DNA from: Saccharopolyspora galaxeae
GTDB lineage: Bacteria; Actinomycetota; Actinomycetes; Mycobacteriales; Pseudonocardiaceae
Length of the DNA: 64,000 bases
NCBI RefSeq assembly: GCF_016526145.1
Contig: NZ_JADDUE010000011.1
Location: forward strand, 1 to 64,000
Direction of reading: 5' to 3'
Part shown: piece by piece, positions 1-64,000 of the stretch
How the letters are laid out: each line of letters starts with the position of its first letter
How positions within the stretch are numbered: position 1 is the first letter of the stretch
The notes under the pieces: generated by a model
Databases searched by the model: none
What the model saw: only the letters and a program-made list of their open reading frames with translations
What the model was told of the DNA's origin: nothing
Translations under genes and position numbers: made by a program

Positions 1-58
1 AAGGACCTCCATCGTTCGGTGCGTGATGTGGTGATCCACACCGAACCTGGGGGTCCTT
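1..58. repeat. Imperfect inverted repeat at left edge, possible end of a mobile element
   Basis: The arms begin AAGGACC and end GGTCCTT, and an inner pair CGGTG/CACCG closes an imperfect hairpin of nearly 60 bp. It lies immediately beside the point where the GntP permease reading frame stops matching its family (about position 115). The placement suggests the terminus or terminator of an inserted element whose body lies outside the window. No transposase is visible here, so this is inference. Confidence 0.4.
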
Positions 59-70
59 CCTATTCCAAGA

Positions 71-649
71 TCATCCAACCGCATGTTCCAAATTCACAAC
101 CTCCCGAGGCACTACACCTAGCGGAACTCGGAGGATGCCCGCGATGGCGACGGCGGCCACTCCGGGAGCCACGAAGACCAGGCCGACCTCGATGCCGGCG
201 GTGAGCGCGCCGCCCATGACTGCGCGTCCGCGAGGTCCCAGCCGGGGTCCGAGGCGCCGGGCCAGTGGCGCCGAGAGGACCAGCAGCACATCGGAGTAGA
301 TCGACGTGAACAGCGAGCTCAGCGCTGCGGCGAACACGTACGGGACGCTGCGTTCGCCGAACAGCGTCAGCGTGGCTTCGACCAGGCGCTGCATCGTGTC
401 GGTGACGGTCAGCAGCGAACCGAGGATGACGCCCAGCGCAACGAGGATGCCGATGTCGCCCATCACGTCCGCGAACCCGCCGGACACGGCCTCAACGGTG
501 CCCGCGGCGCCGACCTTGGTGGTGAGTCCGAGGTAGAGGGTGCCGAACAGCAGCGCGAAGACCGGGGGGAACTTCAGCCGGACGATCGCCAGGACGATGC
601 CCGCGATGGCGACCGCGGTGTTGGCTAGCAGCAGGACTTGGTCGCTCAC
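71..649 (-). pseudogene. GntP-family permease, C-terminally truncated
   Basis: The GTG start at 649 follows a GGAG box at good spacing. The product begins with hydrophobic segments typical of gluconate:H+ symporters of the GntP family and keeps the family block ending in a glycine-rich membrane turn followed by APGVAAVAIAGIL and VPLG. After about residue 179 the sequence changes to 14 unrelated residues and a stop, giving about 192 residues where the family normally has about 450. Over half of the transmembrane core is therefore missing and transport is very unlikely. The substrate would have been a sugar acid or hydroxy acid, fitting the dehydrogenase at 1840. The upstream side shares a 32-bp element with that gene. 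Confidence 0.75.
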
Positions 650-734
650 GGGGGCTCCAGATGAGAGGCGGTAGCCCGGGGCGGCCACCCGGTGCTCGTA
701 CCGACTCATCGTGACGTCGATCACCCCTGCTGTG

Positions 735-776
735 TCCAAGATGCGTTTGCAGGCTGATCGATAGGCTTCAGCTATC
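735..776 (-). promoter_or_regulatory. Shared upstream element, copy 1 (permease side)
   Basis: Positions 735-766 match the reverse complement of 1775-1806 at 28 of 32 positions. At its outer end is the dyad GATAG-N7-CTATC (760-776), which contains a T-N11-A core of the kind bound by LysR-type regulators. It sits upstream of the truncated permease and next to the LysR gene, so it is probably the regulator's binding site plus promoter. Confidence 0.65.
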
Positions 777-855
777 TTCTTCGCGTCGGTGCACGCGGTC
801 TGCGCTATTCGGAAAGGGGCACCGTGCGCCGATCGTCGCGGAAAGCGGGGTCTTC

Positions 856-1766
856 GTGGATGTCCGGCAGCTGCGCCACTTTCTGGCGGTGGTGGACCAC
901 GGCAGCGTTCATCGGGCGGCCGAGTGCCTGTTCGTGGCTCAACCGTCGGTGACCCAGACCATCCGCAGGCTCGAAGCCGAGCTGGGCACGGAGCTTTCCT
1001 CCGGCGAGGACGCGGGCTCGTGCTGAGCTCCTCGGGGACGGCGCTGGTCGGGCCGGCTCGGGAGGTCCTGCGATCCCTCGACGTGGCACGGGAGACCGTC
1101 GTCGCCGTCGACGGGCTGCGAGGCGGCAGATTGAGCATCGCGTCCATGCCGTCGCAGGTGGTCAGCCCGCTGACCGGGCTCCTGGCGGCGTTCGTGGACC
1201 GGTATCCCGGTGTGCAGGTCGGTGTCCGCGCCGCGGCCCGCCCGGATGACGTGCGGGAGGCCCTGCGCCGCGGGGATGCCGAGATCGGCGTCGTCGCTAC
1301 GGGCGGGACGGCGGAAGCGCTGGCCGACCTCGACCGGCTGCCGCTGGAGGTCCAGTCCTTCGTGCTGGTCGCCCGCGACGACGCCCTGCTCCCTCCCGGT
1401 CTTGATGATCTGCGCATGAGCGATCTGCGGGGGCTGCCGCTGATCGCAGGTCAGCCGGGCACCGGCATGCGGCGGGTCGCCGACGCGATCGTGGCCGCCA
1501 CCGACTGCCGCATCGCCGTGGAGATCGAGCACCGCGAGGGGCTGCTGCCGCTGGTGCTGAGCGGAGTCGGAGTCGCGGTCGTCGCCGACTCGTGGCGCCC
1601 GCTGGCCGATGCCGTCGGTCTGCAGGTGCGCCGCCTGGCGGTGGAAGACCGGCTCGACGTTGCGCTCGTGTGGCAGCGCCACCGGCTCGGCCCGGCGCCT
1701 GCGGCATTCGTAGCGGTGGCCGGTGGAACGGACGGGCCGGCGAGCGGGACGTCCGCCGCTCCCTGA
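856..1766 (+). pseudogene. LysR-family regulator, frameshifted
   Basis: From the GTG at 856 the frame encodes a typical LysR winged-helix start (VDVRQLRHFLAVVDHGSV, then AAECLFVAQPSVTQTIRRLE). This frame hits TGA at about 1024. The rest of the family pattern (RGRGLVLSSSG, then the effector-binding domain to the stop at 1766) continues in another frame. Restoring one T in the run at 994-997 would join them as ELF-LRRGRG. It is either a disrupted gene or an assembly error. Intact, it would be about 303 residues, normal for LysR proteins. It is divergent from the permease and precedes the dehydrogenase, and would be expected to control both through the GATAR-N7-CTATC sites. Confidence 0.75.
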
Positions 1767-1806
1767 TAAGCAACGCCTATCGACCGGCCTGCAAACTCGT
1801 CTTGGA
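1765..1806 (+). promoter_or_regulatory. Shared upstream element, copy 2 (dehydrogenase side)
   Basis: The dyad GATAA-N7-CTATC at 1765-1781 is followed by the conserved block 1775-1806, inverted relative to the copy at 735-766. It lies 34-75 bases before the dehydrogenase ATG. The shared orientation toward each structural gene suggests a common regulator, most simply the adjacent LysR protein. Confidence 0.65.
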
Positions 1807-1839
1807 CGCTAACGGTCGTCGCCTCGTTCCATTAACGGC

Positions 1840-2907
1840 ATGACGACCAGCTACCGCATCGCACTCATCCCCGGCGACGGCATCGGCACCGAGGTGCTGC
1901 CGCCCGCCTGCGCCGTTCTCGACGCGGTCGGCCGCCGGCACGGCCTCGCCTTCGGCTACGACGTCTTCGACTGGTCCTGCCGCCGGTACCTGGACGAGGG
2001 CGCGATGATGCCGCCCGACGGGTTGGACCGCATCCGCGACCACGACGCGATCCTTCTCGGCGCCGTCGGCTGGACGGGGGTGCCGGACCACGTGTCGCTG
2101 TGGGGACTTCTCATCCCCATCCGGCGCCGGTTCCGGCAGTACGTGAACTTGCGGCCGATCAAGGTCCTCGATGGCGTGCCGAGCCCCGTCGCCAAGGCGA
2201 CGAGCGACGTCGACTTCGTCGTCGTGCGGGAGAACGTCGAGGGCGAGTACTCCGAGATCGGAGGCCGGCTGAACCGGGGCTTCCCCGAGGAGATGGCCGT
2301 GCAGGAAGCGGTCTTCACCAGAGCGGGCACCGAGCGCATCCTGCAGTACGCCTTCGACGCCGCTCAGCAGCGGCGCGGACACCTGGTCTCGGCGACGAAG
2401 TCGAACGGCATCGTCCACACGATGCCGTTCTGGGACGAGATCGCCGAGGAAGTCGGCGCCCGGCACCCGGGCGTGACGTGGCGCCAGGAGCACATCGACG
2501 CCCTTGTCGCCAAGGTCGTTCTCGACCCGGCCCGGTTCGACGTCATCGTCGGATCGAACCTGTTCGGGGACATCCTCAGCGACCTCGCCGCCGCGGTGTC
2601 GGGCAGCATCGGCATCGCTCCCGCCGCGAACCTCGACCCCGACCGCAACTTCCCGTCCATGTTCGAACCGGTGCACGGTTCCGCCCCGGACATCGCCGGG
2701 CGGGGCATCGCGAACCCGCTCGGCGCCATCTGGTCGGCCGCGATGATGCTCGACCACCTCGGCCATCCGGAAGCGGCTGCGGAAGTGTCGGACGCCTTCA
2801 CCAGCGCGCTGGCCACGAACGACGCGCGCACCCCGGACCTCGGTGGGAACGCGACGACCAACGAGTTCACCGAACTCGTGCTCGGGAACTTCGCACGTCA
2901 CCGATGA
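1840..2907 (+). CDS. Tartrate/D-malate dehydrogenase family protein (isopropylmalate dehydrogenase fold)
   Basis: This 355-residue protein is a NAD-dependent beta-decarboxylating hydroxyacid dehydrogenase. The N-terminus has the family signature IALIPGDGIGTEVLP. The substrate arginines fall in an RRRFRQYVNLRP segment, followed by VVVRENVEGEYSEIGG, which is typical of the tartrate/D-malate branch rather than LeuB. The metal-site segment GSNLFGDILSDLAAAVSGS and the nucleotide-binding FEPVHGSAPDIAG are intact. The likely reactions are oxidation of tartrate or oxidative decarboxylation of D-malate in the cytoplasm; the exact substrate cannot be read from sequence. There is no clear ribosome site before the ATG. 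It shares its upstream element with the broken permease gene, implying a former uptake-and-oxidation regulon. Confidence 0.85.
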   Translation: MTTSYRIALIPGDGIGTEVLPPACAVLDAVGRRHGLAFGYDVFDWSCRRYLDEGAMMPPDGLDRIRDHDAILLGAVGWTGVPDHVSLWGLLIPIRRRFRQYVNLRPIKVLDGVPSPVAKATSDVDFVVVRENVEGEYSEIGGRLNRGFPEEMAVQEAVFTRAGTERILQYAFDAAQQRRGHLVSATKSNGIVHTMPFWDEIAEEVGARHPGVTWRQEHIDALVAKVVLDPARFDVIVGSNLFGDILSDLAAAVSGSIGIAPAANLDPDRNFPSMFEPVHGSAPDIAGRGIANPLGAIWSAAMMLDHLGHPEAAAEVSDAFTSALATNDARTPDLGGNATTNEFTELVLGNFARHR

Positions 2908-2937
2908 ATCGGGAGGCGTGCGCCTCGACCGACCGGC

Positions 2938-3029
2938 GGAGGCGGACGGGAATCGAACCCGCCTGGCCGAGGTGCTCGGCCACGTCGGTTTTGAAGACCG
3001 CGGGGGCCACCAGGCACCCATACGCCTCC
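2938..3029 (-). tRNA. selC: Selenocysteine tRNA (anticodon TCA)
   Basis: On the minus strand the acceptor ends GGAGGCG and CGCCTCC pair. The anticodon loop CTTCAAA carries TCA (plus-strand TGA at 2992-2994). A long extra arm follows (GTGGCCGAG and CTCGGCCA pair), then the T arm with GGTTCGATTCCC. The length of 92 nt without encoded CCA and the very long variable arm are typical of bacterial tRNA-Sec. It is charged with serine, converted to selenocysteine by SelA and delivered to UGA by SelB; neither protein is encoded here. It lies 90 nt before selD, in opposite orientation, and reads toward the dehydrogenase gene. Confidence 0.95.
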
Positions 3030-3106
3030 CTCGCCGCACGGCGCGGAACAACATTACGCACCGGGGATGCCGCGCCGCGCGGGCGGCCGGTCATTGCTCG
3101 GTGACC

Positions 3107-3112
3107 TACGCT
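3107..3112 (+). promoter_or_regulatory. -10 box for leaderless selD
   Basis: TACGCT matches the actinobacterial TANNNT -10 consensus and is followed by exactly 7 nt before the GTG start codon. Transcription would then begin at or next to the start codon. No convincing -35 box is seen. Confidence 0.5.
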
Positions 3113-3119
3113 CGCAGGG

Positions 3120-4121
3120 GTGACCGAGCTTCGGACGAATTCCGCCCACCGCCTGACCCAGTACGCGCACGGAGGGGGCTGCGCGTGCAAAATCCCGCCG
3201 GGCGAACTGGAATCCATGGTCGCGGGTCTGCGCGGCAGCACCGACGGCGAGCTGATCGTCGGGCTCGACGACGGCGACGACGCGGCCGCGGTGCGCCTGG
3301 ACGGCGGCAGCGCGGTGATCAGCACCGCGGACTTCTTCACCCCGGTCGTGGACGACGCCTACGACTGGGGCCGGATCGCCGCGGCCAACGCACTGTCCGA
3401 TGTGTACGCGATGGGCGGACGGCCGGTCGTGGCGGTGAATCTGCTGTGCTGGCCGCGCGAGCTGCTGCCGGTGGAACTGGCCGGTGAGGTGCTGCGCGGC
3501 GGAATGGACGTCGGCAGGCAGGCGGCCTGCCCGGTCGCGGGCGGGCACAGCGTGGACGACCCGGAACCGAAGTACGGCATGGCCGTCACCGGCGTCGGTT
3601 CGCCGGATACCTTGCTGCGCAACGACTCCGGGCGTGCCGGCCTGCCGCTGTCGCTGACCAAGCCGCTGGGCATCGGGGTGCTCAACACCCGGCACAAGGC
3701 CACCGGCGAGGTCTTCCCGCAGGCGGTGGCGGCGATGACCGAGCTCAACGCGGGCGCCGCCGACGCTGCGGTGCGGGCCGGGATCGGGTGCGCCACCGAC
3801 GTGACCGGTTTCGGCCTGCTCGGTCACCTGCTCAAACTTGCCCGCGCCAGCGGGGTGTCCGCGCACCTCGATCCGGCAGCGGTGTCCTATCTGGACGGAG
3901 CTAGGGAGGCGTTGCGGGACGGCTTCGTCAGCGGCGGCACGAAGCGCAACCTGGACTGGGTGCGGCCGCACGCCGACCTCTCGGCGATCTCCGAGGACGA
4001 GGCGCTGCTGCTGGCCGACGCGCAGACCTCCGGGGGCTTGCTGGTGGCCGGAGAGGTCCCGGGCGCACCGGTCATCGGTGAGCTCGCCCCGCGGGAGGAA
4101 CACCTCATCACCGTGCGCTGA
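3120..4121 (+). CDS. selD: Selenide, water dikinase (selenophosphate synthetase)
   Basis: This enzyme makes selenophosphate from selenide and ATP, the selenium donor for Sec-tRNA formation. The 333-residue protein has the N-terminal active-site loop GGGCACKIPPGE. Cys21 and Lys24 correspond to the essential Cys17 and Lys20 of the E. coli enzyme, so this is the cysteine form, not a selenoprotein itself. The AIR-synthase-type ATP-binding blocks follow (ISTADFFTPVVDD, AMGGRPVVAVNLL, GGHSVDDPEPKYG, TDVTGFGLLGHL, DAQTSGGLL). GTG at 3120 is chosen because the -10 box TACGCT ends 7 nt before it, suggesting a leaderless mRNA. It lies between selC and, 2.7 kb on, the UGA-containing formate dehydrogenase that needs it. 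Confidence 0.96.
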   Translation: MTELRTNSAHRLTQYAHGGGCACKIPPGELESMVAGLRGSTDGELIVGLDDGDDAAAVRLDGGSAVISTADFFTPVVDDAYDWGRIAAANALSDVYAMGGRPVVAVNLLCWPRELLPVELAGEVLRGGMDVGRQAACPVAGGHSVDDPEPKYGMAVTGVGSPDTLLRNDSGRAGLPLSLTKPLGIGVLNTRHKATGEVFPQAVAAMTELNAGAADAAVRAGIGCATDVTGFGLLGHLLKLARASGVSAHLDPAAVSYLDGAREALRDGFVSGGTKRNLDWVRPHADLSAISEDEALLLADAQTSGGLLVAGEVPGAPVIGELAPREEHLITVR

Positions 4122-4293
4122 GCGGCGGGTCGAGCCGGCGGTTGGCGTTCTCCCGCCGTTTCAGCCGCCGATGGCCCGGCCCGGGCAACTCGGCGGCATT
4201 CCCGGCAGACCAGTCCCGGTCGGCGACCATCCGGCGGGAAGCGTCCCGGCGGCCGCCGGGCTCAGCCGCCCGCGTTCTTGCGCCTCCCGCGCA

Positions 4294-4980
4294 TCATCCG
4301 CCCGCGAGTTCGGCCGCCCCGCCCAGCCCGGCCGCGGTTTCGTCGAGCAGCGCGGTGAACACCTCGCGCAGCGGCGTGCCGTCGGTGCGCGCCAGCCACG
4401 TCCGCATCGCCGAGCCGAAGCAGCTCATCAGCACGATCGCCCAGGTGTAGAGCCGCGGATCGGCGCCGTCCGCCGCATCGCAGTGCTGGATCAGCTCGTC
4501 GACGACGTCGTGCACCCACCGCCGGTGCAGCATGTGGAACTCGTAGTCCCCGGTCGCTTCCAGCGACTCCAGCAGCCGCGCGCGCAGCAGGTGCTGCTGG
4601 CGATCCAGCTCCACCCGCTCGGCGGTGTCCAGTAGCACCGCGGTCAGCGACCGCATCGGGTGCTCGCCGATCGGCCGGGAATGCAGCACCTGCCGCATCC
4701 GTTCGGTCTCGTGCGTGGTGTCGCCGAACAGCACGGCGTCCTTGCTGGGGAAGTGGCGGAAGAACGTGCGCGGCGCGACGTCGGCGGCCTCGGCGATCTG
4801 CTCGACCGTGGTGGCGTCGAAGCCCTGCTCGGTGAACAGCTTCAACGCGGCTTGCTCGATGCTCGCCCGGGTCCGCGCGGTGCGCCGCCGCCTGCGGTCC
4901 GCCGGCTCACCCGGACGGCCGCCGGAAGCGGTCCCGGTTCCCCGGGATCCGGAGTCCCCACGCACGGTAGCGGCGGTCAT
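4294..4980 (-). CDS. TetR-family transcriptional regulator
   Basis: The 228-residue product starts at the ATG at 4980, with GGAG three bases upstream. A basic, probably unstructured tail of about 40 residues precedes a clear TetR helix-turn-helix (ALKLFTEQGF, TTVEQIAEAADVAPRTFFRHF, PSKDAVLFGD). The remainder is the helical ligand-binding domain, ending in Ala/Gly-rich sequence. It is divergent from the MFS exporter at 5102. The intergenic region carries the perfect palindrome TGTCAC-GA-GTGACA, so it most likely represses itself and the exporter until a toxic substrate binds. Confidence 0.9.
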   Translation of the reverse strand: MTAATVRGDSGSRGTGTASGGRPGEPADRRRRRTARTRASIEQAALKLFTEQGFDATTVEQIAEAADVAPRTFFRHFPSKDAVLFGDTTHETERMRQVLHSRPIGEHPMRSLTAVLLDTAERVELDRQQHLLRARLLESLEATGDYEFHMLHRRWVHDVVDELIQHCDAADGADPRLYTWAIVLMSCFGSAMRTWLARTDGTPLREVFTALLDETAAGLGGAAELAGG

Positions 4981-5026
4981 GCGCTCCAGGTTCGTCGCAG
5001 CGCACCGGAACGTCAACGGTGGCAGG

Positions 5027-5040
5027 TGTCACGAGTGACA
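5027..5040. promoter_or_regulatory. Palindromic operator between tetR and MFS gene
   Basis: TGTCAC-GA-GTGACA has perfect 6-bp arms. It lies 47 bases upstream of the TetR start and 62 bases upstream of the MFS start, where a divergent TetR operator would be expected. Confidence 0.6.
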
Positions 5041-5101
5041 ATTGGCAGTGCTGACATAACCTGGTGGGTGGATGCGCACGACGGGGAAGTGAGGAGACGC
5101 G

Positions 5102-6766
5102 GTGTCGGACACCGAGAAGGCTGCGGGGGGCGGCCTGCCACGCGCTGGAGGCCAGCCCCGCACGGAAGGTGAACGCCGCGCCGCGGCCGAGGGCATCGCG
5201 CTACCGGTCTACCGCCGCCGCTGGGCGACGCTGGTGGTGCTGTGCCTGGCGCTGTCGGCGACGATGCTGGCCAACACCTCGCTCGGCGTCGCGCTGCCGT
5301 TCCTGTCGCAGGAACTCGGTTCCTCGCTGTCGGACCAGCAGTGGTTCAGCAACGCCTACGCGCTGGTGTTCGCGGGCTTGCTGTTCACCACCTCGACGAT
5401 CGCCGACCGCTACGGGCGCAAGGCGATGCTGCAGGCCGGGCTGGTGCTGTTCGGGGTGGTCTCGGCCTACGTGTGGGTGCTGGTGGACTCGAACGCGGAG
5501 CTGATCGCCGCGCGCGGGCTGCTCGGCCTCGGCGGCGCGATGATCATGCCGGTGACGCTGTCCATCCTGACCAGCGTGTTCCCCAGCGCCGAGCGGACCA
5601 GGGCGGTCGGCATCTGGGCCGCGGTCTCCGGCGCGGGCACTTCGCTCGGGCCCGTGCTGGCCGGACTGCTGCTGGAGTACTTCTCCTGGCACGCGGTGTT
5701 CGCGATCAACATCCCGGTCGTGATCGTCGGCGTGCTGGCGAGCATCCGGTACGTGCCGCAGCAGGCTTCCGCTGCCGACACCAGCGAAGGCGGCCACGGC
5801 GGCATCGACATCCTCGGCGCGGTGCTGTCCACCGTCGGCATCACCCTGGTCGTCTACGCCCTGATCGACGCCCAGCACGTCGGCTGGACCGCGGCGCGCA
5901 CCTGGATCCTGGTGGCGATCGGGCTGGTCGTGGTGGCGCTGTTCGTGCTCTGGGAGCGGCGCGCGAAGGACCCGATGCTGGACGTGGGCCTGTTCCGCAA
6001 CCGCGGGTTCGCGGCCTCGGCGGTCGCGCTCACGCTGGTGTTCTTCGCGATGATCGGCGTGTTCTTCTCGCTGAGCCAGACGCTGATCCTGGTCTTCGGC
6101 TACTCGCCGCTGGGCTCGTCGGTGGCGATGCTGCCGATGTCGGTGATGATGGTGCTGATCGCCCCGCAGGTCGCGGGCATCGTCGGGCGGTTCGGGCCGC
6201 GCGCGACCATCGCGTCCGGGCTGGTGCTGGCCGCGGCGGGCATGGCCGGTCTGAGCACGCTGACCGCCGACTCCGGCTACCTGCACTTCCTGCTCCCGCT
6301 GGCGCTGACCTCGGGCGGCATGTCGCTGGCGATGGCACCGGCCACCGACCAGCTGATGGCCAACGTGCCGCGCGAGCGGGCCGGGATGGGCTCGGCCACC
6401 AACGACGTCACCCGCGAGGTCGGTGCTTCGCTCGGCGTCGCGGTGCTCGGCAGCGTGCTGGGCAGCGCCTACGCGGGCTACCTGGACCCGGCGGTGCAGC
6501 AGCTGCCGGAGCAGCTGGCCGGGATGGCCAAGGAGTCGCTGCCCGGCGGGCTGATGGCCGCCGCCCAGCTCGGCCCGCAGGGCGCCGGGTTCGCCCAGCA
6601 GGTGCTGACCTCGTGGATGAGTGGCATGCACGTGGCGAACCTCGCCGGTGCCGGGCTGATCCTGCTGGCCGCGGTGGTCGCCTGGGTGTGGCTGCCGCGC
6701 ACGACCGCCTCGGCCGAGCCGCAGGCGCAGCCCGAGCAGCAGGAGGCGCAGGCGCAGAACACCTGA
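5102..6766 (+). CDS. MFS drug-type exporter, DHA2 (EmrB/QacA) family
   Basis: This 554-residue proton-coupled exporter of the inner membrane is predicted to have 14 membrane segments, the DHA2 arrangement. Supporting motifs are the MFS motif A region (TIADRYGRKAMLQAG), motif C-like GAGTSLGPVLAGLLLEYFSW near residue 180, and a long C-terminal loop before the last helix. The GTG start at 5102 follows GAGGAG. Both termini are hydrophilic; the C-terminus is Glu/Gln/Ala-rich. The divergent TetR gene and palindrome indicate inducible efflux of a drug or metabolite. A strong hairpin ends the transcript, separating it from fdhA despite the same direction. Confidence 0.9.
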   Translation: MSDTEKAAGGGLPRAGGQPRTEGERRAAAEGIALPVYRRRWATLVVLCLALSATMLANTSLGVALPFLSQELGSSLSDQQWFSNAYALVFAGLLFTTSTIADRYGRKAMLQAGLVLFGVVSAYVWVLVDSNAELIAARGLLGLGGAMIMPVTLSILTSVFPSAERTRAVGIWAAVSGAGTSLGPVLAGLLLEYFSWHAVFAINIPVVIVGVLASIRYVPQQASAADTSEGGHGGIDILGAVLSTVGITLVVYALIDAQHVGWTAARTWILVAIGLVVVALFVLWERRAKDPMLDVGLFRNRGFAASAVALTLVFFAMIGVFFSLSQTLILVFGYSPLGSSVAMLPMSVMMVLIAPQVAGIVGRFGPRATIASGLVLAAAGMAGLSTLTADSGYLHFLLPLALTSGGMSLAMAPATDQLMANVPRERAGMGSATNDVTREVGASLGVAVLGSVLGSAYAGYLDPAVQQLPEQLAGMAKESLPGGLMAAAQLGPQGAGFAQQVLTSWMSGMHVANLAGAGLILLAAVVAWVWLPRTTASAEPQAQPEQQEAQAQNT

Positions 6767-6783
6767 TCGCGAGTTCGCGGATC

Positions 6784-6814
6784 CGGGGCGGGGCGAAAGA
6801 TTTGCCCCGCCCCG
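6784..6814 (+). terminator. Terminator between MFS gene and fdhA
   Basis: An 11-bp perfect GC stem (6784-6794 with 6804-6814) encloses the loop GAAAGATTT and is followed by TTTCAA. It lies 18 nt after the exporter stop codon, so fdhA should have its own promoter between 6815 and 6878. Confidence 0.85.
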
Positions 6815-6878
6815 TTTCAAGTGATCGCATCGCGGGTACCGGGTGGGAGCCGAAGCCCGCCGCACGAGGAGGTCCGCG

Positions 6879-9800
6879 ATGCCCCAATGGCTCAGCTGGC
6901 CCGTCCTGCGGCAGCTCACCGGCCGCGATCCGCTGGGCCGCGGCGCGGCCGCGCGCTCGCGGGGCACCGACGCCATCCAGGCCCGCACCGAGCAGGCCGA
7001 CGAGGTGGTGCGCTCGATCTGCCCGTACTGCGCGGTCGGCTGCGGGCAGCAGGTCTTCGTCCGCGACGGCGAGGTCACCCAGATCGAAGGCGACCCGGAC
7101 TCACCGATCAGCCGCGGGCGGTTGTGCCCGAAGGGCTCGGCCAGCCGGGAGCTGGTGACCTCCGGCGGACGTCAGCGCAAGGTCCGCTACCGCCGCCCGC
7201 ACGGCACCGAGTGGGAGGACCTCGACCTCGAGACCGCACTCGACATGATCACCGAGCGCGTGCTGGACACGCGCGACGCCACCTGGCAGCAGTCCGACGA
7301 TCAGGGCAGGCTGCTGCACCGCACCATGGGCATCGCGAGCCTCGGAGGAGCGACCCTCGACAACGAGGAGAACTACCTCATGAAGAAGCTCTACACCGCC
7401 ATGGGCGCGATCCAGGTGGAGAACCAGGCCCGCATTTGACACTCCTCCACGGTTCCCGGTCTGGGGACCTCCTTCGGGCGCGGAGGGGCCACGACCTTCC
7501 AGCAGGATCTGGCGAACGCCGACTGCATCCTCATCCAGGGCTCGAACATGGCCGAGGCGCATCCGGTCGGATTCCAGTGGGTGATGGAGGCCAAGCGCCG
7601 CGGCGCCACGGTGATCCACGCGGACCCGCGGTTCACCCGCACCTCGGCGATGGCCGACCAGCACGTGGCGCTGCGCGCGGGTTCGGACATCGGATTCCTG
7701 GGCGGGCTGATCCACCACGTGCTGGCCAACGACGCGTACTTCCACGACTACGTGGTCAACTACACGAACGCCGCGATGATCGTGGGCGAGGAGTTCGCCG
7801 ACACCGAGGATCTGGCGGGCATCTTCTCCGGATTCGATCCCGAAGAGGGCAGCTACGACACGAGCACGTGGCAGTACGAGGGCACCGAAGCGGTGCCGTC
7901 GGTCGGCGGGCACGGCCCGGAAGGTGCCACCAGCGACCACGTGGGCGGCCCGGAGGACAACTCCGACGTCGACGGGAACTCGACCAGGCACGGCCGCGAG
8001 CGCGCGGCGAGCAAACCCGAACGCAGCGGTTCCGGCGGTCCCGTCTACCACGGCAAGGCCGAGACCGACCCGACGTTGCAGCACCCGCGCTGCGTGTTCC
8101 AGATCCTCAAACGGCACTACGCCCGCTACACCCCCGAGATGGTCGAGCAGGTCTGCGGTGTGCCGCAGGAGGACTTCCGGCGGGTGGCCGAGGCGCTGGT
8201 CGCCAACTCCGGCCGGGAACGCACCAGCACGATCGCCTACGCCGTGGGCTGGACCCACCACACCGTCGGCGTGCAGTACATCCGCGCGGCATCGATCTTG
8301 CAGTTGCTGCTGGGCAACGTGGGCAGGCCGGGCGCGGGCATCCTGGCGTTGCGCGGGCACGCCAGCATCCAGGGCTCGACCGACATCCCGACGCTGTTCA
8401 ACCTGCTGCCCGGCTACATTCCGATGCCGCACGCGCACACCGACGCCGACTTGGACTCGTTCGTCGCCCAGGACGAGTACGCCCGCGGCTACTGGGGCAA
8501 CATGCGCTCCTACATCGTCAGCCTGCTCAAGTCGTGGTGGGGCGAGCACGCCACCGCCGACAACGACTACGGCTTCGGGCGACTGCCGCGGCTCACCGGC
8601 GATCACGGCAGCTTCCAGACCGTCGCCGACCAGATCGACGGGCTGGTGAAGGGCTACTTCGTGGTCGGCGAGAACCCCGCGGTGGGCACCGCCAACGCCC
8701 GCCAGCAGCGGATGGGGCTGGCGAACCTGGACTGGCTCGTGGTCCGCGACCTCAACATGATCGAAACGGCCACCTTCTGGAAGGACGGCCCCGAGATCGA
8801 AAGCGGCGAGCTGGCCACCGAGGACATCGGCACCGAGGTCTTCTTCCTGCCCGCCGCCGCGCACACCGAGAAGGACGGCACCTTCACCAACACCCAGCGG
8901 CTGCTGCAGTGGCACCACAAGGCCGTCGAACCGCGCGAGGACCAGCGCAGCGACCTGTGGTTCTACTACCACCTGGGCCGCAAGCTGCGGGAGAAGCTCG
9001 CCGCGCGGCAAACCGAACGCACGGCGCAGCAGCGCGAGAACGACCGCGCCCTGCTCGAGCTGACCTGGGACTACCCGACCGAGGGCGAGATCGCTGAGCC
9101 CAGCGCGGACGCCGTGCTTCGCGAGATCAACGGCAGCGACGAGCACGGCGCGGCGCTGCCCGGCTACTCGAAGCTCCGCTCCGACGGTTCCACCTCGTGC
9201 GGCTGCTGGATCTACTGCGGTGTCTACGCCGAGGAGGTCAACCAGGCCGCCCGCCGCAAACCCGGCAGCGAACAGACCTGGGTAGCGCCGGAATGGGGCT
9301 GGGCCTGGCCGATGAACCGGCGCACCCTCTACAACCGCGCATCGGCCGACCCGCAGGGCCGCCCGTGGAGCGAGCGCAAGGCTTACGTGTGGTGGGACGC
9401 GGACGCGGCCGAGTGGACCGGCCACGACATCCCGGATTTCGACAAGGCGAAGCGCCCCGACTACGAACCGGACCCGGACGCGACCGGGCCCGCGGGCATC
9501 GCGGGCACCGACCCGTTCATCATGCAAAGCGACGGCCGCGGCTGGCTCTACGTCCCGTCCGGGCTGGTGGACGGGCCGCTGCCCGCGCACTACGAGCCGC
9601 AGGAATCGCCGCTGGCCAACGCGCTGCACGACCATCAGCAGCGCAATCCGGCGCGGCAGGTCTTCGCGCGCCCGGAGAACCGCTACCAGCCCAGCGGCTA
9701 CGAGAGCGGTGCCGAGGTCTATCCGTACGTGTTCACCACGTTCCGGCTCACCGAGCACCACACTGCGGGCGGCATGAGCCGCTGGCTGCACCACCTGTCC

Positions 9801-10295
9801 GAACTCGCACCGGCGATGTTCGTGGAGGTCTCGCCGGAACTGGCCGCCGAGCGGAAGCTGGCGCACCTCGGCTGGGCCACCATCGTCACCGCCCGCAGCG
9901 CCATCGAGGCCCGGGTGCTGGTGACCGGCCGGATGCGGCCGCTGCGGTTCGGCGACCGCACGATCCACCAGATCGGCCTCCCGTGGCATTGGGGGCCGAA
10001 CGGGCTCAGCACCGGCGACGCCGCCAACGAGCTGATCGGCGTCGCGCTGGACCCGAACGTGCACATCATGGAGACCAAGGCCGGGACCTGCGACATCAAT
10101 CCCGGCAGGCGCCCGCGCGGCCGTTCGCTGGCCGTCTACGTGGCCGAGTACCGGCGGCGGGCGGGCATCACCGAGCTCACCGGCACCGAGCACGCCGACG
10201 ATCCGCGGCGCAGCGGGGACGAGGAAAGCGGCCCGGATCAAGAAAGCAGCCCGGACCAGGAAAGCAGGGGCGACGAGCAAGGACGAGGGGAGTGA
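6879..10295 (+). CDS. fdhA: Selenocysteine-containing formate dehydrogenase, catalytic molybdopterin subunit
   Basis: This is a 1138-residue subunit if the in-frame TGA at 7437-7439 is read as selenocysteine (residue 187), in context NQARI-Sec-HSSTVPGLG, matching the Sec site of E. coli FdnG. AGGAGG at 6867-6872 precedes the ATG by 6 nt. A [4Fe-4S] motif uses C48, C51, C55 and C83 (CPYCAVGC, then LCPKG); the molybdopterin blocks include MAEAHPVGFQW and HADPRFTRTSA. It oxidises formate to CO2. There is no twin-arginine signal, so it probably faces the cytoplasm. A hydrophilic, low-complexity insert lies at about residues 324-390 and an acidic tail with repeated PDQES at the C-terminus. It overlaps or abuts fdhB. 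Terminating at the TGA would leave a useless 186-residue peptide. Confidence 0.95.
7437..7475 (+). other. UGA selenocysteine codon and bacterial SECIS element
   Basis: The TGA at 7437-7439 is followed after 11 nt by a 7-bp stem (GGTTCCC 7451-7457 with GGGGACC 7463-7469, one G-T pair) closed by the loop GGTCT. Sequence and spacing closely resemble the E. coli fdhF SECIS hairpin with its GGTCT-containing loop, to which SelB binds. Confidence 0.9.
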
Positions 10296-10300
10296 CACCC

Positions 10301-11212
10301 GTGGCCGACGAACCGGCCAACCGGCTCAGCGGCCCGCTGGCCGACCCGGCGGGCGAAGCGGGCTACGCCGAGCACCCCGAGCGGGTCGGGTTCTTCACCG
10401 ACACCAGCGTGTGCATCGGCTGCAAGGCGTGCGAGGTCGCCTGCAAGGAATGGAACCTGCTGCCCGAGGACGGCCTGGAACTGACCGGCATGTCCTACGA
10501 CAACACCGGCGACCTCGGCGCGAGCACCTGGCGGCACGTGGCGTTCATCGAGCAGCACGTGGAACGCAGCGCCGCCGAGGTCGACCTCGGAATGCCCGGC
10601 ATGGCACCGCCCGGCGGGCAGAGCACGCCGACCAGCGACGGCACCGTGCGCTGGCTGATGTCCTCGGACGTGTGCAAGCACTGCACCCACGCCGCCTGCC
10701 TCGACGTGTGCCCGACCGGCGCGCTGATCCGCACCGAGCACGGCACGGTGCTGGTGCAGGACGACGTGTGCAACGGCTGCGGCTACTGCGTGCCCGCCTG
10801 CCCGTACGGGGTGATCGACATCCGGCCCGGGGACGGGCGGGCGTTCAAGTGCACGCTGTGCCAGGACCGGCTCGGTTCCGGGCTCGCGCCCGCCTGCGCC
10901 ACGGCTTGCCCGACCGAGTCCATCCAGTACGGCCCGCTCGACGAACTGCGCGAGCGGGCCGCCATGCGGGTCGACGAACTGCACGCCCAGGGCGTGCCGG
11001 AGGCCCGGCTCTACGGCCACGAACCCGACGACGGGGTCGGCGGCGACGGCGCGTTCTTCCTGCTGCTGGACGAGCCCGAGGTCTACGGCCTGCCGCCGGA
11101 CCCGGTGGTGACCACCCGCGACCTGCCGTCCATGTGGAAGCACGCTGCGGCTGCGGCGGGCACCGCCGCAGCGGTGATCGCGGCCTGCTTCGCGGGCAGG
11201 AGGTCGCGGTGA
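10301..11212 (+). CDS. fdhB: Formate dehydrogenase iron-sulfur subunit
   Basis: This electron-transfer subunit is about 303 residues with four four-cysteine motifs for four [4Fe-4S] clusters: CIGCKACEVAC, CKHCTHAACLDVC, CNGCGYCVPAC, and CTLC with ACATAC. It is the FdnH/DMSO-reductase-B type. A C-terminal hydrophobic Ala-rich segment (about residues 280-300) is a likely membrane anchor. GTG at 10301 is preferred because GAGGGGAG ends 8 nt upstream; an in-frame GTG at 10292 overlapping the fdhA stop is the alternative. It overlaps the next gene by GTGA. It should pass electrons from FdhA to the membrane subunit. Confidence 0.92.
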   Translation: MADEPANRLSGPLADPAGEAGYAEHPERVGFFTDTSVCIGCKACEVACKEWNLLPEDGLELTGMSYDNTGDLGASTWRHVAFIEQHVERSAAEVDLGMPGMAPPGGQSTPTSDGTVRWLMSSDVCKHCTHAACLDVCPTGALIRTEHGTVLVQDDVCNGCGYCVPACPYGVIDIRPGDGRAFKCTLCQDRLGSGLAPACATACPTESIQYGPLDELRERAAMRVDELHAQGVPEARLYGHEPDDGVGGDGAFFLLLDEPEVYGLPPDPVVTTRDLPSMWKHAAAAAGTAAAVIAACFAGRRSR

Positions 11213-12180
11213 GCGCCGACGCAGTGTCGAACGATCGGGCGCCGAACGGCGGGCAGGTACCGAACGGGCAGGCGCCGGAGGAGTTCCGCTCCTACTACGG
11301 CCAACCGGTGATCAAGGAACCGACCTGGAAGGTCCCGGACGTCCCCGCCTACCTGTACCTCGGCGGCATGGCGGGTGCCTCGGCCACGATGGCGGTGCTG
11401 GCGGAGCTGACCGATCGCCCGGAGCTGGCCCGCAACGGCCGGATCGCCGCCGCGGCCGGGTCCACCGCCAGCGTGGTCGCGCTGATCCACGACCTCGGGC
11501 GCCCGATGCGGTTCCTGAACATGCTGCGGGTGTTCAAGCCGACCTCGCCGCTGAGCGTGGGTTCCTGGATCCTCGCCCCGTTCTCGGGTCTGACCGGTGC
11601 GTCCGCGGCGAGCGCGCTCACCGGCTGGTACCCGCTGCTGGGCAGGCTCAGCGCGGGCGCGGCCGGGGTCCTCGCCCCGGCGATGACGACCTACACCGCC
11701 GTGCTGCTGGCCGACACCGCCGTTCCGGGCTGGCACGAGGTGTACCGCGAGCTGCCGTTCGTGTTCGCGGGCAGCGCGGTCTCCAGCGCGGGCGCGGTGG
11801 CGATGCTGACGACTCCGACCGGGCAGACCGCCCCGGCGCGGCGGATGGCGATCGCGGGTTCGGCACTGGAACTGGCCGCCGAACGCCGCATGGAGCACAC
11901 CGCGGGCATGGTCGGCGAGGTCTACCGCACCGGCCGCCCCGGCCGGGTGCTTCGCGCCGCACGAGCGCTGACCTGGACCGGAGCCGCGGCGTCGGTCTTC
12001 GCCGGGCGGCACCGGGCGATCGGCGCCGTCGCCGGGCTGTGCCTGAGCGCGGCCGGTGCGGCCACCCGCTACGGCATCTTCGAGGCCGGCCGCGTCTCGG
12101 CGCGCGACCCCCGCTACACCGTCGTCCCGCAACGGCAGCGGCTCGCCGAGAAGGAACAAGACGCGCAGAAGTCCGGCTGA
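11209..12180 (+). CDS. NrfD-family membrane subunit of formate dehydrogenase
   Basis: This 323-residue polytopic protein has a hydrophilic N-terminus with EEFRSYYGQPVIKEP, then multiple membrane spans of the polysulfide-reductase NrfD type (VPAYLYLGGMAGASATMAVL, LIHDLGRPMRFLNMLRVFKP). GTG at 11209 overlaps the fdhB stop and AGGAGG lies 5 nt upstream. NrfD proteins pass electrons to the quinone pool without haem, unlike the cytochrome b subunit FdnI. With FdhA and FdhB it would form a membrane-bound formate:quinone oxidoreductase. It is the last gene of the operon; no fdhD or molybdenum-cofactor gene follows. Confidence 0.9.
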   Translation: MSADAVSNDRAPNGGQVPNGQAPEEFRSYYGQPVIKEPTWKVPDVPAYLYLGGMAGASATMAVLAELTDRPELARNGRIAAAAGSTASVVALIHDLGRPMRFLNMLRVFKPTSPLSVGSWILAPFSGLTGASAASALTGWYPLLGRLSAGAAGVLAPAMTTYTAVLLADTAVPGWHEVYRELPFVFAGSAVSSAGAVAMLTTPTGQTAPARRMAIAGSALELAAERRMEHTAGMVGEVYRTGRPGRVLRAARALTWTGAAASVFAGRHRAIGAVAGLCLSAAGAATRYGIFEAGRVSARDPRYTVVPQRQRLAEKEQDAQKSG

Positions 12181-12236
12181 TCGCGCGGGCCGCCCGTGCC
12201 AAATGTGCGGAGGTTTCTTCGCGGCGGAGGCGGTAC

Positions 12237-12417
12237 ATGCCCGTGAACGGCACCACGCCGGCCGTGACGGGAGCGGCCGGCGGCATCGGCCGCGCGCTGG
12301 CGAGCTCGCGCCGACACGGTGCTCGCCGACATCGACACCTCGTCCTTGCACGAGGTGGTTTCCGGTGCGCAGCGGCTCGCGACCGGACGTCGTCCGCAAC
12401 CGCCCGCCGCGCGGTGA
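12237..12417 (+). pseudogene. Relic of a short-chain dehydrogenase N-terminus
   Basis: The first part reads VTGAAGGIGRALA, the dinucleotide-binding turn of SDR enzymes, then loses sense. In a second frame the family pattern resumes (ADTVLADIDTSSLHEVV) before a stop at 12415. At least one frameshift and loss of the rest of the gene are implied. The 12181-12586 gap between the fdh operon and the ABC gene otherwise holds no recognisable gene. Confidence 0.55.
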
Positions 12418-12586
12418 TCCGGGCGCGACCGCGGTCCCCGTCGAACTTTCCATGATCGCGCTGGGTATGGTTCCCGCGTGCCGATCGGCCGCAGGGGCGA
12501 CCCGCGCACGGCCGAGCCCGGGCAAGACCGGCGGGAGCACGCCGCACGGTCGCCCGGCGACGTGCTCGAAGTGGAGGTTTGCCCGC

Positions 12587-13276
12587 ATGACCGCGCCGCG
12601 ATCCGGCACCGAAGCGTTGCTCAGCGGAACCGAGCTGGTCTGCTCGTTCGGCCCGACCCCGGCGTTGCGCGGCGCGGAGCTGACCGTCGATTCCGGCGAG
12701 CTGGTCGCCGTTGTCGGCGCTTCCGGCTCCGGGAAGTCCACGTTGCTGCACTGCCTGGCCGGGGTCGTGCTGCCGGAGTCCGGGCAGGTGCGCTACCGCG
12801 GCAACGAGCTCACCGCGATGTCCGACGACGAGCGCAGCGCGCTGCGGCGCACCGAGTTCGGGTTCGTGTTCCAGTTCGGCCAGCTGGTCCCGGAGCTGAG
12901 CGTGCTGGAGAACGTGGCGCTGCCGCTGCGGCTCAACGGCGTCTCCCGGCGCCGCGCGCACGCCCGCGCGCTGGAGTGGATCGACCGGCTGGAGGTCGCG
13001 GGCGAGCGGCAGAAGCGGCCCGGGGAGATCTCCGGCGGCCAGAGCCAGCGGGCGGCGCTGGCCCGCGCGCTGGTCGCCGACCCCGCGGTGATCTTCGCCG
13101 ACGAGCCGACCGGCGCGCTGGACTCCGCCGGCGGCAAGCACGTGATGAGCCTGCTCACCGCCGCGGCACGCGAATCGGGCAGCGCGGTGCTGCTGGTCAC
13201 CCACCAGTCGGCGGTGGCCGCCTACGCCGACCGCGAGGTCACCATCCACGACGGCAGCACCGCCGTCGACGGATGA
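12587..13276 (+). CDS. ABC transporter ATP-binding protein (MacB/LolD type)
   Basis: This 229-residue ATPase starts at the ATG at 12587, 9 nt after GGAGG. It has Walker A GASGSGKST (about residue 45), Q-loop FQFGQLVPELSVLENVALPL, the ABC signature SGGQSQRAALARAL (Gln in place of the usual second Gly or Gln), Walker B VIFADEPTGALD and the H-loop VTHQ. This is the MacB/LolD/SalX family that pairs with FtsX-like permeases. The permease begins 121 nt downstream and is presumably its partner. Together they are expected to extrude a peptide, lipid or antibiotic, or to drive a mechanotransmission process; the substrate is unknown. Confidence 0.92.
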   Translation: MTAPRSGTEALLSGTELVCSFGPTPALRGAELTVDSGELVAVVGASGSGKSTLLHCLAGVVLPESGQVRYRGNELTAMSDDERSALRRTEFGFVFQFGQLVPELSVLENVALPLRLNGVSRRRAHARALEWIDRLEVAGERQKRPGEISGGQSQRAALARALVADPAVIFADEPTGALDSAGGKHVMSLLTAAARESGSAVLLVTHQSAVAAYADREVTIHDGSTAVDG

Positions 13277-13397
13277 GCCGCCCGCCCGCGCCCCGCGGCG
13301 CACCGCAGATCGCTAAGGTGACCGGCGGCCGGACAACGGCAGGTGACAACGAGCCGCCCGGAAGCAGCGGAAGCGGCGACGTCGAGGGGACGTGCTG

Positions 13398-15695
13398 ATG
13401 AGCGGGCTGCGCAACCGGGCAGCCGATTTCGTGCTGGGGGTCCGCCTGGTCCTCGGCGACCGCGACGCGCCGTGGGGCCGGCTGGTGCTGATGGCGGTGG
13501 GGATCGCGCTCGGGACCGCGGTGTTGCTGGGAGGCATCACGGTGCCCAATGCGGTGTCCACCTTGCAAGAACGCGTCTCGGGCAGGCAGATGCCCGCGTT
13601 GGGGGACCGTTCGCCGGGGTCGGTCTCGATGCTGGGGGAGACCGTCCAGGAGAACTTCTACGACGAATCGGTCACCGGCACGAAGCTGCAACCGCTGCGC
13701 CCGGACGCTCCGGCGCCACCCGGCGTGGACCGGATCCCGGCGCCCGGCGAGCTGGTCGTGTCCCCGGCACTGCGGCACATCCTGGAAAGCCCCGAAGGTG
13801 CCTCGCTGCGAGCGCGGATGCCGGGACACGTGGTCGGCGTGATCGGCCCGGAGGGACTGGGCGGCGAGCAGGAGCTGCTCTACTACTCCGGGACCGACCG
13901 GATCAGCCCGAACGGCTCGGTCAAGGCGATCACCGACCACTTCGGCGAGCAGCCGGACCGCAGTGACGCGTCCCATGCCACCTGGGTACTGATATCGCTT
14001 GGCGTTTGCGTGCTGCTGCTGCCGGTCGTGGTGTTCGTGCTGAGCACCGCACGGCTGGCCGAGGTCGCCCGGCAGCGCAGGCTCGCCGCGCTGCGGTTGA
14101 TCGGGGCGGGAAAGCGGCAGGTCCGCCGCATCGCGGCCGGCGAGAACCTGGTCGGCGCGGTCATGGGTGTGCTGTTCGGCTGGACGACCTACCTGCTCGC
14201 CCGCGACATGCTCGTGCGGTACACGCCGATCACCGGGACGTACTTCCCGTCCGACCTGCAACCGGTGTGGTGGAGCGCGCTGCTGGTCACGCTCGGGGTG
14301 CCGGTGGTGACGGTGGGCATCGTGCTGCTGTCGCTGCGGAGCACGGTCATGGACCCGCTCGGAGTGGTGCGCGGCCGTCCGTCGAAGCGCAGGCGACTGT
14401 GGTGGCGCTTGGTCCCACCGGTCGTCGGCGTGGCCGGGATCGTCGCGTCCGGTGCGCTCAGCAGCACCTCGGTGGACTCGGTGTATTACACGGTGCTGCT
14501 GGGCTGTTCCATGGCGCTGTCCTTGTTGACGGTCCCGCTGCTGTTGCCGTGGCTGGTGGAGATCACCGGCGGCAAGGCCACCGGCGGGCCGGTCGCGTGG
14601 CAACTGGCGCTGCGCAGGCTCCAGGCCAACGGCGGCGCCGCGGCGCGTTCGGTCAGCACGGTCGCGGTCGTGGTCACCGGGGTCGTCGCGCTGCAGACAA
14701 TGCTGGCTCCCGGGGTGAGCGGGTTTGCGACGCGCGACGGCGATCGCCGGGATCTCAGCGTCAGCGGGCAGCAGCGGGAATCGGGACCGTCCGCGATGGC
14801 GGCGGCGATCGGCGAGATCACCTCGTTGCCCGGTGTCGAATCCGCGGGCGGCGGGCAGTCCTTCCTGCTGCGCGGCGGCGACAACGTGTCGGTGAGCGTG
14901 GCCGATTGCGCGCGGATCGAGCGGCTCAGCCCGGTACGGGACTGCCGTGACGGTGACCTGTTCGTCGTCCGGGGCGAGCGCGACGCCGCGCTTGCCCCGG
15001 GCACCAGCTGGGACGTCAGCGACTCGGCGGTGGGTGCACCGGAGGGCAGGTGGACGCTCGGACCGATGCGCGAGCTGCCGGACGGCGCGGATCGCAATTT
15101 GGCCTCGGGCTCGGCGCTGCTGGCCACTCCGGCGGCCGCGGCCGAGGTACCGCAGCACTCGCGCAGTGCGAACATCGACGTAGATGTCGCCGCCGACGCG
15201 CCACCGCAGGTGATCGAGCAGGTGCGCACCATCGCCGCGGCCTGGTTCGACGAGAGCACCGCTTATCACACCTACGGCAGCGTTTCCGGCGAAGAGCTGG
15301 CCCAGAACCTCGTCCGCTACGCGAGCTTGCTGGGCGGGCTGCTCACCGTCCTGCTGGTCGGCAGCAGTCTGCTGGTCAGCGCGGTCGAGCAGATCCAGGA
15401 CGGTGCCCGGCCGATGGCTGTGCTGGGGGCGGTCGGTGCACCGCGCAGCACCTTGATGTGGTCGGCGTTCCTGCAGAACGCGGTGCCGCTGGCACTGGCG
15501 ATCGGATTGGCGGTCCCGTCCGGCCTGGTGCTCGGCTGGATCACCTCGGGGGCGATGGGCGGTGACCTCGCGATCGACCTGCCCGGGATGGGGCTGGTGA
15601 TCGGCGTGGCCGTGGTGCTGGTGCTGGTGGTCACCGCGTTGACGGCGTCCACGATCTCCCGGGTCCTGCGCCCGGAGGAGCTGCGCACGGGCTGA
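13398..15695 (+). CDS. FtsX-like ABC transporter permease
   Basis: This 765-residue membrane protein is the partner of the ATPase at 12587. GAGGGG ends 8 nt before ATG 13398 (an in-frame GTG at 13392 is less well placed). An N-terminal membrane helix is followed by an extracytoplasmic region, then a helix cluster around residues 195-350 with the FtsX motif ARQRRLAALRLIGAGKRQVRR. A second extracytoplasmic domain spans about residues 445-640, and the final helices include the typical DGARPMAVLGAVGAP turn. The duplicated FtsX layout resembles bacteriocin/antibiotic exporters of actinomycetes. No dedicated regulator is adjacent. Confidence 0.88.
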   Translation: MSGLRNRAADFVLGVRLVLGDRDAPWGRLVLMAVGIALGTAVLLGGITVPNAVSTLQERVSGRQMPALGDRSPGSVSMLGETVQENFYDESVTGTKLQPLRPDAPAPPGVDRIPAPGELVVSPALRHILESPEGASLRARMPGHVVGVIGPEGLGGEQELLYYSGTDRISPNGSVKAITDHFGEQPDRSDASHATWVLISLGVCVLLLPVVVFVLSTARLAEVARQRRLAALRLIGAGKRQVRRIAAGENLVGAVMGVLFGWTTYLLARDMLVRYTPITGTYFPSDLQPVWWSALLVTLGVPVVTVGIVLLSLRSTVMDPLGVVRGRPSKRRRLWWRLVPPVVGVAGIVASGALSSTSVDSVYYTVLLGCSMALSLLTVPLLLPWLVEITGGKATGGPVAWQLALRRLQANGGAAARSVSTVAVVVTGVVALQTMLAPGVSGFATRDGDRRDLSVSGQQRESGPSAMAAAIGEITSLPGVESAGGGQSFLLRGGDNVSVSVADCARIERLSPVRDCRDGDLFVVRGERDAALAPGTSWDVSDSAVGAPEGRWTLGPMRELPDGADRNLASGSALLATPAAAAEVPQHSRSANIDVDVAADAPPQVIEQVRTIAAAWFDESTAYHTYGSVSGEELAQNLVRYASLLGGLLTVLLVGSSLLVSAVEQIQDGARPMAVLGAVGAPRSTLMWSAFLQNAVPLALAIGLAVPSGLVLGWITSGAMGGDLAIDLPGMGLVIGVAVVLVLVVTALTASTISRVLRPEELRTG

Positions 15696-15820
15696 ACTCC
15701 CGCCTCGATCGTCGGGGCGGCCCGCTCGCACCTCTGCATTATCGTTGTCACGATCACTTCAGCGTCGATCGAAATCAACCTTAGCGATCACGTGCGGGCG
15801 AAGATCGCGAAGGCGAGTGG

Positions 15821-15928
15821 CTACTTCAGCTTCCGACGGCGCAGTTCCGTGCCGATGTCCCACAACGTCCAAGCGACACCGCCGATGGCGAGCACGCCCA
15901 GCAGCAACAGGACGACGGATTCGGTCAT
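15821..15928 (-). CDS. Small single-span membrane protein (35 aa)
   Basis: Starting at ATG 15928, the frame encodes MTESVVLLLLGVLAIGGV followed by a short cytoplasmic tail ending in RRRKLK. GGGAG lies 8 nt upstream. One membrane helix plus a positively charged C-terminus gives a clear N-out/C-in topology. It is too short for family assignment. The ribosome site, GC-rich third positions and sensible topology support it being real. Confidence 0.55.
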   Translation of the reverse strand: MTESVVLLLLGVLAIGGVAWTLWDIGTELRRRKLK

Positions 15929-16183
15929 GGCAGGGCTCCCGCGTTGCGCACGGTCCGGTGTCGGCGCCGGCTCGGTACCGGAACGGACTCCTCGAAGCCT
16001 AGTGCCGCGAGCGCTGATCGCCGGGCGGCGCGATTGCTTCGTGATCTCCGGTGCCGCTCGGCGACGCCGCCCTGCCGGGTGATGCGTCGGCATGTCCGTT
16101 CTCCCGTGCGCCGCTGCGGCCCCGACCATGGCCGGATCTCCCTGGCGTCTTCGCAGGCAGCAGGAAGGAGGTGGTGCGCAGCC

Positions 16184-16381
16184 ATGTTCCTCGTGCAGCA
16201 CGCCGTGCTGGCGGAGGCGGCGACCACTCAGGGGTGGGTCGGTGTGACGACCTTGGCGGCCGGTGGCCTGCTCGGGTTCGTCGCGCTGTATCGCCGTGCC
16301 CGGGCCACACTGGCGAAGCGGCGGCGGGCGCGGCCGATGCGCAGCGGACCGCAGATCAGCGCGCTGTTCCCGCGGCAGTAG
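16184..16381 (+). CDS. Small membrane protein with basic tail (65 aa)
   Basis: The ATG at 16184 is preceded by GGAAGGAGG, with a somewhat long spacing of 12 nt. One hydrophobic stretch (VGVTTLAAGGLLGFVALY) is followed by a strongly basic tail (RRARATLAKRRRARP). No family is recognised. It ends 53 nt before murT in the same direction and may share its transcript. Confidence 0.5.
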   Translation: MFLVQHAVLAEAATTQGWVGVTTLAAGGLLGFVALYRRARATLAKRRRARPMRSGPQISALFPRQ

Positions 16382-16434
16382 CGCCCGCCGGGCGGACAGG
16401 CGGCACACCGTGATTCGTCCAGGGGGAGTGGCGA

Positions 16435-17853
16435 ATGACCGGCATCAGGAAAGACGGCGACCGGGCCGCGCGCCCGGACGGCCGGGACGGTACTGAGATC
16501 GACGACGCGGCGCAGCCGCGGCCGGGCGCCGAGCAGGAAGCCGATTCCCGGCCCGACGAGACGACCGCGGTGGCGCGCGGGAACCCGGTGACCGCGCCGT
16601 GGCGCGTCGTGGCTCCGCCGGTCGAACCCGCCCGACGTCCGCTGCGCACCTCGTTCGCGGTCGGTGCCGGCCGCGCGGTGGCCGGGATGTCCCGCCGGTT
16701 GCGGCTCGGCAGCGGCGGGATGATCGGCGGCAGGTTGGCGCAGAGCCTGCAGCCGGGCCTGCTGGGCACCCTCGCCACCGGCCGCCGGATCGTGCTGATC
16801 ACCGGCACCAACGGAAAGACCACCACGACCGAGCTGGTCGCCGAGGCGCTGCGCAGCCGCGGCGCGGCCACCAGCAACGTCACCGGCGCGAACATGCTCG
16901 ACGGGCACGTCGCGGCGCTGATGACCGACCTGTCCGCGCCGTTCGCGGCGTTGGAGGTCGACGAGCTGCACCTGGACCGGGTCGTCACGGAGTTCACCCC
17001 GGCCGTGGTGGTGCTGCTGAACCTCAGCCGCGACCAGCTCGACCGGGTCGGCGAGGTCCGCACCGTGCAGCAGAGCTTGCGCCGGGCGCTGGCGCGCGCG
17101 CCGCAGACCCGCGTCGTGGCCAACCGCGACGATCCGAACGTCGTGTCCGTCGCCGCCGATCACCCCGCGGTGACCTGGGTTTCCGGTGGTGCGCGCTGGA
17201 CCAGGGACGCGCTCAACTGCCCGCGCTGCGGTTCCTTCCTGGACGACGTCGAGGGGGAGTGGCGCTGCGGGTGCGGGCTGGCGCGCCCACCGGCTGATTG
17301 GACCGTCACCGGTGCCGGGCTCACCGGCCCGGACGGGCTGGACCGCCGGCTCGCCGTTCAGTTGCCGGGCCAGGTCAACCGCATCAACGCCGCGTTCGCG
17401 GTGGCCGCGGCCACCGAACTCGGCTGCGACGCGGACGCGGTGCTGCGCCGGATCTCCGCGATGCGCCACGCCAGCGGCCGCTACTCCGCGGTTCGGCTGG
17501 ACGGGTGGGCCGTGCGGTTGCTGCTGGCGAAGAACCCGGCGAGCTGGCTGGAAATGCTGGACCTCGTCGCTGCGCACGACCGGCACCTGGTGCTGGCGGT
17601 GAACAGCAGGGAGCCCGACGGCCACGACGTGTCCTGGCTGTGGGACGTGGACTTCGAGTCGTTGCGCGGCCGCGCGGTCACCGTCACCGGTGAGCGCGGT
17701 CTGGACCTGGCGGTGCGGCTGCGCTACGCGGACGTGGGCTGCGAGGTCGTGCCCACGGTCCGCGACGCACTGCCGAACGCGGGGGAGGAACCCGACGTGA
17801 TCGCCAACTACACGGCGTTCCGGGACCTGCTGGTCCGGAGCGTGCCGCGATGA
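16435..17853 (+). CDS. murT: Lipid II isoglutaminyl synthase, MurT subunit
   Basis: This Mur-ligase-like subunit amidates the alpha-carboxyl of D-Glu in lipid II, using ammonia from GatD. Length is 472 residues. After a variable hydrophilic N-terminus of about 80 residues come the P-loop GTNGKTTTT, the core Mur ligase domain, and an inserted zinc ribbon with CPRC and CGCG. The C-terminal domain has the MurT-type aspartate region (DVSWLWDVDFE). GGGGGAG precedes the ATG. The stop overlaps the gatD start by ATGA, matching the usual murT-gatD pairing and obligate complex. It acts at the cytoplasmic face of the membrane. Confidence 0.95.
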   Translation: MTGIRKDGDRAARPDGRDGTEIDDAAQPRPGAEQEADSRPDETTAVARGNPVTAPWRVVAPPVEPARRPLRTSFAVGAGRAVAGMSRRLRLGSGGMIGGRLAQSLQPGLLGTLATGRRIVLITGTNGKTTTTELVAEALRSRGAATSNVTGANMLDGHVAALMTDLSAPFAALEVDELHLDRVVTEFTPAVVVLLNLSRDQLDRVGEVRTVQQSLRRALARAPQTRVVANRDDPNVVSVAADHPAVTWVSGGARWTRDALNCPRCGSFLDDVEGEWRCGCGLARPPADWTVTGAGLTGPDGLDRRLAVQLPGQVNRINAAFAVAAATELGCDADAVLRRISAMRHASGRYSAVRLDGWAVRLLLAKNPASWLEMLDLVAAHDRHLVLAVNSREPDGHDVSWLWDVDFESLRGRAVTVTGERGLDLAVRLRYADVGCEVVPTVRDALPNAGEEPDVIANYTAFRDLLVRSVPR

Positions 17854-18557
17854 GCGCCGTGCGGATCGCGCTGGTGCTGCCGGACCTGCTGGGCACCTAC
17901 GGGGACCGCGGGAACATGCTGGTCTTGGAGCAGCGGCTGCGCTGGCGCGACATCGCGTGCGAGTCGGTCACCGTGCTGTCGTCCTCGGCCGCGGTGCCGG
18001 AGTCCTGCGACGTGTACCTGCTCGGCGGGGGAGAGGACGTCGCCCAGACCGCGGCGATGCGCGTGTTGGCCCGTTCACCGGGGTTGCAGCGGGCGGCTGC
18101 GCGCGGCGCTGCGGTGCTGGGCATCTGCGGCGGCCTGCAACTGCTGGGCACCGCTTTCACCACCGGGGACGGGGTGCGCCACGAGGGACTGGGGTTGGTC
18201 GACGCGGTCACCGAGCCGGGTGCTGAGCGGGCGATCGGCGAGGTCGTCGCGGATGCCGCACTGCCCGGAGTGGGGATGCTGACGGGCTTCGAGAACCACC
18301 TCGGCCGGACCCGGCTCGGCGCGGCGGGCCGGCCGCTCGGCCGGGTGTCCCGCGGCACCGGCAACGGGCACGACCGGGCCGAAGGCGCGGTGCGCGGGCA
18401 CGTCGTGTGCACCTACCTGCACGGGCCGATCTTGGCGCGCAACCCGCGGCTGGCGGACTTGCTGCTGGAGTGGGCGATCGGTGCCGAGCTGCCGCGGGTC
18501 GCCGAGCCGCCGGAGCTGGAGCAGCTGCGCACCAGCCGGAGCCGCGCGGCGAAGTGA
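17850..18557 (+). CDS. gatD: Lipid II isoglutaminyl synthase, glutaminase subunit
   Basis: This 235-residue class I (CobB/CobQ-like) glutamine amidotransferase hydrolyses glutamine to supply ammonia to MurT. The nucleophile is Cys93 in VLGICGGLQLLG and a catalytic histidine lies in CTYLHGPIL. The N-terminal GTYGDRGNMLVLEQR is typical of GatD. It starts by overlapping murT. The short basic C-terminus runs into a hairpin just after the stop. Product and partner are well supported by family and context. Confidence 0.95.
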   Translation: MSAVRIALVLPDLLGTYGDRGNMLVLEQRLRWRDIACESVTVLSSSAAVPESCDVYLLGGGEDVAQTAAMRVLARSPGLQRAAARGAAVLGICGGLQLLGTAFTTGDGVRHEGLGLVDAVTEPGAERAIGEVVADAALPGVGMLTGFENHLGRTRLGAAGRPLGRVSRGTGNGHDRAEGAVRGHVVCTYLHGPILARNPRLADLLLEWAIGAELPRVAEPPELEQLRTSRSRAAK

Positions 18558-18561
18558 CCAA

Positions 18562-18580
18562 CCCGGCGCTCAGCGCCGGG
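18562..18580. terminator. Hairpin between convergent gatD and murJ
   Basis: The 8-bp stem CCCGGCGC/GCGCCGGG has a 3-nt loop. It begins 4 nt after the gatD stop and extends into the last codons of murJ on the other strand, so it could end transcription from either side. There is no U-tract. Confidence 0.55.
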
Positions 18581-20198
18581 CGAACCGCCGCCGCAGCACC
18601 GCGCGCACCGGGTCGAGCTCGGGAGCGCGGGCCAGCAGCAGACCGCCGAAGCTGATCAGCAGGATCAGCAGTCCGTCGATGGCCAGTCGCAGCCACGCCC
18701 CGGCCACCACGCCGACCGCGGCGAACACACCGCTGAGCACCGCGTCCGCGGCGAGCGCGACACCGCAGGCGAGCGCGGTGACCACGACGGCGCGCAGCAG
18801 GCTCACTCCGATGCGCCCGCTGCGCATCCCGCCGACGCGGGCGCGCAACCACACCTGCCCGAGCAGCGCGCCGACCACGAAGCTCAGCGACATCGCCAGC
18901 GCGACACCGACCACCAGGTCGCGCGGGTCGGCGGTGGCCAGGAACAGGTAGCACAACGTGGCCCGTACCCCGACCATCACGACGTTGATCACCGTCGGCG
19001 TGCGCGCGTCCTTCATCGCGTAGAACGCGCGAAGCTGCAGCATGGTGATCGCGAACGGCACGATTCCCGCCGCGCAGACCCCGATGGTGGCGCCGAGCCG
19101 GTCGGCGGCGGCGACCCCGTTGTTGCCCAGCGAGAAGAAGGCGACACCCAGCGAACCGCCCGCGACCAGCATCAGCGCGCTGATCGGCAGCAGCAGCACC
19201 GCGCTCATCCGGGTGCCGAGCGACAGGTCCGCGACGAAGTTCGCTGAGTCGTGCTCGGTGGCGGCGCGGCTGATCCGCGGCATCAGCGCGGTCAGCAGGG
19301 AGACCCCGAGCACGCCGTAGGGCACTTGGGACAGCAGCCAGGCGTAGGTGAAGGTGGCGACGCTGCCTTCGGTGCCTTGCGCGCTGACCCGGGTGGTGAC
19401 GATCATGCCGGTCTGGCTGATCCCGGTGTAGAGCACGACCCAGCCCGCGAGTGCGGCGAACTCGCCGAGGTTGCGGTCCCAGCCCCACCGCCAGCGGAAC
19501 CGAAAACCCACGCGGCGCAACGCCACCGCGACCACGAGGCTTTGCGCCACGATGCCGAGGGCGGTGCCGATGCCGAGCACCAGCAGCTTCGGCTGGCCCA
19601 TCCGGACCGGGTCGAGCGAGATCGTCCCGGGCAGCAGCGCGAACACACCTGTGGTGGCGATGACCACGAGGTTGTTCACCACCGGAGCCCACGCGGGCGG
19701 ACCGAACACGTGCCGCGCGTTGAGCACCGCCGAGAGCAGCGCCGAGAGGCCGTAGAACAGGATCGCGGGCAGCAGCAGGTAGGCGAACGCGGTGGTCAGC
19801 TCGGTGTTTGCCCTGCTGTTGGAGCCCAGGTAGAGGTTGGTCAGCAGCGGGGCGGCGGCGACCGACACCAGCATGGCCCCGGCCATGAGCACCCCGCCTG
19901 TGGTGATGAGCCACTGCGCGTAGGACTCGCCGTTGCGATGGCTCTCCTGTTGCGCCCGAACCAGCAGCGGCACCGCGACACTGGTGAGCACTCCGCCGAG
20001 CAGCAGCTCGTTGATGACCGTGGGCAGCGTGTTGGCGACGGTGTAGGAGTCGTTGACCATGCCGAGCCCGAGCACGCCGACCAGCAGCACCTTGGCCCCC
20101 AGGCCGGTGATGCGGCTGACGATGGTGGCCACGGCCATCGTGCCGCTGGCGCGGGCAAGTGAGGGCCGGTGTGCTGTCGGTTCGGCCTGTTCGACCAA
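18570..20198 (-). CDS. murJ: Lipid II flippase MurJ (MviN family)
   Basis: This 542-residue multidrug/oligosaccharidyl-lipid/polysaccharide superfamily flippase is predicted to have 14 membrane helices. It opens with RASGTMAVATIVSRITGLG and has the MviN pattern DSYTVANTLPTVINELLLGG. The likely start is TTG at 20198, since GAGGGGG lies about 7 nt upstream and no ATG/GTG is better placed. It moves lipid II across the membrane for peptidoglycan synthesis. It lacks the C-terminal kinase-like and sugar-binding extension of mycobacterial MviN, so this may be one of several paralogues in the genome. It is convergent with murT-gatD. Confidence 0.88.
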   Translation of the reverse strand: MVEQAEPTAHRPSLARASGTMAVATIVSRITGLGAKVLLVGVLGLGMVNDSYTVANTLPTVINELLLGGVLTSVAVPLLVRAQQESHRNGESYAQWLITTGGVLMAGAMLVSVAAAPLLTNLYLGSNSRANTELTTAFAYLLLPAILFYGLSALLSAVLNARHVFGPPAWAPVVNNLVVIATTGVFALLPGTISLDPVRMGQPKLLVLGIGTALGIVAQSLVVAVALRRVGFRFRWRWGWDRNLGEFAALAGWVVLYTGISQTGMIVTTRVSAQGTEGSVATFTYAWLLSQVPYGVLGVSLLTALMPRISRAATEHDSANFVADLSLGTRMSAVLLLPISALMLVAGGSLGVAFFSLGNNGVAAADRLGATIGVCAAGIVPFAITMLQLRAFYAMKDARTPTVINVVMVGVRATLCYLFLATADPRDLVVGVALAMSLSFVVGALLGQVWLRARVGGMRSGRIGVSLLRAVVVTALACGVALAADAVLSGVFAAVGVVAGAWLRLAIDGLLILLISFGGLLLARAPELDPVRAVLRRRFARR

Positions 20199-20309
20199 CT
20201 CAATGCCCCCTCGCGCGCCGTCCTCGGCGACTGTGTCACGGATGGCCGGGGGTTGCGTTGCCGAAACCGGACCGTGGCAGGCTGGTCGTGCTCAGCGGAG
20301 GAGGCGTTC

Positions 20310-20789
20310 GTGCTCGTCGTCGGTGTGCTGCTCGTGGTGGCCGGAGTGATCACCGCCGTGTCCGGGGACTGGACCGGCTCGCAGTGGTTGCTGCCGAGCG
20401 GTCTGATCGCGGCGGGCATCGGCGTGCTGATCGCCGGAGTCGTCGCGGCCGTGCGCCGCAGGCTGGCCCCGCTGCGGGCGGCGAAGAAGGCGGCGACGTC
20501 GGCGCCCGAAAGCGGTGGCCCGATCAGCCGCGCGCGGGCGGTCCCGGCGATGGTCGCCGCGCCGTGGCGCGGGTCCGGTGCGGCGGTCCCGCGATATCAG
20601 ACGGTGCTGTGGCTGCTGGCGTTGATCTACATCGTGTGGCCGGTCGATTTCGTACCTGACCTGTTGCCGCTGCTGGGCTTCACCGACGACATCGGGGTCG
20701 GCGCGTGGTTGCTGACCAGCCTGTACGCCGAAGCGGGCAACCACCTGGCCCGGCAGGGGGAGCGGTCCGGCGACGCCGCCGAAGACTGA
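20310..20789 (+). CDS. DUF1232 (YkvA-like) membrane protein
   Basis: This 159-residue protein starts at GTG 20310 behind GGAGGAGG. Two N-terminal hydrophobic segments (VLVVGVLLVVAGVITAV and WLLPSGLIAAGIGVLIAGVV) are followed by a basic linker and a C-terminal DUF1232 region (RYQTVLWLLALIYIVWPVDF, then VPDLLPLLGFTDDIGVGAWL). The function of DUF1232 is not established. It is divergent from murJ. Confidence 0.8.
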   Translation: MLVVGVLLVVAGVITAVSGDWTGSQWLLPSGLIAAGIGVLIAGVVAAVRRRLAPLRAAKKAATSAPESGGPISRARAVPAMVAAPWRGSGAAVPRYQTVLWLLALIYIVWPVDFVPDLLPLLGFTDDIGVGAWLLTSLYAEAGNHLARQGERSGDAAED

Positions 20790-20840
20790 CCACCCGGCTC
20801 CGGGCGCCGCGGCGCAGCGAGCGACTCGGGCGCTCGGCGG

Positions 20841-21284
20841 TCATTCCGACGTGGTCGGCTGCTCGGCCACGCGGACCTTGCGCTTGCGGTACTGCGAGAA
20901 CAGGCCGTGGTCGATCGCCCAGCGCCCGCCGTTGAAGCCGAGCATCAGCGCGGAAACCCCGATGACCAGCACGAGTTCGTACCCCTGCGGGGAGAACAGC
21001 CCGTAGGGAGCGTGCACGAAGAAGATCGCTCCGGCCATCACGATCGCGATGCAGATGCCCACCAGCGGCAGCAGCAACCCGAGGATCAGCAGCAACCCGC
21101 CGACTAGCTCGACCATCGCGGTGAACCAGGCGGCCACCGAGGGCAGCGGGATGCCGATCTGCCGGAACGCGTCCACGACGGTGGGCATGCCGATCCCGAA
21201 GACCTTCTGCGCACCGTGCGCGATCAGCACGATGCCGATCGCGAGGCGGGCGATGAAGGTGAGCAGGTCCCGCAGGTGGCGCAT
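20841..21284 (-). CDS. DoxX-family membrane protein
   Basis: The 147-residue protein has four predicted helices and the DoxX pattern (LARLAIGIVLIAHGAQKVFG-like start, then VAAWFTAMVELVGGLLLILG). GGGAG precedes the ATG at 21284. DoxX proteins are linked to redox or membrane stress in several bacteria, but the role here is not known. It lies downstream of the acyl-CoA dehydrogenase but is separated from it by a strong terminator. Confidence 0.85.
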   Translation of the reverse strand: MRHLRDLLTFIARLAIGIVLIAHGAQKVFGIGMPTVVDAFRQIGIPLPSVAAWFTAMVELVGGLLLILGLLLPLVGICIAIVMAGAIFFVHAPYGLFSPQGYELVLVIGVSALMLGFNGGRWAIDHGLFSQYRKRKVRVAEQPTTSE

Positions 21285-21379
21285 GTCGCTCTCCCGGTGT
21301 TCGCGGCGGCTGTTGCGGCGTCGGGGGAGGTGCGGCCAGTGTGCGGGCGCGGCCGGTGCGGGGCATCCCGGCCGGAACG

Positions 21380-21416
21380 CCGTTGGCCCCCGGTGCGCGC
21401 GACCGGGGGCCAACGG
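21380..21416 (-). terminator. Terminator of acyl-CoA dehydrogenase gene
   Basis: A perfect 15-bp stem (21380-21394 with 21402-21416) has the 7-nt loop GCGCGCG. It starts 22 nt after the dehydrogenase stop in its transcription direction. No U-run follows, as is common in GC-rich actinomycetes. Confidence 0.85.
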
Positions 21417-21437
21417 GCCGGAGCTGCGTGCGGGCTT

Positions 21438-22595
21438 TTAGCCCTTGAGCAGCGCGCGGGCCATCACCATGCGCTGGATCTGGTTGGTGCCCTCGTAGAT
21501 CTGGGTGATCTTGGCGTCGCGCATCATCCGCTCGACCGGGAAGTCCCTGGTGTAGCCGGCGCCGCCGAACAGCTGCACCGCGTCGGTGGTGACCTCCATG
21601 GCCACGTCGGAGGCGTAGCACTTGGCGGCCGCCGAGATGAACCCGAGCTTGCCCTCACCGCGCTCGGCGCGCGCCGCGGACACGTAGACCATGTGCCTGG
21701 CGGCCTCGATCTTCATGGCCATGTCGGCGAGCATGAACTGCACGCCCTGGAAGTCCGAGATGGCCTTGCCGAACTGCTTGCGCTCCTTGACGTAGTCGAT
21801 CGCGGAGTCCAGCGCGCCCTGCGCGATGCCCACGGCCTGCGCGCCGATCGTCGGGCGGGTGTGGTCCAGCGTGGCGAGCGCGGTCTTGAACCCGGTGCCG
21901 GGCTCGCCGATGATCCGGTCGCCGGGGATGGTGCAGTCCTCGAAGTACAGCTCCACCGTGGGCGAGCCCTTGATCCCGAGCTTCTTCTCCTTCGGCCCGA
22001 CCACGAATCCCGGGTCGTCCTTGTGCACCACGAACGCGCTGATGCCGTTGGCGCCCTGGTCCGGGTCGGTGACGGCCATGACGGTGTACCAGCTCGACTC
22101 GCCGCCGTTGGTGATCCAGCACTTGGTGCCGTTGAGCACCCAGTCGTCGCCGTCGCGGTGCGCGCGGGTCTTCATCGAGCCCGCGTCGGAGCCGGCTTCG
22201 CGTTCGGACAGCGCGTAGGAGGCGGTGGTCTCGCCGGAGGCGATCGAACCGAGCACCTTGCTCTTGAGGTCCTCCGAGCCGGACAGCAGGATCGGCATGG
22301 TGCCGAGCTTGTTCACCGCCGGGATCAGCGAGGACGAGGCGCACACCCGCGCGACCTCTTCGATCACGATGCAGGTGGCGACCGAGTCGGCCCCTTCGCC
22401 GCCGTACTGCTCGGGCACGTGCACCGCGGCGAAGCCGGACTTCACCAGCGCATCGAGCGCTTCTCGCGGGTAGCGCTCCTGCTCGTCGACCTCGGCGGCG
22501 TGCGGTGCGATTTCCTTCTCGGCCAGCGCGCGGACGGCTTCCCGCAGCGCGTCGTGCTCGTCGGCCAGCCGGTAGGTGTCGAAGTCCGGGTTCAC
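21438..22595 (-). CDS. Acyl-CoA dehydrogenase
   Basis: This 385-residue FAD enzyme carries out the first step of beta-oxidation or branched-chain acyl-CoA degradation. GTG at 22595 has GGGAGG 6 nt upstream. Typical blocks are EQYGGEGADSV, YALSEREAGSDAGSM and WITNGGESSWYTVMA for flavin contact, and the C-terminal YEGTNQIQRMVMARALL, which carries the catalytic glutamate of the short/medium-chain type. The divergent TetR gene at 22723, with an intervening palindrome, is the likely repressor responding to an acyl-CoA or fatty acid. Chain-length preference cannot be read. Confidence 0.92.
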   Translation of the reverse strand: MNPDFDTYRLADEHDALREAVRALAEKEIAPHAAEVDEQERYPREALDALVKSGFAAVHVPEQYGGEGADSVATCIVIEEVARVCASSSLIPAVNKLGTMPILLSGSEDLKSKVLGSIASGETTASYALSEREAGSDAGSMKTRAHRDGDDWVLNGTKCWITNGGESSWYTVMAVTDPDQGANGISAFVVHKDDPGFVVGPKEKKLGIKGSPTVELYFEDCTIPGDRIIGEPGTGFKTALATLDHTRPTIGAQAVGIAQGALDSAIDYVKERKQFGKAISDFQGVQFMLADMAMKIEAARHMVYVSAARAERGEGKLGFISAAAKCYASDVAMEVTTDAVQLFGGAGYTRDFPVERMMRDAKITQIYEGTNQIQRMVMARALLKG

Positions 22596-22679
22596 CGCGT
22601 GCCTCCCGTTTCTCGTCGTGATCGCCAGGTAGGTGCGGCCGCGGACGGACCCGGCTGCGCACGTCGCGGAGAATCCTAA

Positions 22680-22697
22680 CGGCACGGAGTGCCACCG
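22680..22697. promoter_or_regulatory. TetR operator upstream of the acyl-CoA dehydrogenase/TetR pair
   Basis: CGGCACGGAGTGCCACCG contains GGCAC-N3-GTGCC. It overlaps where the -35 region of the TetR gene should be, given its -10 TATATT at 22711-22716. A 16/18 match recurs at 23476-23493. Confidence 0.6.
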
Positions 22698-22722
22698 GCA
22701 ATCGGCCGGGTATATTTCGGCC

Positions 22723-23463
22723 ATGCCCGAGCAGCCGAGGCCGCGCGAAGGCCGCACCGCGCAGGGTCGCCGCAGGGTCCGCGGGACCGTGTCGTTGGCG
22801 GCGCTGGACCTGTTCGCCGCGCAGGGTTTCGAGGCGACGACGGTGGATCAGATCGCCGAGGCCGCCGGAGTCGGCAGGCGCACCTTCTTCCGGTACTTCC
22901 GGTCCAAGGAGGACGCCGTGTTCGGCGATCACGAGGAACGGCTGGCCGACGTGGTCGAACGGCTGGAGGAAGCCGATCCGGCCGAGGATCCGCTGCTGGT
23001 GGTGTGCCGGGTCGCCGAAACCGTGCTGTCGGCGTACCTGGCCGAGCCCGCGGTCTCGCTGCAGCGGTTCGCCCTGACCAGGCAGGTTTCCTCGCTGCGG
23101 GACAAGGAGATCGCCAGCATCGACGGCTACCAGCGGGTGTTCGCCCGCTACCTGCGCGAGCGCTACCGGGAGCAGGACGAGGGCGGCCTGCAGGCGGCGG
23201 TGGCGGCCGCGGCGGTCGTGGCCGCGCACAACCACGTGCTGCGGGACTGGCTGCGCAGCGGTGCCGAGATCGACGCCATGCACCGCCTGCGCGCGGCGCT
23301 GCGCGTGGTGCGCCGGGGCCTGTCCGAGTCGTGGGCCGGTGGTGCGGGCGAGCAGGAGGACGTGGTCGTCGGCGTGGTGCGCACCGGGGCGCCCGCGGCG
23401 ACCGTGTTCAAGCAGCTCGAAACCGCACTGCGCGATCTTCCGGGCGAATCTCCGCACGCCTGA
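22723..23463 (+). CDS. TetR-family regulator (probably of acyl-CoA dehydrogenase)
   Basis: This 246-residue protein has an N-terminal TetR domain: VSLAALDLFAAQGFEATTVD, then QIAEAAGVGRRTFFRYFRSK. A long helical effector domain follows. TATATT ends 6 nt before the ATG, indicating a leaderless message. It is divergent from the acyl-CoA dehydrogenase and shares a 127-bp intergenic region containing GGCAC-N3-GTGCC, so autorepression and control of the dehydrogenase are likely. The ligand is unknown; acyl-CoA esters are typical for this arrangement. Confidence 0.9.
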   Translation: MPEQPRPREGRTAQGRRRVRGTVSLAALDLFAAQGFEATTVDQIAEAAGVGRRTFFRYFRSKEDAVFGDHEERLADVVERLEEADPAEDPLLVVCRVAETVLSAYLAEPAVSLQRFALTRQVSSLRDKEIASIDGYQRVFARYLRERYREQDEGGLQAAVAAAAVVAAHNHVLRDWLRSGAEIDAMHRLRAALRVVRRGLSESWAGGAGEQEDVVVGVVRTGAPAATVFKQLETALRDLPGESPHA

Positions 23464-23475
23464 ACGCACCTTCTG

Positions 23476-23493
23476 CGGCACTGAGTGTCACCG
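23476..23493. promoter_or_regulatory. Second copy of the TetR-operator-like box
   Basis: CGGCACTGAGTGTCACCG differs from the box at 22680 at two positions. It lies just after the TetR stop and before an A/T-rich stretch (about 23511-23560) that stands out in this GC-rich DNA. No clear gene starts nearby, so its target is unclear. Confidence 0.4.
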
Positions 23494-23885
23494 AACCGGT
23501 GCCGAACTGCCGTTTTAAAAATATTCGCCGTTTCAGCGACGAGCGAAATTTCTCGAACCCATCGCGGTTCCGACACTCGCTGCACAGATCTCGCTCGGAT
23601 GCGAGTGGAGCTTGCCTGGCGGAAGGGCGTGCGGCCCGATAGGGGAAGCCGCGGCGTTCACCGACTGCGTCGAGGGCGCGCGGTGGGGGCACCGATGCCC
23701 GCGACGGCCGCTGCGGGACCGATCAGGTCCGGCTGGGCTTCCGGGCACGCGGACGGCAGTTCGGCCGATGGGCCGAGTTCCGCGGCGACCCCGTGCTGTC
23801 GCGGGCGACGAGCTGGGATGTGCTGCATCGAAACGGCGTTTCCGGAGCTACCGCGTCCGGAGTTCTTGCGGTTGCGGGCGACGGG
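23494..23885. other. Region without a recognisable gene
   Basis: Reading frames here are short or have poor third-position GC bias, and none has a convincing start plus family motif. The A/T-rich patch near 23511-23560 could be a promoter or a junction. The plus-strand frame over about 23740-23880 has some protein-like character but no start and runs antisense into the next small gene; it may be decayed coding sequence. Confidence 0.4.
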
Positions 23886-24059
23886 TCAGTCGTAGCCGCG
23901 AATCAGGTGGCTTTCGTCGTCCATGTCGAATCCGTCGAACCCGGGCGCGATGCTGCGCGGGTAGCGGTGCTGCGCGGGGATCTCCGCATCGGGGGACAGG
24001 GTGCTGACCGTCGCGGACTGGCCCTCGTCCGGATCGTGGTCTGCGCGTTCCAAAGTCAT
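23886..24059 (-). CDS. Possible small acidic peptide (55-57 aa), unknown
   Basis: The frame has strong third-position GC bias and encodes an acidic, Asp-rich peptide with no membrane segment. It contains the stretches STLSPDAEIPAQHRY, GFDGFDMDDES and a C-terminal HLIRGYD. An AAGGAG box directly abuts ATG 24059, which is too close. The TTG at 24053, 6 nt after that box, is the better-spaced start; an upstream ATG at 24155 has no such box. Size and composition would suit a modified-peptide precursor or a small regulator, but no modifying enzyme is adjacent, so no function is assigned. Confidence 0.45.
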   Translation of the reverse strand: MTLERADHDPDEGQSATVSTLSPDAEIPAQHRYPRSIAPGFDGFDMDDESHLIRGYD

Positions 24060-24263
24060 CTCCTTTGTCGTATCGGGTGTCGGGAGGGTACGGCCGATGA
24101 TGCTGGGGAGTGGCTTAGATCGCACTCGCGCCACCCGGTTGATACATCCAGTCACCCGGAACGAGCGCGTCCGCCCAGGTCATCAGTCAACTACCTCTAA
24201 GTGTTCAGTGTTGACCGAAATCAACCGTTCAGCCCCGCACAAGCTCGTACGGCACCCAAGAAC

Positions 24264-25832
24264 TCAAGGAGCAGGGGTGAGCCGCCGACCGTGCTTGCCG
24301 CCGAGGTAGTTGCCGTCTTCGACGACGGTCCGTCCGGCGAGGCAGACCCATCGCACGCCTTCCGGGCGCCGGGCCGGGGATTCGTAGTCGCCCACGTCGC
24401 GCACTCCGGCCGGGTCGAACGCGACCAGGTCGGCCGCGTTTCCGGGGGCGATCACGCCGCGTCCGGGGATGCGGAAGGTACGGGCGGGCAGTGCAGTCAT
24501 CCGGCGGACCGCGTCGGGCAGGTGCAGCAGGCCGCGTTCGCGGGTGTAGCGGCCGAGCACTCGCGGGAACGTCCCGTACAGCCGCGGGTGCGGCTTGCCG
24601 CCGGTTCCGGGAGGCAACCCGTCGGAGCCGATCATCGTGTGGTCGTCGGCCAGCGCCAGTTCCAGGTCGGCTTCGCGCATCGAGAAGTGCACCATCGCCA
24701 CCCGCAGGCGTTCTTGCACGAGGACGTCGGCGAGCGCGTCGACCGGTTCGCTGCCGGTGCACTCGGCGATCTCGTGCAGCGTGCTGCCTTCGTGCCGGTG
24801 GCTCGCGGTGGTGGCGATGCGGATGTCGTCCCAGTCGTCCCGGCCGCCGAGCTCGGCGCGCAGCTCGGCGCGGCCCGCGGGGCTGCCCAGCCGCGCGATC
24901 AGGGTTTCGGCGCCCGCGCCGAGGAAGTCGGCGGGCAGCACCGAGGTCAGCATGGTCGAGGAGGCGGTGTAGGGGTAGACGTCCTGCGCAGCGGGCGTTC
25001 CGAGGTGTCGCGCCCGGGCGATGCGGGTCAACGCGTCGCCGATCTTGCCCCAGTTGGCAACGCCTGCGGCTTTCAGGTGCGAGACGTGCGTGCGGCCGGC
25101 GACCTGGCCGATGCGCAGTGCCTCGTCGATGGATTCGAGCAGGTGGTCGCCTTCGTCGCGCAGGTGCGTGGCGTAGATGCCGTCGCCGCCGAGGACTTCG
25201 GCCAGCGAGCGCAGTTCGGCGGTGCCGGCGAACAGCGCGGGCGGGTAGATCAGCCCGCTGGAGAGGCCGAAGGCGCCTGCCGCCATGCCTTCGTCGAGGG
25301 CGGCGCGCATCGCGGCGAGCGCGGTGTCGTCGGCGGTTCGCCCGGCCATGCCCATCGCGGCGATGCGCAGCGTGCCGTGGCCGACCAGCGGGCAGTGGTT
25401 GGTGACGTGTCCTGCGGCGTCGGTGCGGGCGAACAGCTCGTGGAAGTTCGTCCAGGTGTAGCTGATCGGCGGGAACAGCCGTTCCAGGAAAGCGGGCAGG
25501 GTGTCGGCGTGTTCGGTGCTGCGCGGGGCGAGGCTGAAGCCGCAGTTGCCGACGACTTCGGTGGTGACGCCTTGCCGGATCTTGGTGGTGTCGGGTTCGT
25601 CGAGCAGCGGGGCGTTGTCGGCGTGCGAGTGCGCGTCGATGAATCCGGGGGCGAGCACGAGGCCGGTGAGGTCGCGTCCGGGGAGGTCGCGCCCGAGGCG
25701 GTGCGACAGTGTGCCGGGTGGTTCGACGGCGGCGATGGTGCCGTCGCTGATCAGGACGTCGGCTCGGCGCAGGGCGCTGCCGGTGCCGTCGGCGAGCTGC
25801 GCTCCGGTGAGCAGCTGGCTGTTGGGGGTCAC
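24264..25832 (-). CDS. N-acyl-D-amino-acid deacylase family amidohydrolase
   Basis: This 522-residue metal-dependent hydrolase of the D-aminoacylase/D-hydantoinase branch starts at GTG 25832, 5 nt after GGGAG. A beta-sandwich N-terminus is followed by the metal motif FIDAHSHAD, then VVGNCGFS, THLRDEGDHLLESIDEAL, HLKAAG, and GSDGLPPG near the end of the barrel. The C-terminal FRIPGRGVIAPGNAADLVAF returns to the sandwich domain. It would hydrolyse N-acyl-D-amino acids or related amides in the cytoplasm; the actual substrate is unknown. It is divergent from the lipoate ligase gene with 125 bp between. Confidence 0.88.
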   Translation of the reverse strand: MTPNSQLLTGAQLADGTGSALRRADVLISDGTIAAVEPPGTLSHRLGRDLPGRDLTGLVLAPGFIDAHSHADNAPLLDEPDTTKIRQGVTTEVVGNCGFSLAPRSTEHADTLPAFLERLFPPISYTWTNFHELFARTDAAGHVTNHCPLVGHGTLRIAAMGMAGRTADDTALAAMRAALDEGMAAGAFGLSSGLIYPPALFAGTAELRSLAEVLGGDGIYATHLRDEGDHLLESIDEALRIGQVAGRTHVSHLKAAGVANWGKIGDALTRIARARHLGTPAAQDVYPYTASSTMLTSVLPADFLGAGAETLIARLGSPAGRAELRAELGGRDDWDDIRIATTASHRHEGSTLHEIAECTGSEPVDALADVLVQERLRVAMVHFSMREADLELALADDHTMIGSDGLPPGTGGKPHPRLYGTFPRVLGRYTRERGLLHLPDAVRRMTALPARTFRIPGRGVIAPGNAADLVAFDPAGVRDVGDYESPARRPEGVRWVCLAGRTVVEDGNYLGGKHGRRLTPAP

Positions 25833-25957
25833 GGGGTCTCCCGGTGTCGGGTGTCCGGGGATCATCCTGCCCGGTGCGGGGTGTGGCGGCGATGCCCCTG
25901 CTGGTGGGAATAGGTCGTGGCGGCCGGTGTTCGCACGGGTGTGGAAGGGAGTGCGCG

Positions 25958-27004
25958 GTGCACGGTGAGTACAAGGTCCCCGGCGGGAAGCTGGTCGTGG
26001 CCGATGTGGACGTTGCGGCCGGACGGTTGGTGAAGGTCCGGATCAGCGGGGATTTCTTCCTGGAGCCGGATGAGGCGTTGGAGGAGATCAACGCTGCGCT
26101 GACCGGGATGCCCGCGGAGGCCGATGCCGAGCAGCTGGCGGTGGCGGTGCGCGCCGGTTTGCCCGCGGAGGCTCGGATGGTCGGTTTCGGGCCGGAGGCG
26201 GTGGGTGTCGCGGTGCGCCGGGCGGTGACTCGGGCGAGCGATTGGCTCGATCACGAGTGGTGGCTGGTGCGGGACGGTCCGCGTACGCCGTTGCAGCACA
26301 TGGCGTTGGACGAGGTGTTGGCCGGGGAGGTCGCTGCGGGCAGGCGGTCGCCGACGCTGCGGTTCTGGGAGTGGTCGGATCCGGCGGTGATCATCGGGAG
26401 TTTCCAGTCGGTGCGCAACGAGGTGGATCTGGCCGGGGCGGATCGGCACGGGGTGCAGGTGGTGCGGCGGATCACCGGCGGTGGGGCGATGTTCGTGGAG
26501 CCGGGCAACACCGTGACGTATTCGCTGTACGTGCCGGAGTCGTTGGTGGCGGGGATGTCGTTCGCGGATTCCTACGCCTTCTTGGACGACTGGGTGCTGG
26601 GTGTGCTGGGCGAGTTGGGCTTGAACGTGTGGTACGAGCCGTTGAACGACATCGCCTCGGATGGCGGGAAGATCGGTGGTGCGGCGCAGAAGCGGGTTGC
26701 CGGTGCGGTGCTGCACCACGTGACGATGTCCTACGACGTCGATGCGGCGAAGTTGGGCGAGGTGCTGCGCACGGGGCAGGAGAAGTTTTCGGACAAGGGG
26801 ATCACCAGTGCGGTGCGGCGAGTGGATCCGCTGCGCAGGCAGACGGGGCTGGCGCGGGAGACGGTGATCGAGCGGTTGTCCGGCGGGTTCCGGCGCCGGT
26901 TCGGGTTGTCCGGCGGTGCGGTGACCGAGGACGAGGAGGCGGCGGCGCAGCGGTTGATCGAGTCGAAGTTCGCCACTCCGGGCTGGACGCACCGGGTGCC
27001 GTGA
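25958..27004 (+). CDS. lplA: Lipoate-protein ligase with N-terminal accessory domain
   Basis: This 348-residue protein is read from GTG 25958, 7 nt after GGAAGGGAG. Residues 1-85 resemble the small LplA accessory domain (YKVPGGKLVVADVDVAAGRL, SGDFFLEPDEALEEINAAL), which in E. coli LplA is C-terminal. Catalytic blocks follow: WEWSDPAVIIGSFQS, VVRRITGGGAMFVEPGN, NDIASDGGKIGGAAQKR with the lipoyl-AMP lysine, and LHHVTMSYDVD. It activates free lipoate with ATP and attaches it to E2 subunits or GcvH. The swapped domain order is known from some other prokaryotic two-part ligases. Overall assignment is firm; substrate could also be octanoate. Confidence 0.88.
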   Translation: MHGEYKVPGGKLVVADVDVAAGRLVKVRISGDFFLEPDEALEEINAALTGMPAEADAEQLAVAVRAGLPAEARMVGFGPEAVGVAVRRAVTRASDWLDHEWWLVRDGPRTPLQHMALDEVLAGEVAAGRRSPTLRFWEWSDPAVIIGSFQSVRNEVDLAGADRHGVQVVRRITGGGAMFVEPGNTVTYSLYVPESLVAGMSFADSYAFLDDWVLGVLGELGLNVWYEPLNDIASDGGKIGGAAQKRVAGAVLHHVTMSYDVDAAKLGEVLRTGQEKFSDKGITSAVRRVDPLRRQTGLARETVIERLSGGFRRRFGLSGGAVTEDEEAAAQRLIESKFATPGWTHRVP

Positions 27005-27035
27005 GCGGGCGCGGGCGTTTCGGCGGCGTGCCGGG

Positions 27036-27311
27036 TCAGGTCAGCAGGCCTGGCACGCCGGGGGTGGTGGTGCGGCGGCGCAGCCAGACCTTGCGGGTGC
27101 CGTCGGAGTAGAGCAGCACGCGGGACAGTTCCCATCCGGCGAATTCGGCGTGGATGCTCAGCTGGGTGGTCGCGCTCGGGCGGGTGATCCCGGGCGGCAG
27201 GCGCAGCGGGCGGTATTCCCAGTCGCCTTCGCGGTGCCATTCGCCTTCGGTGGCCACTTGCCGCGCCCGGGCGCGGCGGGGATCGCTTTCCGGGTCGGTG
27301 CTTTCGATCAT
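27036..27311 (-). CDS. DUF5703 family protein
   Basis: This 91-residue soluble protein has the actinobacterial DUF5703 pattern (EWEYRPLRLPPGITRPSA-like core, then ELSRVLLYSDGTRKVWLRRR). The ATG at 27311 overlaps the stop of the upstream lipoprotein gene by ATGA, so the two are translationally coupled. No function is established for the family. Confidence 0.8.
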   Translation of the reverse strand: MIESTDPESDPRRARARQVATEGEWHREGDWEYRPLRLPPGITRPSATTQLSIHAEFAGWELSRVLLYSDGTRKVWLRRRTTTPGVPGLLT

Positions 27312-28276
27312 GGCTTCACCACCTGTATTCCTGCTCCGGTCGCCGAGGCGACGAAGACGTTTCCGCTGGTGGGGTCGACGGCTACCGAGTCGGGTTGGTC
27401 GACGGTGGGCAGGCGCAGCTTCTCTTGCGGTTCGCCGCCTGCGATGTCGTAGCCGACGAGTTCGTTGGTGGCGGTCAGGGTGACCCAGGCCAGGTCGCGG
27501 TGCGGGTCGTAGGCCAGGCCGTAGGGGGTGCCGGGAACGGGGTAGCGCTGTTTGAGGATCAGCGGGCTGGTGGAGAAGGCCAGCAGCTCTTGGCCGCGGG
27601 TGTCCAGCGAGAGCACTCGTCCGTAGCGGTCGGCGACGGCGCGGGTGGCGCCGGTTCCGGCGCGCAGGGCGGGTTGTTTTTCGCCGGTGGCGGGGTCGAG
27701 CGGGGTCAGCGAGGTGCTGAGGGTGTCGAGCACGTGCAGTTGGCCGCCGGTGGTGACCAGTTGGGCGGGGGACTGGAAGCCGTCGGCGCGGGCTCCGCCG
27801 GGTAGCAGGACGCTGTTGCGCAGGGCTACGGCGAGTCCGCCGCCGGGGGCGGTGGTGGCGTCGATGGGGCCGCCGGGGTAGTGCAGCCGTTCGGCGGTGG
27901 CGGTGGCCGGGTCGATGCGTGCGACGAGGTCCGCGTCGGGCACGGCGGCGAGCAGTTTGCCGTCGGGCGTGGGTTGCAGGGAGGCGGGCGGCGCGGGCAG
28001 TTCGACGGTGCGGGGCGGCCGGTCGGGTTCGCGCACGTCGCGCAGTTTCACGGTGCGCTCGTGGACGGTGGCCAGCGTGCCGGGCACGAAGGTGGTGTGG
28101 GTGCTGGCGGGTGCGGGCAGCACGGTGCCTGCCGGTGTGGTCGTCGGCGGGGGTGAGTCGGCGGGGCCTGCCGCGACGAGTTTGTCGGTGACTTGCAGCG
28201 GGTCGCCGGTGCCGACCGAGCCGCAGCCGGTGAGCGCGGCGGTGGCGGCGATGCAGACGGCGACCAGTCGGCGCAA
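27308..28276 (-). CDS. YncE-like beta-propeller lipoprotein
   Basis: This 322-residue protein uses TTG 28276, 6 nt after AAGGAGG. The signal peptide ends in the lipobox LTGC, predicting a cell-surface lipoprotein anchored at Cys16 or so. The mature part has repeated beta-propeller blades (ASLQPTPDGKLLAAVPDADL, YPVPGTPYGLAYDPHRDLAW, DQPDSVAVDPTSGNVFVASA), as in YncE/NHL surface proteins. It probably binds something at the surface; its ligand is unknown. It is coupled to the DUF5703 gene and divergent from the TRIC-type channel gene. Confidence 0.82.
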   Translation of the reverse strand: MRRLVAVCIAATAALTGCGSVGTGDPLQVTDKLVAAGPADSPPPTTTPAGTVLPAPASTHTTFVPGTLATVHERTVKLRDVREPDRPPRTVELPAPPASLQPTPDGKLLAAVPDADLVARIDPATATAERLHYPGGPIDATTAPGGGLAVALRNSVLLPGGARADGFQSPAQLVTTGGQLHVLDTLSTSLTPLDPATGEKQPALRAGTGATRAVADRYGRVLSLDTRGQELLAFSTSPLILKQRYPVPGTPYGLAYDPHRDLAWVTLTATNELVGYDIAGGEPQEKLRLPTVDQPDSVAVDPTSGNVFVASATGAGIQVVKP

Positions 28277-28526
28277 CGAGGACCTCCTTGTGGGTGCGCC
28301 CGCTGTCGGGCGGTGACCGCTCCAGGATTCCTGATGTCTCCGGCTGCCGGACCGGCCACCCCTGGTGGAATGGGGAAACGTCCAGCATGTCACCGGTCGG
28401 TGGGGGCGGGCCAGGGTGGCGGTGCGCGTCGTTTCCCTTCGGCGCCGCGGCCGGTGGTGATCATGCTGGTGACGCGGGTGCGTCCCGGCTCCGTGCGGCC
28501 CGGTGGTCGTTGTGTATGCATGGGGC

Positions 28527-29177
28527 ATGGTCGCCGAATCGCCGCTGTTGCTCGCGTTGGACCTGACCGGCACGTTCGCGTTCGCGGTGAATGGGGCGTT
28601 GACGGCGGTGCGGGCGACGCGGCTGGACATCGTCGGGGTGGTCACGTTGGGGATGATCACCGGGATGGGTGGCGGGACGGTGCGCGACGTGTTCCTGGAT
28701 TCGTTGCCGCCCGCCACGTTCGTCGATGGCCGGTACCTGCTGGTGGCGGCGTGCGGCGGGTTGTTGGCGTTCGGGTTGAGCAAGCCGTTGCACCGGTTGT
28801 TGCCGTTGATCACGGTGCTGGATGCGGTGGGGTTGAGCGTGTTCGCGGTGCTGGGGGCGAGCAAGGCGCTGCAGCTGGGGTTCGGTGGTGTGCAGGCGGT
28901 GCTGCTTGGGGTGATCACGGCGGTCGGGGGCGGCACGATCCGGGATGTGCTGATCCGCCGGATTCCGAGTGTGCTGCGCAGTGAGTTGTATGCGATTCCG
29001 GCGATGGTGGCGGCGGGGTTGACGGTGCTGGCGGTGCGCACCGGTGTTTATGGGATCGGTGTGGCGTTGGGGGCTGCGGCGGTGTGCTTCGCGATCCGGA
29101 TGCTCGGTGTGCGTTATGGGCTCAACGTGCCGGAGCCGCCGAGGGGTCCGCATCGGCGGTCCGATCCGGAGGTGTGA
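28527..29177 (+). CDS. UPF0126/TRIC-type membrane channel protein
   Basis: The 216-residue protein has seven predicted helices arranged as two similar glycine-rich halves. The paired motifs GMGGGTVRDVFLD and AVGGGTIRDVLIRR are diagnostic of the UPF0126 (YicG/YadS) family, prokaryotic relatives of trimeric intracellular cation channels. The ATG at 28527 lacks a strong ribosome site; GTG 28503 in frame is an alternative. Ion or glycine passage is inferred from the family only. Confidence 0.85.
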   Translation: MVAESPLLLALDLTGTFAFAVNGALTAVRATRLDIVGVVTLGMITGMGGGTVRDVFLDSLPPATFVDGRYLLVAACGGLLAFGLSKPLHRLLPLITVLDAVGLSVFAVLGASKALQLGFGGVQAVLLGVITAVGGGTIRDVLIRRIPSVLRSELYAIPAMVAAGLTVLAVRTGVYGIGVALGAAAVCFAIRMLGVRYGLNVPEPPRGPHRRSDPEV

Positions 29178-29338
29178 GCGGTTCCGCGGCGGATGTTGAT
29201 CACGATTCGGCGGCGTCGTGGTGAACGCGGGGCGACTGCGCGGGGGGCCACCGTTCGGGGGTTGGCGATGCTGCAAGATCTCCGGTCACAGGGGGAGCCA
29301 GGCGCCGGTGCCGCCGCTGCACCGGATCACCTCTCGAC

Positions 29339-30187
29339 GTGCTGGAGTGGATTTCGTTGTCGTGGTTGCAGGCCATGGTGTTGGCCGTTGTGCAGGGGCT
29401 CACGGAGTTCCTGCCGATTTCGTCGTCCGGGCATCTGCGGATCGTGTCGCAGTTGTTCTTCGGGGATGACGCTGGTGCGTCGTTCACCGCGGTGACCCAG
29501 ATCGGTACCGAGCTGGCCGTGGTGATCTATTTCTTCACCGACATCGTGCGGTTGATCGCGACGTGGTTCCGCGGTCTGGTCGATGCCGAGGTGCGCCGGA
29601 CGCAGGATTACCGGCTGGCTTGGTACGTGATCGTGGGCAGCCTTCCGATCGGGGTGCTCGGGGTGCTGTTCCAGGACTACATCCGGGGCGCGTTGCGGAG
29701 CCTGTGGGTGACCGGGGCGACGCTGGTGCTGTTCGGGATTTTGCTGGGGCTGGCCGAGTGGCTCGGGCGCCAGCAGCGCGCGCAGGACCGGTTGACGTTG
29801 CGGGATGGTGCGCTGATGGGCTTGGCGCAGTCGTTGGCGCTGGTGCCGGGGGTGTCGCGTTCCGGTGGGACGATCACTGCGGGGCTGGCGCTGGGGTTGA
29901 CCCGGCCGACCGCGGTGCGGTTCTCGTTCCTGCTGGCGATTCCGGCGGTGTTCGCGGCGGGGCTCTCGGAGATCCCGGAGGTGTTCGAAAGCGGCGGTCC
30001 GGGGTTGCAGCCGACGGGTGCGCAGATGATCGTGGCGACGCTGGTGGCGGGTGTGATCGGTTATGCCTGCATCGCGTGGCTGCTGCGGTTCGTGGAGCGG
30101 CACAGCGTGTACTTGTTCGTGTGGTACCGGATCGTGCTGGGGCTGGCGGTGTTCGCGCTGCTGGGGTTCGGCGTGATGCAGCCCTGA
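29339..30187 (+). CDS. uppP: Undecaprenyl-diphosphatase (BacA type)
   Basis: This 282-residue polytopic enzyme recycles undecaprenyl pyrophosphate to the monophosphate carrier for cell-wall synthesis. Catalytic motif 1 is [16 protein letters not shown] (about residues 21-36) and motif 2 is [14 protein letters not shown] (about residues 169-182). The GTG start at 29339 gives the N-terminus expected for the family; its ribosome site is weak. A strong terminator follows. Together with murT, gatD and murJ, the window holds four wall-precursor genes, though not in one operon. Activity can also give bacitracin tolerance. Confidence 0.94.
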
Positions 30188-30199
30188 TCGCGGTCTCCT

Positions 30200-30240
30200 G
30201 CAGAACGGCCCGGTGCCTTTTCGGCGCCGGGCCGTTCTGC
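30200..30240 (+). terminator. Terminator after uppP
   Basis: An 18-bp stem (30200-30217 with 30223-30240, one wobble pair) has the loop TTTTC. It begins 12 nt after the uppP stop. Confidence 0.9.
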
Positions 30241-30293
30241 TGCGGCGGGGCCGTCGTGCCGGGGTCGGTGCGGCGGGGCTTACCCTCGCGTTC

Positions 30294-30998
30294 GTGGCGA
30301 CTCTCATCCTGCTCAGGCACGCGCGGTCGGCGGCGAACGGTTCCGGGATCCTGGCCGGGCGCAGTCCCGGGGTCGGTTTGGACGATGCGGGCAGCGCGCA
30401 GGTCGCGGGGCTGTCGAAGCGGTTGGCCGAGGTGCCGATCTCGTCGATCGTGGCTTCGCCGTTGCAGCGCTGCCAGGACACCGTGCGGGCGCTGGCGGGC
30501 GAGCGCGGGTTGACGCCGGTCGCCGAACCTGGCTTGTCCGAAGTGGACTACGGGGATTGGACGAGCCGGAAGGTTTCCGAGCTGACCCAGGAGAAGTTGT
30601 GGTCGGTGGTGCAGCAGCACCCGTCGGCGGCGGTGTTCCCGGGCGGTGAGGGGCTCGCGCAGGTGCAGGCCCGCGCGGTGGCCGCGGTGCGCGAGCACGA
30701 CGCGCGGGTCTCGGCCGAGCACGGGCCGAACGCGGTGTGGGTGGCGTGCTCGCACGGGGACGTGATCAAGGCGGTGCTGGCCGATGCGTTGGGGCTGCAC
30801 CTGGACGGTTTCCAGCGGATCGTGGTGGATCCGTGCTCGTTGAGCGTCGTGCGCTACACCGAGACGCGGCCGTTCGTGGTGAAGATCAACGACACCGGTT
30901 CGGACGTGTCGGCGTTGCTGCCGCCGAAGGAGTCCGAGCAGCAGTCCTCGGATGCCGTGGTCGGCGGTTCCACGGGCGCCCCGGGCGGTGCGGCGTGA
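30294..30998 (+). CDS. Histidine phosphatase (phosphoglycerate-mutase-like) family protein
   Basis: This 234-residue protein opens with the catalytic LILLRHARS motif (phospho-histidine, about residue 8). It continues with the second-half histidine region VWVACSHGDVIKAVLAD and the acidic YGDWTSRKVSEL segment. It is of the actinobacterial MSMEG_4193 type and ends in a hydrophilic Ser/Gly-rich tail. GTG 30294 is chosen because the -10 box TACCCT (30281-30286) ends 7 nt upstream, implying a leaderless mRNA. The phosphate ester it hydrolyses is unknown. Its stop overlaps the DUF6314 gene by GTGA. Confidence 0.87.
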   Translation: MATLILLRHARSAANGSGILAGRSPGVGLDDAGSAQVAGLSKRLAEVPISSIVASPLQRCQDTVRALAGERGLTPVAEPGLSEVDYGDWTSRKVSELTQEKLWSVVQQHPSAAVFPGGEGLAQVQARAVAAVREHDARVSAEHGPNAVWVACSHGDVIKAVLADALGLHLDGFQRIVVDPCSLSVVRYTETRPFVVKINDTGSDVSALLPPKESEQQSSDAVVGGSTGAPGGAA

Positions 30999-31438
30999 CC
31001 GAGCCGGGGTTCGCGGTCACCGATGTGGCCGCCTACTTCGGTGGCCGGTGGGAGCTGCACCGGGAGATCACCGATGATGCCGGTGGGCGGCTGGGGGAGT
31101 TCAGCGGCCGGGCGGAGTTCACCGCGGAGCCCGGCGATCTGCTGGTCTACCGCGAGGACGGGGTGCTCGAACTGGGTGCGCATCGCGGGCCTGCGCAGCG
31201 CACGCTGCACTACCAGGTGATCGGGCCGGGGCAGGCGCAGGTGTGGTTCGACTACGGCGATTTCTTCCACGACCTGGATCTGCGCACGGGTCGTTGGCAG
31301 GCGAGCCATCCTTGCCGGGACGACCTCTACCGCGGCGAGTTCGGCGTCGAGGGTCCGGATCGGTGGTGGCAGTGCTGGCGGGTCTCGGGTCCTGCGAAGG
31401 CGCACACGTTGACCACCCGGTTCCGGCGATCGCCGTAG
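30995..31438 (+). CDS. DUF6314 family protein
   Basis: The 147-residue soluble protein is Trp/Phe-rich with alternating strands (YFGGRWELHREITDD, YQVIGPGQAQVWFDYGDFFH, WRVSGPAKAHTLTTRFRR), suggesting a lipocalin- or nitrobindin-like beta barrel. It overlaps the histidine phosphatase stop by 4 bases, so the two are coupled. The DUF6314 assignment is from recognised pattern; no biochemical function is established. Confidence 0.78.
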   Translation: MTEPGFAVTDVAAYFGGRWELHREITDDAGGRLGEFSGRAEFTAEPGDLLVYREDGVLELGAHRGPAQRTLHYQVIGPGQAQVWFDYGDFFHDLDLRTGRWQASHPCRDDLYRGEFGVEGPDRWWQCWRVSGPAKAHTLTTRFRRSP

Positions 31439-31693
31439 CCGCGGAAATCCCGTTGCCCGGGTGGCCGGGCGCCGGTCATGATCGTTGGGTCGGGCCGCGC
31501 TCGGGGGAGCGCCGAGGGTCGCGGGCGGGTGCGCCGCGCCACCGGTGATGACGGCCCGTCCCGTCCGGTGTGCTGACGTGCCGGACTCGTCGATGAACGC
31601 CCGTGCGTGCAGGCTGGTTTGCCGGTGCGGGCGTTTCGCCGTCGCGCGGTGCACGGTTGGGGGCCTGCGCCGTGTGGTGAGGAGGTGGTCCCC

Positions 31694-32881
31694 GTGCATC
31701 GGCTCGTCGAGGGCGCCGGTGTGCCCATCCGGATGTGGGCGGACCCGCGCGAGGTCGAGGACGCGGCGATGGCGCAGCTGCGCAACATCGCGGACCTGCC
31801 GTGGGTGCACGGGCTGGCGGTGATGCCGGACGTGCACCTGGGCAAGGGCGCGACGGTCGGCAGCGTGATCGCGATGCGGGATGCGGTTTCGCCTTCGGCG
31901 GTGGGCGTGGACATCGGCTGCGGGATGAGCGCGGTGCGCACGTCGCTGTCGGCGGCGGACCTGCCGGACGATCTGGGCCGGTTGCGGCGGCGGATCGAGC
32001 AGGCGGTGCCGGTGGGTTTCGCGATGCACGGCGATCCGGTGGACACCTCGGTGGCCGGTGAGCCCGGTTTCGAACGGTTCTGGCGGCGGTTCGACGAGCT
32101 GCACGAGGGGGTGCGGGACAGGCGCGATCGGGCGCTGCGGCAGCTGGGCAGCCTCGGCGGCGGGAACCACTTCATCGAGGTGTGCCTGGAGCAGGGCGGT
32201 GCGGACGCGGGCCGGGTGTGGCTGATGCTGCACTCCGGTTCGCGCAACATCGGCAAGGAGCTCGCCGAGCGGCACATCGAGGTGGCGAAGTCGTTGCCGC
32301 ACAACGCTGATCTGCCCGATCGCGACCTGGCGGTGTTCGTCTCCGGCACGCCGCAGATGGCGGCCTACCGCCGCGACCTGTTCTGGGCCCAGGAGTACGC
32401 CCGGCGCAACCGGGCGGTGATGCTCGGGCTGGTGCGGCGGGCGTTGTCGTCGGTGGTGCCGGGCACCGGGTTCGACGAGCCGATCTCGTGCCACCACAAC
32501 TACGTCGCCGAGGAGTCCTACGGCGGGGTGGATGTGCTGGTGACCCGCAAGGGCGCGATCCGCGCGGGCAGCGGCGAGCTGGGGATCATCCCGGGCAGCA
32601 TGGGCACCGGCTCGTTCATCGTGCGCGGGCTCGGCAACCAGGAGTCGTTCACCTCGGCCTCGCACGGCGCCGGGCGGCGAATGTCGCGGAACAAGGCCCG
32701 CAAGGCGTTCACCGAGGCGGACCTGGCCGCGCAGACCGCCGGGGTCGAGTGCCGCAAGGACTCCGGGGTCGTCGACGAGATCCCGGCGGCCTACAAGGAC
32801 CTCGACGCGGTGATGCGCGCCCAGTCCGACCTGGTCGAGGTCGTCGCGCACCTCAAGCAGGTGGTGTGCGTGAAGGGCTGA
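31694..32881 (+). CDS. rtcB: RtcB-family RNA ligase
   Basis: RtcB joins RNA 2',3'-cyclic phosphate or 3'-phosphate ends to 5'-hydroxyl ends using GTP and a divalent metal. The 395-residue protein has the metal-binding DVHLGKGATVGSV, VGVDIGCGM (cysteine ligand), GSLGGGNHFIEV and HSGSRNIGKEL motifs and the guanylylation motif SASHGAGRRMSR (catalytic histidine). GTG 31694 lies 8 nt after AGGAGG. No rtcA cyclase or archease gene is adjacent. In bacteria it is used for RNA repair after damage or toxin cleavage. Confidence 0.94.
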   Translation: MHRLVEGAGVPIRMWADPREVEDAAMAQLRNIADLPWVHGLAVMPDVHLGKGATVGSVIAMRDAVSPSAVGVDIGCGMSAVRTSLSAADLPDDLGRLRRRIEQAVPVGFAMHGDPVDTSVAGEPGFERFWRRFDELHEGVRDRRDRALRQLGSLGGGNHFIEVCLEQGGADAGRVWLMLHSGSRNIGKELAERHIEVAKSLPHNADLPDRDLAVFVSGTPQMAAYRRDLFWAQEYARRNRAVMLGLVRRALSSVVPGTGFDEPISCHHNYVAEESYGGVDVLVTRKGAIRAGSGELGIIPGSMGTGSFIVRGLGNQESFTSASHGAGRRMSRNKARKAFTEADLAAQTAGVECRKDSGVVDEIPAAYKDLDAVMRAQSDLVEVVAHLKQVVCVKG

Positions 32882-32953
32882 TGGCGGTTGGCCCGAGGCC
32901 CGCCGCCGCGCTTCGCCCGGTATTCGATCCACGAAACGGCGCGGCCCGGATGG

Positions 32954-33343
32954 CTAGATGTGGACATTGCCGTCTTCGGCGAGCGTCCAGTGCGGGTTGT
33001 GCGCGACCTCCCACACGTAGCCGTCGGGGTCGGCGAAGGCTCCGGAGGTACCGCCCCACTCCGCACGAGCGGCCGGGCGCACGATGGTGGCACCTGCTCG
33101 TTCGGCCTCGGCCAGTACGGCGCTGACTTCCCCGGGCGAGCGGACGTTGTGCGCGAGTTCGATCCCGGGCGCGCCGTGCCCGCCGAGCGCCGTCCATAGC
33201 GCGAAGACCATCCCACCGGTCTGAAAAAAGCAGATCTCATCGCTCGGTTGCTGCGGCCCGCCCCAGCCGAGCGACTCGTAGAATGAGCGGGCTCGAGCGA
33301 GGTCGGACACGCCGAGCGTCACGAGACTGATGCGCTGATCCAT
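32954..33343 (-). CDS. VOC (glyoxalase/bleomycin-resistance-like) family protein
   Basis: This 129-residue protein has a single beta-alpha-beta-beta-beta module pair: ISLVTLGVSDLARARSFYES at the start and SGAFADPDGYVWEVAHNP at the end with the metal glutamate. No strong ribosome site is seen before ATG 33343. Substrate is not predictable; members include dioxygenases, isomerases and antibiotic-binding proteins. Confidence 0.85.
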   Translation of the reverse strand: MDQRISLVTLGVSDLARARSFYESLGWGGPQQPSDEICFFQTGGMVFALWTALGGHGAPGIELAHNVRSPGEVSAVLAEAERAGATIVRPAARAEWGGTSGAFADPDGYVWEVAHNPHWTLAEDGNVHI

Positions 33344-33427
33344 GCGATGAGCATCCAGCACGTCGCAGGCCGCCCGCTCGTGCGGGTGCTAGGCACACCC
33401 GGCGAATCGGCCCGCTGCCGGGTTTGA

Positions 33428-34054
33428 TCAGGGATGTTCACCGGTCGTGGAGCCGCGGACCATCGTGCTGATCAACGTCACGGCGTGTTCGACCATGTGG
33501 TCGCGGCCGATGTCGAGTTCGCCTGCGCACCAGGCCAGGATCGTCGCGCCGATGCCACCGGCCAGCGAGGTGGCCAGCAGCGTGCGCCCGCGCGCGTCCG
33601 CGGTCCGCGCGGGCAGGACTTCGTCGACGAGCAGGCCGAACAGTTCGGGTGCGACCCGGATGCCTTCGCGGGTCAGTACCGGGTCGACGAGGGCTTCGGC
33701 CACCAGGATCCGGGCGCGGTGCGGGTCCTCGGCCAGGAAGTCCACCAGTGCCTGGACCGTGGCGCGGGCGCGGCTTTCGAGGTCGCCGGGTTCGTCGGCG
33801 ACGGCTCGGGCGACGACTTCGCGGGTTTGCGCGGCGACCCGGTCGTAGACGGTGACGACGAGTTCGTCGCGGTCGGTGAACGCCTCGTAGAAGTAGCGCT
33901 CGGTCAGGCCCGCTTCCCGGCACACCGCGCGCACGGTCACGGCCGAACCGCCGCCGGAGCCGAGCAGTCTGGTGCCCGCGGTCAGCAGGCGGCTGCGCCG
34001 ATCGGCGCGCCGCTGCGCAACGCTTTCACCTTTCCAGACCCGCTGGGTGCTCAT
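33428..34054 (-). CDS. TetR-family transcriptional regulator
   Basis: The 208-residue product starts at ATG 34054, about 9 nt after GGGGAG. The DNA-binding domain reads RLLTAGTRLLGSGGGSAVTV then CREAGLTERYFYEAFTDRDE. The C-terminal domain is helical and Ala/Arg/Asp-rich, with ILAWCAGELDIGRDHMVEHA near its end. It is divergent from a methyltransferase gene with a 354-bp gap. Its own target is unclear. Confidence 0.88.
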   Translation of the reverse strand: MSTQRVWKGESVAQRRADRRSRLLTAGTRLLGSGGGSAVTVRAVCREAGLTERYFYEAFTDRDELVVTVYDRVAAQTREVVARAVADEPGDLESRARATVQALVDFLAEDPHRARILVAEALVDPVLTREGIRVAPELFGLLVDEVLPARTADARGRTLLATSLAGGIGATILAWCAGELDIGRDHMVEHAVTLISTMVRGSTTGEHP

Positions 34055-34408
34055 GGGCAGAGTCTCCCCGAGAGCGGCCGCAGCGGCGTGACCGCCCGGG
34101 GCGGCGAGCCGGAGGTGGCGGTGCACCGGCGCGGATCGAAACGGCGCTCGGCTGCACGGTTGGCGAGCATCGACCGCCAACCGGCTGCGCGGGTGCAGGA
34201 AGAAAGGATTCCTCGTCGGGGCTGGGGCAAAGTCGTGAGAAACTGCCCGGCCGACAAAGGAAGAACAGTTCGGTGAGAGCCGCGCAGCTTGCCATTCGCT
34301 GCGGACGGTAAACAGCCGCACACCTCATCTCGCCCAGCCGACAAGTTGCCGGGTCCTGCACGGGAAATTCCGTTGTCGGGTCGTGCGGCGGGCTGCTACC
34401 AAGATGCA
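34055..34408. other. Intergenic region between TetR and methyltransferase genes
   Basis: No gene with a good start is visible. On the minus strand, 34178-34213 encodes RNPFFLHPRSRL, which echoes the RSPFFLHLRCRL end of the methyltransferase at 35227. The DNA there matches 35255-35280 over a 13-nt exact core (GGTGCAGGAAGAA). This may be a relic of a duplicated gene end. Confidence 0.35.
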
Positions 34409-35191
34409 ATGACTTCGCTGGATGCACTCGTCATACCTGATAAATACCCGCGTGCGGCGACCTACGATCCGCAGTGGATGGTCGACAACTGCATGGGTCC
34501 GAACCCGCTGTGGCTGCTCGAGGACCTCAGTCGGGACTGCACCTTCCGGCCCGGGATGAAGGTCCTCGATCTCGGCTGTGGAACGGGCATGACCTCGATC
34601 TTCCTGGCGCGCGAGTACGGCGTCGAAGTGTGGGCATCGGAACTGTGGTTCCCGGCCGAGGACAACGCCGCGCGATTCGATCAGGCAGGAGTCGGCGACC
34701 AGGTCCACGCCGTGCGTGCCGAAGCGCATGACCTGCCGTTCGAACCGGAACAGTTCGATGCGGTCCTGTCCGTGGACAGCTACCACTACTTCGGCACCGA
34801 TGATCTCTACCTCGGCTACCTCAGCCGGTTCCTCAAGCCAGGCGGTCAGCTGTCGATCGCCGTGCCGTCACTGCACCGCGAATTGCGCGAACTCGGTGGT
34901 GCCCCGGCGCATCTACGATCCGGGGTGGGCTGGGAGATCCTGGCCTTTCACACACCCGAGTGGTGGCGCTTCGAGTGGGAGCAGACCGGACTGGTCGAGG
35001 TCACTGCAAGCCGCGCGCAATCCGATGGCTGGCTCGACTGGAAGCTGTGGTGCGAGGTCTGTGCCGAACATTCTCCCGACGAGCTCGTCAGGCAACACTC
35101 CCGCGCGGAGATACCCATGCTCGACACCGACCGTGGCGAACTGCTGACCTTCGCGCTCGTCACCGGTCGGAAAAACGGATCTTCGGAGTGA
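34409..35191 (+). CDS. Class I SAM-dependent methyltransferase
   Basis: This 260-residue cytoplasmic protein has motif I MKVLDLGCGTGMTSIFLA (residues about 49-66), acidic post-I WASELW, motif III DAVLSVDSYHYFG, and RFLKPGGQLSIAVPS. The C-terminal part (FHTPEWWRFEWEQTGLVEV, WLDWKLWCEVC) is aromatic-rich and probably forms the acceptor-binding lid. The substrate is unknown. The ATG at 34409 lacks a ribosome site; TACCAA 6 nt upstream weakly resembles a -10 box. Confidence 0.87.
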   Translation: MTSLDALVIPDKYPRAATYDPQWMVDNCMGPNPLWLLEDLSRDCTFRPGMKVLDLGCGTGMTSIFLAREYGVEVWASELWFPAEDNAARFDQAGVGDQVHAVRAEAHDLPFEPEQFDAVLSVDSYHYFGTDDLYLGYLSRFLKPGGQLSIAVPSLHRELRELGGAPAHLRSGVGWEILAFHTPEWWRFEWEQTGLVEVTASRAQSDGWLDWKLWCEVCAEHSPDELVRQHSRAEIPMLDTDRGELLTFALVTGRKNGSSE

Positions 35192-35226
35192 TCCCTCGCG
35201 TCAGCGACACGGATCTTCGCTGATCG

Positions 35227-35940
35227 CTATCGTTGCCCGAAGAGGCGGCAGCGCAGGTGCAGGAAGAACGGGCTCCGCGTCGCGGCGGCGAGGGCGGGGG
35301 CGGCTTCGATCGCGGCCGGATCCGGGCGCGGTTCGTGCAGCGCTTCGATGACGAAACCCGCCTCGCACAGTTCTCGCGCGTAGTCCTCGAACGGCCGGTT
35401 GATTCCGACGAAGTTCATCCGCAGACCGTTCTGGGCGACCTCGTCGCTGATCCGGTGTTCGGTGAAGTAGTCGGCCAGCTGCTCGGGCGGCCGATTGATC
35501 GGATGCACGATGGCGATGCACAACGGCGAACCGCATTCGAGTACGCGCGCCAGTTCGCGGATCGCTTGCGGCATGACGGGCATGTCGTGCAGGACCATGA
35601 ATGCGACCGCTGCGTCGAACGACCCGTCCTCCCAGGGCAAGTGGGCGGCGTCGCCGCAGATCAGTTCGTCGTAGCCGCCGGCGGCGCGCGCGCTTTGCAC
35701 GAGGGTGGGGGAGCTGTCGATGCCTGCGACCGAGTGGCCCCGCCCGGCCAGCCAGCGGCCCACCCGGCCCTCTCCGCAGCCGATTTCCACGGTGCGCCGG
35801 CCCGGCCGCGGCACGAGTCGCGCGAACGCGGGCTGCTGGAAATGCCGGTAGAACACGTCGTTGTCCGGAGCGCGGGTCCACGCGATCCAATCTTCGGCGT
35901 TTTCCTCCCAGGATTCCGACACGTTTTCCGCGGGTTCCAT
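35227..35940 (-). CDS. Class I SAM-dependent methyltransferase
   Basis: The 237-residue protein carries motif I RTVEIGCGEGRVGRWLAGRG, acidic AGIDSSPTLV, a GDAAHLPWEDGSFDAAVAFM block and a proline-rich acceptor region (IVHPINRPPEQLADYF). The C-terminus RSPFFLHLRCRL is typical of actinomycete small-molecule methyltransferases. TAGCAT lies 6 nt before ATG 35940, suggesting leaderless transcription. It is convergent with the other methyltransferase; they are not close copies. The target molecule is unknown. Confidence 0.87.
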   Translation of the reverse strand: MEPAENVSESWEENAEDWIAWTRAPDNDVFYRHFQQPAFARLVPRPGRRTVEIGCGEGRVGRWLAGRGHSVAGIDSSPTLVQSARAAGGYDELICGDAAHLPWEDGSFDAAVAFMVLHDMPVMPQAIRELARVLECGSPLCIAIVHPINRPPEQLADYFTEHRISDEVAQNGLRMNFVGINRPFEDYARELCEAGFVIEALHEPRPDPAAIEAAPALAAATRSPFFLHLRCRLFGQR

Positions 35941-36143
35941 GGTGCGATGCTAACAGCGAGCTCGCCGCATCGGTGGTGCCTTTTCGGGCGCACTCCGCGA
36001 CATATTCGAAGGCCGCCGCGGCCGGAAACTGCGACCCGGCAGGCGCATTCCGGTGGCTTCCGGGTAGCGAACATCGCGCCCGCCACCGGGCGTGCGGGCC
36101 GGGACTGCTCCGGCCGGACGATCGCTCTTGCCGCACCCATTTT

Positions 36144-36161
36144 TGACAACGTACGTTGTCA
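36144..36161. promoter_or_regulatory. Perfect 18-bp palindrome upstream of the P450 gene
   Basis: TGACAACGTACGTTGTCA is a perfect palindrome. It overlaps a possible -35 box TTGACA (36143-36148) and lies 34 nt before the P450 start. A further TTGTCA follows at 36168-36173. The features fit a TetR/AcrR-type operator. Confidence 0.7.
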
Positions 36162-36195
36162 GCAACCTTGTCAAAGACGACGAGAGGTGCTCGCC

Positions 36196-37587
36196 ATGCA
36201 GCGACGAAGCAGCGTGCTCGACACGGTGCCCGCGGACCGCGCGGATGCCGGGTTGCGACCCGTGCGCGGTGATGCGGGACCGCCCGTGCTCGGCTACGCG
36301 CTCCAGGCGACCAGCGACCCGTTGGCGTTCCACCGCAAGCGCTACGAGCAGTACGGCCCGGTGTCCTGGTTCAGCGCGTTCGGCACCCGCACGGTGCTGC
36401 TGCTCGGGCCGGAGGCGACCGGCACCGCGCTGCAGAACCGGGACAAGGCCTTCGCCAACGGTCCCGGTTGGCGCCGGCTGATCGGGCCGTTCTTCGACGG
36501 CGGGCTGATGCTGCGCGACTTCGACGACCACCTCGCGCACCGGCGCATCCTGCAGCAGGCGTTCACCAACGACCGGCTGCGCAGCTACCTCGCCGAACTG
36601 CACGGCGCCATCGCCGGCGGGGTCGAGCAGTGGTCACCGCGCGCGGACTTCCCCGTCTACACCGCGCTGAAAGCGCTCACGCTCGACCTCGCCAGCGACA
36701 TCTTCATGGGCGGAGTGGACTTCGGACGGCGCAAGCAGGAGGTCAACCAGGCGTTCATCGGTTGCGTGCAGGCCGCTACGTCGCTGGTGCGCCTGCCGTT
36801 GCCGGGCACCCGGTGGCGGCGCGGCCTGCGCGGGCGGGCGCTGCTGGAACAGGTGCTGCGCCCGCAGGTCGCCCGGCGCCGCGCCGAGGACTCGGCAGGC
36901 GAGGACCTGTTCTCCCAGCTGTGCACCGCCTCCGACGACGACGGGGCGCGGTTCACCGACGACGAGGTCGTCGACCACATGGTGTTCCTGCTGATGGCCG
37001 CGCACGACACCTCCACGATCACCGCGACCAGCATGGTCAGCTTCCTCGGCAGGCACCCGGAGTGGCAGCAGCGCTGCCGCGCCGAGGCCGACGGGCTCAG
37101 CTCGGACAATCCCAGCCGCGAGGAACTCGACGGGCTCGAAGCGCTGGATCTGGTGATGAAGGAGTCGCTGCGGCTGGTGACCCCGGTCCCATCGCTGATG
37201 CGCCAGACCGTGGCCGAGACCGAGGTCTGCGGGCACCACCTGCCCGCGGGGACTCCGGTCGCGGTCGCCTCCCACCAGGTCCACCACGATCCGCAGGTCT
37301 GGACCGAGCCGGCGCGGTTCGACCCGGACCGGTTCGCCGAACCGCGGCGGGAGGACCGCAACCACCGCTTCGCCTGGCAGCCCTTCGGCGGCGGCGTGCA
37401 CAAGTGCATCGGCATGTACTTCGGGACCATGGAGGTCAAGGCGATCATGACGCAGCTGCTGCGCCGGTTCACCTGGACCGTCGACCCCGCCTACGAGATG
37501 CCGCTGAACTACAACTCGCTGCCGTTCCCGACCGACGGCGCACCGGTCGCGCTGCGCCGCCGCGAGCGGGCGAGCACCCCGGCCTGA
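36196..37587 (+). CDS. Cytochrome P450
   Basis: This 463-residue haem monooxygenase has the I-helix motif LMAAHDTSTIT (oxygen-binding Thr), the K-helix MKESLRLVTP with the ExxR pair, and the haem loop FAWQPFGGGVHKCIGMYFG with the Cys ligand. GAGAGG precedes ATG 36196 by 8 nt. It resembles class I actinobacterial or CYP51/CYP120-like soluble P450s acting on lipids or terpenoids; substrate not determined. The following SDR gene is 41 nt downstream and is likely co-transcribed, suggesting sequential hydroxylation and oxidation. No ferredoxin gene is adjacent. Confidence 0.92.
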   Translation: MQRRSSVLDTVPADRADAGLRPVRGDAGPPVLGYALQATSDPLAFHRKRYEQYGPVSWFSAFGTRTVLLLGPEATGTALQNRDKAFANGPGWRRLIGPFFDGGLMLRDFDDHLAHRRILQQAFTNDRLRSYLAELHGAIAGGVEQWSPRADFPVYTALKALTLDLASDIFMGGVDFGRRKQEVNQAFIGCVQAATSLVRLPLPGTRWRRGLRGRALLEQVLRPQVARRRAEDSAGEDLFSQLCTASDDDGARFTDDEVVDHMVFLLMAAHDTSTITATSMVSFLGRHPEWQQRCRAEADGLSSDNPSREELDGLEALDLVMKESLRLVTPVPSLMRQTVAETEVCGHHLPAGTPVAVASHQVHHDPQVWTEPARFDPDRFAEPRREDRNHRFAWQPFGGGVHKCIGMYFGTMEVKAIMTQLLRRFTWTVDPAYEMPLNYNSLPFPTDGAPVALRRRERASTPA

Positions 37588-37628
37588 CCTCCCCGATCGT
37601 TCCCACTGACCAGGAGGCGACGAGAATC

Positions 37629-38486
37629 GTGCGGCAGCTGACCGGAAAAGTAGTCGTGATCACCGGGGCGGGCGGCGGCATCGGCCGTGCGCTGGCGCAG
37701 CGGTTCGCCGCGGCGGGCGCGGTGCTCGCGCTGTCCGATGTGGACCCCGCGGCCGCCAGGGAGACCGCCCGGCAGGCGTGCGGCGAGGACGGCGCGCGCT
37801 GCTACGCGCTGGACGTGACCGACCGCGACGCGGTCGCCGAGCACGCGCGGCAGGTGCGGTCCGACCTGGGCCCGGCCAACGTCATGATCAACAATGCCGG
37901 GGTGGCCGCGATCGGCGACCTCGTCGACCTGTCGTGGCAGCAGCTGGACTGGATCCACGGCATCAACGTCAACGGGGTGCTGCACGGCACCCGGGCGTTC
38001 CTGCCGGAACTGGTCGACTCCGGCGACGGGCACCTGGTCAACATCTCCAGCCTGTTCGGGCTGCTGGGAGTACCGGCCCAATCGGCCTACTGCGCGGGCA
38101 AGGCTTACGTGCGCGCGCTGACCGAATCGGTCCGCCAGGAGATGCGCGTGGCCGGGCACCGCGTCGGTGCGACCGTGGTCCACCCCGGATTCGTGCGCAC
38201 CGACTTCGTGCGCTCCGGCCAGGCCGCCGGGGACGGTGACGCGGCCGCGCTCGGCGACGTCGTCGACCGGTGGGTGCGCACCACCCCGGAGCAGGTCGCC
38301 GACAAGGTCGTGCGCGCGGTCCGCAAGGACCGCGGCAGGGTGCTGGTCGGAGCCGACGCCTACCTCGGCGACGCGCTCGCCCGGCTGAGCCCGGTCGGGT
38401 ACCAGGCGTTGACCAGTGCGTTGACCCGGTCGATGAAGCGGACCAGCGACGCCGAAAACGCCGGCGGCGAACGGCAATCCGCCTAG
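37629..38486 (+). CDS. Short-chain dehydrogenase/reductase
   Basis: This 285-residue NAD(P)-dependent oxidoreductase has the cofactor motif VITGAGGGIGRALAQRF, NNAG in MINNAGVAAIGD, and the catalytic Ser/Tyr/Lys in NISSLFGLLGVPAQSAYCAGK. The C-terminal extension (MKRTSDAENAGGE) is hydrophilic. GTG 37629 follows AGGAGG at a longer spacing (11 nt). It lies immediately after the P450 gene and probably oxidises its alcohol product. Its TAG stop overlaps, as CTAG, the stop of the relic hydrolase on the other strand. Confidence 0.9.
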   Translation: MRQLTGKVVVITGAGGGIGRALAQRFAAAGAVLALSDVDPAAARETARQACGEDGARCYALDVTDRDAVAEHARQVRSDLGPANVMINNAGVAAIGDLVDLSWQQLDWIHGINVNGVLHGTRAFLPELVDSGDGHLVNISSLFGLLGVPAQSAYCAGKAYVRALTESVRQEMRVAGHRVGATVVHPGFVRTDFVRSGQAAGDGDAAALGDVVDRWVRTTPEQVADKVVRAVRKDRGRVLVGADAYLGDALARLSPVGYQALTSALTRSMKRTSDAENAGGERQSA

Positions 38487-38900
38487 GGCATCGGGTCGAA
38501 CGGGCCCCGGTCCGGCTCGCAGACCGTGCCCTCGGCGGGCAGTGCGCCGTCGCTGGAGTAGACGTTCAACGCCCCGTCGATGCAGGCGCTGTGACCGCGA
38601 GCGCCGCGCCCGACCCCGTCGGCCCGCCGCGCGTAGTCCGACCACGCCCAGGGTCGCGGGGGTTGCTGCTGTCGTTGCACTGCACGCTGATCCGCTGCTC
38701 CTCGCCCAGGGAACCTCCCCAGTCCCGCGAGGCGGGCGGAACCGGCACGACCGGTGGCGCTCCGGCGGCACCGGGCAGGGACAGCTCGTGCAGCTGCTGC
38801 AGGAAATCGCCGAGGATCGTCGACGCCGAGCACCTCGACCGACAGGCCGCCCGGCGTCGCCCGAAGCGCCCATCGGGGATTTCGATTTGAGACGATCTTG
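38483..38900 (-). pseudogene. Relic of a secreted alpha/beta hydrolase (TAP-like C-terminus)
   Basis: The minus strand encodes, in one frame, ISVQCNDSSNPRDP, and in the next frame WAWSDYARRAD. It then passes directly to GHSACIDGALNVYSSDGALP and AEGTVCEPDRGPFDP. These are pieces of the C-terminal half of secreted tripeptidyl-aminopeptidase-like (S33) hydrolases. A frameshift lies near 38650, and roughly 70-80 residues carrying the Asp of the catalytic triad appear to be deleted between YARRAD and GHSAC. The upstream part is unrecognisable. It is non-functional. Confidence 0.6.
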
Positions 38901-38953
38901 ATCCGCGCCTCGGGGCGTCTCCAATGAGTTGGCGTCTCCGGGCCGAACCGGGA

Positions 38954-39931
38954 TCAGCGGTGCGCCAGCGCGGCCTCGTCGGCAGCGGTGTCGGCGTCGG
39001 TCCAGGTCGTATCGGGCGGGTGCGCCAGGTGCCAGCGCACCGACTCGGCGACCCGCGTCGCCGGTTCACCCGGGTTCCAGCCCAGCACGGCGCGGGCGCG
39101 TTCGACCGAGACGAGCAGGTGTTGCGGCTGCTGCGCGGTCAGCGCCACATCCGGCGGCAACACCTCGTCGGCGACGCGCACCAGCCGGGCGTCCGAGCCT
39201 GCCGCGGCCACGATCTGCTCGAACCACTGCCGCAGCGGCGGCGTGCCGGTCTCGCCGAGGTTGAGCACCATCCCGTCCGCGGCGCGCCGATCCAGCGCCG
39301 CGAGCACACCGGTCGCCAGGTCCTCGACGTGACCTCGCGTCCACAGCAACTCACCCGGACCCACCGGAATGCTGCGGCGACCGGCCCGCAGCCGCCGCAG
39401 CACGACGTCCTCGCGGCGCTGCCAATCGTGCGGGCCGTAGCTCAACGGCAACCGCAGCACCACCGCGCCGCGGGCCAGCCACCGCTGCTCCACATCCAGC
39501 TTCTCGTAGTCCTCGGGCACCGAGTCGTACCCGAGACCGCGGTACGGGTAGCGCTCGGCGCGCACCGGCGAGTCCTCGGTCAACGGCCCGTCGCTGTGGT
39601 GGCGACCGGCCCGCAACGCCGCGAACGCTTCGTAGACGTCCTGGCTGGAGAGCACCACCGCCGGAACCCGCGGCAGCACCGGCAGCACCGCGTCCACATC
39701 GGACCCGGTCAGCGCGCTGGTGTCCACCACGGCCTGCGGGGCGAACTCGCGCACCCGCTCGGCGCGCGCGGCCAGCTCGCGGCGATCGGTGCGCAAGTGC
39801 GCCACCGGTAGCCACGGGTGCGGTTCGTGCCTGCCGCGGTGCACCAGCAGCACCTCGTCCCCCCGCGCGTGCAGCCGCTCGGTCACCCGGCGGCCGAGGA
39901 ACCGCGTGCCGCCCAGCACCAGAACTCGCAT
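38954..39931 (-). CDS. NAD-dependent epimerase/dehydratase family protein
   Basis: This 325-residue extended-SDR protein has the N-terminal Rossmann motif MRVLVLGGTRFLGRRVTERL. Later come VVDTSALTGSDVDAVLP, SSQDVYEAFAAL (Ser site), a YEKLDVEQ segment with the catalytic Tyr/Lys spacing, and VVLRLPLSYGP. It is similar to reductases annotated as CSP41b-like or isoflavone-reductase-like proteins. Substrate is not predictable. ATG 39931 is chosen because the Rossmann strand starts at once. Confidence 0.85.
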   Translation of the reverse strand: MRVLVLGGTRFLGRRVTERLHARGDEVLLVHRGRHEPHPWLPVAHLRTDRRELAARAERVREFAPQAVVDTSALTGSDVDAVLPVLPRVPAVVLSSQDVYEAFAALRAGRHHSDGPLTEDSPVRAERYPYRGLGYDSVPEDYEKLDVEQRWLARGAVVLRLPLSYGPHDWQRREDVVLRRLRAGRRSIPVGPGELLWTRGHVEDLATGVLAALDRRAADGMVLNLGETGTPPLRQWFEQIVAAAGSDARLVRVADEVLPPDVALTAQQPQHLLVSVERARAVLGWNPGEPATRVAESVRWHLAHPPDTTWTDADTAADEAALAHR

Positions 39932-39994
39932 GGAACCGACCCTGCCACGGCACGCGCGCGGCACCGGTGGGCGTTCACCGACGGCACAACGGGC

Positions 39995-40843
39995 TCAGCC
40001 GGTGGTGGCCGGTTCCGCGACGCGGGAGGTCAAAAAGCTCAGCAGGTCGCGCTCGAACGCGTCCCGGTACGACCCCGCCAGCCCGTGCGGCGCCCCGGAA
40101 TACACCTGCAACGTCGCATGCGGGATCAACTGGGCGGACTTGTTCGCCGCGGCCTGGATCGGCACGATCTGGTCGTCGTCGCCGTGCGCGACCAGCGTGG
40201 GCATCTCGAAGCGGCGCAGATCGTCGGTGAAGTCGGTCTCGGAGAACGCCGCCACGCACTCCAGCGCCGCGTTGATCGCGACCTGCATCCCCATCAGCCA
40301 GAACGCGCTGCGCGCCCCGTGGGTGATCGTCGAACCCGCCCGGTCGGCGCCGTAGAAGGACGCGGAGAAGTCCCAGAGGAACTGCGAACGGTCCCCGCGC
40401 ACGCTCTTGCGGATGTCGTCGAAGACCTCCATCGGCGTGCCCTCCGGGTTGTTCGGCGTGCGCAGCATCAGCGGCGGCACCGCACCCAGCAGCACCGCCT
40501 TGGCCACCCGGGAACCGCCGTGCCTGCCGATGTAGCGGGCGATCTCGCCGCCGCCGGTGGAATGCCCGACCAGCACCGCTTCCCGCAGATCCAGCGAGTC
40601 CAGCAGCGCGGAGAGATCGTCGGCGTAGGTGTCCATGTCGTGGCCGCGCCACGGCTGCCCGGAACGCCCGTGCCCGCGCCGGTCGTGCGCGATGGCGCGG
40701 AATCCGTGCGAGGCGACCAGGTTCAGCTGCTCGTCCCACGCGTCGGCGTTGAGCGGCCAGCCGTGGCTGAACACGACCGGCGGGCCGGCTCCCCAATCCT
40801 TGTAGAAGATGCCGGTTCCGTCGCGGGTGGTGATCATCGGCAT
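39995..40843 (-). CDS. Alpha/beta hydrolase (non-haem haloperoxidase-like)
   Basis: This 282-residue protein has the oxyanion region FSHGWPLNADAW, the nucleophile elbow VGHSTGGGEIARYIG with Ser about residue 98, Asp in VAHGDDDQIVPI and His in YSGAPHGLAGSY. This pattern is the cofactor-free haloperoxidase/esterase group, such as non-haem chloroperoxidases. It probably hydrolyses an ester or acts as a perhydrolase. AAGGA precedes ATG 40843 at 8-9 nt. Confidence 0.9.
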   Translation of the reverse strand: MPMITTRDGTGIFYKDWGAGPPVVFSHGWPLNADAWDEQLNLVASHGFRAIAHDRRGHGRSGQPWRGHDMDTYADDLSALLDSLDLREAVLVGHSTGGGEIARYIGRHGGSRVAKAVLLGAVPPLMLRTPNNPEGTPMEVFDDIRKSVRGDRSQFLWDFSASFYGADRAGSTITHGARSAFWLMGMQVAINAALECVAAFSETDFTDDLRRFEMPTLVAHGDDDQIVPIQAAANKSAQLIPHATLQVYSGAPHGLAGSYRDAFERDLLSFLTSRVAEPATTG

Positions 40844-41121
40844 GGTCGGAGTCCTTCCTGCCTCGGGCATCCGCAGGCGAACGTCTCGCCTGCGCCACCG
40901 GGCGTTCCCGCCGCGGCCGGGCGGTGACTCGGGACTTTGTGCCCGAACTGGTGCCGTCGCTGCGATCAGGACCCCGTCGAGAGGGCAGCTCCGCGCGTGC
41001 GTCGAGTGCCGCAGCGCGATCGTGAGCATCGCCGCAAAACCGGATCGCGGACACACCGCGCCCCGCGCGGCGGGCAGAATCATGGCAGGGCAGTCCCGCA
41101 TCGACAGCGCGAAGGGGAGTC

Positions 41122-42303
41122 GTGAAAAAGCACATCGCCATGGTCTCGGTCCCGGCCCACGGGCACATCAACCCGACGCTGCCGCTGGTCGACGAACTCA
41201 CCCGGCGCGGGCACCGGGTCAGCTACGCCACCGGCGAGACCATGCTGGAGACCGTCGAGGCCGCCGGTGCCGCGCCGGTGCGGATGCCTTCGCAGCTGCC
41301 GGACGTCTCGCTGGTGCAGAACCGCGCGATGTCGATCGAGACGCTGCTGTCGATGATGAGCTTCATGCGCGACCAGGTCACCGATGCGTTCCCGGTGCTT
41401 CAGGAGCATTTCCGCGCCGACCCGCCGGAGGTGATCTGCACCGACATGATGAGCGTGGTCGGGCGAATGCTCGCCGACAAGCTCGGCACCCGCGACGTGG
41501 CGCTGCTGCCCAGCTTCGCCGCCAACGAGCACTTCGACTTGCACGACCGGATGGCCCAGCACGTCGACTTCACCGATCCGCGGATGCAGCAGAGCCAGCA
41601 GGAGTTCGCCGCGCTGGGCGAGCGCTTCGGGGTCCGCACCGAGCTGATGTCGATGCGCAGCGAGCCCGCGCCGGTGAACCTGGTGTTCCTGCCGAACCGC
41701 CTGCAACCGGCCGCCGAAACCTTCGACGAGCGCTACCACTTCATCGGCCCCTGCCTGGGCCGCCGCGCCGAGCAGGACTACCACCCGGCCGACGAGCAGG
41801 CCCCGCTGCTGTTCGTCTCGCTGGGCACCGCGTTCAACCACCGCCCGGACTTCTACCGGCTGTGCCTGGAGGCGTTCGCCGACAGCCGCTGGCAGGTGGC
41901 GATGTCCATCGGCGGCACCGTCGAGGCCTCCGAGCTGGGCACCATCCCCGGCAACATCGACATCCGCCCGTCGTTCCCGCAGCCCGGGGTGCTGCGGCGC
42001 GCTTCGGCGTTCATCACGCACAACGGGATGGGCTCGACGATGGAGGCGCTGTACTACGGGGTGCCGCAGCTCGGGCTGCCGCAAATGCCCGAGCAGGAGG
42101 CCAACGCCGACCGCGTCGCCGAACTCGGCCTCGGCAAGCGCCTGGACGAGAACCTGCTCGACGCCGACCGGCTGCGCGCGGCCGTCGAGCAGCTCGCCGC
42201 CGACGAGCAGGTCCGCGACAACCTCGCCGAGATGCGCGAACACGTGCGCGGCGCGGGCGGCCCCATCGCAGGCGCCGACATCATCGAGAACCAAGCCGCC
42301 TGA
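41122..42303 (+). CDS. Macrolide-type UDP-glycosyltransferase (MGT/OleD family)
   Basis: The 393-residue GT-B enzyme has the N-terminal acceptor domain opening HIAMVSVPAHGHINPTLPLV, where the His is the catalytic base in this family. The C-terminal donor domain has DIRPSFPQPGVLRRASAFIT, HNGMGSTMEALYYGVPQLG and the following PEQEANADRVAELGLG block. These are hallmarks of OleD/MGT enzymes that glucosylate and inactivate macrolides. It probably transfers glucose from UDP-glucose to a hydrophobic acceptor for self-protection or detoxification. GTG 41122 follows GAAGGGGA. The 278-bp region before it is shared with the divergent hydrolase. Confidence 0.9.
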   Translation: MKKHIAMVSVPAHGHINPTLPLVDELTRRGHRVSYATGETMLETVEAAGAAPVRMPSQLPDVSLVQNRAMSIETLLSMMSFMRDQVTDAFPVLQEHFRADPPEVICTDMMSVVGRMLADKLGTRDVALLPSFAANEHFDLHDRMAQHVDFTDPRMQQSQQEFAALGERFGVRTELMSMRSEPAPVNLVFLPNRLQPAAETFDERYHFIGPCLGRRAEQDYHPADEQAPLLFVSLGTAFNHRPDFYRLCLEAFADSRWQVAMSIGGTVEASELGTIPGNIDIRPSFPQPGVLRRASAFITHNGMGSTMEALYYGVPQLGLPQMPEQEANADRVAELGLGKRLDENLLDADRLRAAVEQLAADEQVRDNLAEMREHVRGAGGPIAGADIIENQAA

Positions 42304-42321
42304 CCGAGGGTCTTGTCGGCA

Positions 42322-42342
42322 GCAGGTCCCGCCGCGACCTGC
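42322..42342 (+). terminator. Weak hairpin after glycosyltransferase gene
   Basis: GCAGGTC and GACCTGC form a 7-bp stem with a 7-nt loop, starting 18 nt after the stop codon. There is no U-tract. The remaining sequence to 42590 shows no gene. Confidence 0.4.
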
Positions 42343-42590
42343 CCGGGCGAGGTTACCGGCGACGCAGGCGCCCGGTGCCGGCCGACAGCGAGCACGACTG
42401 CGCCGGTCGGCCGGTTCGCCGCGTTCGCGGCGTCGAACATGGCGCGATCCGGTGGGCCCTCGGCGCTGCCGATCGAGAACGGATCAGCGAGATCGTTGAT
42501 GCCGGTCATCGCGCGTGTGAACTCGTCTGTTGCTGAGCCGAGGTCGTGCGTTCGCGGCAGCCTGCCGGGGCGTCTCGGCGCCCGGCAGCG

Positions 42591-42923
42591 CTACTCGGCC
42601 GCGAGCACGGCAGTCAGCAGGCCGGGGAAGTGTCGTTGCAGCTCGGCGGTGCGCAGTTCGCTGTAGCGCGCCGTGCCCTCGTCGTACTGGGCGATGATGC
42701 CGCTGTCGCGCAGCACTTTGAAGTGGTGCGTCGAGGTCGACTTGGACACGGTGAGCCCGAAAGCCCCGCAGCTCATCGGCTGCTCCGCGCGCGCCAGCGC
42801 GCGGACGATCTCCAACCGGACCGGTTCGCCGAGCGCGCGCAGCACCTGATCCACCCGAACCTCGCCCAGATCCGGACGGGGCAGCATCTTTCGAGCGCCG
42901 CGCTGGTGCCGCGTGGTGACCAT
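42591..42923 (-). CDS. ArsR-family winged-helix regulator
   Basis: The 110-residue repressor has the ArsR core VLRALGEPVRLEIVRALARA, then GLTVSKSTSTHHFKVLRDSG, and a wing GTARYSELRTAELQ. It lacks a CxC-type metal site (its single Cys is in MSCGAFG), so it is probably not a metal sensor. TACAAT ends 6 nt before ATG 42923, indicating leaderless transcription. The operator TTGTACGA-N6-TCGTACAA covers this -10 box. It is divergent from the Old Yellow Enzyme gene at 43101, which it most likely represses with itself. Confidence 0.92.
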   Translation of the reverse strand: MVTTRHQRGARKMLPRPDLGEVRVDQVLRALGEPVRLEIVRALARAEQPMSCGAFGLTVSKSTSTHHFKVLRDSGIIAQYDEGTARYSELRTAELQRHFPGLLTAVLAAE

Positions 42924-42930
42924 GCCCACA

Positions 42931-42995
42931 TTGTACGACGGAATTCGTACAAGCCGTCCCGTCGTTGCGCGGTTGGTACGACAGCGATCGTACAA
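42931..42995. promoter_or_regulatory. Twin ArsR operators in the arsR/OYE intergenic region
   Basis: Site 1 (42931-42952) is TTGTACGA-N6-TCGTACAA with perfect 8-bp arms and overlaps the arsR -10 box. Site 2 (42974-42995) is TGGTACGA-N6-TCGTACAA, one mismatch. The centres are 43 bp apart, about four helical turns, so bound dimers would lie on the same face of DNA. Confidence 0.75.
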
Positions 42996-43100
42996 CTCGG
43001 CGCGGCTGGCGCGTTTTGCCGAACTGAAGCGAACGATGCCCAGTCCGCGCCTGCTCCGCAGGACGGCCCCGAACCTCCCGGGAAGGAGACAGCAGGCGGT

Positions 43101-44237
43101 ATGTCGACCAGCACCCGTGCGCGGCTGTTCGAGCCTTACCAGCTCGGCAGCGTCGAATTGCGCAACCGCACCGCGCTGGCCCCCATGACGCGGGTGAGCG
43201 CAGCACCGGACGGCACGGTCTCCGACCGCATCCGGGAGTACTACCGCATCTTCGCGGCCGGCGGGTTCGCCGCGCTGATCACCGAGGGGCTCTACATCGA
43301 CACCGCGCACAGCGCCGGCTACTTCGGCCAGCCCGGCATCGCCACCGACGCGCACGTGCAGTCGTGGCGCCCGGTCACCGAGGCCGTGCGCGGCGAGGGG
43401 TCGACCATCATCGCCCAGCTCATGCATGCCGGACCGCAGGTCCAGGGCAACGCATTCGGACTGGGGCCGCTCGGCCCCACCGACAAGCCCGCGCGCGGCG
43501 AACAGCTGCCGTTCTACCGCGGATCCGGGCCTTTCCCCGTCCCGTCCGCGATGACCATCGCCGACATCGGCGAGGTCCGCCAGGCCTTCGTCGACTCGGC
43601 GCTGCGCGCCCGCGAGGCCGGCTTCGACGGCGTGGAGCTGCACGGCGCCAACGGCTACCTCCTGGACGCGTTCCTCACCGACTACCTCAACGACCGCGAC
43701 GACGAGTACGGCGGCTCGCCGCGCAACCGGGTGCGGCTCACCGCCGAGGTCTGCCGGGCCGTCCGCGAGGCCGTGGGCGCGGACTTCGTCGTCGGCGTGC
43801 GCATCTCGCAGGGCAAGGTCAGCGACTCCGCGCACAAGTGGGCCGGCGGAGCCGACGAGGCCGAGGCGATCTTCACCGAGCTGGACGGGGCCGGGCTCGA
43901 CTACGTCCACACCACCGAGCACATCGCCTCGGCACCGGCGTTCGCCGACGATCCGCGGCCGCTGGCGGCGCTGGCCGGCCAGTTCACCGACGCCACCGTC
44001 ATCGCCAACGGCCACATCGACACCCCCGACGAAGCGGGCGTCCTGCTCGAGCAGGGCCCGGCCGACCTCGTCGCGCTCGGACAGTCGGGGCTGGCCAACC
44101 GCAACTGGCCGGAGCGGGTGCGCGCCGGCGCACCGCTCGACGACCGCTTCGTCCCACTCGACGGCGGGCTCGCCGACGTCGAGGACTGGGAACTCGACGC
44201 GGAATCCCTGCTCGCCCTCGACGAATCAGCACGCTGA
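43101..44237 (+). CDS. Old Yellow Enzyme family FMN oxidoreductase (ene-reductase)
   Basis: This 378-residue protein is a TIM-barrel flavoenzyme. It starts LFEPYQLGSVELRNRTALAP and then has LITEGLYIDTAHSAGYFGQP, IIAQLMHAGPQVQ and VELHGANGYLLDAFLTDYLN followed by DEYGGSPRNR. The His and Asn of HGAN correspond to the substrate-binding pair of OYE1. Late blocks VIANGHIDTPDEAG and DLVALGQSGLANRNWP bind FMN phosphate. It reduces alpha,beta-unsaturated carbonyl compounds using NAD(P)H. The divergent ArsR repressor and twin operators suggest induction by an electrophile. Confidence 0.92.
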   Translation: MSTSTRARLFEPYQLGSVELRNRTALAPMTRVSAAPDGTVSDRIREYYRIFAAGGFAALITEGLYIDTAHSAGYFGQPGIATDAHVQSWRPVTEAVRGEGSTIIAQLMHAGPQVQGNAFGLGPLGPTDKPARGEQLPFYRGSGPFPVPSAMTIADIGEVRQAFVDSALRAREAGFDGVELHGANGYLLDAFLTDYLNDRDDEYGGSPRNRVRLTAEVCRAVREAVGADFVVGVRISQGKVSDSAHKWAGGADEAEAIFTELDGAGLDYVHTTEHIASAPAFADDPRPLAALAGQFTDATVIANGHIDTPDEAGVLLEQGPADLVALGQSGLANRNWPERVRAGAPLDDRFVPLDGGLADVEDWELDAESLLALDESAR

Positions 44238-44378
44238 CCCGTCGTACGCCCCGGATCGTCTCCGGGTGGCGCGGTCGATCACAGCCCGCCCTGCCCGTAT
44301 CCCGAGCTGCGCGCGACGGTTCGGCCAGCAGCGACCGGCTGCCGATGGCGTAGCGGGCGACGCGAACACCCGCGAAAA

Positions 44379-44406
44379 GGTGGCCGCACCCGCGGGTGCG
44401 GCCACC
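44379..44406 (-). terminator. Terminator of the methionine-salvage operon
   Basis: A perfect 28-bp palindrome (GGTGGCCGCACCCG and its complement) lies 15 nt after the mtnD stop and is followed on the minus strand by CTTTTCGC. It ends transcription from mtnA through mtnD. Confidence 0.88.
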
Positions 44407-44421
44407 GGCGAACCCGGGGTG

Positions 44422-44997
44422 TCAGCCGCGGGAGGCCATCAGCTTGTCGAAGCTGGGGAACTTCTCGGCGGTGTCGGTGTTGAGGAATTCGCCGATCCAG
44501 CCGTCGTCGTCGTGGAAGAACCGGATCGAGACGAAGTCGGGGCTGGTGCCCATGTCGAACCAGTGCGTGGTGTACGCGGGCACGCTGAGCAGATCGCCGG
44601 CCTCGCACAGCACCGCGTAGACCTTGCCGTCCACGTGCAGGTAGAAAACCCCTGCTCCGCGGGCGAAGAAGCGGTCCTCGTCATCGTCGTGGGTGTGCTC
44701 GGACAGGAACTTCTCCCGCGCGGCGCGCGCCTTGTCCCGCCATTCCTGGGTGTCTTCGGGTTTCATCGAGATCGCGTCGACCTTGATGTAGCCCTCCGCG
44801 TCGATGACCCGGTCCACCTCGGCGCGGTAGGCGTCCAGGACCTGTTCGGAGGACGGCAGCTCCGGCAGGTCCTGCAGCTGCCAGCGGTTGAACCGCACGC
44901 CGAGCTGCTTGAGCACATCGGCGATCTCACCGGCGTCCTCGGTGCGCAAGGTCTCCTGCTGCGGGTCGGTGTCGTTCCAGACGGTCAGCAACGTCAT
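44422..44997 (-). CDS. mtnD: Acireductone dioxygenase
   Basis: This 191-residue cupin of methionine salvage converts acireductone and O2 to the 2-keto precursor of methionine (Fe form) or to an off-pathway product (Ni form). Metal ligands are His101, His103 and Glu107 in HTHDDDEDRFF, and His145 in YTTHWFDMG. GGGAGAG precedes ATG 44997. It is the last gene of the mtnA-C-B-D operon, 48 nt after mtnB. The enzyme is cytoplasmic. Confidence 0.95.
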   Translation of the reverse strand: MTLLTVWNDTDPQQETLRTEDAGEIADVLKQLGVRFNRWQLQDLPELPSSEQVLDAYRAEVDRVIDAEGYIKVDAISMKPEDTQEWRDKARAAREKFLSEHTHDDDEDRFFARGAGVFYLHVDGKVYAVLCEAGDLLSVPAYTTHWFDMGTSPDFVSIRFFHDDDGWIGEFLNTDTAEKFPSFDKLMASRG

Positions 44998-45045
44998 CGC
45001 GGCTCTCCCTTCGATCGGTCCGGTCTGCTCGGCGTTCGTCGCCGC

Positions 45046-45687
45046 TCAACGATCCGCGGCCAGCGCGAACGAGACCAGCCATTCCAGGCATTCGGCGCGG
45101 TGCCGCGCCTCGGCGAGGTCGCCGCCCCACACGTACAGCCCGTGGCGGGCCACGATCAACGCCGGGGTCGCCGCGTCGAAGCCGGCTTCGAACGCCGCGC
45201 CCAATACCCCCATGTCCTGGCTGTTGGGCACCACCGGCACCCGCATTTCGTCGTCGTGGGCGGCGCGGCCGAGTCCTTTGAGCATCTCCAGGTCCCGCAG
45301 CACGACCCCGTCCGGCCAGCGCTCGGCCGCCAGCACCGGCGCCAGCACGTGCACGTGCACCACCGCGCCCGCGCCGGAACGCGCCGCGATGCGCGCGTGC
45401 AGCCCGGCTTCGGCCGAGGGGCGCACGTCCGGGCGCGGCTGGTCCGGTACGGCCGCACCGGCCTGATCGACCACGACCACATCCTCGGCGCCGAGTTCGC
45501 CCTTGTCCCGGCCGCTGGTGGTCACCGCCAGCCGCAGCGGGTCGTCGCGCAGCCGCACCGACAGGTTCCCGGAGGTGCCGCGCATCCAGCCCAGCGCGGC
45601 GAACCTGGCCGACTCGGCGGCCAGCGCCTGCCCGGCGCGGTGCAGCTCGGCCGTGCTCACCTGCGAGGCAGCGGTCGCCGGGCTCAT
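45046..45687 (-). CDS. mtnB: Methylthioribulose-1-phosphate dehydratase
   Basis: This 213-residue class II aldolase/adducin-type zinc enzyme has the phosphate-binding MRGTSGNLSVRL (residues about 35-46), the metal motif VHVHVLAPVLA and a third histidine in VARHGLYVWGGDL. It dehydrates methylthioribulose-1-phosphate in methionine salvage. ATG 45687 overlaps the mtnC stop, so the two are translationally coupled. Context with mtnC and mtnD distinguishes it from fuculose aldolases. Confidence 0.93.
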   Translation of the reverse strand: MSPATAASQVSTAELHRAGQALAAESARFAALGWMRGTSGNLSVRLRDDPLRLAVTTSGRDKGELGAEDVVVVDQAGAAVPDQPRPDVRPSAEAGLHARIAARSGAGAVVHVHVLAPVLAAERWPDGVVLRDLEMLKGLGRAAHDDEMRVPVVPNSQDMGVLGAAFEAGFDAATPALIVARHGLYVWGGDLAEARHRAECLEWLVSFALAADR

Positions 45688-46400
45688 GCGGGCACCTCGA
45701 TGCTGATGTCGCCGAACGTCGCCACCGCCGGATGCGTGCCGAAATCGGCCGCCGCGTAGGGCTCGCCGGGCCGTGCCAGGCCCACCGTGCGCCATCCGGC
45801 TTCGGCGGCCGCGTCCAGTTCGGCGGGCACGTCGGAGGCGAACAGCACCTGCCTCGGCTCGCCGAGCACGTCGCTCATCGCCCGGTACGAGGCGGCTTCG
45901 CGTTTCGGGCCCGCGTTGACGGTGTCGAAGTGGTGGGTGAACAACTCCCGCAGATCCCCGTGATCGGTGTTGGAGAACGACGCGACCTGCGCGGCCACCG
46001 AACCCGACGAGAACACCGCCAGGCCCGCGCCCTGCTCGCGGTAGTGCAGCAACGCCCCCGGCACGTCCGCGAACAGTTCGGTGCGCAGTTCCTTGTCGGC
46101 GTAGCCGCGCTGCCAGATCAGACCCTGCAGCGTCTTCAACGGGGTGGCTTTGCGGTCGGCGTCCATCCACTCGTGCAACACCGCCACGACCTGCGACGTG
46201 CCCGCGTCGGCGGCGAGCCCGGCCTCGTCGCGCACCTGAGCCACCGCCGAGGACACCTGCGGGTCCTGCGGGTGCGCGTCGATCCACGGTCCCAGCCGCG
46301 GCCGGGCGTAGTCGTAGAGCACCTCGTGAACCTGGCTGGTCGCGGTCAGCGTGCCTTCGATGTCGAGCACGACCCAGCGGGCCGGTACCGGCGAGCTCAC
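45684..46400 (-). CDS. mtnC: Acireductone synthase (enolase-phosphatase E1)
   Basis: This 238-residue HAD enzyme enolises and dephosphorylates the diketone intermediate to give acireductone. Motif I is VVLDIEGTLT with nucleophile Asp13 and a Glu as second acid, typical of E1; motif II is VFSSGSVAAQ; later LFASDVPAELDAAAEAG provides the magnesium aspartate. GTG 46400 overlaps the mtnA stop by GTGA and AGGAGG is 4 nt upstream. Confidence 0.94.
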   Translation of the reverse strand: MSSPVPARWVVLDIEGTLTATSQVHEVLYDYARPRLGPWIDAHPQDPQVSSAVAQVRDEAGLAADAGTSQVVAVLHEWMDADRKATPLKTLQGLIWQRGYADKELRTELFADVPGALLHYREQGAGLAVFSSGSVAAQVASFSNTDHGDLRELFTHHFDTVNAGPKREAASYRAMSDVLGEPRQVLFASDVPAELDAAAEAGWRTVGLARPGEPYAAADFGTHPAVATFGDISIEVPA

Positions 46401-47458
46401 ACAACCTCCTGTCGATCCTGCGCGGCGTAGGCGGCCAGCTCACCGGGGGCGAACGGGCCGCGGTCGGTGACCACGGTGGACACGAACCGCGGCGGCGTCA
46501 CGTCGAACGCCGGGTAGTGCCCGCGCACCCGCCGGCTCGCCGTGCGCTGCCCGAGGGTGTGCAGCACCTCGTCGCCGTCGCGGTGCTCGATCGGCACGTC
46601 GGCGCCCGTGGCCGCCGCGGGGTCCGGGCCGTGGCACAGCGCGTGGAACGGTACCCCGAAGGCGTGCGCGGCCACCGCCAGCTGCAACGTACCCACCTTG
46701 TTGATCACGTGTCCGTCCAGGGTGATCCGGTCGCTGGCGGTCACCAGCGCGTCGACCTCGCCCTGGCTGAACAGCGCCGCGCCCATCCCGTCGGTGACCA
46801 GCGTGGCCGCCACGCCCATCTCGGCCAGCGTCTCGGCGGTCAGCCGCGCGCCCTGCAGGTACGGGCGGGTTTCGGTGCAGAAGAACCGCAGCTGCTTGCC
46901 CGCCCGCTGCGCCGCGGCGACCGTCTCGGTCAAGTACAGATCGCCCCAGCAGTGCGTGAGCACCGCCCCGTCGTCGGGCAGCAGCGCCGCGGCCGCCTCG
47001 CCCATCGCGCGGCTGCGGTCGCGGTAGTCGGCGTCACCGGCCCGCGCCCCGGCGAGCGCGGCCGCGGCCAGCTCGGCAGGCGAGTCTTCGCCCCTGGCGC
47101 GGGCCGCGTCGATCTCGCCGAGCACCCACGCCACCGCCAGCCGCTGGTGGTCGTTGGTGGGCCGGGTGGCGATGAGCCGGTCGGCGGCGGCGGACAGGCG
47201 CTGGGAGAACTCGCCCGGACGGTGTTCGGCGGCGTCGCGGGCGGCCAGCACCATGCCCCACAGCGCGGCGAAGTACGGGCCGCTGGACTGGGTGACCATC
47301 TGCTCGATCGCGCAGGCGACCTGCTCGAGGTTGCGGGCGTGCACCCACCGGTGCTCGAACGGGAACACCCGGCGATCCAGCAGGTGCACCCCGTCCTCGG
47401 CCGGTCGCACGCTGTCGGCCAGCAGCGGGGCTGCGGGAGATCGGGTGGTCAGCGGCAT
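46397..47458 (-). CDS. mtnA: Divergent MtnA-like (eIF2B-alpha family) isomerase
   Basis: The 353-residue protein belongs to the eIF2B-alpha/MtnA fold: AVLTHCWGDLYLTETVAAAQ has the conserved Cys, ATLVTDGMGAALF the Asp, and ITLDGHVINKVGTLQLAVAA the Asn-Lys pair. Canonical MtnA has THCNAGxLA, so this is a diverged member, closer in feel to ribose-1,5-bisphosphate isomerases. Being first in an operon with mtnC, B and D, it most likely isomerises methylthioribose-1-phosphate to the ribulose form. AAGGA precedes ATG 47458. No MTA phosphorylase gene is in the window. Confidence 0.82.
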   Translation of the reverse strand: MPLTTRSPAAPLLADSVRPAEDGVHLLDRRVFPFEHRWVHARNLEQVACAIEQMVTQSSGPYFAALWGMVLAARDAAEHRPGEFSQRLSAAADRLIATRPTNDHQRLAVAWVLGEIDAARARGEDSPAELAAAALAGARAGDADYRDRSRAMGEAAAALLPDDGAVLTHCWGDLYLTETVAAAQRAGKQLRFFCTETRPYLQGARLTAETLAEMGVAATLVTDGMGAALFSQGEVDALVTASDRITLDGHVINKVGTLQLAVAAHAFGVPFHALCHGPDPAAATGADVPIEHRDGDEVLHTLGQRTASRRVRGHYPAFDVTPPRFVSTVVTDRGPFAPGELAAYAAQDRQEVV

Positions 47459-47587
47459 CGGTGTCCTTCGGCAAAGGGGTGGTCGGGCGGCGCGGGACAG
47501 GGCCGCGCCAAGATCGGCTCCGCGCTGCGGCCAGGCTAGGCGCCATCGCCTGCGTTGCCGCAACACCTTCCAGATCGCGAGACCCGG

Positions 47588-47599
47588 ACATGCGCATGT
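47588..47599. promoter_or_regulatory. 12-bp palindrome upstream of mtnA
   Basis: ACATGCGCATGT is a perfect palindrome in the 195-bp gap between mtnA and the PrmC-like gene. It could be an operator for the salvage operon or simply a chance dyad. No known SAM-responsive riboswitch pattern was recognised nearby. Confidence 0.3.
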
Positions 47600-47653
47600 T
47601 TTCGCCTGTCAGGGCCAGCGTAGGCGGATCCGGCGGGAGCACGCGGACGGTGC

Positions 47654-48460
47654 TTAGGCGCGGCCGAGCACCATGGTGGCGTCGAGCTCGTCGCACTGTT
47701 CGATGTCGGGACGCAGACCGTGCGCGGTGGCGCATTCGGCGGTGTGCGGTGCCTGGTGCCTGCTGGTCTCGATGAGCAGGTGCCCGCCCGGCGCCAACCA
47801 TTCCGGCGCGCCGGCCACCACGCGGCGCTGCACCGAGAGCCCGTCGGCGCCGCCGTCGAGAGCCACCCGCGGCTCGTGCTCGCGGGCCTCGGGCGGCATG
47901 GTCGCGATCCGCTCGGTCGGCACGTAGGGCGCGTTGGCCACCAGCACGTCGACCCGGCCGCGCAAACCGTCGGGCAGTGCGGCGTAGAGGTCGCCGTGGT
48001 GCACGTGACCGCCCGGGAGGTTCTCCCGCGCACAGCGCACGGCGGCATCGTCGATGTCGGCCGCGTGCACCAGCGCGTGCGGTGCGCCCGCCGCGACCAC
48101 GGCCGCCACCGCCGCGGCGCCGCAGCACAACTCGACCACGACCGGGTGCTGCCCGGCCTGCCCGGCCAATTCCAGCGCGCGGGTGGCGGGCAGCTCGGTG
48201 CGCCGCCGCGGCACGAACACCCCGGGGCGCACCACCACCCGCCGCCCGGCGAAGTGCGCATGGCCCAGCAGGTGCTCCAGCGGCAATCCGGCCACGCGGC
48301 GCTGCAGCAGGTCGGCGAGCTCGGCTGCGTCGCCTGCCGCGGAGCACAACAGCTCCGCCTCCTGCTCGGCGAAGACGCACCCGGCCGCGCGCAGGCGGGA
48401 GACGACCTCGGAGCGCGGCAGCACGCCGTCCGCGGGCCGCCCGGCGTCGGGGTTCGGCAC
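47654..48460 (-). CDS. PrmC/HemK-related protein methyltransferase
   Basis: This 268-residue protein of the putative protein-(glutamine-N5) methyltransferase group has an N-terminal helical domain with LLQRRVAGLPLEHLLGHAHF, VRPGVFVPRRRTELPATRAL, motif I VVELCCGAAAVAAVVAAGA and the catalytic region DVLVANAPYVPTERI. True PrmC has NPPY; here it is NAPY, a variant seen in the PrmC-related subfamily, so the substrate may not be a release factor. TACCGT ends 6 nt before GTG 48460, suggesting a leaderless mRNA. Confidence 0.85.
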   Translation of the reverse strand: MPNPDAGRPADGVLPRSEVVSRLRAAGCVFAEQEAELLCSAAGDAAELADLLQRRVAGLPLEHLLGHAHFAGRRVVVRPGVFVPRRRTELPATRALELAGQAGQHPVVVELCCGAAAVAAVVAAGAPHALVHAADIDDAAVRCARENLPGGHVHHGDLYAALPDGLRGRVDVLVANAPYVPTERIATMPPEAREHEPRVALDGGADGLSVQRRVVAGAPEWLAPGGHLLIETSRHQAPHTAECATAHGLRPDIEQCDELDATMVLGRA

Positions 48461-48483
48461 GCGAAGACGGTATCCGGGCCGGG

Positions 48484-49038
48484 TCAGCCCTTCTTCTTCG
48501 GCGGGTCCTTGCGCAGCAGGTCCGGGCCGATGATGCGGCGCACCACGCGGCGGGCCAAGCTGCGGCGCTTCGCCGGAGCCCGCTGCGTGGACGGATCACG
48601 CTGCGTGGACGGCCCCTGCTGGGGAGCCGGTGTGGGCATGGCGGGCTGTTCCGGGCGCACCGGCTGCTGCGGCGGGGAGACCGGGGCCAGGTCGGCGACG
48701 GTGCCGCCGGTGGCCGGGGCCTCGGGCCGGTGCGGGGCGGGCGGGGCGCCGCCGGGCGCCGGTGCGGGGGACGGGTCCGGGTTGAGCCGCTTGGCGAACT
48801 CGGGCCGTTCCTCGCGGATCGCGGGGATGTAGGGCTGGGTCACTTCCACCCGATCGGCAGGTGCGGGCGGACCGGCTCGCCCGAGTCCGGTGTCCGGGCG
48901 CGGTGCCGCGTCCAGGGGCAGCTCACCGGCGAAGCGAGTGGTCACCGGCCCGGCGTCGGGGCGCGGACGGCCCGGCTGCTGCTCGGGCGGCACCGCCGGC
49001 TGGAACCAAGGGCGAACAAGATCGTCTTGAATCGTCAT
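48484..49038 (-). CDS. Proline-rich hypothetical protein with basic C-terminus
   Basis: Read from ATG 49038, the 184-residue protein is Pro/Ala/Gln-rich and probably unstructured. It contains segments such as VTQPYIPAIREERPEFAKRL and a tandem S-T-Q-R repeat. It ends in a cationic helix (RRSLARRVVRRIIGPDLLRK, then DPPKKKG) that could bind nucleic acid or the membrane. No domain is recognised. The compositional bias and codon bias support coding, but the start is uncertain. Confidence 0.6.
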   Translation of the reverse strand: MTIQDDLVRPWFQPAVPPEQQPGRPRPDAGPVTTRFAGELPLDAAPRPDTGLGRAGPPAPADRVEVTQPYIPAIREERPEFAKRLNPDPSPAPAPGGAPPAPHRPEAPATGGTVADLAPVSPPQQPVRPEQPAMPTPAPQQGPSTQRDPSTQRAPAKRRSLARRVVRRIIGPDLLRKDPPKKKG

Positions 49039-49476
49039 CCGTATCGACTCTGCGGGGAGCAAACGGCCACTTTCACCAGTGGGTGACCCCACCAGCGGAG
49101 CAGACCCTACCGGTAACGGACCGGTAAAGCACCACCCTGCTGGGCCTGGCACGTGGCCGACTCACCGCGCACCGTCACCATCAGCGCCCTCAACAGGGAC
49201 GATCACTGCTTGGGAAGCCTCCGGAAGCGGGATGCGTTCCCGGACACACCCGGAGCCCGGTCGCCGACGGTGACGATCAACAGGCGTGGATCACCGGCCG
49301 CGCGGCCCGCCCGCGATCACCCGTAGTACCGGGCGGAGATCACTTTTGCAGTTCCGGGTGCCGAACCGTTCACGCGTCCGACAGCGCAGGGCAGACCCGC
49401 AACGTGCCCCCCGCGGCGCCGGGCGGCACCCCGCGGGTGCACGATCACCGGCGATCCGGCGAGAAAGGCGATATCC
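49039..49476. other. Long intergenic region with an inverted repeat
   Basis: No gene is visible in 438 bp between divergent genes. Positions 49108-49126 read TACCGGT-N5-ACCGGTA, perfect 7-bp arms, a possible regulator site. The rest shows no repeat or clear promoter. Confidence 0.45.
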
Positions 49477-50055
49477 ATGGCTTTGAGCACGCTCGACCAG
49501 CGCACCGCGCTGGTGCTGATCGACCTGCAGCACGGCATCGTCGGCGGATCCGCCGAGCCGCACACCTCGGCGCAGGTGGTGGCCCGCTCCGTCGAACTCG
49601 CCGATGCCTTCCGCGCCAACCGGCTGCCCGTCGTGCTGGTGCGGGTCAGCTTCGCCGCCGACGGGGCCGACGCGCCCCCGGGCCGCACCGAAGGAGCCGC
49701 CCACCCGGCGCCGGAGGGCTGGGACGTGCTCGTCGATGAGGTGGCGGGCAACCCCGAGGACATCGTGGTGACCAAGCACAACTGGGGCGCGTTCCACGGC
49801 ACCGACCTCGACGTGCAGCTGCGCCGCCGCGGCGTCACCCAGATCGTGCTGGGCGGGATCGCCACCAGCATGGGCGTGGAATCCACCGCCCGCGCCGCGC
49901 ACGAGCACGGCTACCACGTCACGCTGGCCACCGACGCCATGTCCGACTTCGCCGCGGATGCGCACGACAACAGCGTCGGGCGGATCTTCCCGAAGCTCGG
50001 CGAAACCGGCACCACCGCCGAGGTCATCGAGCTGCTGGCAAGCACCCGCGGCTGA
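49477..50055 (+). CDS. Isochorismatase-family hydrolase lacking the usual cysteine
   Basis: The 192-residue alpha/beta protein has the catalytic Asp in ALVLIDLQHGIVGG, Lys in VVTKHNWGAFHGTDLDVQLR, and the loop GGIATSMGVESTARAA. In nicotinamidases and other cysteine hydrolases this loop has Cys before VESTAR; here the position is Gly. That resembles true isochorismatases (EntB/PhzD type), so vinyl-ether hydrolysis rather than amide cleavage is possible. GAAAGG lies upstream of ATG 49477. Confidence 0.85.
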   Translation: MALSTLDQRTALVLIDLQHGIVGGSAEPHTSAQVVARSVELADAFRANRLPVVLVRVSFAADGADAPPGRTEGAAHPAPEGWDVLVDEVAGNPEDIVVTKHNWGAFHGTDLDVQLRRRGVTQIVLGGIATSMGVESTARAAHEHGYHVTLATDAMSDFAADAHDNSVGRIFPKLGETGTTAEVIELLASTRG

Positions 50056-50281
50056 GCCGCCGGCAGGAAGCGTTGCGGAGCCGGTCGCTCAGGTGCCCAC
50101 CAGCGAGCGGCTCCGCCGCTTGGCGAAACAGCACCGAGGCGCCGCCCGCGGGCCAAGCGCGGCCGGCTCGAAACGCGGCGCGCACCGGGTCCGCCGAACC
50201 AGGCGGGCGGCTATCCTCGGAGTGCCCGGGCCCGCGCCTTGCTCGCGACGGGCCGCACCGCCTCGCCCGGGGGAGCGTGCT

Positions 50282-50773
50282 GTGACCGAACGCAAACCGC
50301 TCGGCATGACCTTCGAGTCGTGGATCGACCGGCAGATCCGCGTCGCACACGAGCGCGGCGAGTTCGACGACCTCGACGGCGCGGGCGAACCGCTGCCCGG
50401 CGCGGGCAAACCGCTCGAGGAGCAGTGGTGGGTCAAGGGCTACATCGATCGCGAAGGGCTCTCCGGCGAGGCGCTGCTGCCGACGCCGCTGCAGCTGCGC
50501 AAGGAGATCGAACGGTTGCCGGAGACCGTGCAGGAGCTGCCCACCGAACAGGCCGTGCGCGAGACGGTCAGCGACCTCAACCGGCGCATCGTGGAGTGGC
50601 TGCGCAGCCCGTCCGGGCCACGGGTGCCGCTGAGCACGGTCCGCGTCGACGACGTCGTCGAGCGCTGGCGCGGGGAGCGCAGCACCCCGCCGCCTCCGGC
50701 CACCGAGCCCGCTCCCGCGCGCCCGATGAGCCGGTGGCGCCGATTCACCCGCCTGTTGAGCGGAAAGCGCTGA
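50282..50773 (+). CDS. DUF1992 (DnaJ-C28-like) domain protein
   Basis: This 163-residue protein has the DUF1992 core: FESWIDRQIRVAHERGEFDD, LDGAGEPLPGAGKPL, then EEQWWVKGYIDREGL. This domain is shared with the vertebrate DNAJC28 protein but lacks a J domain. A basic C-terminus (MSRWRRFTRLLSGKR) ends it. GTG 50282 follows GGGGGAG. The cellular role is not established. Confidence 0.82.
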   Translation: MTERKPLGMTFESWIDRQIRVAHERGEFDDLDGAGEPLPGAGKPLEEQWWVKGYIDREGLSGEALLPTPLQLRKEIERLPETVQELPTEQAVRETVSDLNRRIVEWLRSPSGPRVPLSTVRVDDVVERWRGERSTPPPPATEPAPARPMSRWRRFTRLLSGKR

Positions 50774-51421
50774 TCACTCGTATTCGTCGTGCAGCCGCCA
50801 CCACTCGTACGGCGGCGTCTGCGGCGTCCCTTCCGGGGCGTCCTCCCAGGTCTCCTGCCTGCCCAGCGGGGTCAGATCCAGCAACGTCCAGGTGCTGCCG
50901 AGCGCCTCCACCCCGCGGCCGCTGGTGAAGTAGGTGCGGAAGACCCGCTCGCCCTCGCGCAGGAACACGTTGAGCCCGAACCCGTCGGCGACGTCGAAAT
51001 CGGCTTCGAAGTCGCTGCCGGCGGCCGAAAACCACGGCAGCTCCCAGCCCATCCGCGTCCGGAACCGCTCGATCTCGTCGAACGGTGCGGCCGAGACCAG
51101 CACCAGCGAGGTGTCCCGGGCGTGCAGGTGCGCGAGGTGGCCGATGTTGTCGGCGAACATCGAGCAGCCCGAGCACGGGTCGGGATCGCCCGGTTGCAGC
51201 ATGTGCCGGTAGACGATCAGCTGCCGCCGCCCGTCGAACAGCTCCGGCAGCCCCACGATGCCCGCCGGGCCGCGCAGCCGGTACTGCTTGGTCACCTCGA
51301 GCATCGGCATCCGGCGGCGCCGGGCGGCCAGCGCGTCCCGGGCGCGGGTGGCGGCCTTCTCCTCGGCCAGCAGCCGTTCGTGCGCGGCGCGCCACTGCTC
51401 GGCGGCAACGATCTGTCTCAT
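50774..51421 (-). CDS. DUF899 thioredoxin-like protein
   Basis: This 215-residue protein has the DUF899 signature: VTKQYRLRGPAGIVGLPELF, RQLIVYRHMLQPGDPDPCSG, then CSMFADNIGHLAHLHARDTS and WELPWFSAAGSDFEADF. The CSGC pair occupies the redox position of a thioredoxin-like fold. GGAGGAG lies 5 nt before ATG 51421. Its stop abuts the convergent DUF1992 gene stop. Function unknown, possibly redox. Confidence 0.87.
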   Translation of the reverse strand: MRQIVAAEQWRAAHERLLAEEKAATRARDALAARRRRMPMLEVTKQYRLRGPAGIVGLPELFDGRRQLIVYRHMLQPGDPDPCSGCSMFADNIGHLAHLHARDTSLVLVSAAPFDEIERFRTRMGWELPWFSAAGSDFEADFDVADGFGLNVFLREGERVFRTYFTSGRGVEALGSTWTLLDLTPLGRQETWEDAPEGTPQTPPYEWWRLHDEYE

Positions 51422-51516
51422 CGTGTTCTCCTCCCTGCAGGCCCACGGGAAGGACCGCGGTCGCGGGCGAAACTCATCGCGGGCGCCTCGGTGCGCGATC
51501 GCCGCCTCGTATCGCA

Positions 51517-51545
51517 TTGGAGGGGGACCGAAGACTCGTGATAAT
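51517..51545 (+). promoter_or_regulatory. Promoter of the pyridoxamine-oxidase-like gene
   Basis: TTGGAG (-35, 51517-51522) and GATAAT (-10, 51540-51545) are separated by 17 nt. The -10 ends 6 nt before the ATG, so the mRNA should be leaderless. Confidence 0.7.
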
Positions 51546-51551
51546 CGAGCC

Positions 51552-52145
51552 ATGGGAAAAAGCTACGAGCGAATAGACGGTAAAGTTCGTACCTTCATCG
51601 AGGCCCAGCACATCTTCTTCACCGCGACTGCGCCCCTGGACGGCAACGGCACCGTCAACATCTCTCCGAAAGGTTTGAGCGGCTCGTTCGCCGTGCTCGA
51701 CGAACGCACCATCGCCTACCTCGATTTCGCAGGCAGCAACGCCGAGACGATCGCCCACCTGCGCGAGAACGGCCGCATCACCCTGATGTGGTGCGCCTTC
51801 GACGGTCCGCCCAACATCGTGCGCGTGCACGGCCGCGGAGAGCCGGTATTCCGCGATGACGTGCGATGGGCGGAACTGATGGGGTATTTCCCGGACATCG
51901 ACGCCACCGTGCACGGCCTGCGCGCGATCGTCGTCGTGACCGCAGAGAAGATCCGCGACACCTGCGGGTTCGCCGTCCCGTTCATGACCTATGACCAGGA
52001 CCGCACGCTGCACTCGTCGCGCTTCGCGCGCGACGACGACGAGTCACTCGACACCTACTTCCAGAAGAAGGAGCACATCGCAACCAGCATCGACGGTCTG
52101 CCGGGATTGCCGCTGCCATTGCCACCGCTTCCGCGCACCGAATAG
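51552..52145 (+). CDS. Pyridoxamine 5'-phosphate oxidase-like FMN-binding protein
   Basis: This 197-residue split-barrel flavoprotein has the block FTATAPLDGNGTVNISPKGL near residue 25. It continues with YLDFAGSNAETIAHLRENGR, VRVHGRGEPVF, and AEKIRDTCGFAVPFMTYD with a CG(F/Y) motif typical of this subgroup. It is likely a small reductase using FMN or F420; the substrate is unknown. A good promoter with leaderless spacing precedes the ATG. Confidence 0.85.
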   Translation: MGKSYERIDGKVRTFIEAQHIFFTATAPLDGNGTVNISPKGLSGSFAVLDERTIAYLDFAGSNAETIAHLRENGRITLMWCAFDGPPNIVRVHGRGEPVFRDDVRWAELMGYFPDIDATVHGLRAIVVVTAEKIRDTCGFAVPFMTYDQDRTLHSSRFARDDDESLDTYFQKKEHIATSIDGLPGLPLPLPPLPRTE

Positions 52146-52258
52146 CGCTGCGCCACCGGGGGATTCGCGCCCGAACCAGGCCCCCGGCACTGCGCCGAGT
52201 GGGCTGATCCCGGCCGGTCGCGCACCACTTCGACGGTCGTGATCGATACCGTGCGCGG

Positions 52259-53029
52259 ATGATCGCTCCTGCGCCGTCGTGGGCCGACGGGCCGCTGCTG
52301 GCCTACGACCTGGAAACCACCGGCACCGACATCGCCAACGACCGGATCGTGACCGCCACGGTCGTGACGATCACGCCCGGCCGGAAACCGGTGTCGCGCG
52401 ACTGGCTGGCCGATCCCGGCGTCGAGATCCCGCCCGCGGCGACCGAGGTGCACGGCATCAGCACCGAACACGCCCGCGACAAGGGGATTCCGGCCGAGCA
52501 GGTGGTCGCCGAGATCGCCGAGCACCTCGACGAGGTGTGGTCGGCGGGCACGCCGCTGTGCGCGTTCAACGCCTCGTTCGACCTGTCGCTGCTGGCGGCC
52601 GAGCTGTTGCGGCACCACGGCCGCGAGTTCGCCCTGCCCGGCCCGGTGGTCGACCCGATGTGCCTGGACAAGCACCTCGACCGGTACCGCAAGGGCAAGC
52701 GCACGCTGGCGGCGTTGTGCGAGCACTACCAGGTGCGGCTGGAGCAGGCGCACGACTCGGCCGGGGACGCGCTCGGGGCCGCGAGGTTGGCGTGGCGGCT
52801 GGCCAAGAGCTACCCGGAGCGCATCGGCACGCTGGCCCCGGACGTGCTGCACGAGCAGCAGATCGGCTGGTACCGGGACCAGCAGCAGGACTTCGCCGGC
52901 TACCTGGAGCGGTTGGCCGGGCGCGCCACCGACGCCGCCGAGGCCGAGCAGTTGCGCACCCGCGCGGCCGGGATCCGCGCCGAGGCCGACTTCTGGCCGC
53001 TGCGAGTCAGCGTGGGCGCCCTGCGCTGA
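52259..53029 (+). CDS. DEDD-type 3'-5' exonuclease domain protein
   Basis: This 256-residue nuclease of the DNA polymerase III epsilon fold has ExoI LLAYDLETTGTD (Asp and Glu), ExoII LCAFNASFDLSLLAAEL (Asp), and ExoIII AHDSAGDALGAARLAW (His/Asp), giving a DEDDh site. A helical C-terminal segment (QQIGWYRDQQQDFAGYLERL) is common in actinobacterial homologues. TACCGT ends 6 nt before ATG 52259, suggesting a leaderless mRNA. Probable role is DNA repair or RNA trimming. Confidence 0.9.
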   Translation: MIAPAPSWADGPLLAYDLETTGTDIANDRIVTATVVTITPGRKPVSRDWLADPGVEIPPAATEVHGISTEHARDKGIPAEQVVAEIAEHLDEVWSAGTPLCAFNASFDLSLLAAELLRHHGREFALPGPVVDPMCLDKHLDRYRKGKRTLAALCEHYQVRLEQAHDSAGDALGAARLAWRLAKSYPERIGTLAPDVLHEQQIGWYRDQQQDFAGYLERLAGRATDAAEAEQLRTRAAGIRAEADFWPLRVSVGALR

Positions 53030-53047
53030 GCCGGATGATCGCCGCGG

Positions 53048-53686
53048 TCACTCCGGCCAGTCGGAGCCTTTGATGACTTCGACGAAATCACCGCGCTCGA
53101 ACCCGGGCAGGCAATGCTCGAGCACGTCGGCCTTGACGTTGCCGAAGGTCGTGTCCGGGCGGTCCTTGATGCCTTCGGTGAACGCGGCCAGGATGCGGTT
53201 TTTGAAGTCCGGGCGCGGGTGAGCCGCCACGACGGCTTCGCGTTGCTGCTCGGAGACCGCGTGGTAGCCCACGCCCAGCACGTCCAGTTCCACGCCTTGG
53301 GTCACCAGCGCGATCTCGGCGGCCATGTGCAGCGGTATCTCCGGTGTGGTGTGCAGGGCGATGCCAGTCCAGACCCGGTCGGCCCGCTCGTCGGCGATGC
53401 CGTGCGCCCGCAGGAAACGGTGCGCCTGGTCGGCGCCGTCGATCTCGAAGCGCTGGTCGGTGCGCCGGAACCGCTCGGTCAGCCCGAGGTCGTGGAACAT
53501 CGCCCCGACGTAGAGCAGCTCCGGGTCGTAGCCCAGGCCCTGCTGCTCGCCGCGCAGCGATCCCCACAGGAACACGCGCCGGGAGTGGTCGAACAGCAGC
53601 GGCGCAGCGGACTCGCGCACCAGCTCGGTCGCTTCCCGCGCCAAGTCGCTGTCCGGGATCTGCACGCCCGCGATCGTTTCGCTCAT
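53048..53686 (-). CDS. HD-domain hydrolase (cyanamide-hydratase-like)
   Basis: The 212-residue metal-dependent protein has His in LLFDHSRRVFLWGSLRG, the HD pair in LYVGAMFHDLGLTERF and further histidines in GIALHTTPEIPLHMAAEIAL, the pattern of the cyanamide hydratase/HD branch. GAGG precedes ATG 53686. The likely chemistry is hydrolysis or hydration of a small molecule or nucleotide. It is convergent with the exonuclease gene. Confidence 0.85.
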   Translation of the reverse strand: MSETIAGVQIPDSDLAREATELVRESAAPLLFDHSRRVFLWGSLRGEQQGLGYDPELLYVGAMFHDLGLTERFRRTDQRFEIDGADQAHRFLRAHGIADERADRVWTGIALHTTPEIPLHMAAEIALVTQGVELDVLGVGYHAVSEQQREAVVAAHPRPDFKNRILAAFTEGIKDRPDTTFGNVKADVLEHCLPGFERGDFVEVIKGSDWPE

Positions 53687-53907
53687 CGCGCCACCTCGTC
53701 TGCGTCGTGTCCGCGTCGGCAGGCCGCCGACCTGCACCACCACTGTTCCCACCCCGACGCGGGCGGCAACCACGCGGCTCCGGAGAACCGGCCGCAGCAG
53801 CCCGTGCCGACCACCATAATCTGCATGGCGACGATAAAAATCGACACGGTGTAGAGTTTGCGGTGAGGGAGCGGTCCGGTTCCTTCCGACTCATCCGTGG
53901 AGAAGTG

Positions 53908-54756
53908 ATGCAGAAGCAGAAGTGGCTCATCACCGGCGTGAGCACCGGCCTGGGGCGCGCGTTCGCCGAGGCCGCCTTGGCCGCCGGTCACATCGTCGTC
54001 GGAACGGTCCGCTCCGAGCAGGACCTGCAGGCTTTCGAAGGGCTCGAACCCGGGTGCGCGCACGGCCGGATCCTGGACGTGACCGACGGCGACGCCGTCT
54101 CGAGCCTGGTCGCGGAGGTGGAGCAGAGCGTCGGCCCGTTGGATGTCGTCGTCGCCAACGCCGGCTACGGCCTGGAGGGCGTTTTCGAGGAAACCCCACT
54201 GGCCGAGGTGCGGCGGCAGTTCGAGGTCAACGTCTTCGGGGCGGTGGCGACCCTGCAGGCGGCACTGCCCCACATGCGCCGGCGACGCCGTGGACACCTG
54301 ATGGCCGTCACCTCCATGGGCGGGCTCATGGCAGTGCCCGGCATGTCCGCTTACTGCGGCAGCAAGTTCGCCCTGGAAGGCATCATCGAGGCACTGGGCA
54401 AGGAGGTCGCGCAGTTCGGGATCCAGGTGACGGCGATCGAGCCCGGCTCCTTCCGCACCGACTGGGCCGGACGGTCCATGACACGCGCCGCGCAGTCCGT
54501 CGACGACTACGACGAGCTGTTCACCCCCATCCGGCAAGCGCGGCGGAAGGCGAGCGGGAAGCAGCTGGGCAACCCGGCCAAAGCCGGGGACGCCGTCGTG
54601 CACATCGCTTCGGTCGAGCAGCCGCCGGCTCACCTGGTCCTGGGCTCGGACGCGCTGCGGCTGGTCGCCGACGCGCGCACGGCCGTGGATGAGGACATCC
54701 GCGCATGGGAGACGCTCTCCCGTACGACCGACTTCGCCGAGGGCGCTGCGCTCTGA
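53908..54756 (+). CDS. Short-chain dehydrogenase/reductase
   Basis: This 282-residue enzyme has LITGVSTGLGRAFAEAALAA as cofactor motif (GVSTGLG variant), VVVANAGYGLEGVF, and the Ser-Tyr-Lys site AVTSMGGLMAVPGMSAYCGS followed by K. This variant is common in actinobacterial oxidoreductases of unknown substrate. GGAGA precedes ATG 53908. The stop overlaps the TetR start by one base (TGATG), so the two are coupled and the regulator probably controls this gene. Confidence 0.9.
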   Translation: MQKQKWLITGVSTGLGRAFAEAALAAGHIVVGTVRSEQDLQAFEGLEPGCAHGRILDVTDGDAVSSLVAEVEQSVGPLDVVVANAGYGLEGVFEETPLAEVRRQFEVNVFGAVATLQAALPHMRRRRRGHLMAVTSMGGLMAVPGMSAYCGSKFALEGIIEALGKEVAQFGIQVTAIEPGSFRTDWAGRSMTRAAQSVDDYDELFTPIRQARRKASGKQLGNPAKAGDAVVHIASVEQPPAHLVLGSDALRLVADARTAVDEDIRAWETLSRTTDFAEGAAL

Positions 54757-55370
54757 TGCCCGGCCAGCACCCCGCGCGGAGTCGGCGCAGCACCGAACGC
54801 AAGGGCGATGTCCGGGAGCGGGCCATTCTGGACACCTGCGAAGTCCTGCTGGCGCAAAAGGGCTACGACGCCATGACCGTCGGCGATATCGCCCAGGGCG
54901 CCGGCATCACACGCGGCGCCCTGTACTTCTACTTCGGCTCCAAGCCAGAAGTGGTCACGGCACTCGTGGCCCGGACCGTTGCGCACCTGTGGGAGCGGTC
55001 CCGGGCCACCGCCGAAGCCGACGACCCGCGCCAGGCCATCGCAGCAGCCATGCAGCGCACCGTCGAGCTGTGGAACGAGCACGGCCTGGTCATGCGCACG
55101 GCGATCGACCTGTCGTTGACCGTGCCGGAGATCGGCGAGCTGTGGAGCCACACGGCAGACTTGTTCATCACGGCCATCACCGCCGCACTGGAACGGGCCG
55201 GCGTCCAGGCCGGCAGCGAACCCGAACAAGCCTCAGCGATGGCGCGCGCCCTGTGCTGGATGATCGAGCGGACCTTTTACCACGCCTCGCAGGAATCCCG
55301 CGAGGAACTGCAAAAGGCATCCGAGACGTGCGAACACATCTGGCTTACCTGCGCCGGGCTGATCAGCTGA
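54756..55370 (+). CDS. TetR-family transcriptional regulator
   Basis: The 204-residue product has a TetR DNA-binding domain: AILDTCEVLLAQKGYDAMTV, GDIAQGAGITRGALYFYFGS, then KPEVVTALVART. The effector domain contains MRTAIDLSLTVPEIGELWSH and ALCWMIERTFYHASQESREE, the TetR_C pattern of ethionamide-regulator (EthR-like) proteins. It is translationally coupled to the SDR and 139 bp from the carboxylase gene. The nearby ACCGAC-CA-GTCGGT operator makes that gene its other likely target. Confidence 0.9.
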   Translation: MPGQHPARSRRSTERKGDVRERAILDTCEVLLAQKGYDAMTVGDIAQGAGITRGALYFYFGSKPEVVTALVARTVAHLWERSRATAEADDPRQAIAAAMQRTVELWNEHGLVMRTAIDLSLTVPEIGELWSHTADLFITAITAALERAGVQAGSEPEQASAMARALCWMIERTFYHASQESREELQKASETCEHIWLTCAGLIS

Positions 55371-55431
55371 GGCGGCTGCCGCGGACGGTTCGACATGGAA
55401 CCGAACCCTGTGGGGCGCTGCGGCGCGGCTG

Positions 55432-55483
55432 TTGACCTTGCGGGGCGCGGATCATAACGTCGCGCGCATACCGACCAGTCGGT
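55432..55483 (+). promoter_or_regulatory. Promoter and TetR-type operator of the carboxylase gene
   Basis: TTGACC (-35, 55432-55437), a 17-nt spacer and TAACGT (-10, 55455-55460) are followed by the palindrome ACCGAC-CA-GTCGGT at 55470-55483. The palindrome covers the expected transcription start, a classical repressor position. The motif is of the type bound by TetR repressors of lipid metabolism. Confidence 0.72.
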
Positions 55484-55508
55484 CTCACAGGGTGGTGGGA
55501 AGGTGTCG

Positions 55509-58500
55509 ATGGACAGGTTGCTGGTCGCCAATCGCGGTGAGGTCGCCGTGCGCGTGCTGCGCGCCGCCGACGAGGCGGGGCTCGACACGGTCGCCGTGCA
55601 CGCCGCCGACGATGCCGATGCGTTGCACGTGCGCATGGCAGCCCGCTCGGTGCCGCTGCCGGGAAGCGGCCCGGCGGGATACCTCGACGCCGCGGCGGTG
55701 CTCGAGGCGGCGCGGCGCACCGGCTGCGACGCGGTGCACCCCGGTTACGGATTCCTCGCCGAGAACGCCGATTTCGCCCGCGCCTGCCTGCGGGCGGGCC
55801 TGACCTGGGTCGGTCCTGCACCGGAGACGCTGGAGCTGCTCGGCGACAAGATCCGCGCGAGGCGGCTCGCCGAGACGCTCGGCATCCCGGTGCCGTCCGG
55901 CTGCCCGGCAGGTGAAGCCGAGCGGTTCCGCGCGGGCCTGCCCGCCGGTTCGGCGGTCCTGGTCAAGGCCGTCGCCGGTGGTGGCGGGCGCGGGATGCGG
56001 GTCGTCGAACCGGGCGAGGACCTTGCCGCGGCGCTCGAGCAGGCCGGTGCGGAGGCCCTCGCCGCGTTCGGCGACGGCGAGGTGTTCGTCGAGCGGCTGC
56101 TGCCGCGCGCCCGGCACGTCGAGGTGCAGGTGCTCGCCGACTGCGACGGTGCGGTCGTGGTGCTCGGTGACCGCGACTGCAGCCTGCAGCGGCGCAGGCA
56201 GAAGCTCGTGGAGATCGCTCCGGCGCCCGACCTGCCCGAACGGGTCCGCGACGAACTCTCCGAGGCCGCCGCGACGCTGGCCGCCGAGGCCGGATACCGC
56301 GGGCTGGGCACCTTCGAGTTCCTCATCGCCGCGGACGGGTCTTGGCACTTCATGGAGGCCAACCCGCGGCTGCAGGTCGAGCACACCGTCACCGAGCAGG
56401 TCACCGGCACCGACCTGGTCAAGGTGGCGCTGCGCATCGCGGCCGGTGCGCGGCTGGCCGAGGTCGGGCTGGTGCGCACTCCCGAACCGCGGGGCTGCGC
56501 CGTGCAGGCGCGGGTCAACACCGAAGAACTCACCGCGGGAGGCGAGGCCTTGCCCGCGACCGGCACGCTCACCGCTTACGAGCCGCCCGGCGGGCCGGGC
56601 TTGCGGGTGGACGGCTGCGGCTGCACCGGTGCCCGCATCGGTCCGCGCTACGACTCGACGCTGGCCAAGGTCATCGCCTCCGACACCGACCCGGCCGCGG
56701 CGATGCGCAAGGCGCACCGGGCGCTGGGGGAGTTCCACATCGACGGCGTGGCCACCAACCGGGCGCTGCTGCGCAGCCTGCTCTCCCGCGAGGAGGTCCT
56801 GGCGGGACCGGTGCACACCACGTTCGTCGACGAAGTCCTGTCCGAATTGGACGGTGTGCGGCGGGACCCGGCAACCGTTGCCGCGCAAGGACTCGAGGTG
56901 GCGGCGCCGATCTCGGGCACGGTCGCCGAGCTCACCCGCGCACCCGGCGAGCAGGTCACCGAAGGAACGGTGCTTTTGGTACTGGAAGCGATGAAGATGC
57001 AGCACCCGGTGCCCGCGACCGCCGACGGGACCGTGGCCGACGTGCTGGTCGCGGTCGGCGACGTGGTCGCTGCGGGCCGATTGGTGGCACTGCTGTCACC
57101 GGGCGCGGTGGAAACCGGGCCGGACTCCGCCGGGCCGGAGGTGGATCTCGACCGGCCGCGCCCGGACCTCGCCGAACTGCAGCAGCGCCGCGCGTTCACC
57201 GCGGACGCCGCGCGCCCGGAAGCCGTCGCGCGGCGGCACGCGGCCGGGCGCCGCACCGCCCGCGAGAACATCGACGACCTCTGCGACGAAGGCAGTTTCG
57301 TCGAGTACGGCGCGTTGGCGATCGCCGCGCAACGCACTCGCCGCCCGGTTGAGGACCTGGTGCAGCGCACCCCGGCCGACGGGCTGATCGCCGGAGTGGG
57401 CAGGGTCGGCGGCAACGAGTTCGGCGAGAGCTCCCGCGTCGTGGCGATGTCCTACGACTACCTGGTGCTGGCCGGAACCCAGGGCCAGCGCGGGCACGCC
57501 AAGAAGGACCGGCTGTTCGAGCTGGCCGAGCGCTCGCGGCTGCCGGTGGTGCTGTTCGCCGAAGGCGGCGGTGGCCGTCCCGGCGACACCGACGGCGCCG
57601 GGGTGACCGGGCTCGACAGCTCGGCGTTCGCGCTGTACGCGCAGCTCAGCGGCACGGTTCCGCTGGTGGGCATCGCCTCGGGCCGCTGCTTCGCGGGCAA
57701 CGCCGCGCTGCTGGGCTGCTGCGACGTGGTGATCGCGACACCGGAATCCTCGATCGGGATGGGCGGCCCGGCGATGATCGAAGGCGGCGGGCTCGGCGAG
57801 TTCTCCCCGGACGAGGTCGGCCCGGCCGAGGTGCAGCGCGCCAACGGAGTGATCGACGTTGCGGCCGCCGACGACGCGGACGCGGTCGCGCTGGCACGCA
57901 CATACCTGTCCTACTTCCAAGGCGACCTCGCCGACTGGGAGGCGCCGGACCAGCGCGCGCTGCGCCACGCGATACCGCAGAACCGGCTGCGGGTCTACGA
58001 CATGCGTCAGGTCGTGCACGGGCTGGCCGATGTGGACTCGGTGCTGGAGCTGCGCGGCGACTTCGGCCACGGCGCGATCACCGCGCTGGCCCGGGTCGAG
58101 GGGCGCCCGCTGGGCGTGATCGCCAGCAACCCCGCCCACCTCGGCGGCGCGATCGACTCCCCGGCCGCGGACAAGATCGCCCGGTTCCTGCAGCTGTGCG
58201 ACGCCTACGGGTTGCCGGTGCTGTCGCTGTGCGACACGCCGGGGTTCATGGTCGGCCCGGAAGTCGAGAAGACCGCCGCGGTGCGCCACGTCAGCCGGAT
58301 CTTCGTCAACGCCGCGAACCTGGCGGTGCCGTTCGGGACCATCGTGCTGCGCAAGGGCTACGGGCTCGGTGCGCAGGCGATCGCCGCGGGCGGGTTCGGG
58401 CGGCCGCGGTTCATCGTGGCGTGGCCGACCGGCGAGTTCGGCCCGATGGGGCTGGAAGGCGCGGTCCGGCTCGGCTACCGCAAGGAACTGGACTCGATCA

Positions 58501-58697
58501 CCGATCCCGAGGCGCGCAGGCAGCGGTTCGCCGAGATGGTCGCCGCCGAGTACGAGCGCGGCAAGGCCACCAACGTGGCGTCCGCGTTCGAGATCGACGA
58601 CGTCATCGACCCGGCCGAGTCGCGCCGCTGGATCACCGCGCTGCTGACCGCCGAGCGCGGACACGGCGGCACCCGGTCGTGCGTGGACACGTGGTGA
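55509..58697 (+). CDS. Single-chain acyl-CoA carboxylase (biotin carboxylase-BCCP-carboxyltransferase fusion)
   Basis: This 1062-residue protein carries all three activities. Residues 1-450 are the biotin carboxylase (LLVANRGEVAVRVLRAADEA, GGGGRGMRVV ATP loop, FMEANPRLQVEHTVTE). Around residue 495 is the biotinyl lysine in LVLEAMKMQHP. From about 555 is the carboxyltransferase (GRRTARENIDDLCDEGSFVE, GIASGRCFAGNAALLGCCDV, PGFMVGPEVEK). ATG 55509 follows GGGAAGG. The fused layout matches long-chain acyl-CoA carboxylases of actinobacteria and others, which carboxylate acyl-CoAs of varied length with ATP and bicarbonate. The upstream promoter/operator and TetR gene suggest lipid-responsive control. 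Confidence 0.93.
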   Translation: MDRLLVANRGEVAVRVLRAADEAGLDTVAVHAADDADALHVRMAARSVPLPGSGPAGYLDAAAVLEAARRTGCDAVHPGYGFLAENADFARACLRAGLTWVGPAPETLELLGDKIRARRLAETLGIPVPSGCPAGEAERFRAGLPAGSAVLVKAVAGGGGRGMRVVEPGEDLAAALEQAGAEALAAFGDGEVFVERLLPRARHVEVQVLADCDGAVVVLGDRDCSLQRRRQKLVEIAPAPDLPERVRDELSEAAATLAAEAGYRGLGTFEFLIAADGSWHFMEANPRLQVEHTVTEQVTGTDLVKVALRIAAGARLAEVGLVRTPEPRGCAVQARVNTEELTAGGEALPATGTLTAYEPPGGPGLRVDGCGCTGARIGPRYDSTLAKVIASDTDPAAAMRKAHRALGEFHIDGVATNRALLRSLLSREEVLAGPVHTTFVDEVLSELDGVRRDPATVAAQGLEVAAPISGTVAELTRAPGEQVTEGTVLLVLEAMKMQHPVPATADGTVADVLVAVGDVVAAGRLVALLSPGAVETGPDSAGPEVDLDRPRPDLAELQQRRAFTADAARPEAVARRHAAGRRTARENIDDLCDEGSFVEYGALAIAAQRTRRPVEDLVQRTPADGLIAGVGRVGGNEFGESSRVVAMSYDYLVLAGTQGQRGHAKKDRLFELAERSRLPVVLFAEGGGGRPGDTDGAGVTGLDSSAFALYAQLSGTVPLVGIASGRCFAGNAALLGCCDVVIATPESSIGMGGPAMIEGGGLGEFSPDEVGPAEVQRANGVIDVAAADDADAVALARTYLSYFQGDLADWEAPDQRALRHAIPQNRLRVYDMRQVVHGLADVDSVLELRGDFGHGAITALARVEGRPLGVIASNPAHLGGAIDSPAADKIARFLQLCDAYGLPVLSLCDTPGFMVGPEVEKTAAVRHVSRIFVNAANLAVPFGTIVLRKGYGLGAQAIAAGGFGRPRFIVAWPTGEFGPMGLEGAVRLGYRKELDSITDPEARRQRFAEMVAAEYERGKATNVASAFEIDDVIDPAESRRWITALLTAERGHGGTRSCVDTW

Positions 58698-58798
58698 CCG
58701 TCCGGCGGTGGATGCGTCAGCGTGCGACCTGAGCACCCACCCCTTTCCGGTCGGCTCCACCGGACAAGTCCAGAATCAGCGTCGGGAGGGGCAACGCC

Positions 58799-59347
58799 AT
58801 GACGATCACGGTCCGCCGATCCGGCCCTGCCGACCGCCCGGCGATCCTTTCGCTGCTGGACGCCGCCCGCGGCGACGAGCTGTCTGCAGCGCAGCGGGCC
58901 GAGCGCGGTTTCGTGCAGGGCACCTTGGACGAGCAGCTGCTCGCCCGGTTCCAGGCCGATCTCGGCGTGTTCGTCGCCGAGGACGGCGGCGTGCTCGCCG
59001 GTTTCGCCATGACCACCGAACCGGACGTGGTCACCGGTGGCCCGCCGGTGCCGACCGTGGCCACGGCCCGGCAGAACCTGGCGGCCTCGACGCGGTTCTT
59101 CCTGTACGGTCCGGCCGCGGTGGACCGGCGTTTCCAGGGGCGCGGGGTGCTGACGATGCTGCTGGCCGGGCTCAGCCGGGAACTCTCCGGCCGGTTCGAT
59201 CGAGGTGTGGCGTTCGTACAGGCGGCGAACGAGAAGTCGCTCGCGGTGCACCGCCACTACGGCATGAGCGAGATCGGGCGGTTCGACCACCGCGGCAGCG
59301 ACTACCGGGTGTTCGCATTCGACCCGGCGAAGTTCGCCACTCGATGA
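58799..59347 (+). CDS. GNAT-family N-acetyltransferase
   Basis: This 182-residue protein has the GNAT core: beta strand FLYGPAAVDRRFQGRGVLTM with the acetyl-CoA-binding QGRGV turn, then ELSGRFDRGVAFVQAANEKS and AVHRHYGMSEIGRF with the late Tyr. The acceptor is unknown. GGGAGGGG precedes ATG 58799. A hairpin with U-run terminates it, separating it from the convergent lut operon. Confidence 0.88.
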   Translation: MTITVRRSGPADRPAILSLLDAARGDELSAAQRAERGFVQGTLDEQLLARFQADLGVFVAEDGGVLAGFAMTTEPDVVTGGPPVPTVATARQNLAASTRFFLYGPAAVDRRFQGRGVLTMLLAGLSRELSGRFDRGVAFVQAANEKSLAVHRHYGMSEIGRFDHRGSDYRVFAFDPAKFATR

Positions 59348-59374
59348 TCGACGTCGAAACCGGTGGACCCGGAG

Positions 59375-59406
59375 TCGGCTCGGCCGGAGCCGACCGGCCG
59401 AGCCGA
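59375..59406 (+). terminator. Terminator between GNAT gene and lutC
   Basis: A perfect 12-bp stem (TCGGCTCGGCCG 59375-59386 with 59395-59406) has an 8-nt loop and is followed by TTTT. It ends the plus-strand transcript and, being a hairpin, may also act on the convergent lutABC transcript. Confidence 0.88.
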
Positions 59407-59472
59407 TTTTCCGCACCGCCGGTGGGCTCGCGCCAGGCGGTCCGCGAGAGGCAGGTCGAGCGGGAGAACTCC

Positions 59473-60099
59473 TCAGACGTCGGTGCGGATCACGACCTCC
59501 AGGGTGCGCGGGCCGTGCACGCCTTCGACCCGGTCGAGCTCGATGTCCGAGGTGGCCGACGGGCCGCTGATCAGCGTCGTCGGACGTTCCGGCACCAGCA
59601 GCGCGACCGCTTCGGGCACCCCGGCCACCACCGAGGACGCGTCCACGACGCACACGTGCAGGTCCGGCACCAGGCTCAGCGCGCGGCGCCCCTGCTCGGC
59701 CGTGCCGTCCAGGAAGATCGTGCCGGTTTCCGCGCAGGTCACCGCCGAGGACGTCACGACCCCGTCGAACCGGTTGAGCTGCGCCGCAGGCCCGGAGGTG
59801 TCGACTTCGACCTCGCCGGCGAACTCGGCCAGCCACGAACGCGCCAGCCCGGCCGGGATTCCGACGCGACCGGCACCGCGCGCGTGCAGTGCGGCCGCGA
59901 TGGTCGCGGCTGTCTCGTCCGCGGTGCAGCGGTGCACCGCGGCCTTGTAGTCGACGAGCCGGTCCTCGAGCAGCTCCAGCCGCTGCTCGACGGGCAAGCT
60001 GCGGCCGCGCCGGTAGTCGCGGGGGACCTCGACCGGTTCGGCCGGCGCCAGCTCGAGCGCGCCGCGGATCCGGCTGAGCACGGTTTCGCGGGAATTCAC
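59473..60099 (-). CDS. lutC: Lactate utilization protein C (LUD domain)
   Basis: The 208-residue LUD-domain protein has RDYRRGRSLPVEQRLELLED, VTSSAVTCAETGTIFLDGTA and LVPDLHVCVVDASSVVAGVP. It is the third part of the LutABC L-lactate oxidase complex, which oxidises lactate to pyruvate in the cytoplasm or at the membrane. GTG 60099 overlaps the lutB stop by GTGA. Gene order A-B-C is the usual one. Confidence 0.93.
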   Translation of the reverse strand: MNSRETVLSRIRGALELAPAEPVEVPRDYRRGRSLPVEQRLELLEDRLVDYKAAVHRCTADETAATIAAALHARGAGRVGIPAGLARSWLAEFAGEVEVDTSGPAAQLNRFDGVVTSSAVTCAETGTIFLDGTAEQGRRALSLVPDLHVCVVDASSVVAGVPEAVALLVPERPTTLISGPSATSDIELDRVEGVHGPRTLEVVIRTDV

Positions 60100-61622
60100 T
60101 GGGCACCTCCCCGCGACTCGCGGCGGGCCTCGTCGATCGTGCCGCGGCCCTCGGCGGAGTCCCACCACTCGCGGAAGGTCTGCCGCGGCGGGGCGGGCAG
60201 ATCGCGCGAACCGGTCCAGGCGTTCAACGGCGGCGGCAGGCTGCTGATCCGCCCGTCCGCACCGCCGAGCACCCGTCCCAGCCGGGCGGCGCGTTGCGCG
60301 GTGGTGAACCGCTTCGCCGAGGACATCGCCAGCGACGCGGCCTTCATCACCGCAGCCTCCCCGCGCGGCGGGGCCTGCTCGACGTGCTGATGACGCAGCT
60401 CCACCAGCAGCGACGGGATATCGATCTTGACCGGGCAGGCGTCGTAGCACGCCCCGCACAGGCTCGAGGCGTACGGCAGGGAAGCGTTCGGGTCGTGCGA
60501 CTGCTCGTGCATCCCGGCCAGCTGCGGGGTTAGCACCGCCCCGATCGGCCCGGGATAGGTCGAGCCGTAGGCGTGCCCGCCGGTGCGCTCGTAGACCGGG
60601 CACACGTTCAGGCAAGCCGAGCAGCGGATGCAGTGCAGCGCCTCGCGGCCGACCTCGTCGGCCAGCGCGGCGGTGCGGCCGTTGTCCAGCAGAACCAGGT
60701 GGAACTCCTGCGGCCCGTCGCCGTCGGTGACCCCGGTCCACATCGAGGTGTAGGGGTTCATCCGCTCCCCGGTGGACGAGCGCGGCAGCAGCTGCAGGAA
60801 CACCTCCAGGTCGGCGAAGGCGGGGATGAGCTTCTCGATGCCCATCACGCTGATCAGCGTCTCCGGCATGGTCAGGCACATCCGGCCGTTGCCTTCGGAT
60901 TCGACGACCGAGAGCGTGCCGGTCTCGGCGACGCCGAAGTTCGCACCCGAGATCGCCACCGGGCAGCGCATGAACTTCTCGCGCAGGAACGTGCGCGCCG
61001 CGGCGGCGAGGTGCTCGGGATCGTCGTCGAGGTCCGGGTCGACGCCGGGCATCTCGCGCTGGAAGATCTCGCGGATCTCGGCGCGGTTGCGGTGGATCGC
61101 GGGCACCAGGATGTGCGAGGGCCGGTCGTGTCCCAATTGGACGATCAGCTCGGCGAGGTCGGTCTCGACCGCGGCGATGCCCTCGGACTCCAGGTGCTCG
61201 TTGAGCCCGATCTCCTGGGTGGCCATCGACTTGACCTTCAACGCCTCGTCGGAGCCGGTCGCGCGCACCAGCCCGGTGACGATCTCGTTGGCCTCGGCGG
61301 CATCGCGGGCCCAGTGCACGGTGCCGCCGCGGGCGGTCACGGCTGCTTCGAACTGCTCCAGCAGCTCGGGCAGCCGGGCCAGCACGTCGGCTTTGACCGC
61401 GGCTCCGGCCGAGCGCAGCTCCTCCCAGTCGGGCAGTTCGCCGGTCACCGCTAGGCGTTTGTCGCGGATCGTGCGAGTGGCCTTGCCGACGTTGCGCCGC
61501 AGCTGGGTGTTGCCCAGCTCGGTGTGCGCGGCGGCCGGGAACGGTTCGCTGCCGCGCAGGTTGCCGGTGCTGCGCGGCGCGCGCGGCGGTGCCGCGGGCA
61601 GGCCCAGGAACGTGCGGCTCAT
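60096..61622 (-). CDS. lutB: Lactate utilization protein B (iron-sulfur protein)
   Basis: This 508-residue protein has an N-terminal LUD domain (ALKVKSMATQEIGLNEHLES, ISGANFGVAETGTLSVVESE) followed by a ferredoxin-like region with two cluster motifs: CIRCSACLNVCP and CGACYDACPVKIDIP. It then has a helical C-terminus with FREWWDSAEGRG. It transfers electrons within the LutABC complex. ATG 61622 overlaps the lutA stop by ATGA. Length and order are typical for the family. Confidence 0.94.
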   Translation of the reverse strand: MSRTFLGLPAAPPRAPRSTGNLRGSEPFPAAAHTELGNTQLRRNVGKATRTIRDKRLAVTGELPDWEELRSAGAAVKADVLARLPELLEQFEAAVTARGGTVHWARDAAEANEIVTGLVRATGSDEALKVKSMATQEIGLNEHLESEGIAAVETDLAELIVQLGHDRPSHILVPAIHRNRAEIREIFQREMPGVDPDLDDDPEHLAAAARTFLREKFMRCPVAISGANFGVAETGTLSVVESEGNGRMCLTMPETLISVMGIEKLIPAFADLEVFLQLLPRSSTGERMNPYTSMWTGVTDGDGPQEFHLVLLDNGRTAALADEVGREALHCIRCSACLNVCPVYERTGGHAYGSTYPGPIGAVLTPQLAGMHEQSHDPNASLPYASSLCGACYDACPVKIDIPSLLVELRHQHVEQAPPRGEAAVMKAASLAMSSAKRFTTAQRAARLGRVLGGADGRISSLPPPLNAWTGSRDLPAPPRQTFREWWDSAEGRGTIDEARRESRGGAQ

Positions 61623-62386
61623 GCCGGTGCCCCCTGCTTGGGTCGGACGGACTTCTCGGTGGAGGCCAGGATCTCGGCCAGGTGCACGGTGCCGATGCCG
61701 GTGCGCAGCCGCGAGAGCCCGCCGCCGATGTGCATCAGGCACGAGGAGTCGCCTGCGCTGCAGAACTCGGCGTCGGTGCCGGTGATGTTGCGCATCTTGT
61801 CGGCGAGCATCGCGGTGGAGGTCTCGGCGTTCTTCAGCGCGAACGTGCCGCCGAACCCGCAACATTGCTCGGCTTCGGGCAGCTCGGCGAGGTCGATCGC
61901 GCGCACCGCGCGCAGCAACCGCAGCGGCTTGTCACCGACCCGCAGCATCCGCAGCGAATGGCAGGTGGGGTGGTAGGTCACCCGGTGCGGGAAGTACGCG
62001 CCGACGTCGACGACGCCGAGCACGTCGACGAGGAATTCGGCGAGTTCGTAGGTCTTCGCGCTGCTGCGGGCGACCTGCTCGCGCTGCGCGGGCGTGCCGT
62101 AGCGCTCGGCGACGATCTCGTGCTGGTGGCGGATCGAGCCCACGCACGAACCCGACGGTGCGACCACGGCGTCGATGGACTCGTCGGCGAACTCTTCCGC
62201 GTAGTTGCCCACCAGCGGCAGCGAATCGGGCTGGTAGCCGGTGTTGACGTGCATCTGCCCGCAGCAGGTCTGCCCCGGCGGGAACACCACGTCCACGCCG
62301 AGCCTGCTCAGCAGGATCGCGGTGGCTTTGACGGCGTCGGGGAACAAGGTGTCCCCGAGGCAGGTGGCGAACAGCGCGACCCGCAT
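61619..62386 (-). CDS. lutA: Lactate utilization protein A (CCG-domain iron-sulfur protein)
   Basis: The 255-residue protein has two cysteine-rich CCG domains: the first ends in FPPGQTCCGQMHVNTG, the second has TYHPTCHSLRM and AEQCCGFGGTFALKN. These bind an unusual iron-sulfur cluster, as in glycolate oxidase GlcF and heterodisulfide reductase. GGGAGGGG lies 5 nt before ATG 62386. It is the first gene of lutABC. The FadR-family regulator is divergent, with a palindrome 17 nt upstream of this start. Confidence 0.94.
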   Translation of the reverse strand: MRVALFATCLGDTLFPDAVKATAILLSRLGVDVVFPPGQTCCGQMHVNTGYQPDSLPLVGNYAEEFADESIDAVVAPSGSCVGSIRHQHEIVAERYGTPAQREQVARSSAKTYELAEFLVDVLGVVDVGAYFPHRVTYHPTCHSLRMLRVGDKPLRLLRAVRAIDLAELPEAEQCCGFGGTFALKNAETSTAMLADKMRNITGTDAEFCSAGDSSCLMHIGGGLSRLRTGIGTVHLAEILASTEKSVRPKQGAPA

Positions 62387-62402
62387 ACCAACCCCTCCCA
62401 AC

Positions 62403-62417
62403 TGTGGTCAGACCACA
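62403..62417. promoter_or_regulatory. GntR/FadR-type operator of the lut operon
   Basis: TGTGGTC-A-GACCACA is a perfect 15-bp palindrome with the TGGTC-N-GACCA core seen for lactate/pyruvate FadR-family regulators (LldR/PdhR type). It lies 17 bases upstream of lutA and 119 bases upstream of the regulator gene. Confidence 0.82.
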
Positions 62418-62535
62418 CCGTAGGTCATCGGTGCGCAGGCATGAACCCGCCCCGGTGGCCACGAGCATCGTGCCCCCGCCGCACGTGCGGCAGCAGCGCA
62501 ACCGCGCCCGGTGCGGCGCCGATAGGCTCGGGCGC

Positions 62536-63243
62536 ATGGCGAATCCTGCTGTCCGCGCTTGGGAACGGGTGCTCTCGCACGTCGAAGCCGAGTTGTTGGG
62601 CGGCAGGCTCGTCCCGGGTCAGCGGCTGCCGGGCGAACGCGCGCTGGCGGTCGAACTCAACGTCGGGCGCTCGTCGGTGCGCGAGGCGATGCGCGTGCTC
62701 GAAGCCCTCGGCCTGCTGCGCGCGCAGACCGGCTCCGGCCCGGACGCCGGGGCGGTGATCCTCGCCCGGCCGACCGGCGGGATGAGCGCGCTGATGCGGC
62801 TGCAGGTCGCCGGGCAGGGTTTCCCGGTCGCCGACGTGGTGCGCACCCGCCTGGTGCTGGAAGGCTCCGCGGTCGCCGAACTCGCCGCGCGCCCGGGAGC
62901 GGTCGACCTGACCGAGACCGACGAGCTGCTCGACGCGATGGACGCGCCCGATCTCGACCCGGAGACGTTCCTGGCCCTGGACGCCCAGCTGCACCTGGGC
63001 CTGGCCCAAGCCGCGGGCAACGAGGTGGTCGCCGCGATGATGTCCGGCCTGCGGGACTCCATCGAGACCTACACCCGCGAAGCCGTCCCGCGGCTGGAGT
63101 CCTGGAGCGGCACCGCGCAACGACTCCGCGCCGAGCACCGGGCGCTGGTGCAGGCGGTTCGGGACGGCGCGGCCGAGCTCGCCCGCACTCGCGTCACCGA
63201 ACACATCAAGGGCTACTACGCCGACAGCGGCCTGCGGCTGTAG
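62536..63243 (+). CDS. FadR-subfamily GntR regulator (probable lut/lactate repressor)
   Basis: This 235-residue regulator has the winged-helix GntR domain (GGRLVPGQRLPGERALAVEL, NVGRSSVREAMRVLEALGLL) and a C-terminal FCD ligand domain, with metal-site residues in FLALDAQLHLGLAQAAGNE and RAEHRALVQAVRDG. TAGGCT ends 7 nt before ATG 62536, indicating a leaderless message. It is divergent from lutABC and most likely represses that operon until lactate is present, through the TGTGGTC-A-GACCACA site. Confidence 0.92.
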   Translation: MANPAVRAWERVLSHVEAELLGGRLVPGQRLPGERALAVELNVGRSSVREAMRVLEALGLLRAQTGSGPDAGAVILARPTGGMSALMRLQVAGQGFPVADVVRTRLVLEGSAVAELAARPGAVDLTETDELLDAMDAPDLDPETFLALDAQLHLGLAQAAGNEVVAAMMSGLRDSIETYTREAVPRLESWSGTAQRLRAEHRALVQAVRDGAAELARTRVTEHIKGYYADSGLRL

Positions 63244-63381
63244 CGGCCTGCGTCGGTGAAGCCGCGGCGAGCGCGGCCGTTCACCGGGGCCGTGTGCGCG
63301 GTATCGCCCGCCCATGCCCACGGCGGCCGCTGCGCGGCGCGGACCTGAATCGGTGGTTCACCCGCTACGCCGCCTGGCGCG

Positions 63382-63948
63382 TCACCAGTCCTCCGCCGTC
63401 CTGCGCAGCTCTCCGAAGGTCGAGCGCAGGTGGTGCCGCAACGTGCGTCGGCGGGAGTCGGCCAGCCAGTTGTCGGTGCCGAGCCGGTAGGCGGCCACCG
63501 CGGCGGCAGCGGTCACGGCGGCCGAGGTGGCGGAGCCTCCCCGCGCGCGCAGAGCTGCGCTGATCGCCGTGTCGAGCGCGGCCATCTTGGCCAGTTCGCG
63601 CTCTCGCAGTTCGGCACGCGTGTCGAGAATCCGCTTGCGGCGCTGTGCGGCGTCCCGGCGCTGGTCGAACCACTCGGTGTCGACGGTGAGGGCCGCGGCG
63701 ACCGCGTCGAGCGGCGACCGGTCCGCGGGTGCGGCGCCCACCGCTTCGACGACCTCGGCGATGAACCGGTCCTGAGCGGGGAAGAGCACGTCGCGCTTGT
63801 CGGCGAAGTGGTTGTAGAAGGTGCGCTCGGTCAGTCCGGCGTTTTTCGCGATCTCGGCGACAGTGGTGCGCTCGTAGCCGCGTTCGGAGAACAACTCGAT
63901 CGCAGCGCTCTGCAGCCGTTCCTGCGCCCCGCCCGGCCATCGTCCCAT
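63382..63948 (-). CDS. TetR-family transcriptional regulator
   Basis: The 188-residue protein has the TetR domain: QSAAIELFSERGYERTTVAE, then IAKNAGLTERTFYNHFADKR. The C-terminal domain is Ala-rich with RAELRERELAKMAALDTAIS and AAAVAAYRLGTDNWLADSRR, of the kind found in many actinobacterial regulators of efflux or lipid genes. ATG 63948 lies 6 nt after TAGGCT, again a leaderless start (GTG 63951 is an alternative). Its target probably lies beyond the right edge. Confidence 0.9.
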   Translation of the reverse strand: MGRWPGGAQERLQSAAIELFSERGYERTTVAEIAKNAGLTERTFYNHFADKRDVLFPAQDRFIAEVVEAVGAAPADRSPLDAVAAALTVDTEWFDQRRDAAQRRKRILDTRAELRERELAKMAALDTAISAALRARGGSATSAAVTAAAAVAAYRLGTDNWLADSRRRTLRHHLRSTFGELRRTAEDW

Positions 63949-63954
63949 CACACC

Positions 63955-63984
63955 AGCCTAGGCGATTACAGAGACTGCAATCAA
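63955..63984 (-). promoter_or_regulatory. Promoter and operator of the terminal TetR gene
   Basis: On the minus strand -35 TTGATT (63984-63979) and -10 TAGGCT (63960-63955) are 18 nt apart. The dyad GATTACAG-AGA-CTGCAATC (63964-63982, one mismatch) overlaps the -35 box and spacer, so TetR binding would block RNA polymerase. Confidence 0.7.
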
Positions 63985-64000
63985 CGCGTAGGCTGAGTGC

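Follow-up and report, generated by a model that had tools for sequence, protein, structure and literature searches.

An in-frame UGA, probably read as selenocysteine, in a formate dehydrogenase gene of an actinomycete

Does the TGA at positions 7437-7439 end a gene, or is it read as selenocysteine (Sec)? The question is raised by one frame of the window, the whole stretch of 64,000 nucleotides analysed here. Translated from the ATG at 6879, the forward-strand gene fdhA (6879..10295) holds this TGA as codon 187 and as its single internal TGA, and the next in-frame stop is the TGA at 10293-10295, as a sequence-only reading of the same DNA had stated; with Sec, the product would have 1138 residues. 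That reading also foresaw that an automatic caller would split the gene, and an ORF listing by standard rules does cut it in two (6843..7439 and 7548..10295). Its central proposal, a selenocysteine formate dehydrogenase with a SECIS hairpin, is supported by the position of the codon, a conserved RNA element, a complete Sec machinery, conservation across the family and a match to the NCBIfam family NF041513. On these grounds we put at about 0.96 the probability that fdhA, in this soil-type actinomycete host, is a canonical bacterial selenoprotein gene with the UGA at 7437-7439 read as Sec. Opposite fdhA, the minus strand has an open frame of 1065 aa (7101-10298), of the kind that high-GC DNA yields and without evidence for a gene.

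The TGA had been placed at the Sec position of FdnG-type enzymes, and alignment with solved structures agrees: residue 187 is aligned with X in chain A of 1h0h, which we take to be Sec, and with C in chain A of 9qm0, a chain named as selenocysteine-containing. In homologues, this codon was read together with the 48 nt after it in 150 rows, none of which was dropped. These comprise 30 loci from a search of 297 genomes of the window's bacterial family, 20 loci chosen largely because their stop counts were odd, the best 80 of 591 loci, and 20 loci drawn largely from other genera, including three chosen as genomes with no tRNA-Sec match. The Sec column reads TGA in 127 rows, TAG in 10 and TGC in 13, counts that are not frequencies because some genomes stand twice among the rows, and we therefore give distinct-sequence counts alongside. 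The nearest named genomes among the matches listed are Saccharopolyspora. The species itself is represented by a second genome (G046), whose FdhA protein is 99% identical and which has one TGA in the match, again at the Sec codon; this makes a sequencing error at 7437-7439 unlikely.

In 149 of the 150 rows, the frame runs on for 869-952 codons beyond the Sec codon before it meets a stop. The exception (L093, from G121, a 450-contig assembly) has an extra TGA 691 codons past the Sec UGA, where the window protein has Trp, and is either a sequencing error or a decayed gene. A second Sec codon in relatives was also considered and discarded, as the counts of two or three TGA triplets reflect stops at or after the gene end in the rows read.

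The predicted bacterial SECIS hairpin lies at 7451..7469 on the forward strand, with the loop GGUCU at 7458-7462. The sequence-only reading described a 7-bp stem with this loop, and the RNA from 7437 to 7476 does fold so; what did not hold is any distinction of the fold by its energy, or conservation of its outermost pair. Folding energy is unexceptional (z = +0.72 for 7437-7480, -0.21 for 7437-7476 and +0.83 for 7430-7500, with 155, 79 and 162 of 200 dinucleotide shuffles, respectively, folding at least as well), and we rejected it as evidence for a SECIS element. Moreover, the fdhA ORF contains seven hairpins with a 7-bp stem and a 5-nt loop, the candidate among them. The outermost pair, 7451-7469, forms in just 32 of 54 distinct Sec-type sequences (those with TGA or TAG), so that the conserved stem is that of the inner six pairs, 7452-7457 with 7463-7468.

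It is conservation, not folding energy, that takes the hairpin beyond chance. Of the 137 Sec-type rows, 136 form the inner six pairs, as do 53 of the 54 distinct Sec-type 33-mers. Every one of these 54 has GGTCT, AGTCT or AGTTT as its loop, and no such loop occurs among the 12 distinct Cys sequences. The six inner pairs are found in 0 of 13 TGC (Cys) rows (L078-L082, L143, L161, L174, L184-L187 and L195), a contrast with an effective sample of about one, because the 12 distinct Cys copies form one clade (support 100), so that the hairpin was lost once and not twelve times; the protein tree has 138 rows, near-identical ones among the 150 having been merged. Within the stem, pair 17-29 (7454-7466) links the third position of a Val codon to that of a Gly codon and covaries: it is paired in 53 of 54 sequences against a column-shuffle mean of 34.1, with 0 of 10000 shuffles, which do not keep relatedness, reaching as high, and is seen as C-G, T-A, T-G, G-C, G-T and one T-C. 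Under a null of synonymous codons, drawn according to the codon usage of fdhA itself, the inner six pairs arise in 20% of 200000 draws, and the six pairs together with GGTCT in 1.4%. A CCC (Pro) codon stands in the stem in all 137 Sec-type rows; at this position, Ala is found in 8 of the 13 Cys rows, Val in 4 and Ile in 1, a difference that again goes back to a single evolutionary event.

The protein itself is assigned as a Sec-containing formate dehydrogenase alpha subunit from its translation and its family matches. FdhA scores 1943.1 bits against NF041513 (formate_DH_Act; cut-off 1400) over residues 5-1094, the 44 C-terminal residues falling outside, and on this match is a predicted ortholog in that curated actinobacterial formate dehydrogenase family. 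It also exceeds the cut-off of TIGR01553 (930.6 against 814.2 bits), carries the Pfam domains Molybdop_Fe4S4, Molybdopterin and Molydop_binding, and has as its best solved relatives the formate dehydrogenases 1h0h, 9qm0, 8cm4 and 1kqf.

Two further subunit genes follow on the forward strand. A putative 4Fe-4S ferredoxin-type beta subunit, fdhB (10301..11212; Pfam Fer4_11), reaches 177.7 bits against TIGR01582 (FDH-beta), below the cut-off of 334.7, and a putative NrfD-type membrane subunit, fdhC (11209..12180), matches Pfam PF03916 (44.6 bits, cut-off 25.8), with no NCBIfam match at E <= 0.001. As regards the FDH-N type, the alpha subunit is thus over its cut-off, the beta subunit under its own, and a cytochrome b gamma subunit is absent, an NrfD-type gene standing next; this points to an FdnG-like catalytic subunit that is not part of an FdnGHI complex. 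In a simple scan for hydrophobic stretches (19-residue windows, hydropathy threshold 1.6), FdhC shows a single one and FdhB lacks any, a weak result, so that it is the Pfam NrfD match that points to membrane anchoring of FdhC. A simple scan of the first 60 residues of FdhA finds no hydrophobic stretch, from which we would more tentatively place FdhA on the cytoplasmic side. Among 138 homologues, a simple motif scan finds the Fe-S motif in 120, eight of which have RRx[FLIVM] within the 60 residues before it.

All four genes of the Sec machinery were found in the genome, two of them in the window. The tRNA-Sec gene selC, with anticodon UCA, lies on the minus strand at 2938..3029 (2935-3029 according to ARAGORN; Rfam RF01852 78.4 bits, gathering threshold 47; fold z = -4.07), and selD, encoding a predicted selenide, water dikinase, on the forward strand at 3120..4121 (TIGR00476 376.4 bits, cut-off 125), about 3.8 kb and 2.8 kb upstream of fdhA, respectively. 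Outside the window, selA (418.1 bits, cut-off 267.9) and selB (253.1 bits, cut-off 242.25) adjoin each other on contig C30, SelB carrying the C-terminal wing domain PF09107, and fdhD is present on contig C31. As no match to a selenouridine synthase was obtained in the genome, we found no use of selD other than Sec. Nine stretches of the genome match TIGR01591; four lie within fdhA and the other five have no internal stop, so among formate dehydrogenases fdhA is the one in-frame-TGA gene that the machinery would serve. On the far side of selC, a tartrate dehydrogenase gene (1840-2907; TIGR02089, 518.2 bits, cut-off 470.4) ends some 30 nt from the tRNA gene, which is on the opposite strand.

Could the TGA nevertheless be a true stop, leaving a pseudogene or two separate polypeptides? 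Standard ORF calling does split fdhA here, and the downstream piece has an ATG of its own at 7548. However, the second genome of the species has the same TGA, as do 127 of the 150 rows, the remainder having TAG or TGC; the codon sits at the active-site column of a frame that is otherwise intact over its 1138 residues and is 82-86% identical to the next nearest relatives over almost its full length, in a genome with a complete Sec machinery. We regard a true stop as extremely improbable, and give equally little credit to the idea that the UGA is read by a tryptophan or other near-cognate tRNA without the Sec system, or is an error for TGG or TGC. Readthrough of UGA as Trp is known elsewhere, but the sense codon at the Sec column is TGC in 13 of 13 cases among the 150 rows and never TGG, the genome has both tRNA-Sec(UCA) and SelB, and the formate dehydrogenase-bearing relatives with no tRNA-Sec match have TGC in all eight cases read; against an error stands the agreement of the second genome on TGA. 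Nor is it much more probable that the Sec gene is genuine and the protein another molybdenum enzyme, such as a nitrate reductase or a different oxidoreductase: molybdopterin enzymes form a broad family, and NasC, NapA and others do appear among the weaker matches, but the two top matches, both over their cut-offs, and the best solved structures are all formate dehydrogenases. Decoding of the UGA as Sec in a formate dehydrogenase is the reading that we retain.

The Sec codon has itself changed within the homologues. TAG stands at this position in 10 of the 150 rows, all of them Geodermatophilaceae (L112, L124, L133, L142, L145, L150, L155, L158, L165 and L175), and likewise in L229, the second fdhA copy of one UAG genome. 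In 6 of 6 UAG genomes searched, the tRNA-Sec has the anticodon CUA; none lies within the five UAG loci scanned, being located elsewhere in the genomes. The use of UAG as Sec with a tRNA-Sec(CUA) is already described in PMC5330540. On the tree, L158 is apart from the other nine UAG rows, which suggests a transferred gene that may have undergone a second change from UGA to UAG after transfer, suiting its host. One genome, that of Geodermatophilus sp. LHW52908 (G299; loci L212 and L218), has both a tRNA-Sec(UCA), at 81.8 bits, and a tRNA-Sec(CUA); an ORF that by eye is transposase-like lies close to the former, and fdhA has TAG at the Sec codon. This may be a mobile copy, contamination, or a case of two Sec codons in one genome. 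For the window's own family, UAG as Sec was considered and set aside, as each of the seven loci examined for a single TAG carries TGA at the Sec codon and uses the TAG as its terminal stop.

The sequence-only reading took Sec enzymes to be lacking from most actinomycetes, a rarity that is not borne out within the window's bacterial family: among 297 sampled genomes, tRNA-Sec is over the cut-off in 202, and fdhA is matched at E <= 1e-100 in 177. Both are present in 168 genomes, formate dehydrogenase only in 9, tRNA-Sec only in 34 and neither in 86, giving an odds ratio of 47, uncorrected for relatedness. The same reading had named Cys at this codon in strains with no selC or selD as a case against itself. 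Eight of the nine genomes with formate dehydrogenase only were read (G138 being the one left), and all eight have TGC, so such relatives do exist; but they belong to one clade, and the window genome is not of this kind, having TGA together with selC and selD. The match between codon and machinery is imperfect, as G031 and G115 carry Cys (TGC) copies together with tRNA-Sec. FdhA and SelD make up two thirds of the Sec-to-Cys changes detected in PMC1794560, according to a passage of that paper. The 34 genomes with tRNA-Sec and no FdhA match at E <= 1e-100 (e.g. G002, G016 and G034) may have other selenoproteins, or Sec systems without this enzyme.

Saccharomonospora halophila 8 (L113) has an fdhA with UGA and hairpin and a tRNA-Sec of 76.5 bits. 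The relevant part of PMC5029168 lists this strain with an orphan SelD and no other selenium trait. Its genome gave no selB over the cut-off, the best match (214.3 against 242.25 bits) being perhaps EF-Tu, a lack that an incomplete assembly may explain. Some orphan SelD entries may be overlooked Sec systems.

Taking the parts predicted from the sequence (gene, codon, hairpin, tRNA, selA, selB and selD, subunits), established knowledge of these families suggests how SelB binding, the metal and its ligand, and the electron path would fit together. Sec-tRNA-Sec would be made by SerRS, SelA and SelD and delivered by SelB to the ribosome at the UGA 7437-7439, the C-terminal winged helix of SelB holding the hairpin 7451-7469, so that the codon would be decoded as Sec and not as a stop. 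In the protein, the selenium of Sec would be a ligand of Mo (or W) in the bis-MGD cofactor of FdhA, which would oxidise formate to CO2, with electrons passing through the Fe-S clusters of FdhB to the NrfD-type membrane subunit and from there probably to menaquinone.

The stop-codon split in fdhA is thus supported as real recoding, which bears on the annotation of actinomycete genomes, and the fdhA family offers a natural series of UGA, UAG and Cys for the gain, reassignment and loss of a Sec codon. It had further been supposed that the enzyme tells of anaerobic or microaerobic metabolism. Nothing found in the genome shows this, and published views differ, at least in the parts of the two papers concerned (PMC4498112 against PMC7176365); a Sec fdhA alone is no indicator of anaerobic life. 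One might speculate, at rather less than even odds, that the SECIS element dictates protein sequence in the clade and that the enzyme is a Sec formate:quinone oxidoreductase that faces the cytoplasm, contains an NrfD subunit and works aerobically. If so, these actinomycetes would be a test case for why an entire Sec system is retained in aerobes for the sake of a single enzyme.

Among known systems, E. coli FdnGHI (1kqf) and the Sec/W formate dehydrogenases 1h0h and 9qm0 have the alpha-subunit family in common with FdhA, the Sec column being aligned for the latter two. E. coli FdnI is a cytochrome b, whereas the membrane subunit of the window is of NrfD type, and the window FdhA is without a hydrophobic N-terminal stretch. 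Another likeness is FDH1 of Actinomycetospora chiangmaiensis DSM 45062, a member of the Pseudonocardiaceae, to which many of the named relatives belong. Passages of PMC7176365 describe there a 1078-aa Sec FdhA accompanied by FdhB, FdhC and a SECIS element, and the detection of SelA, SelB, SelD and FdhD in the proteome. Formate accumulates without selenite and scarcely with it, and when the organism grows on 2-hydroxyisobutyric acid, formate is removed by a selenium-dependent formate dehydrogenase step; since the pathway includes a monooxygenase, we infer this growth to be aerobic. In that organism, the FDH1 cluster as listed includes selA and selB, and there are three Sec formate dehydrogenases, as described in the same passages, whereas the window genome has selA and selB on another contig and one in-frame-TGA formate dehydrogenase that we found.

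Sec genes are also reported in Saccharopolyspora: a passage of PMC2206050 ascribes to S. erythraea the full set for selenocysteinyl-tRNA, formate dehydrogenase going unmentioned in that passage. A Sec formate dehydrogenase is further described, in the parts of the papers concerned, in Streptomyces incarnatus (an FDH-O with selABCD and SECIS, assigned by the authors to anaerobic energy metabolism; PMC4498112) and in Amycolatopsis mediterranei, as a UGA-Sec enzyme that A. orientalis lacks together with selA, selB, selD and tRNA-Sec (PMC4048454). Given these published enzymes in relatives, the fdhA of the window is an ordinary member of a described system; the enzyme, like the system that decodes its UGA, has been described before and is common in relatives of the host.
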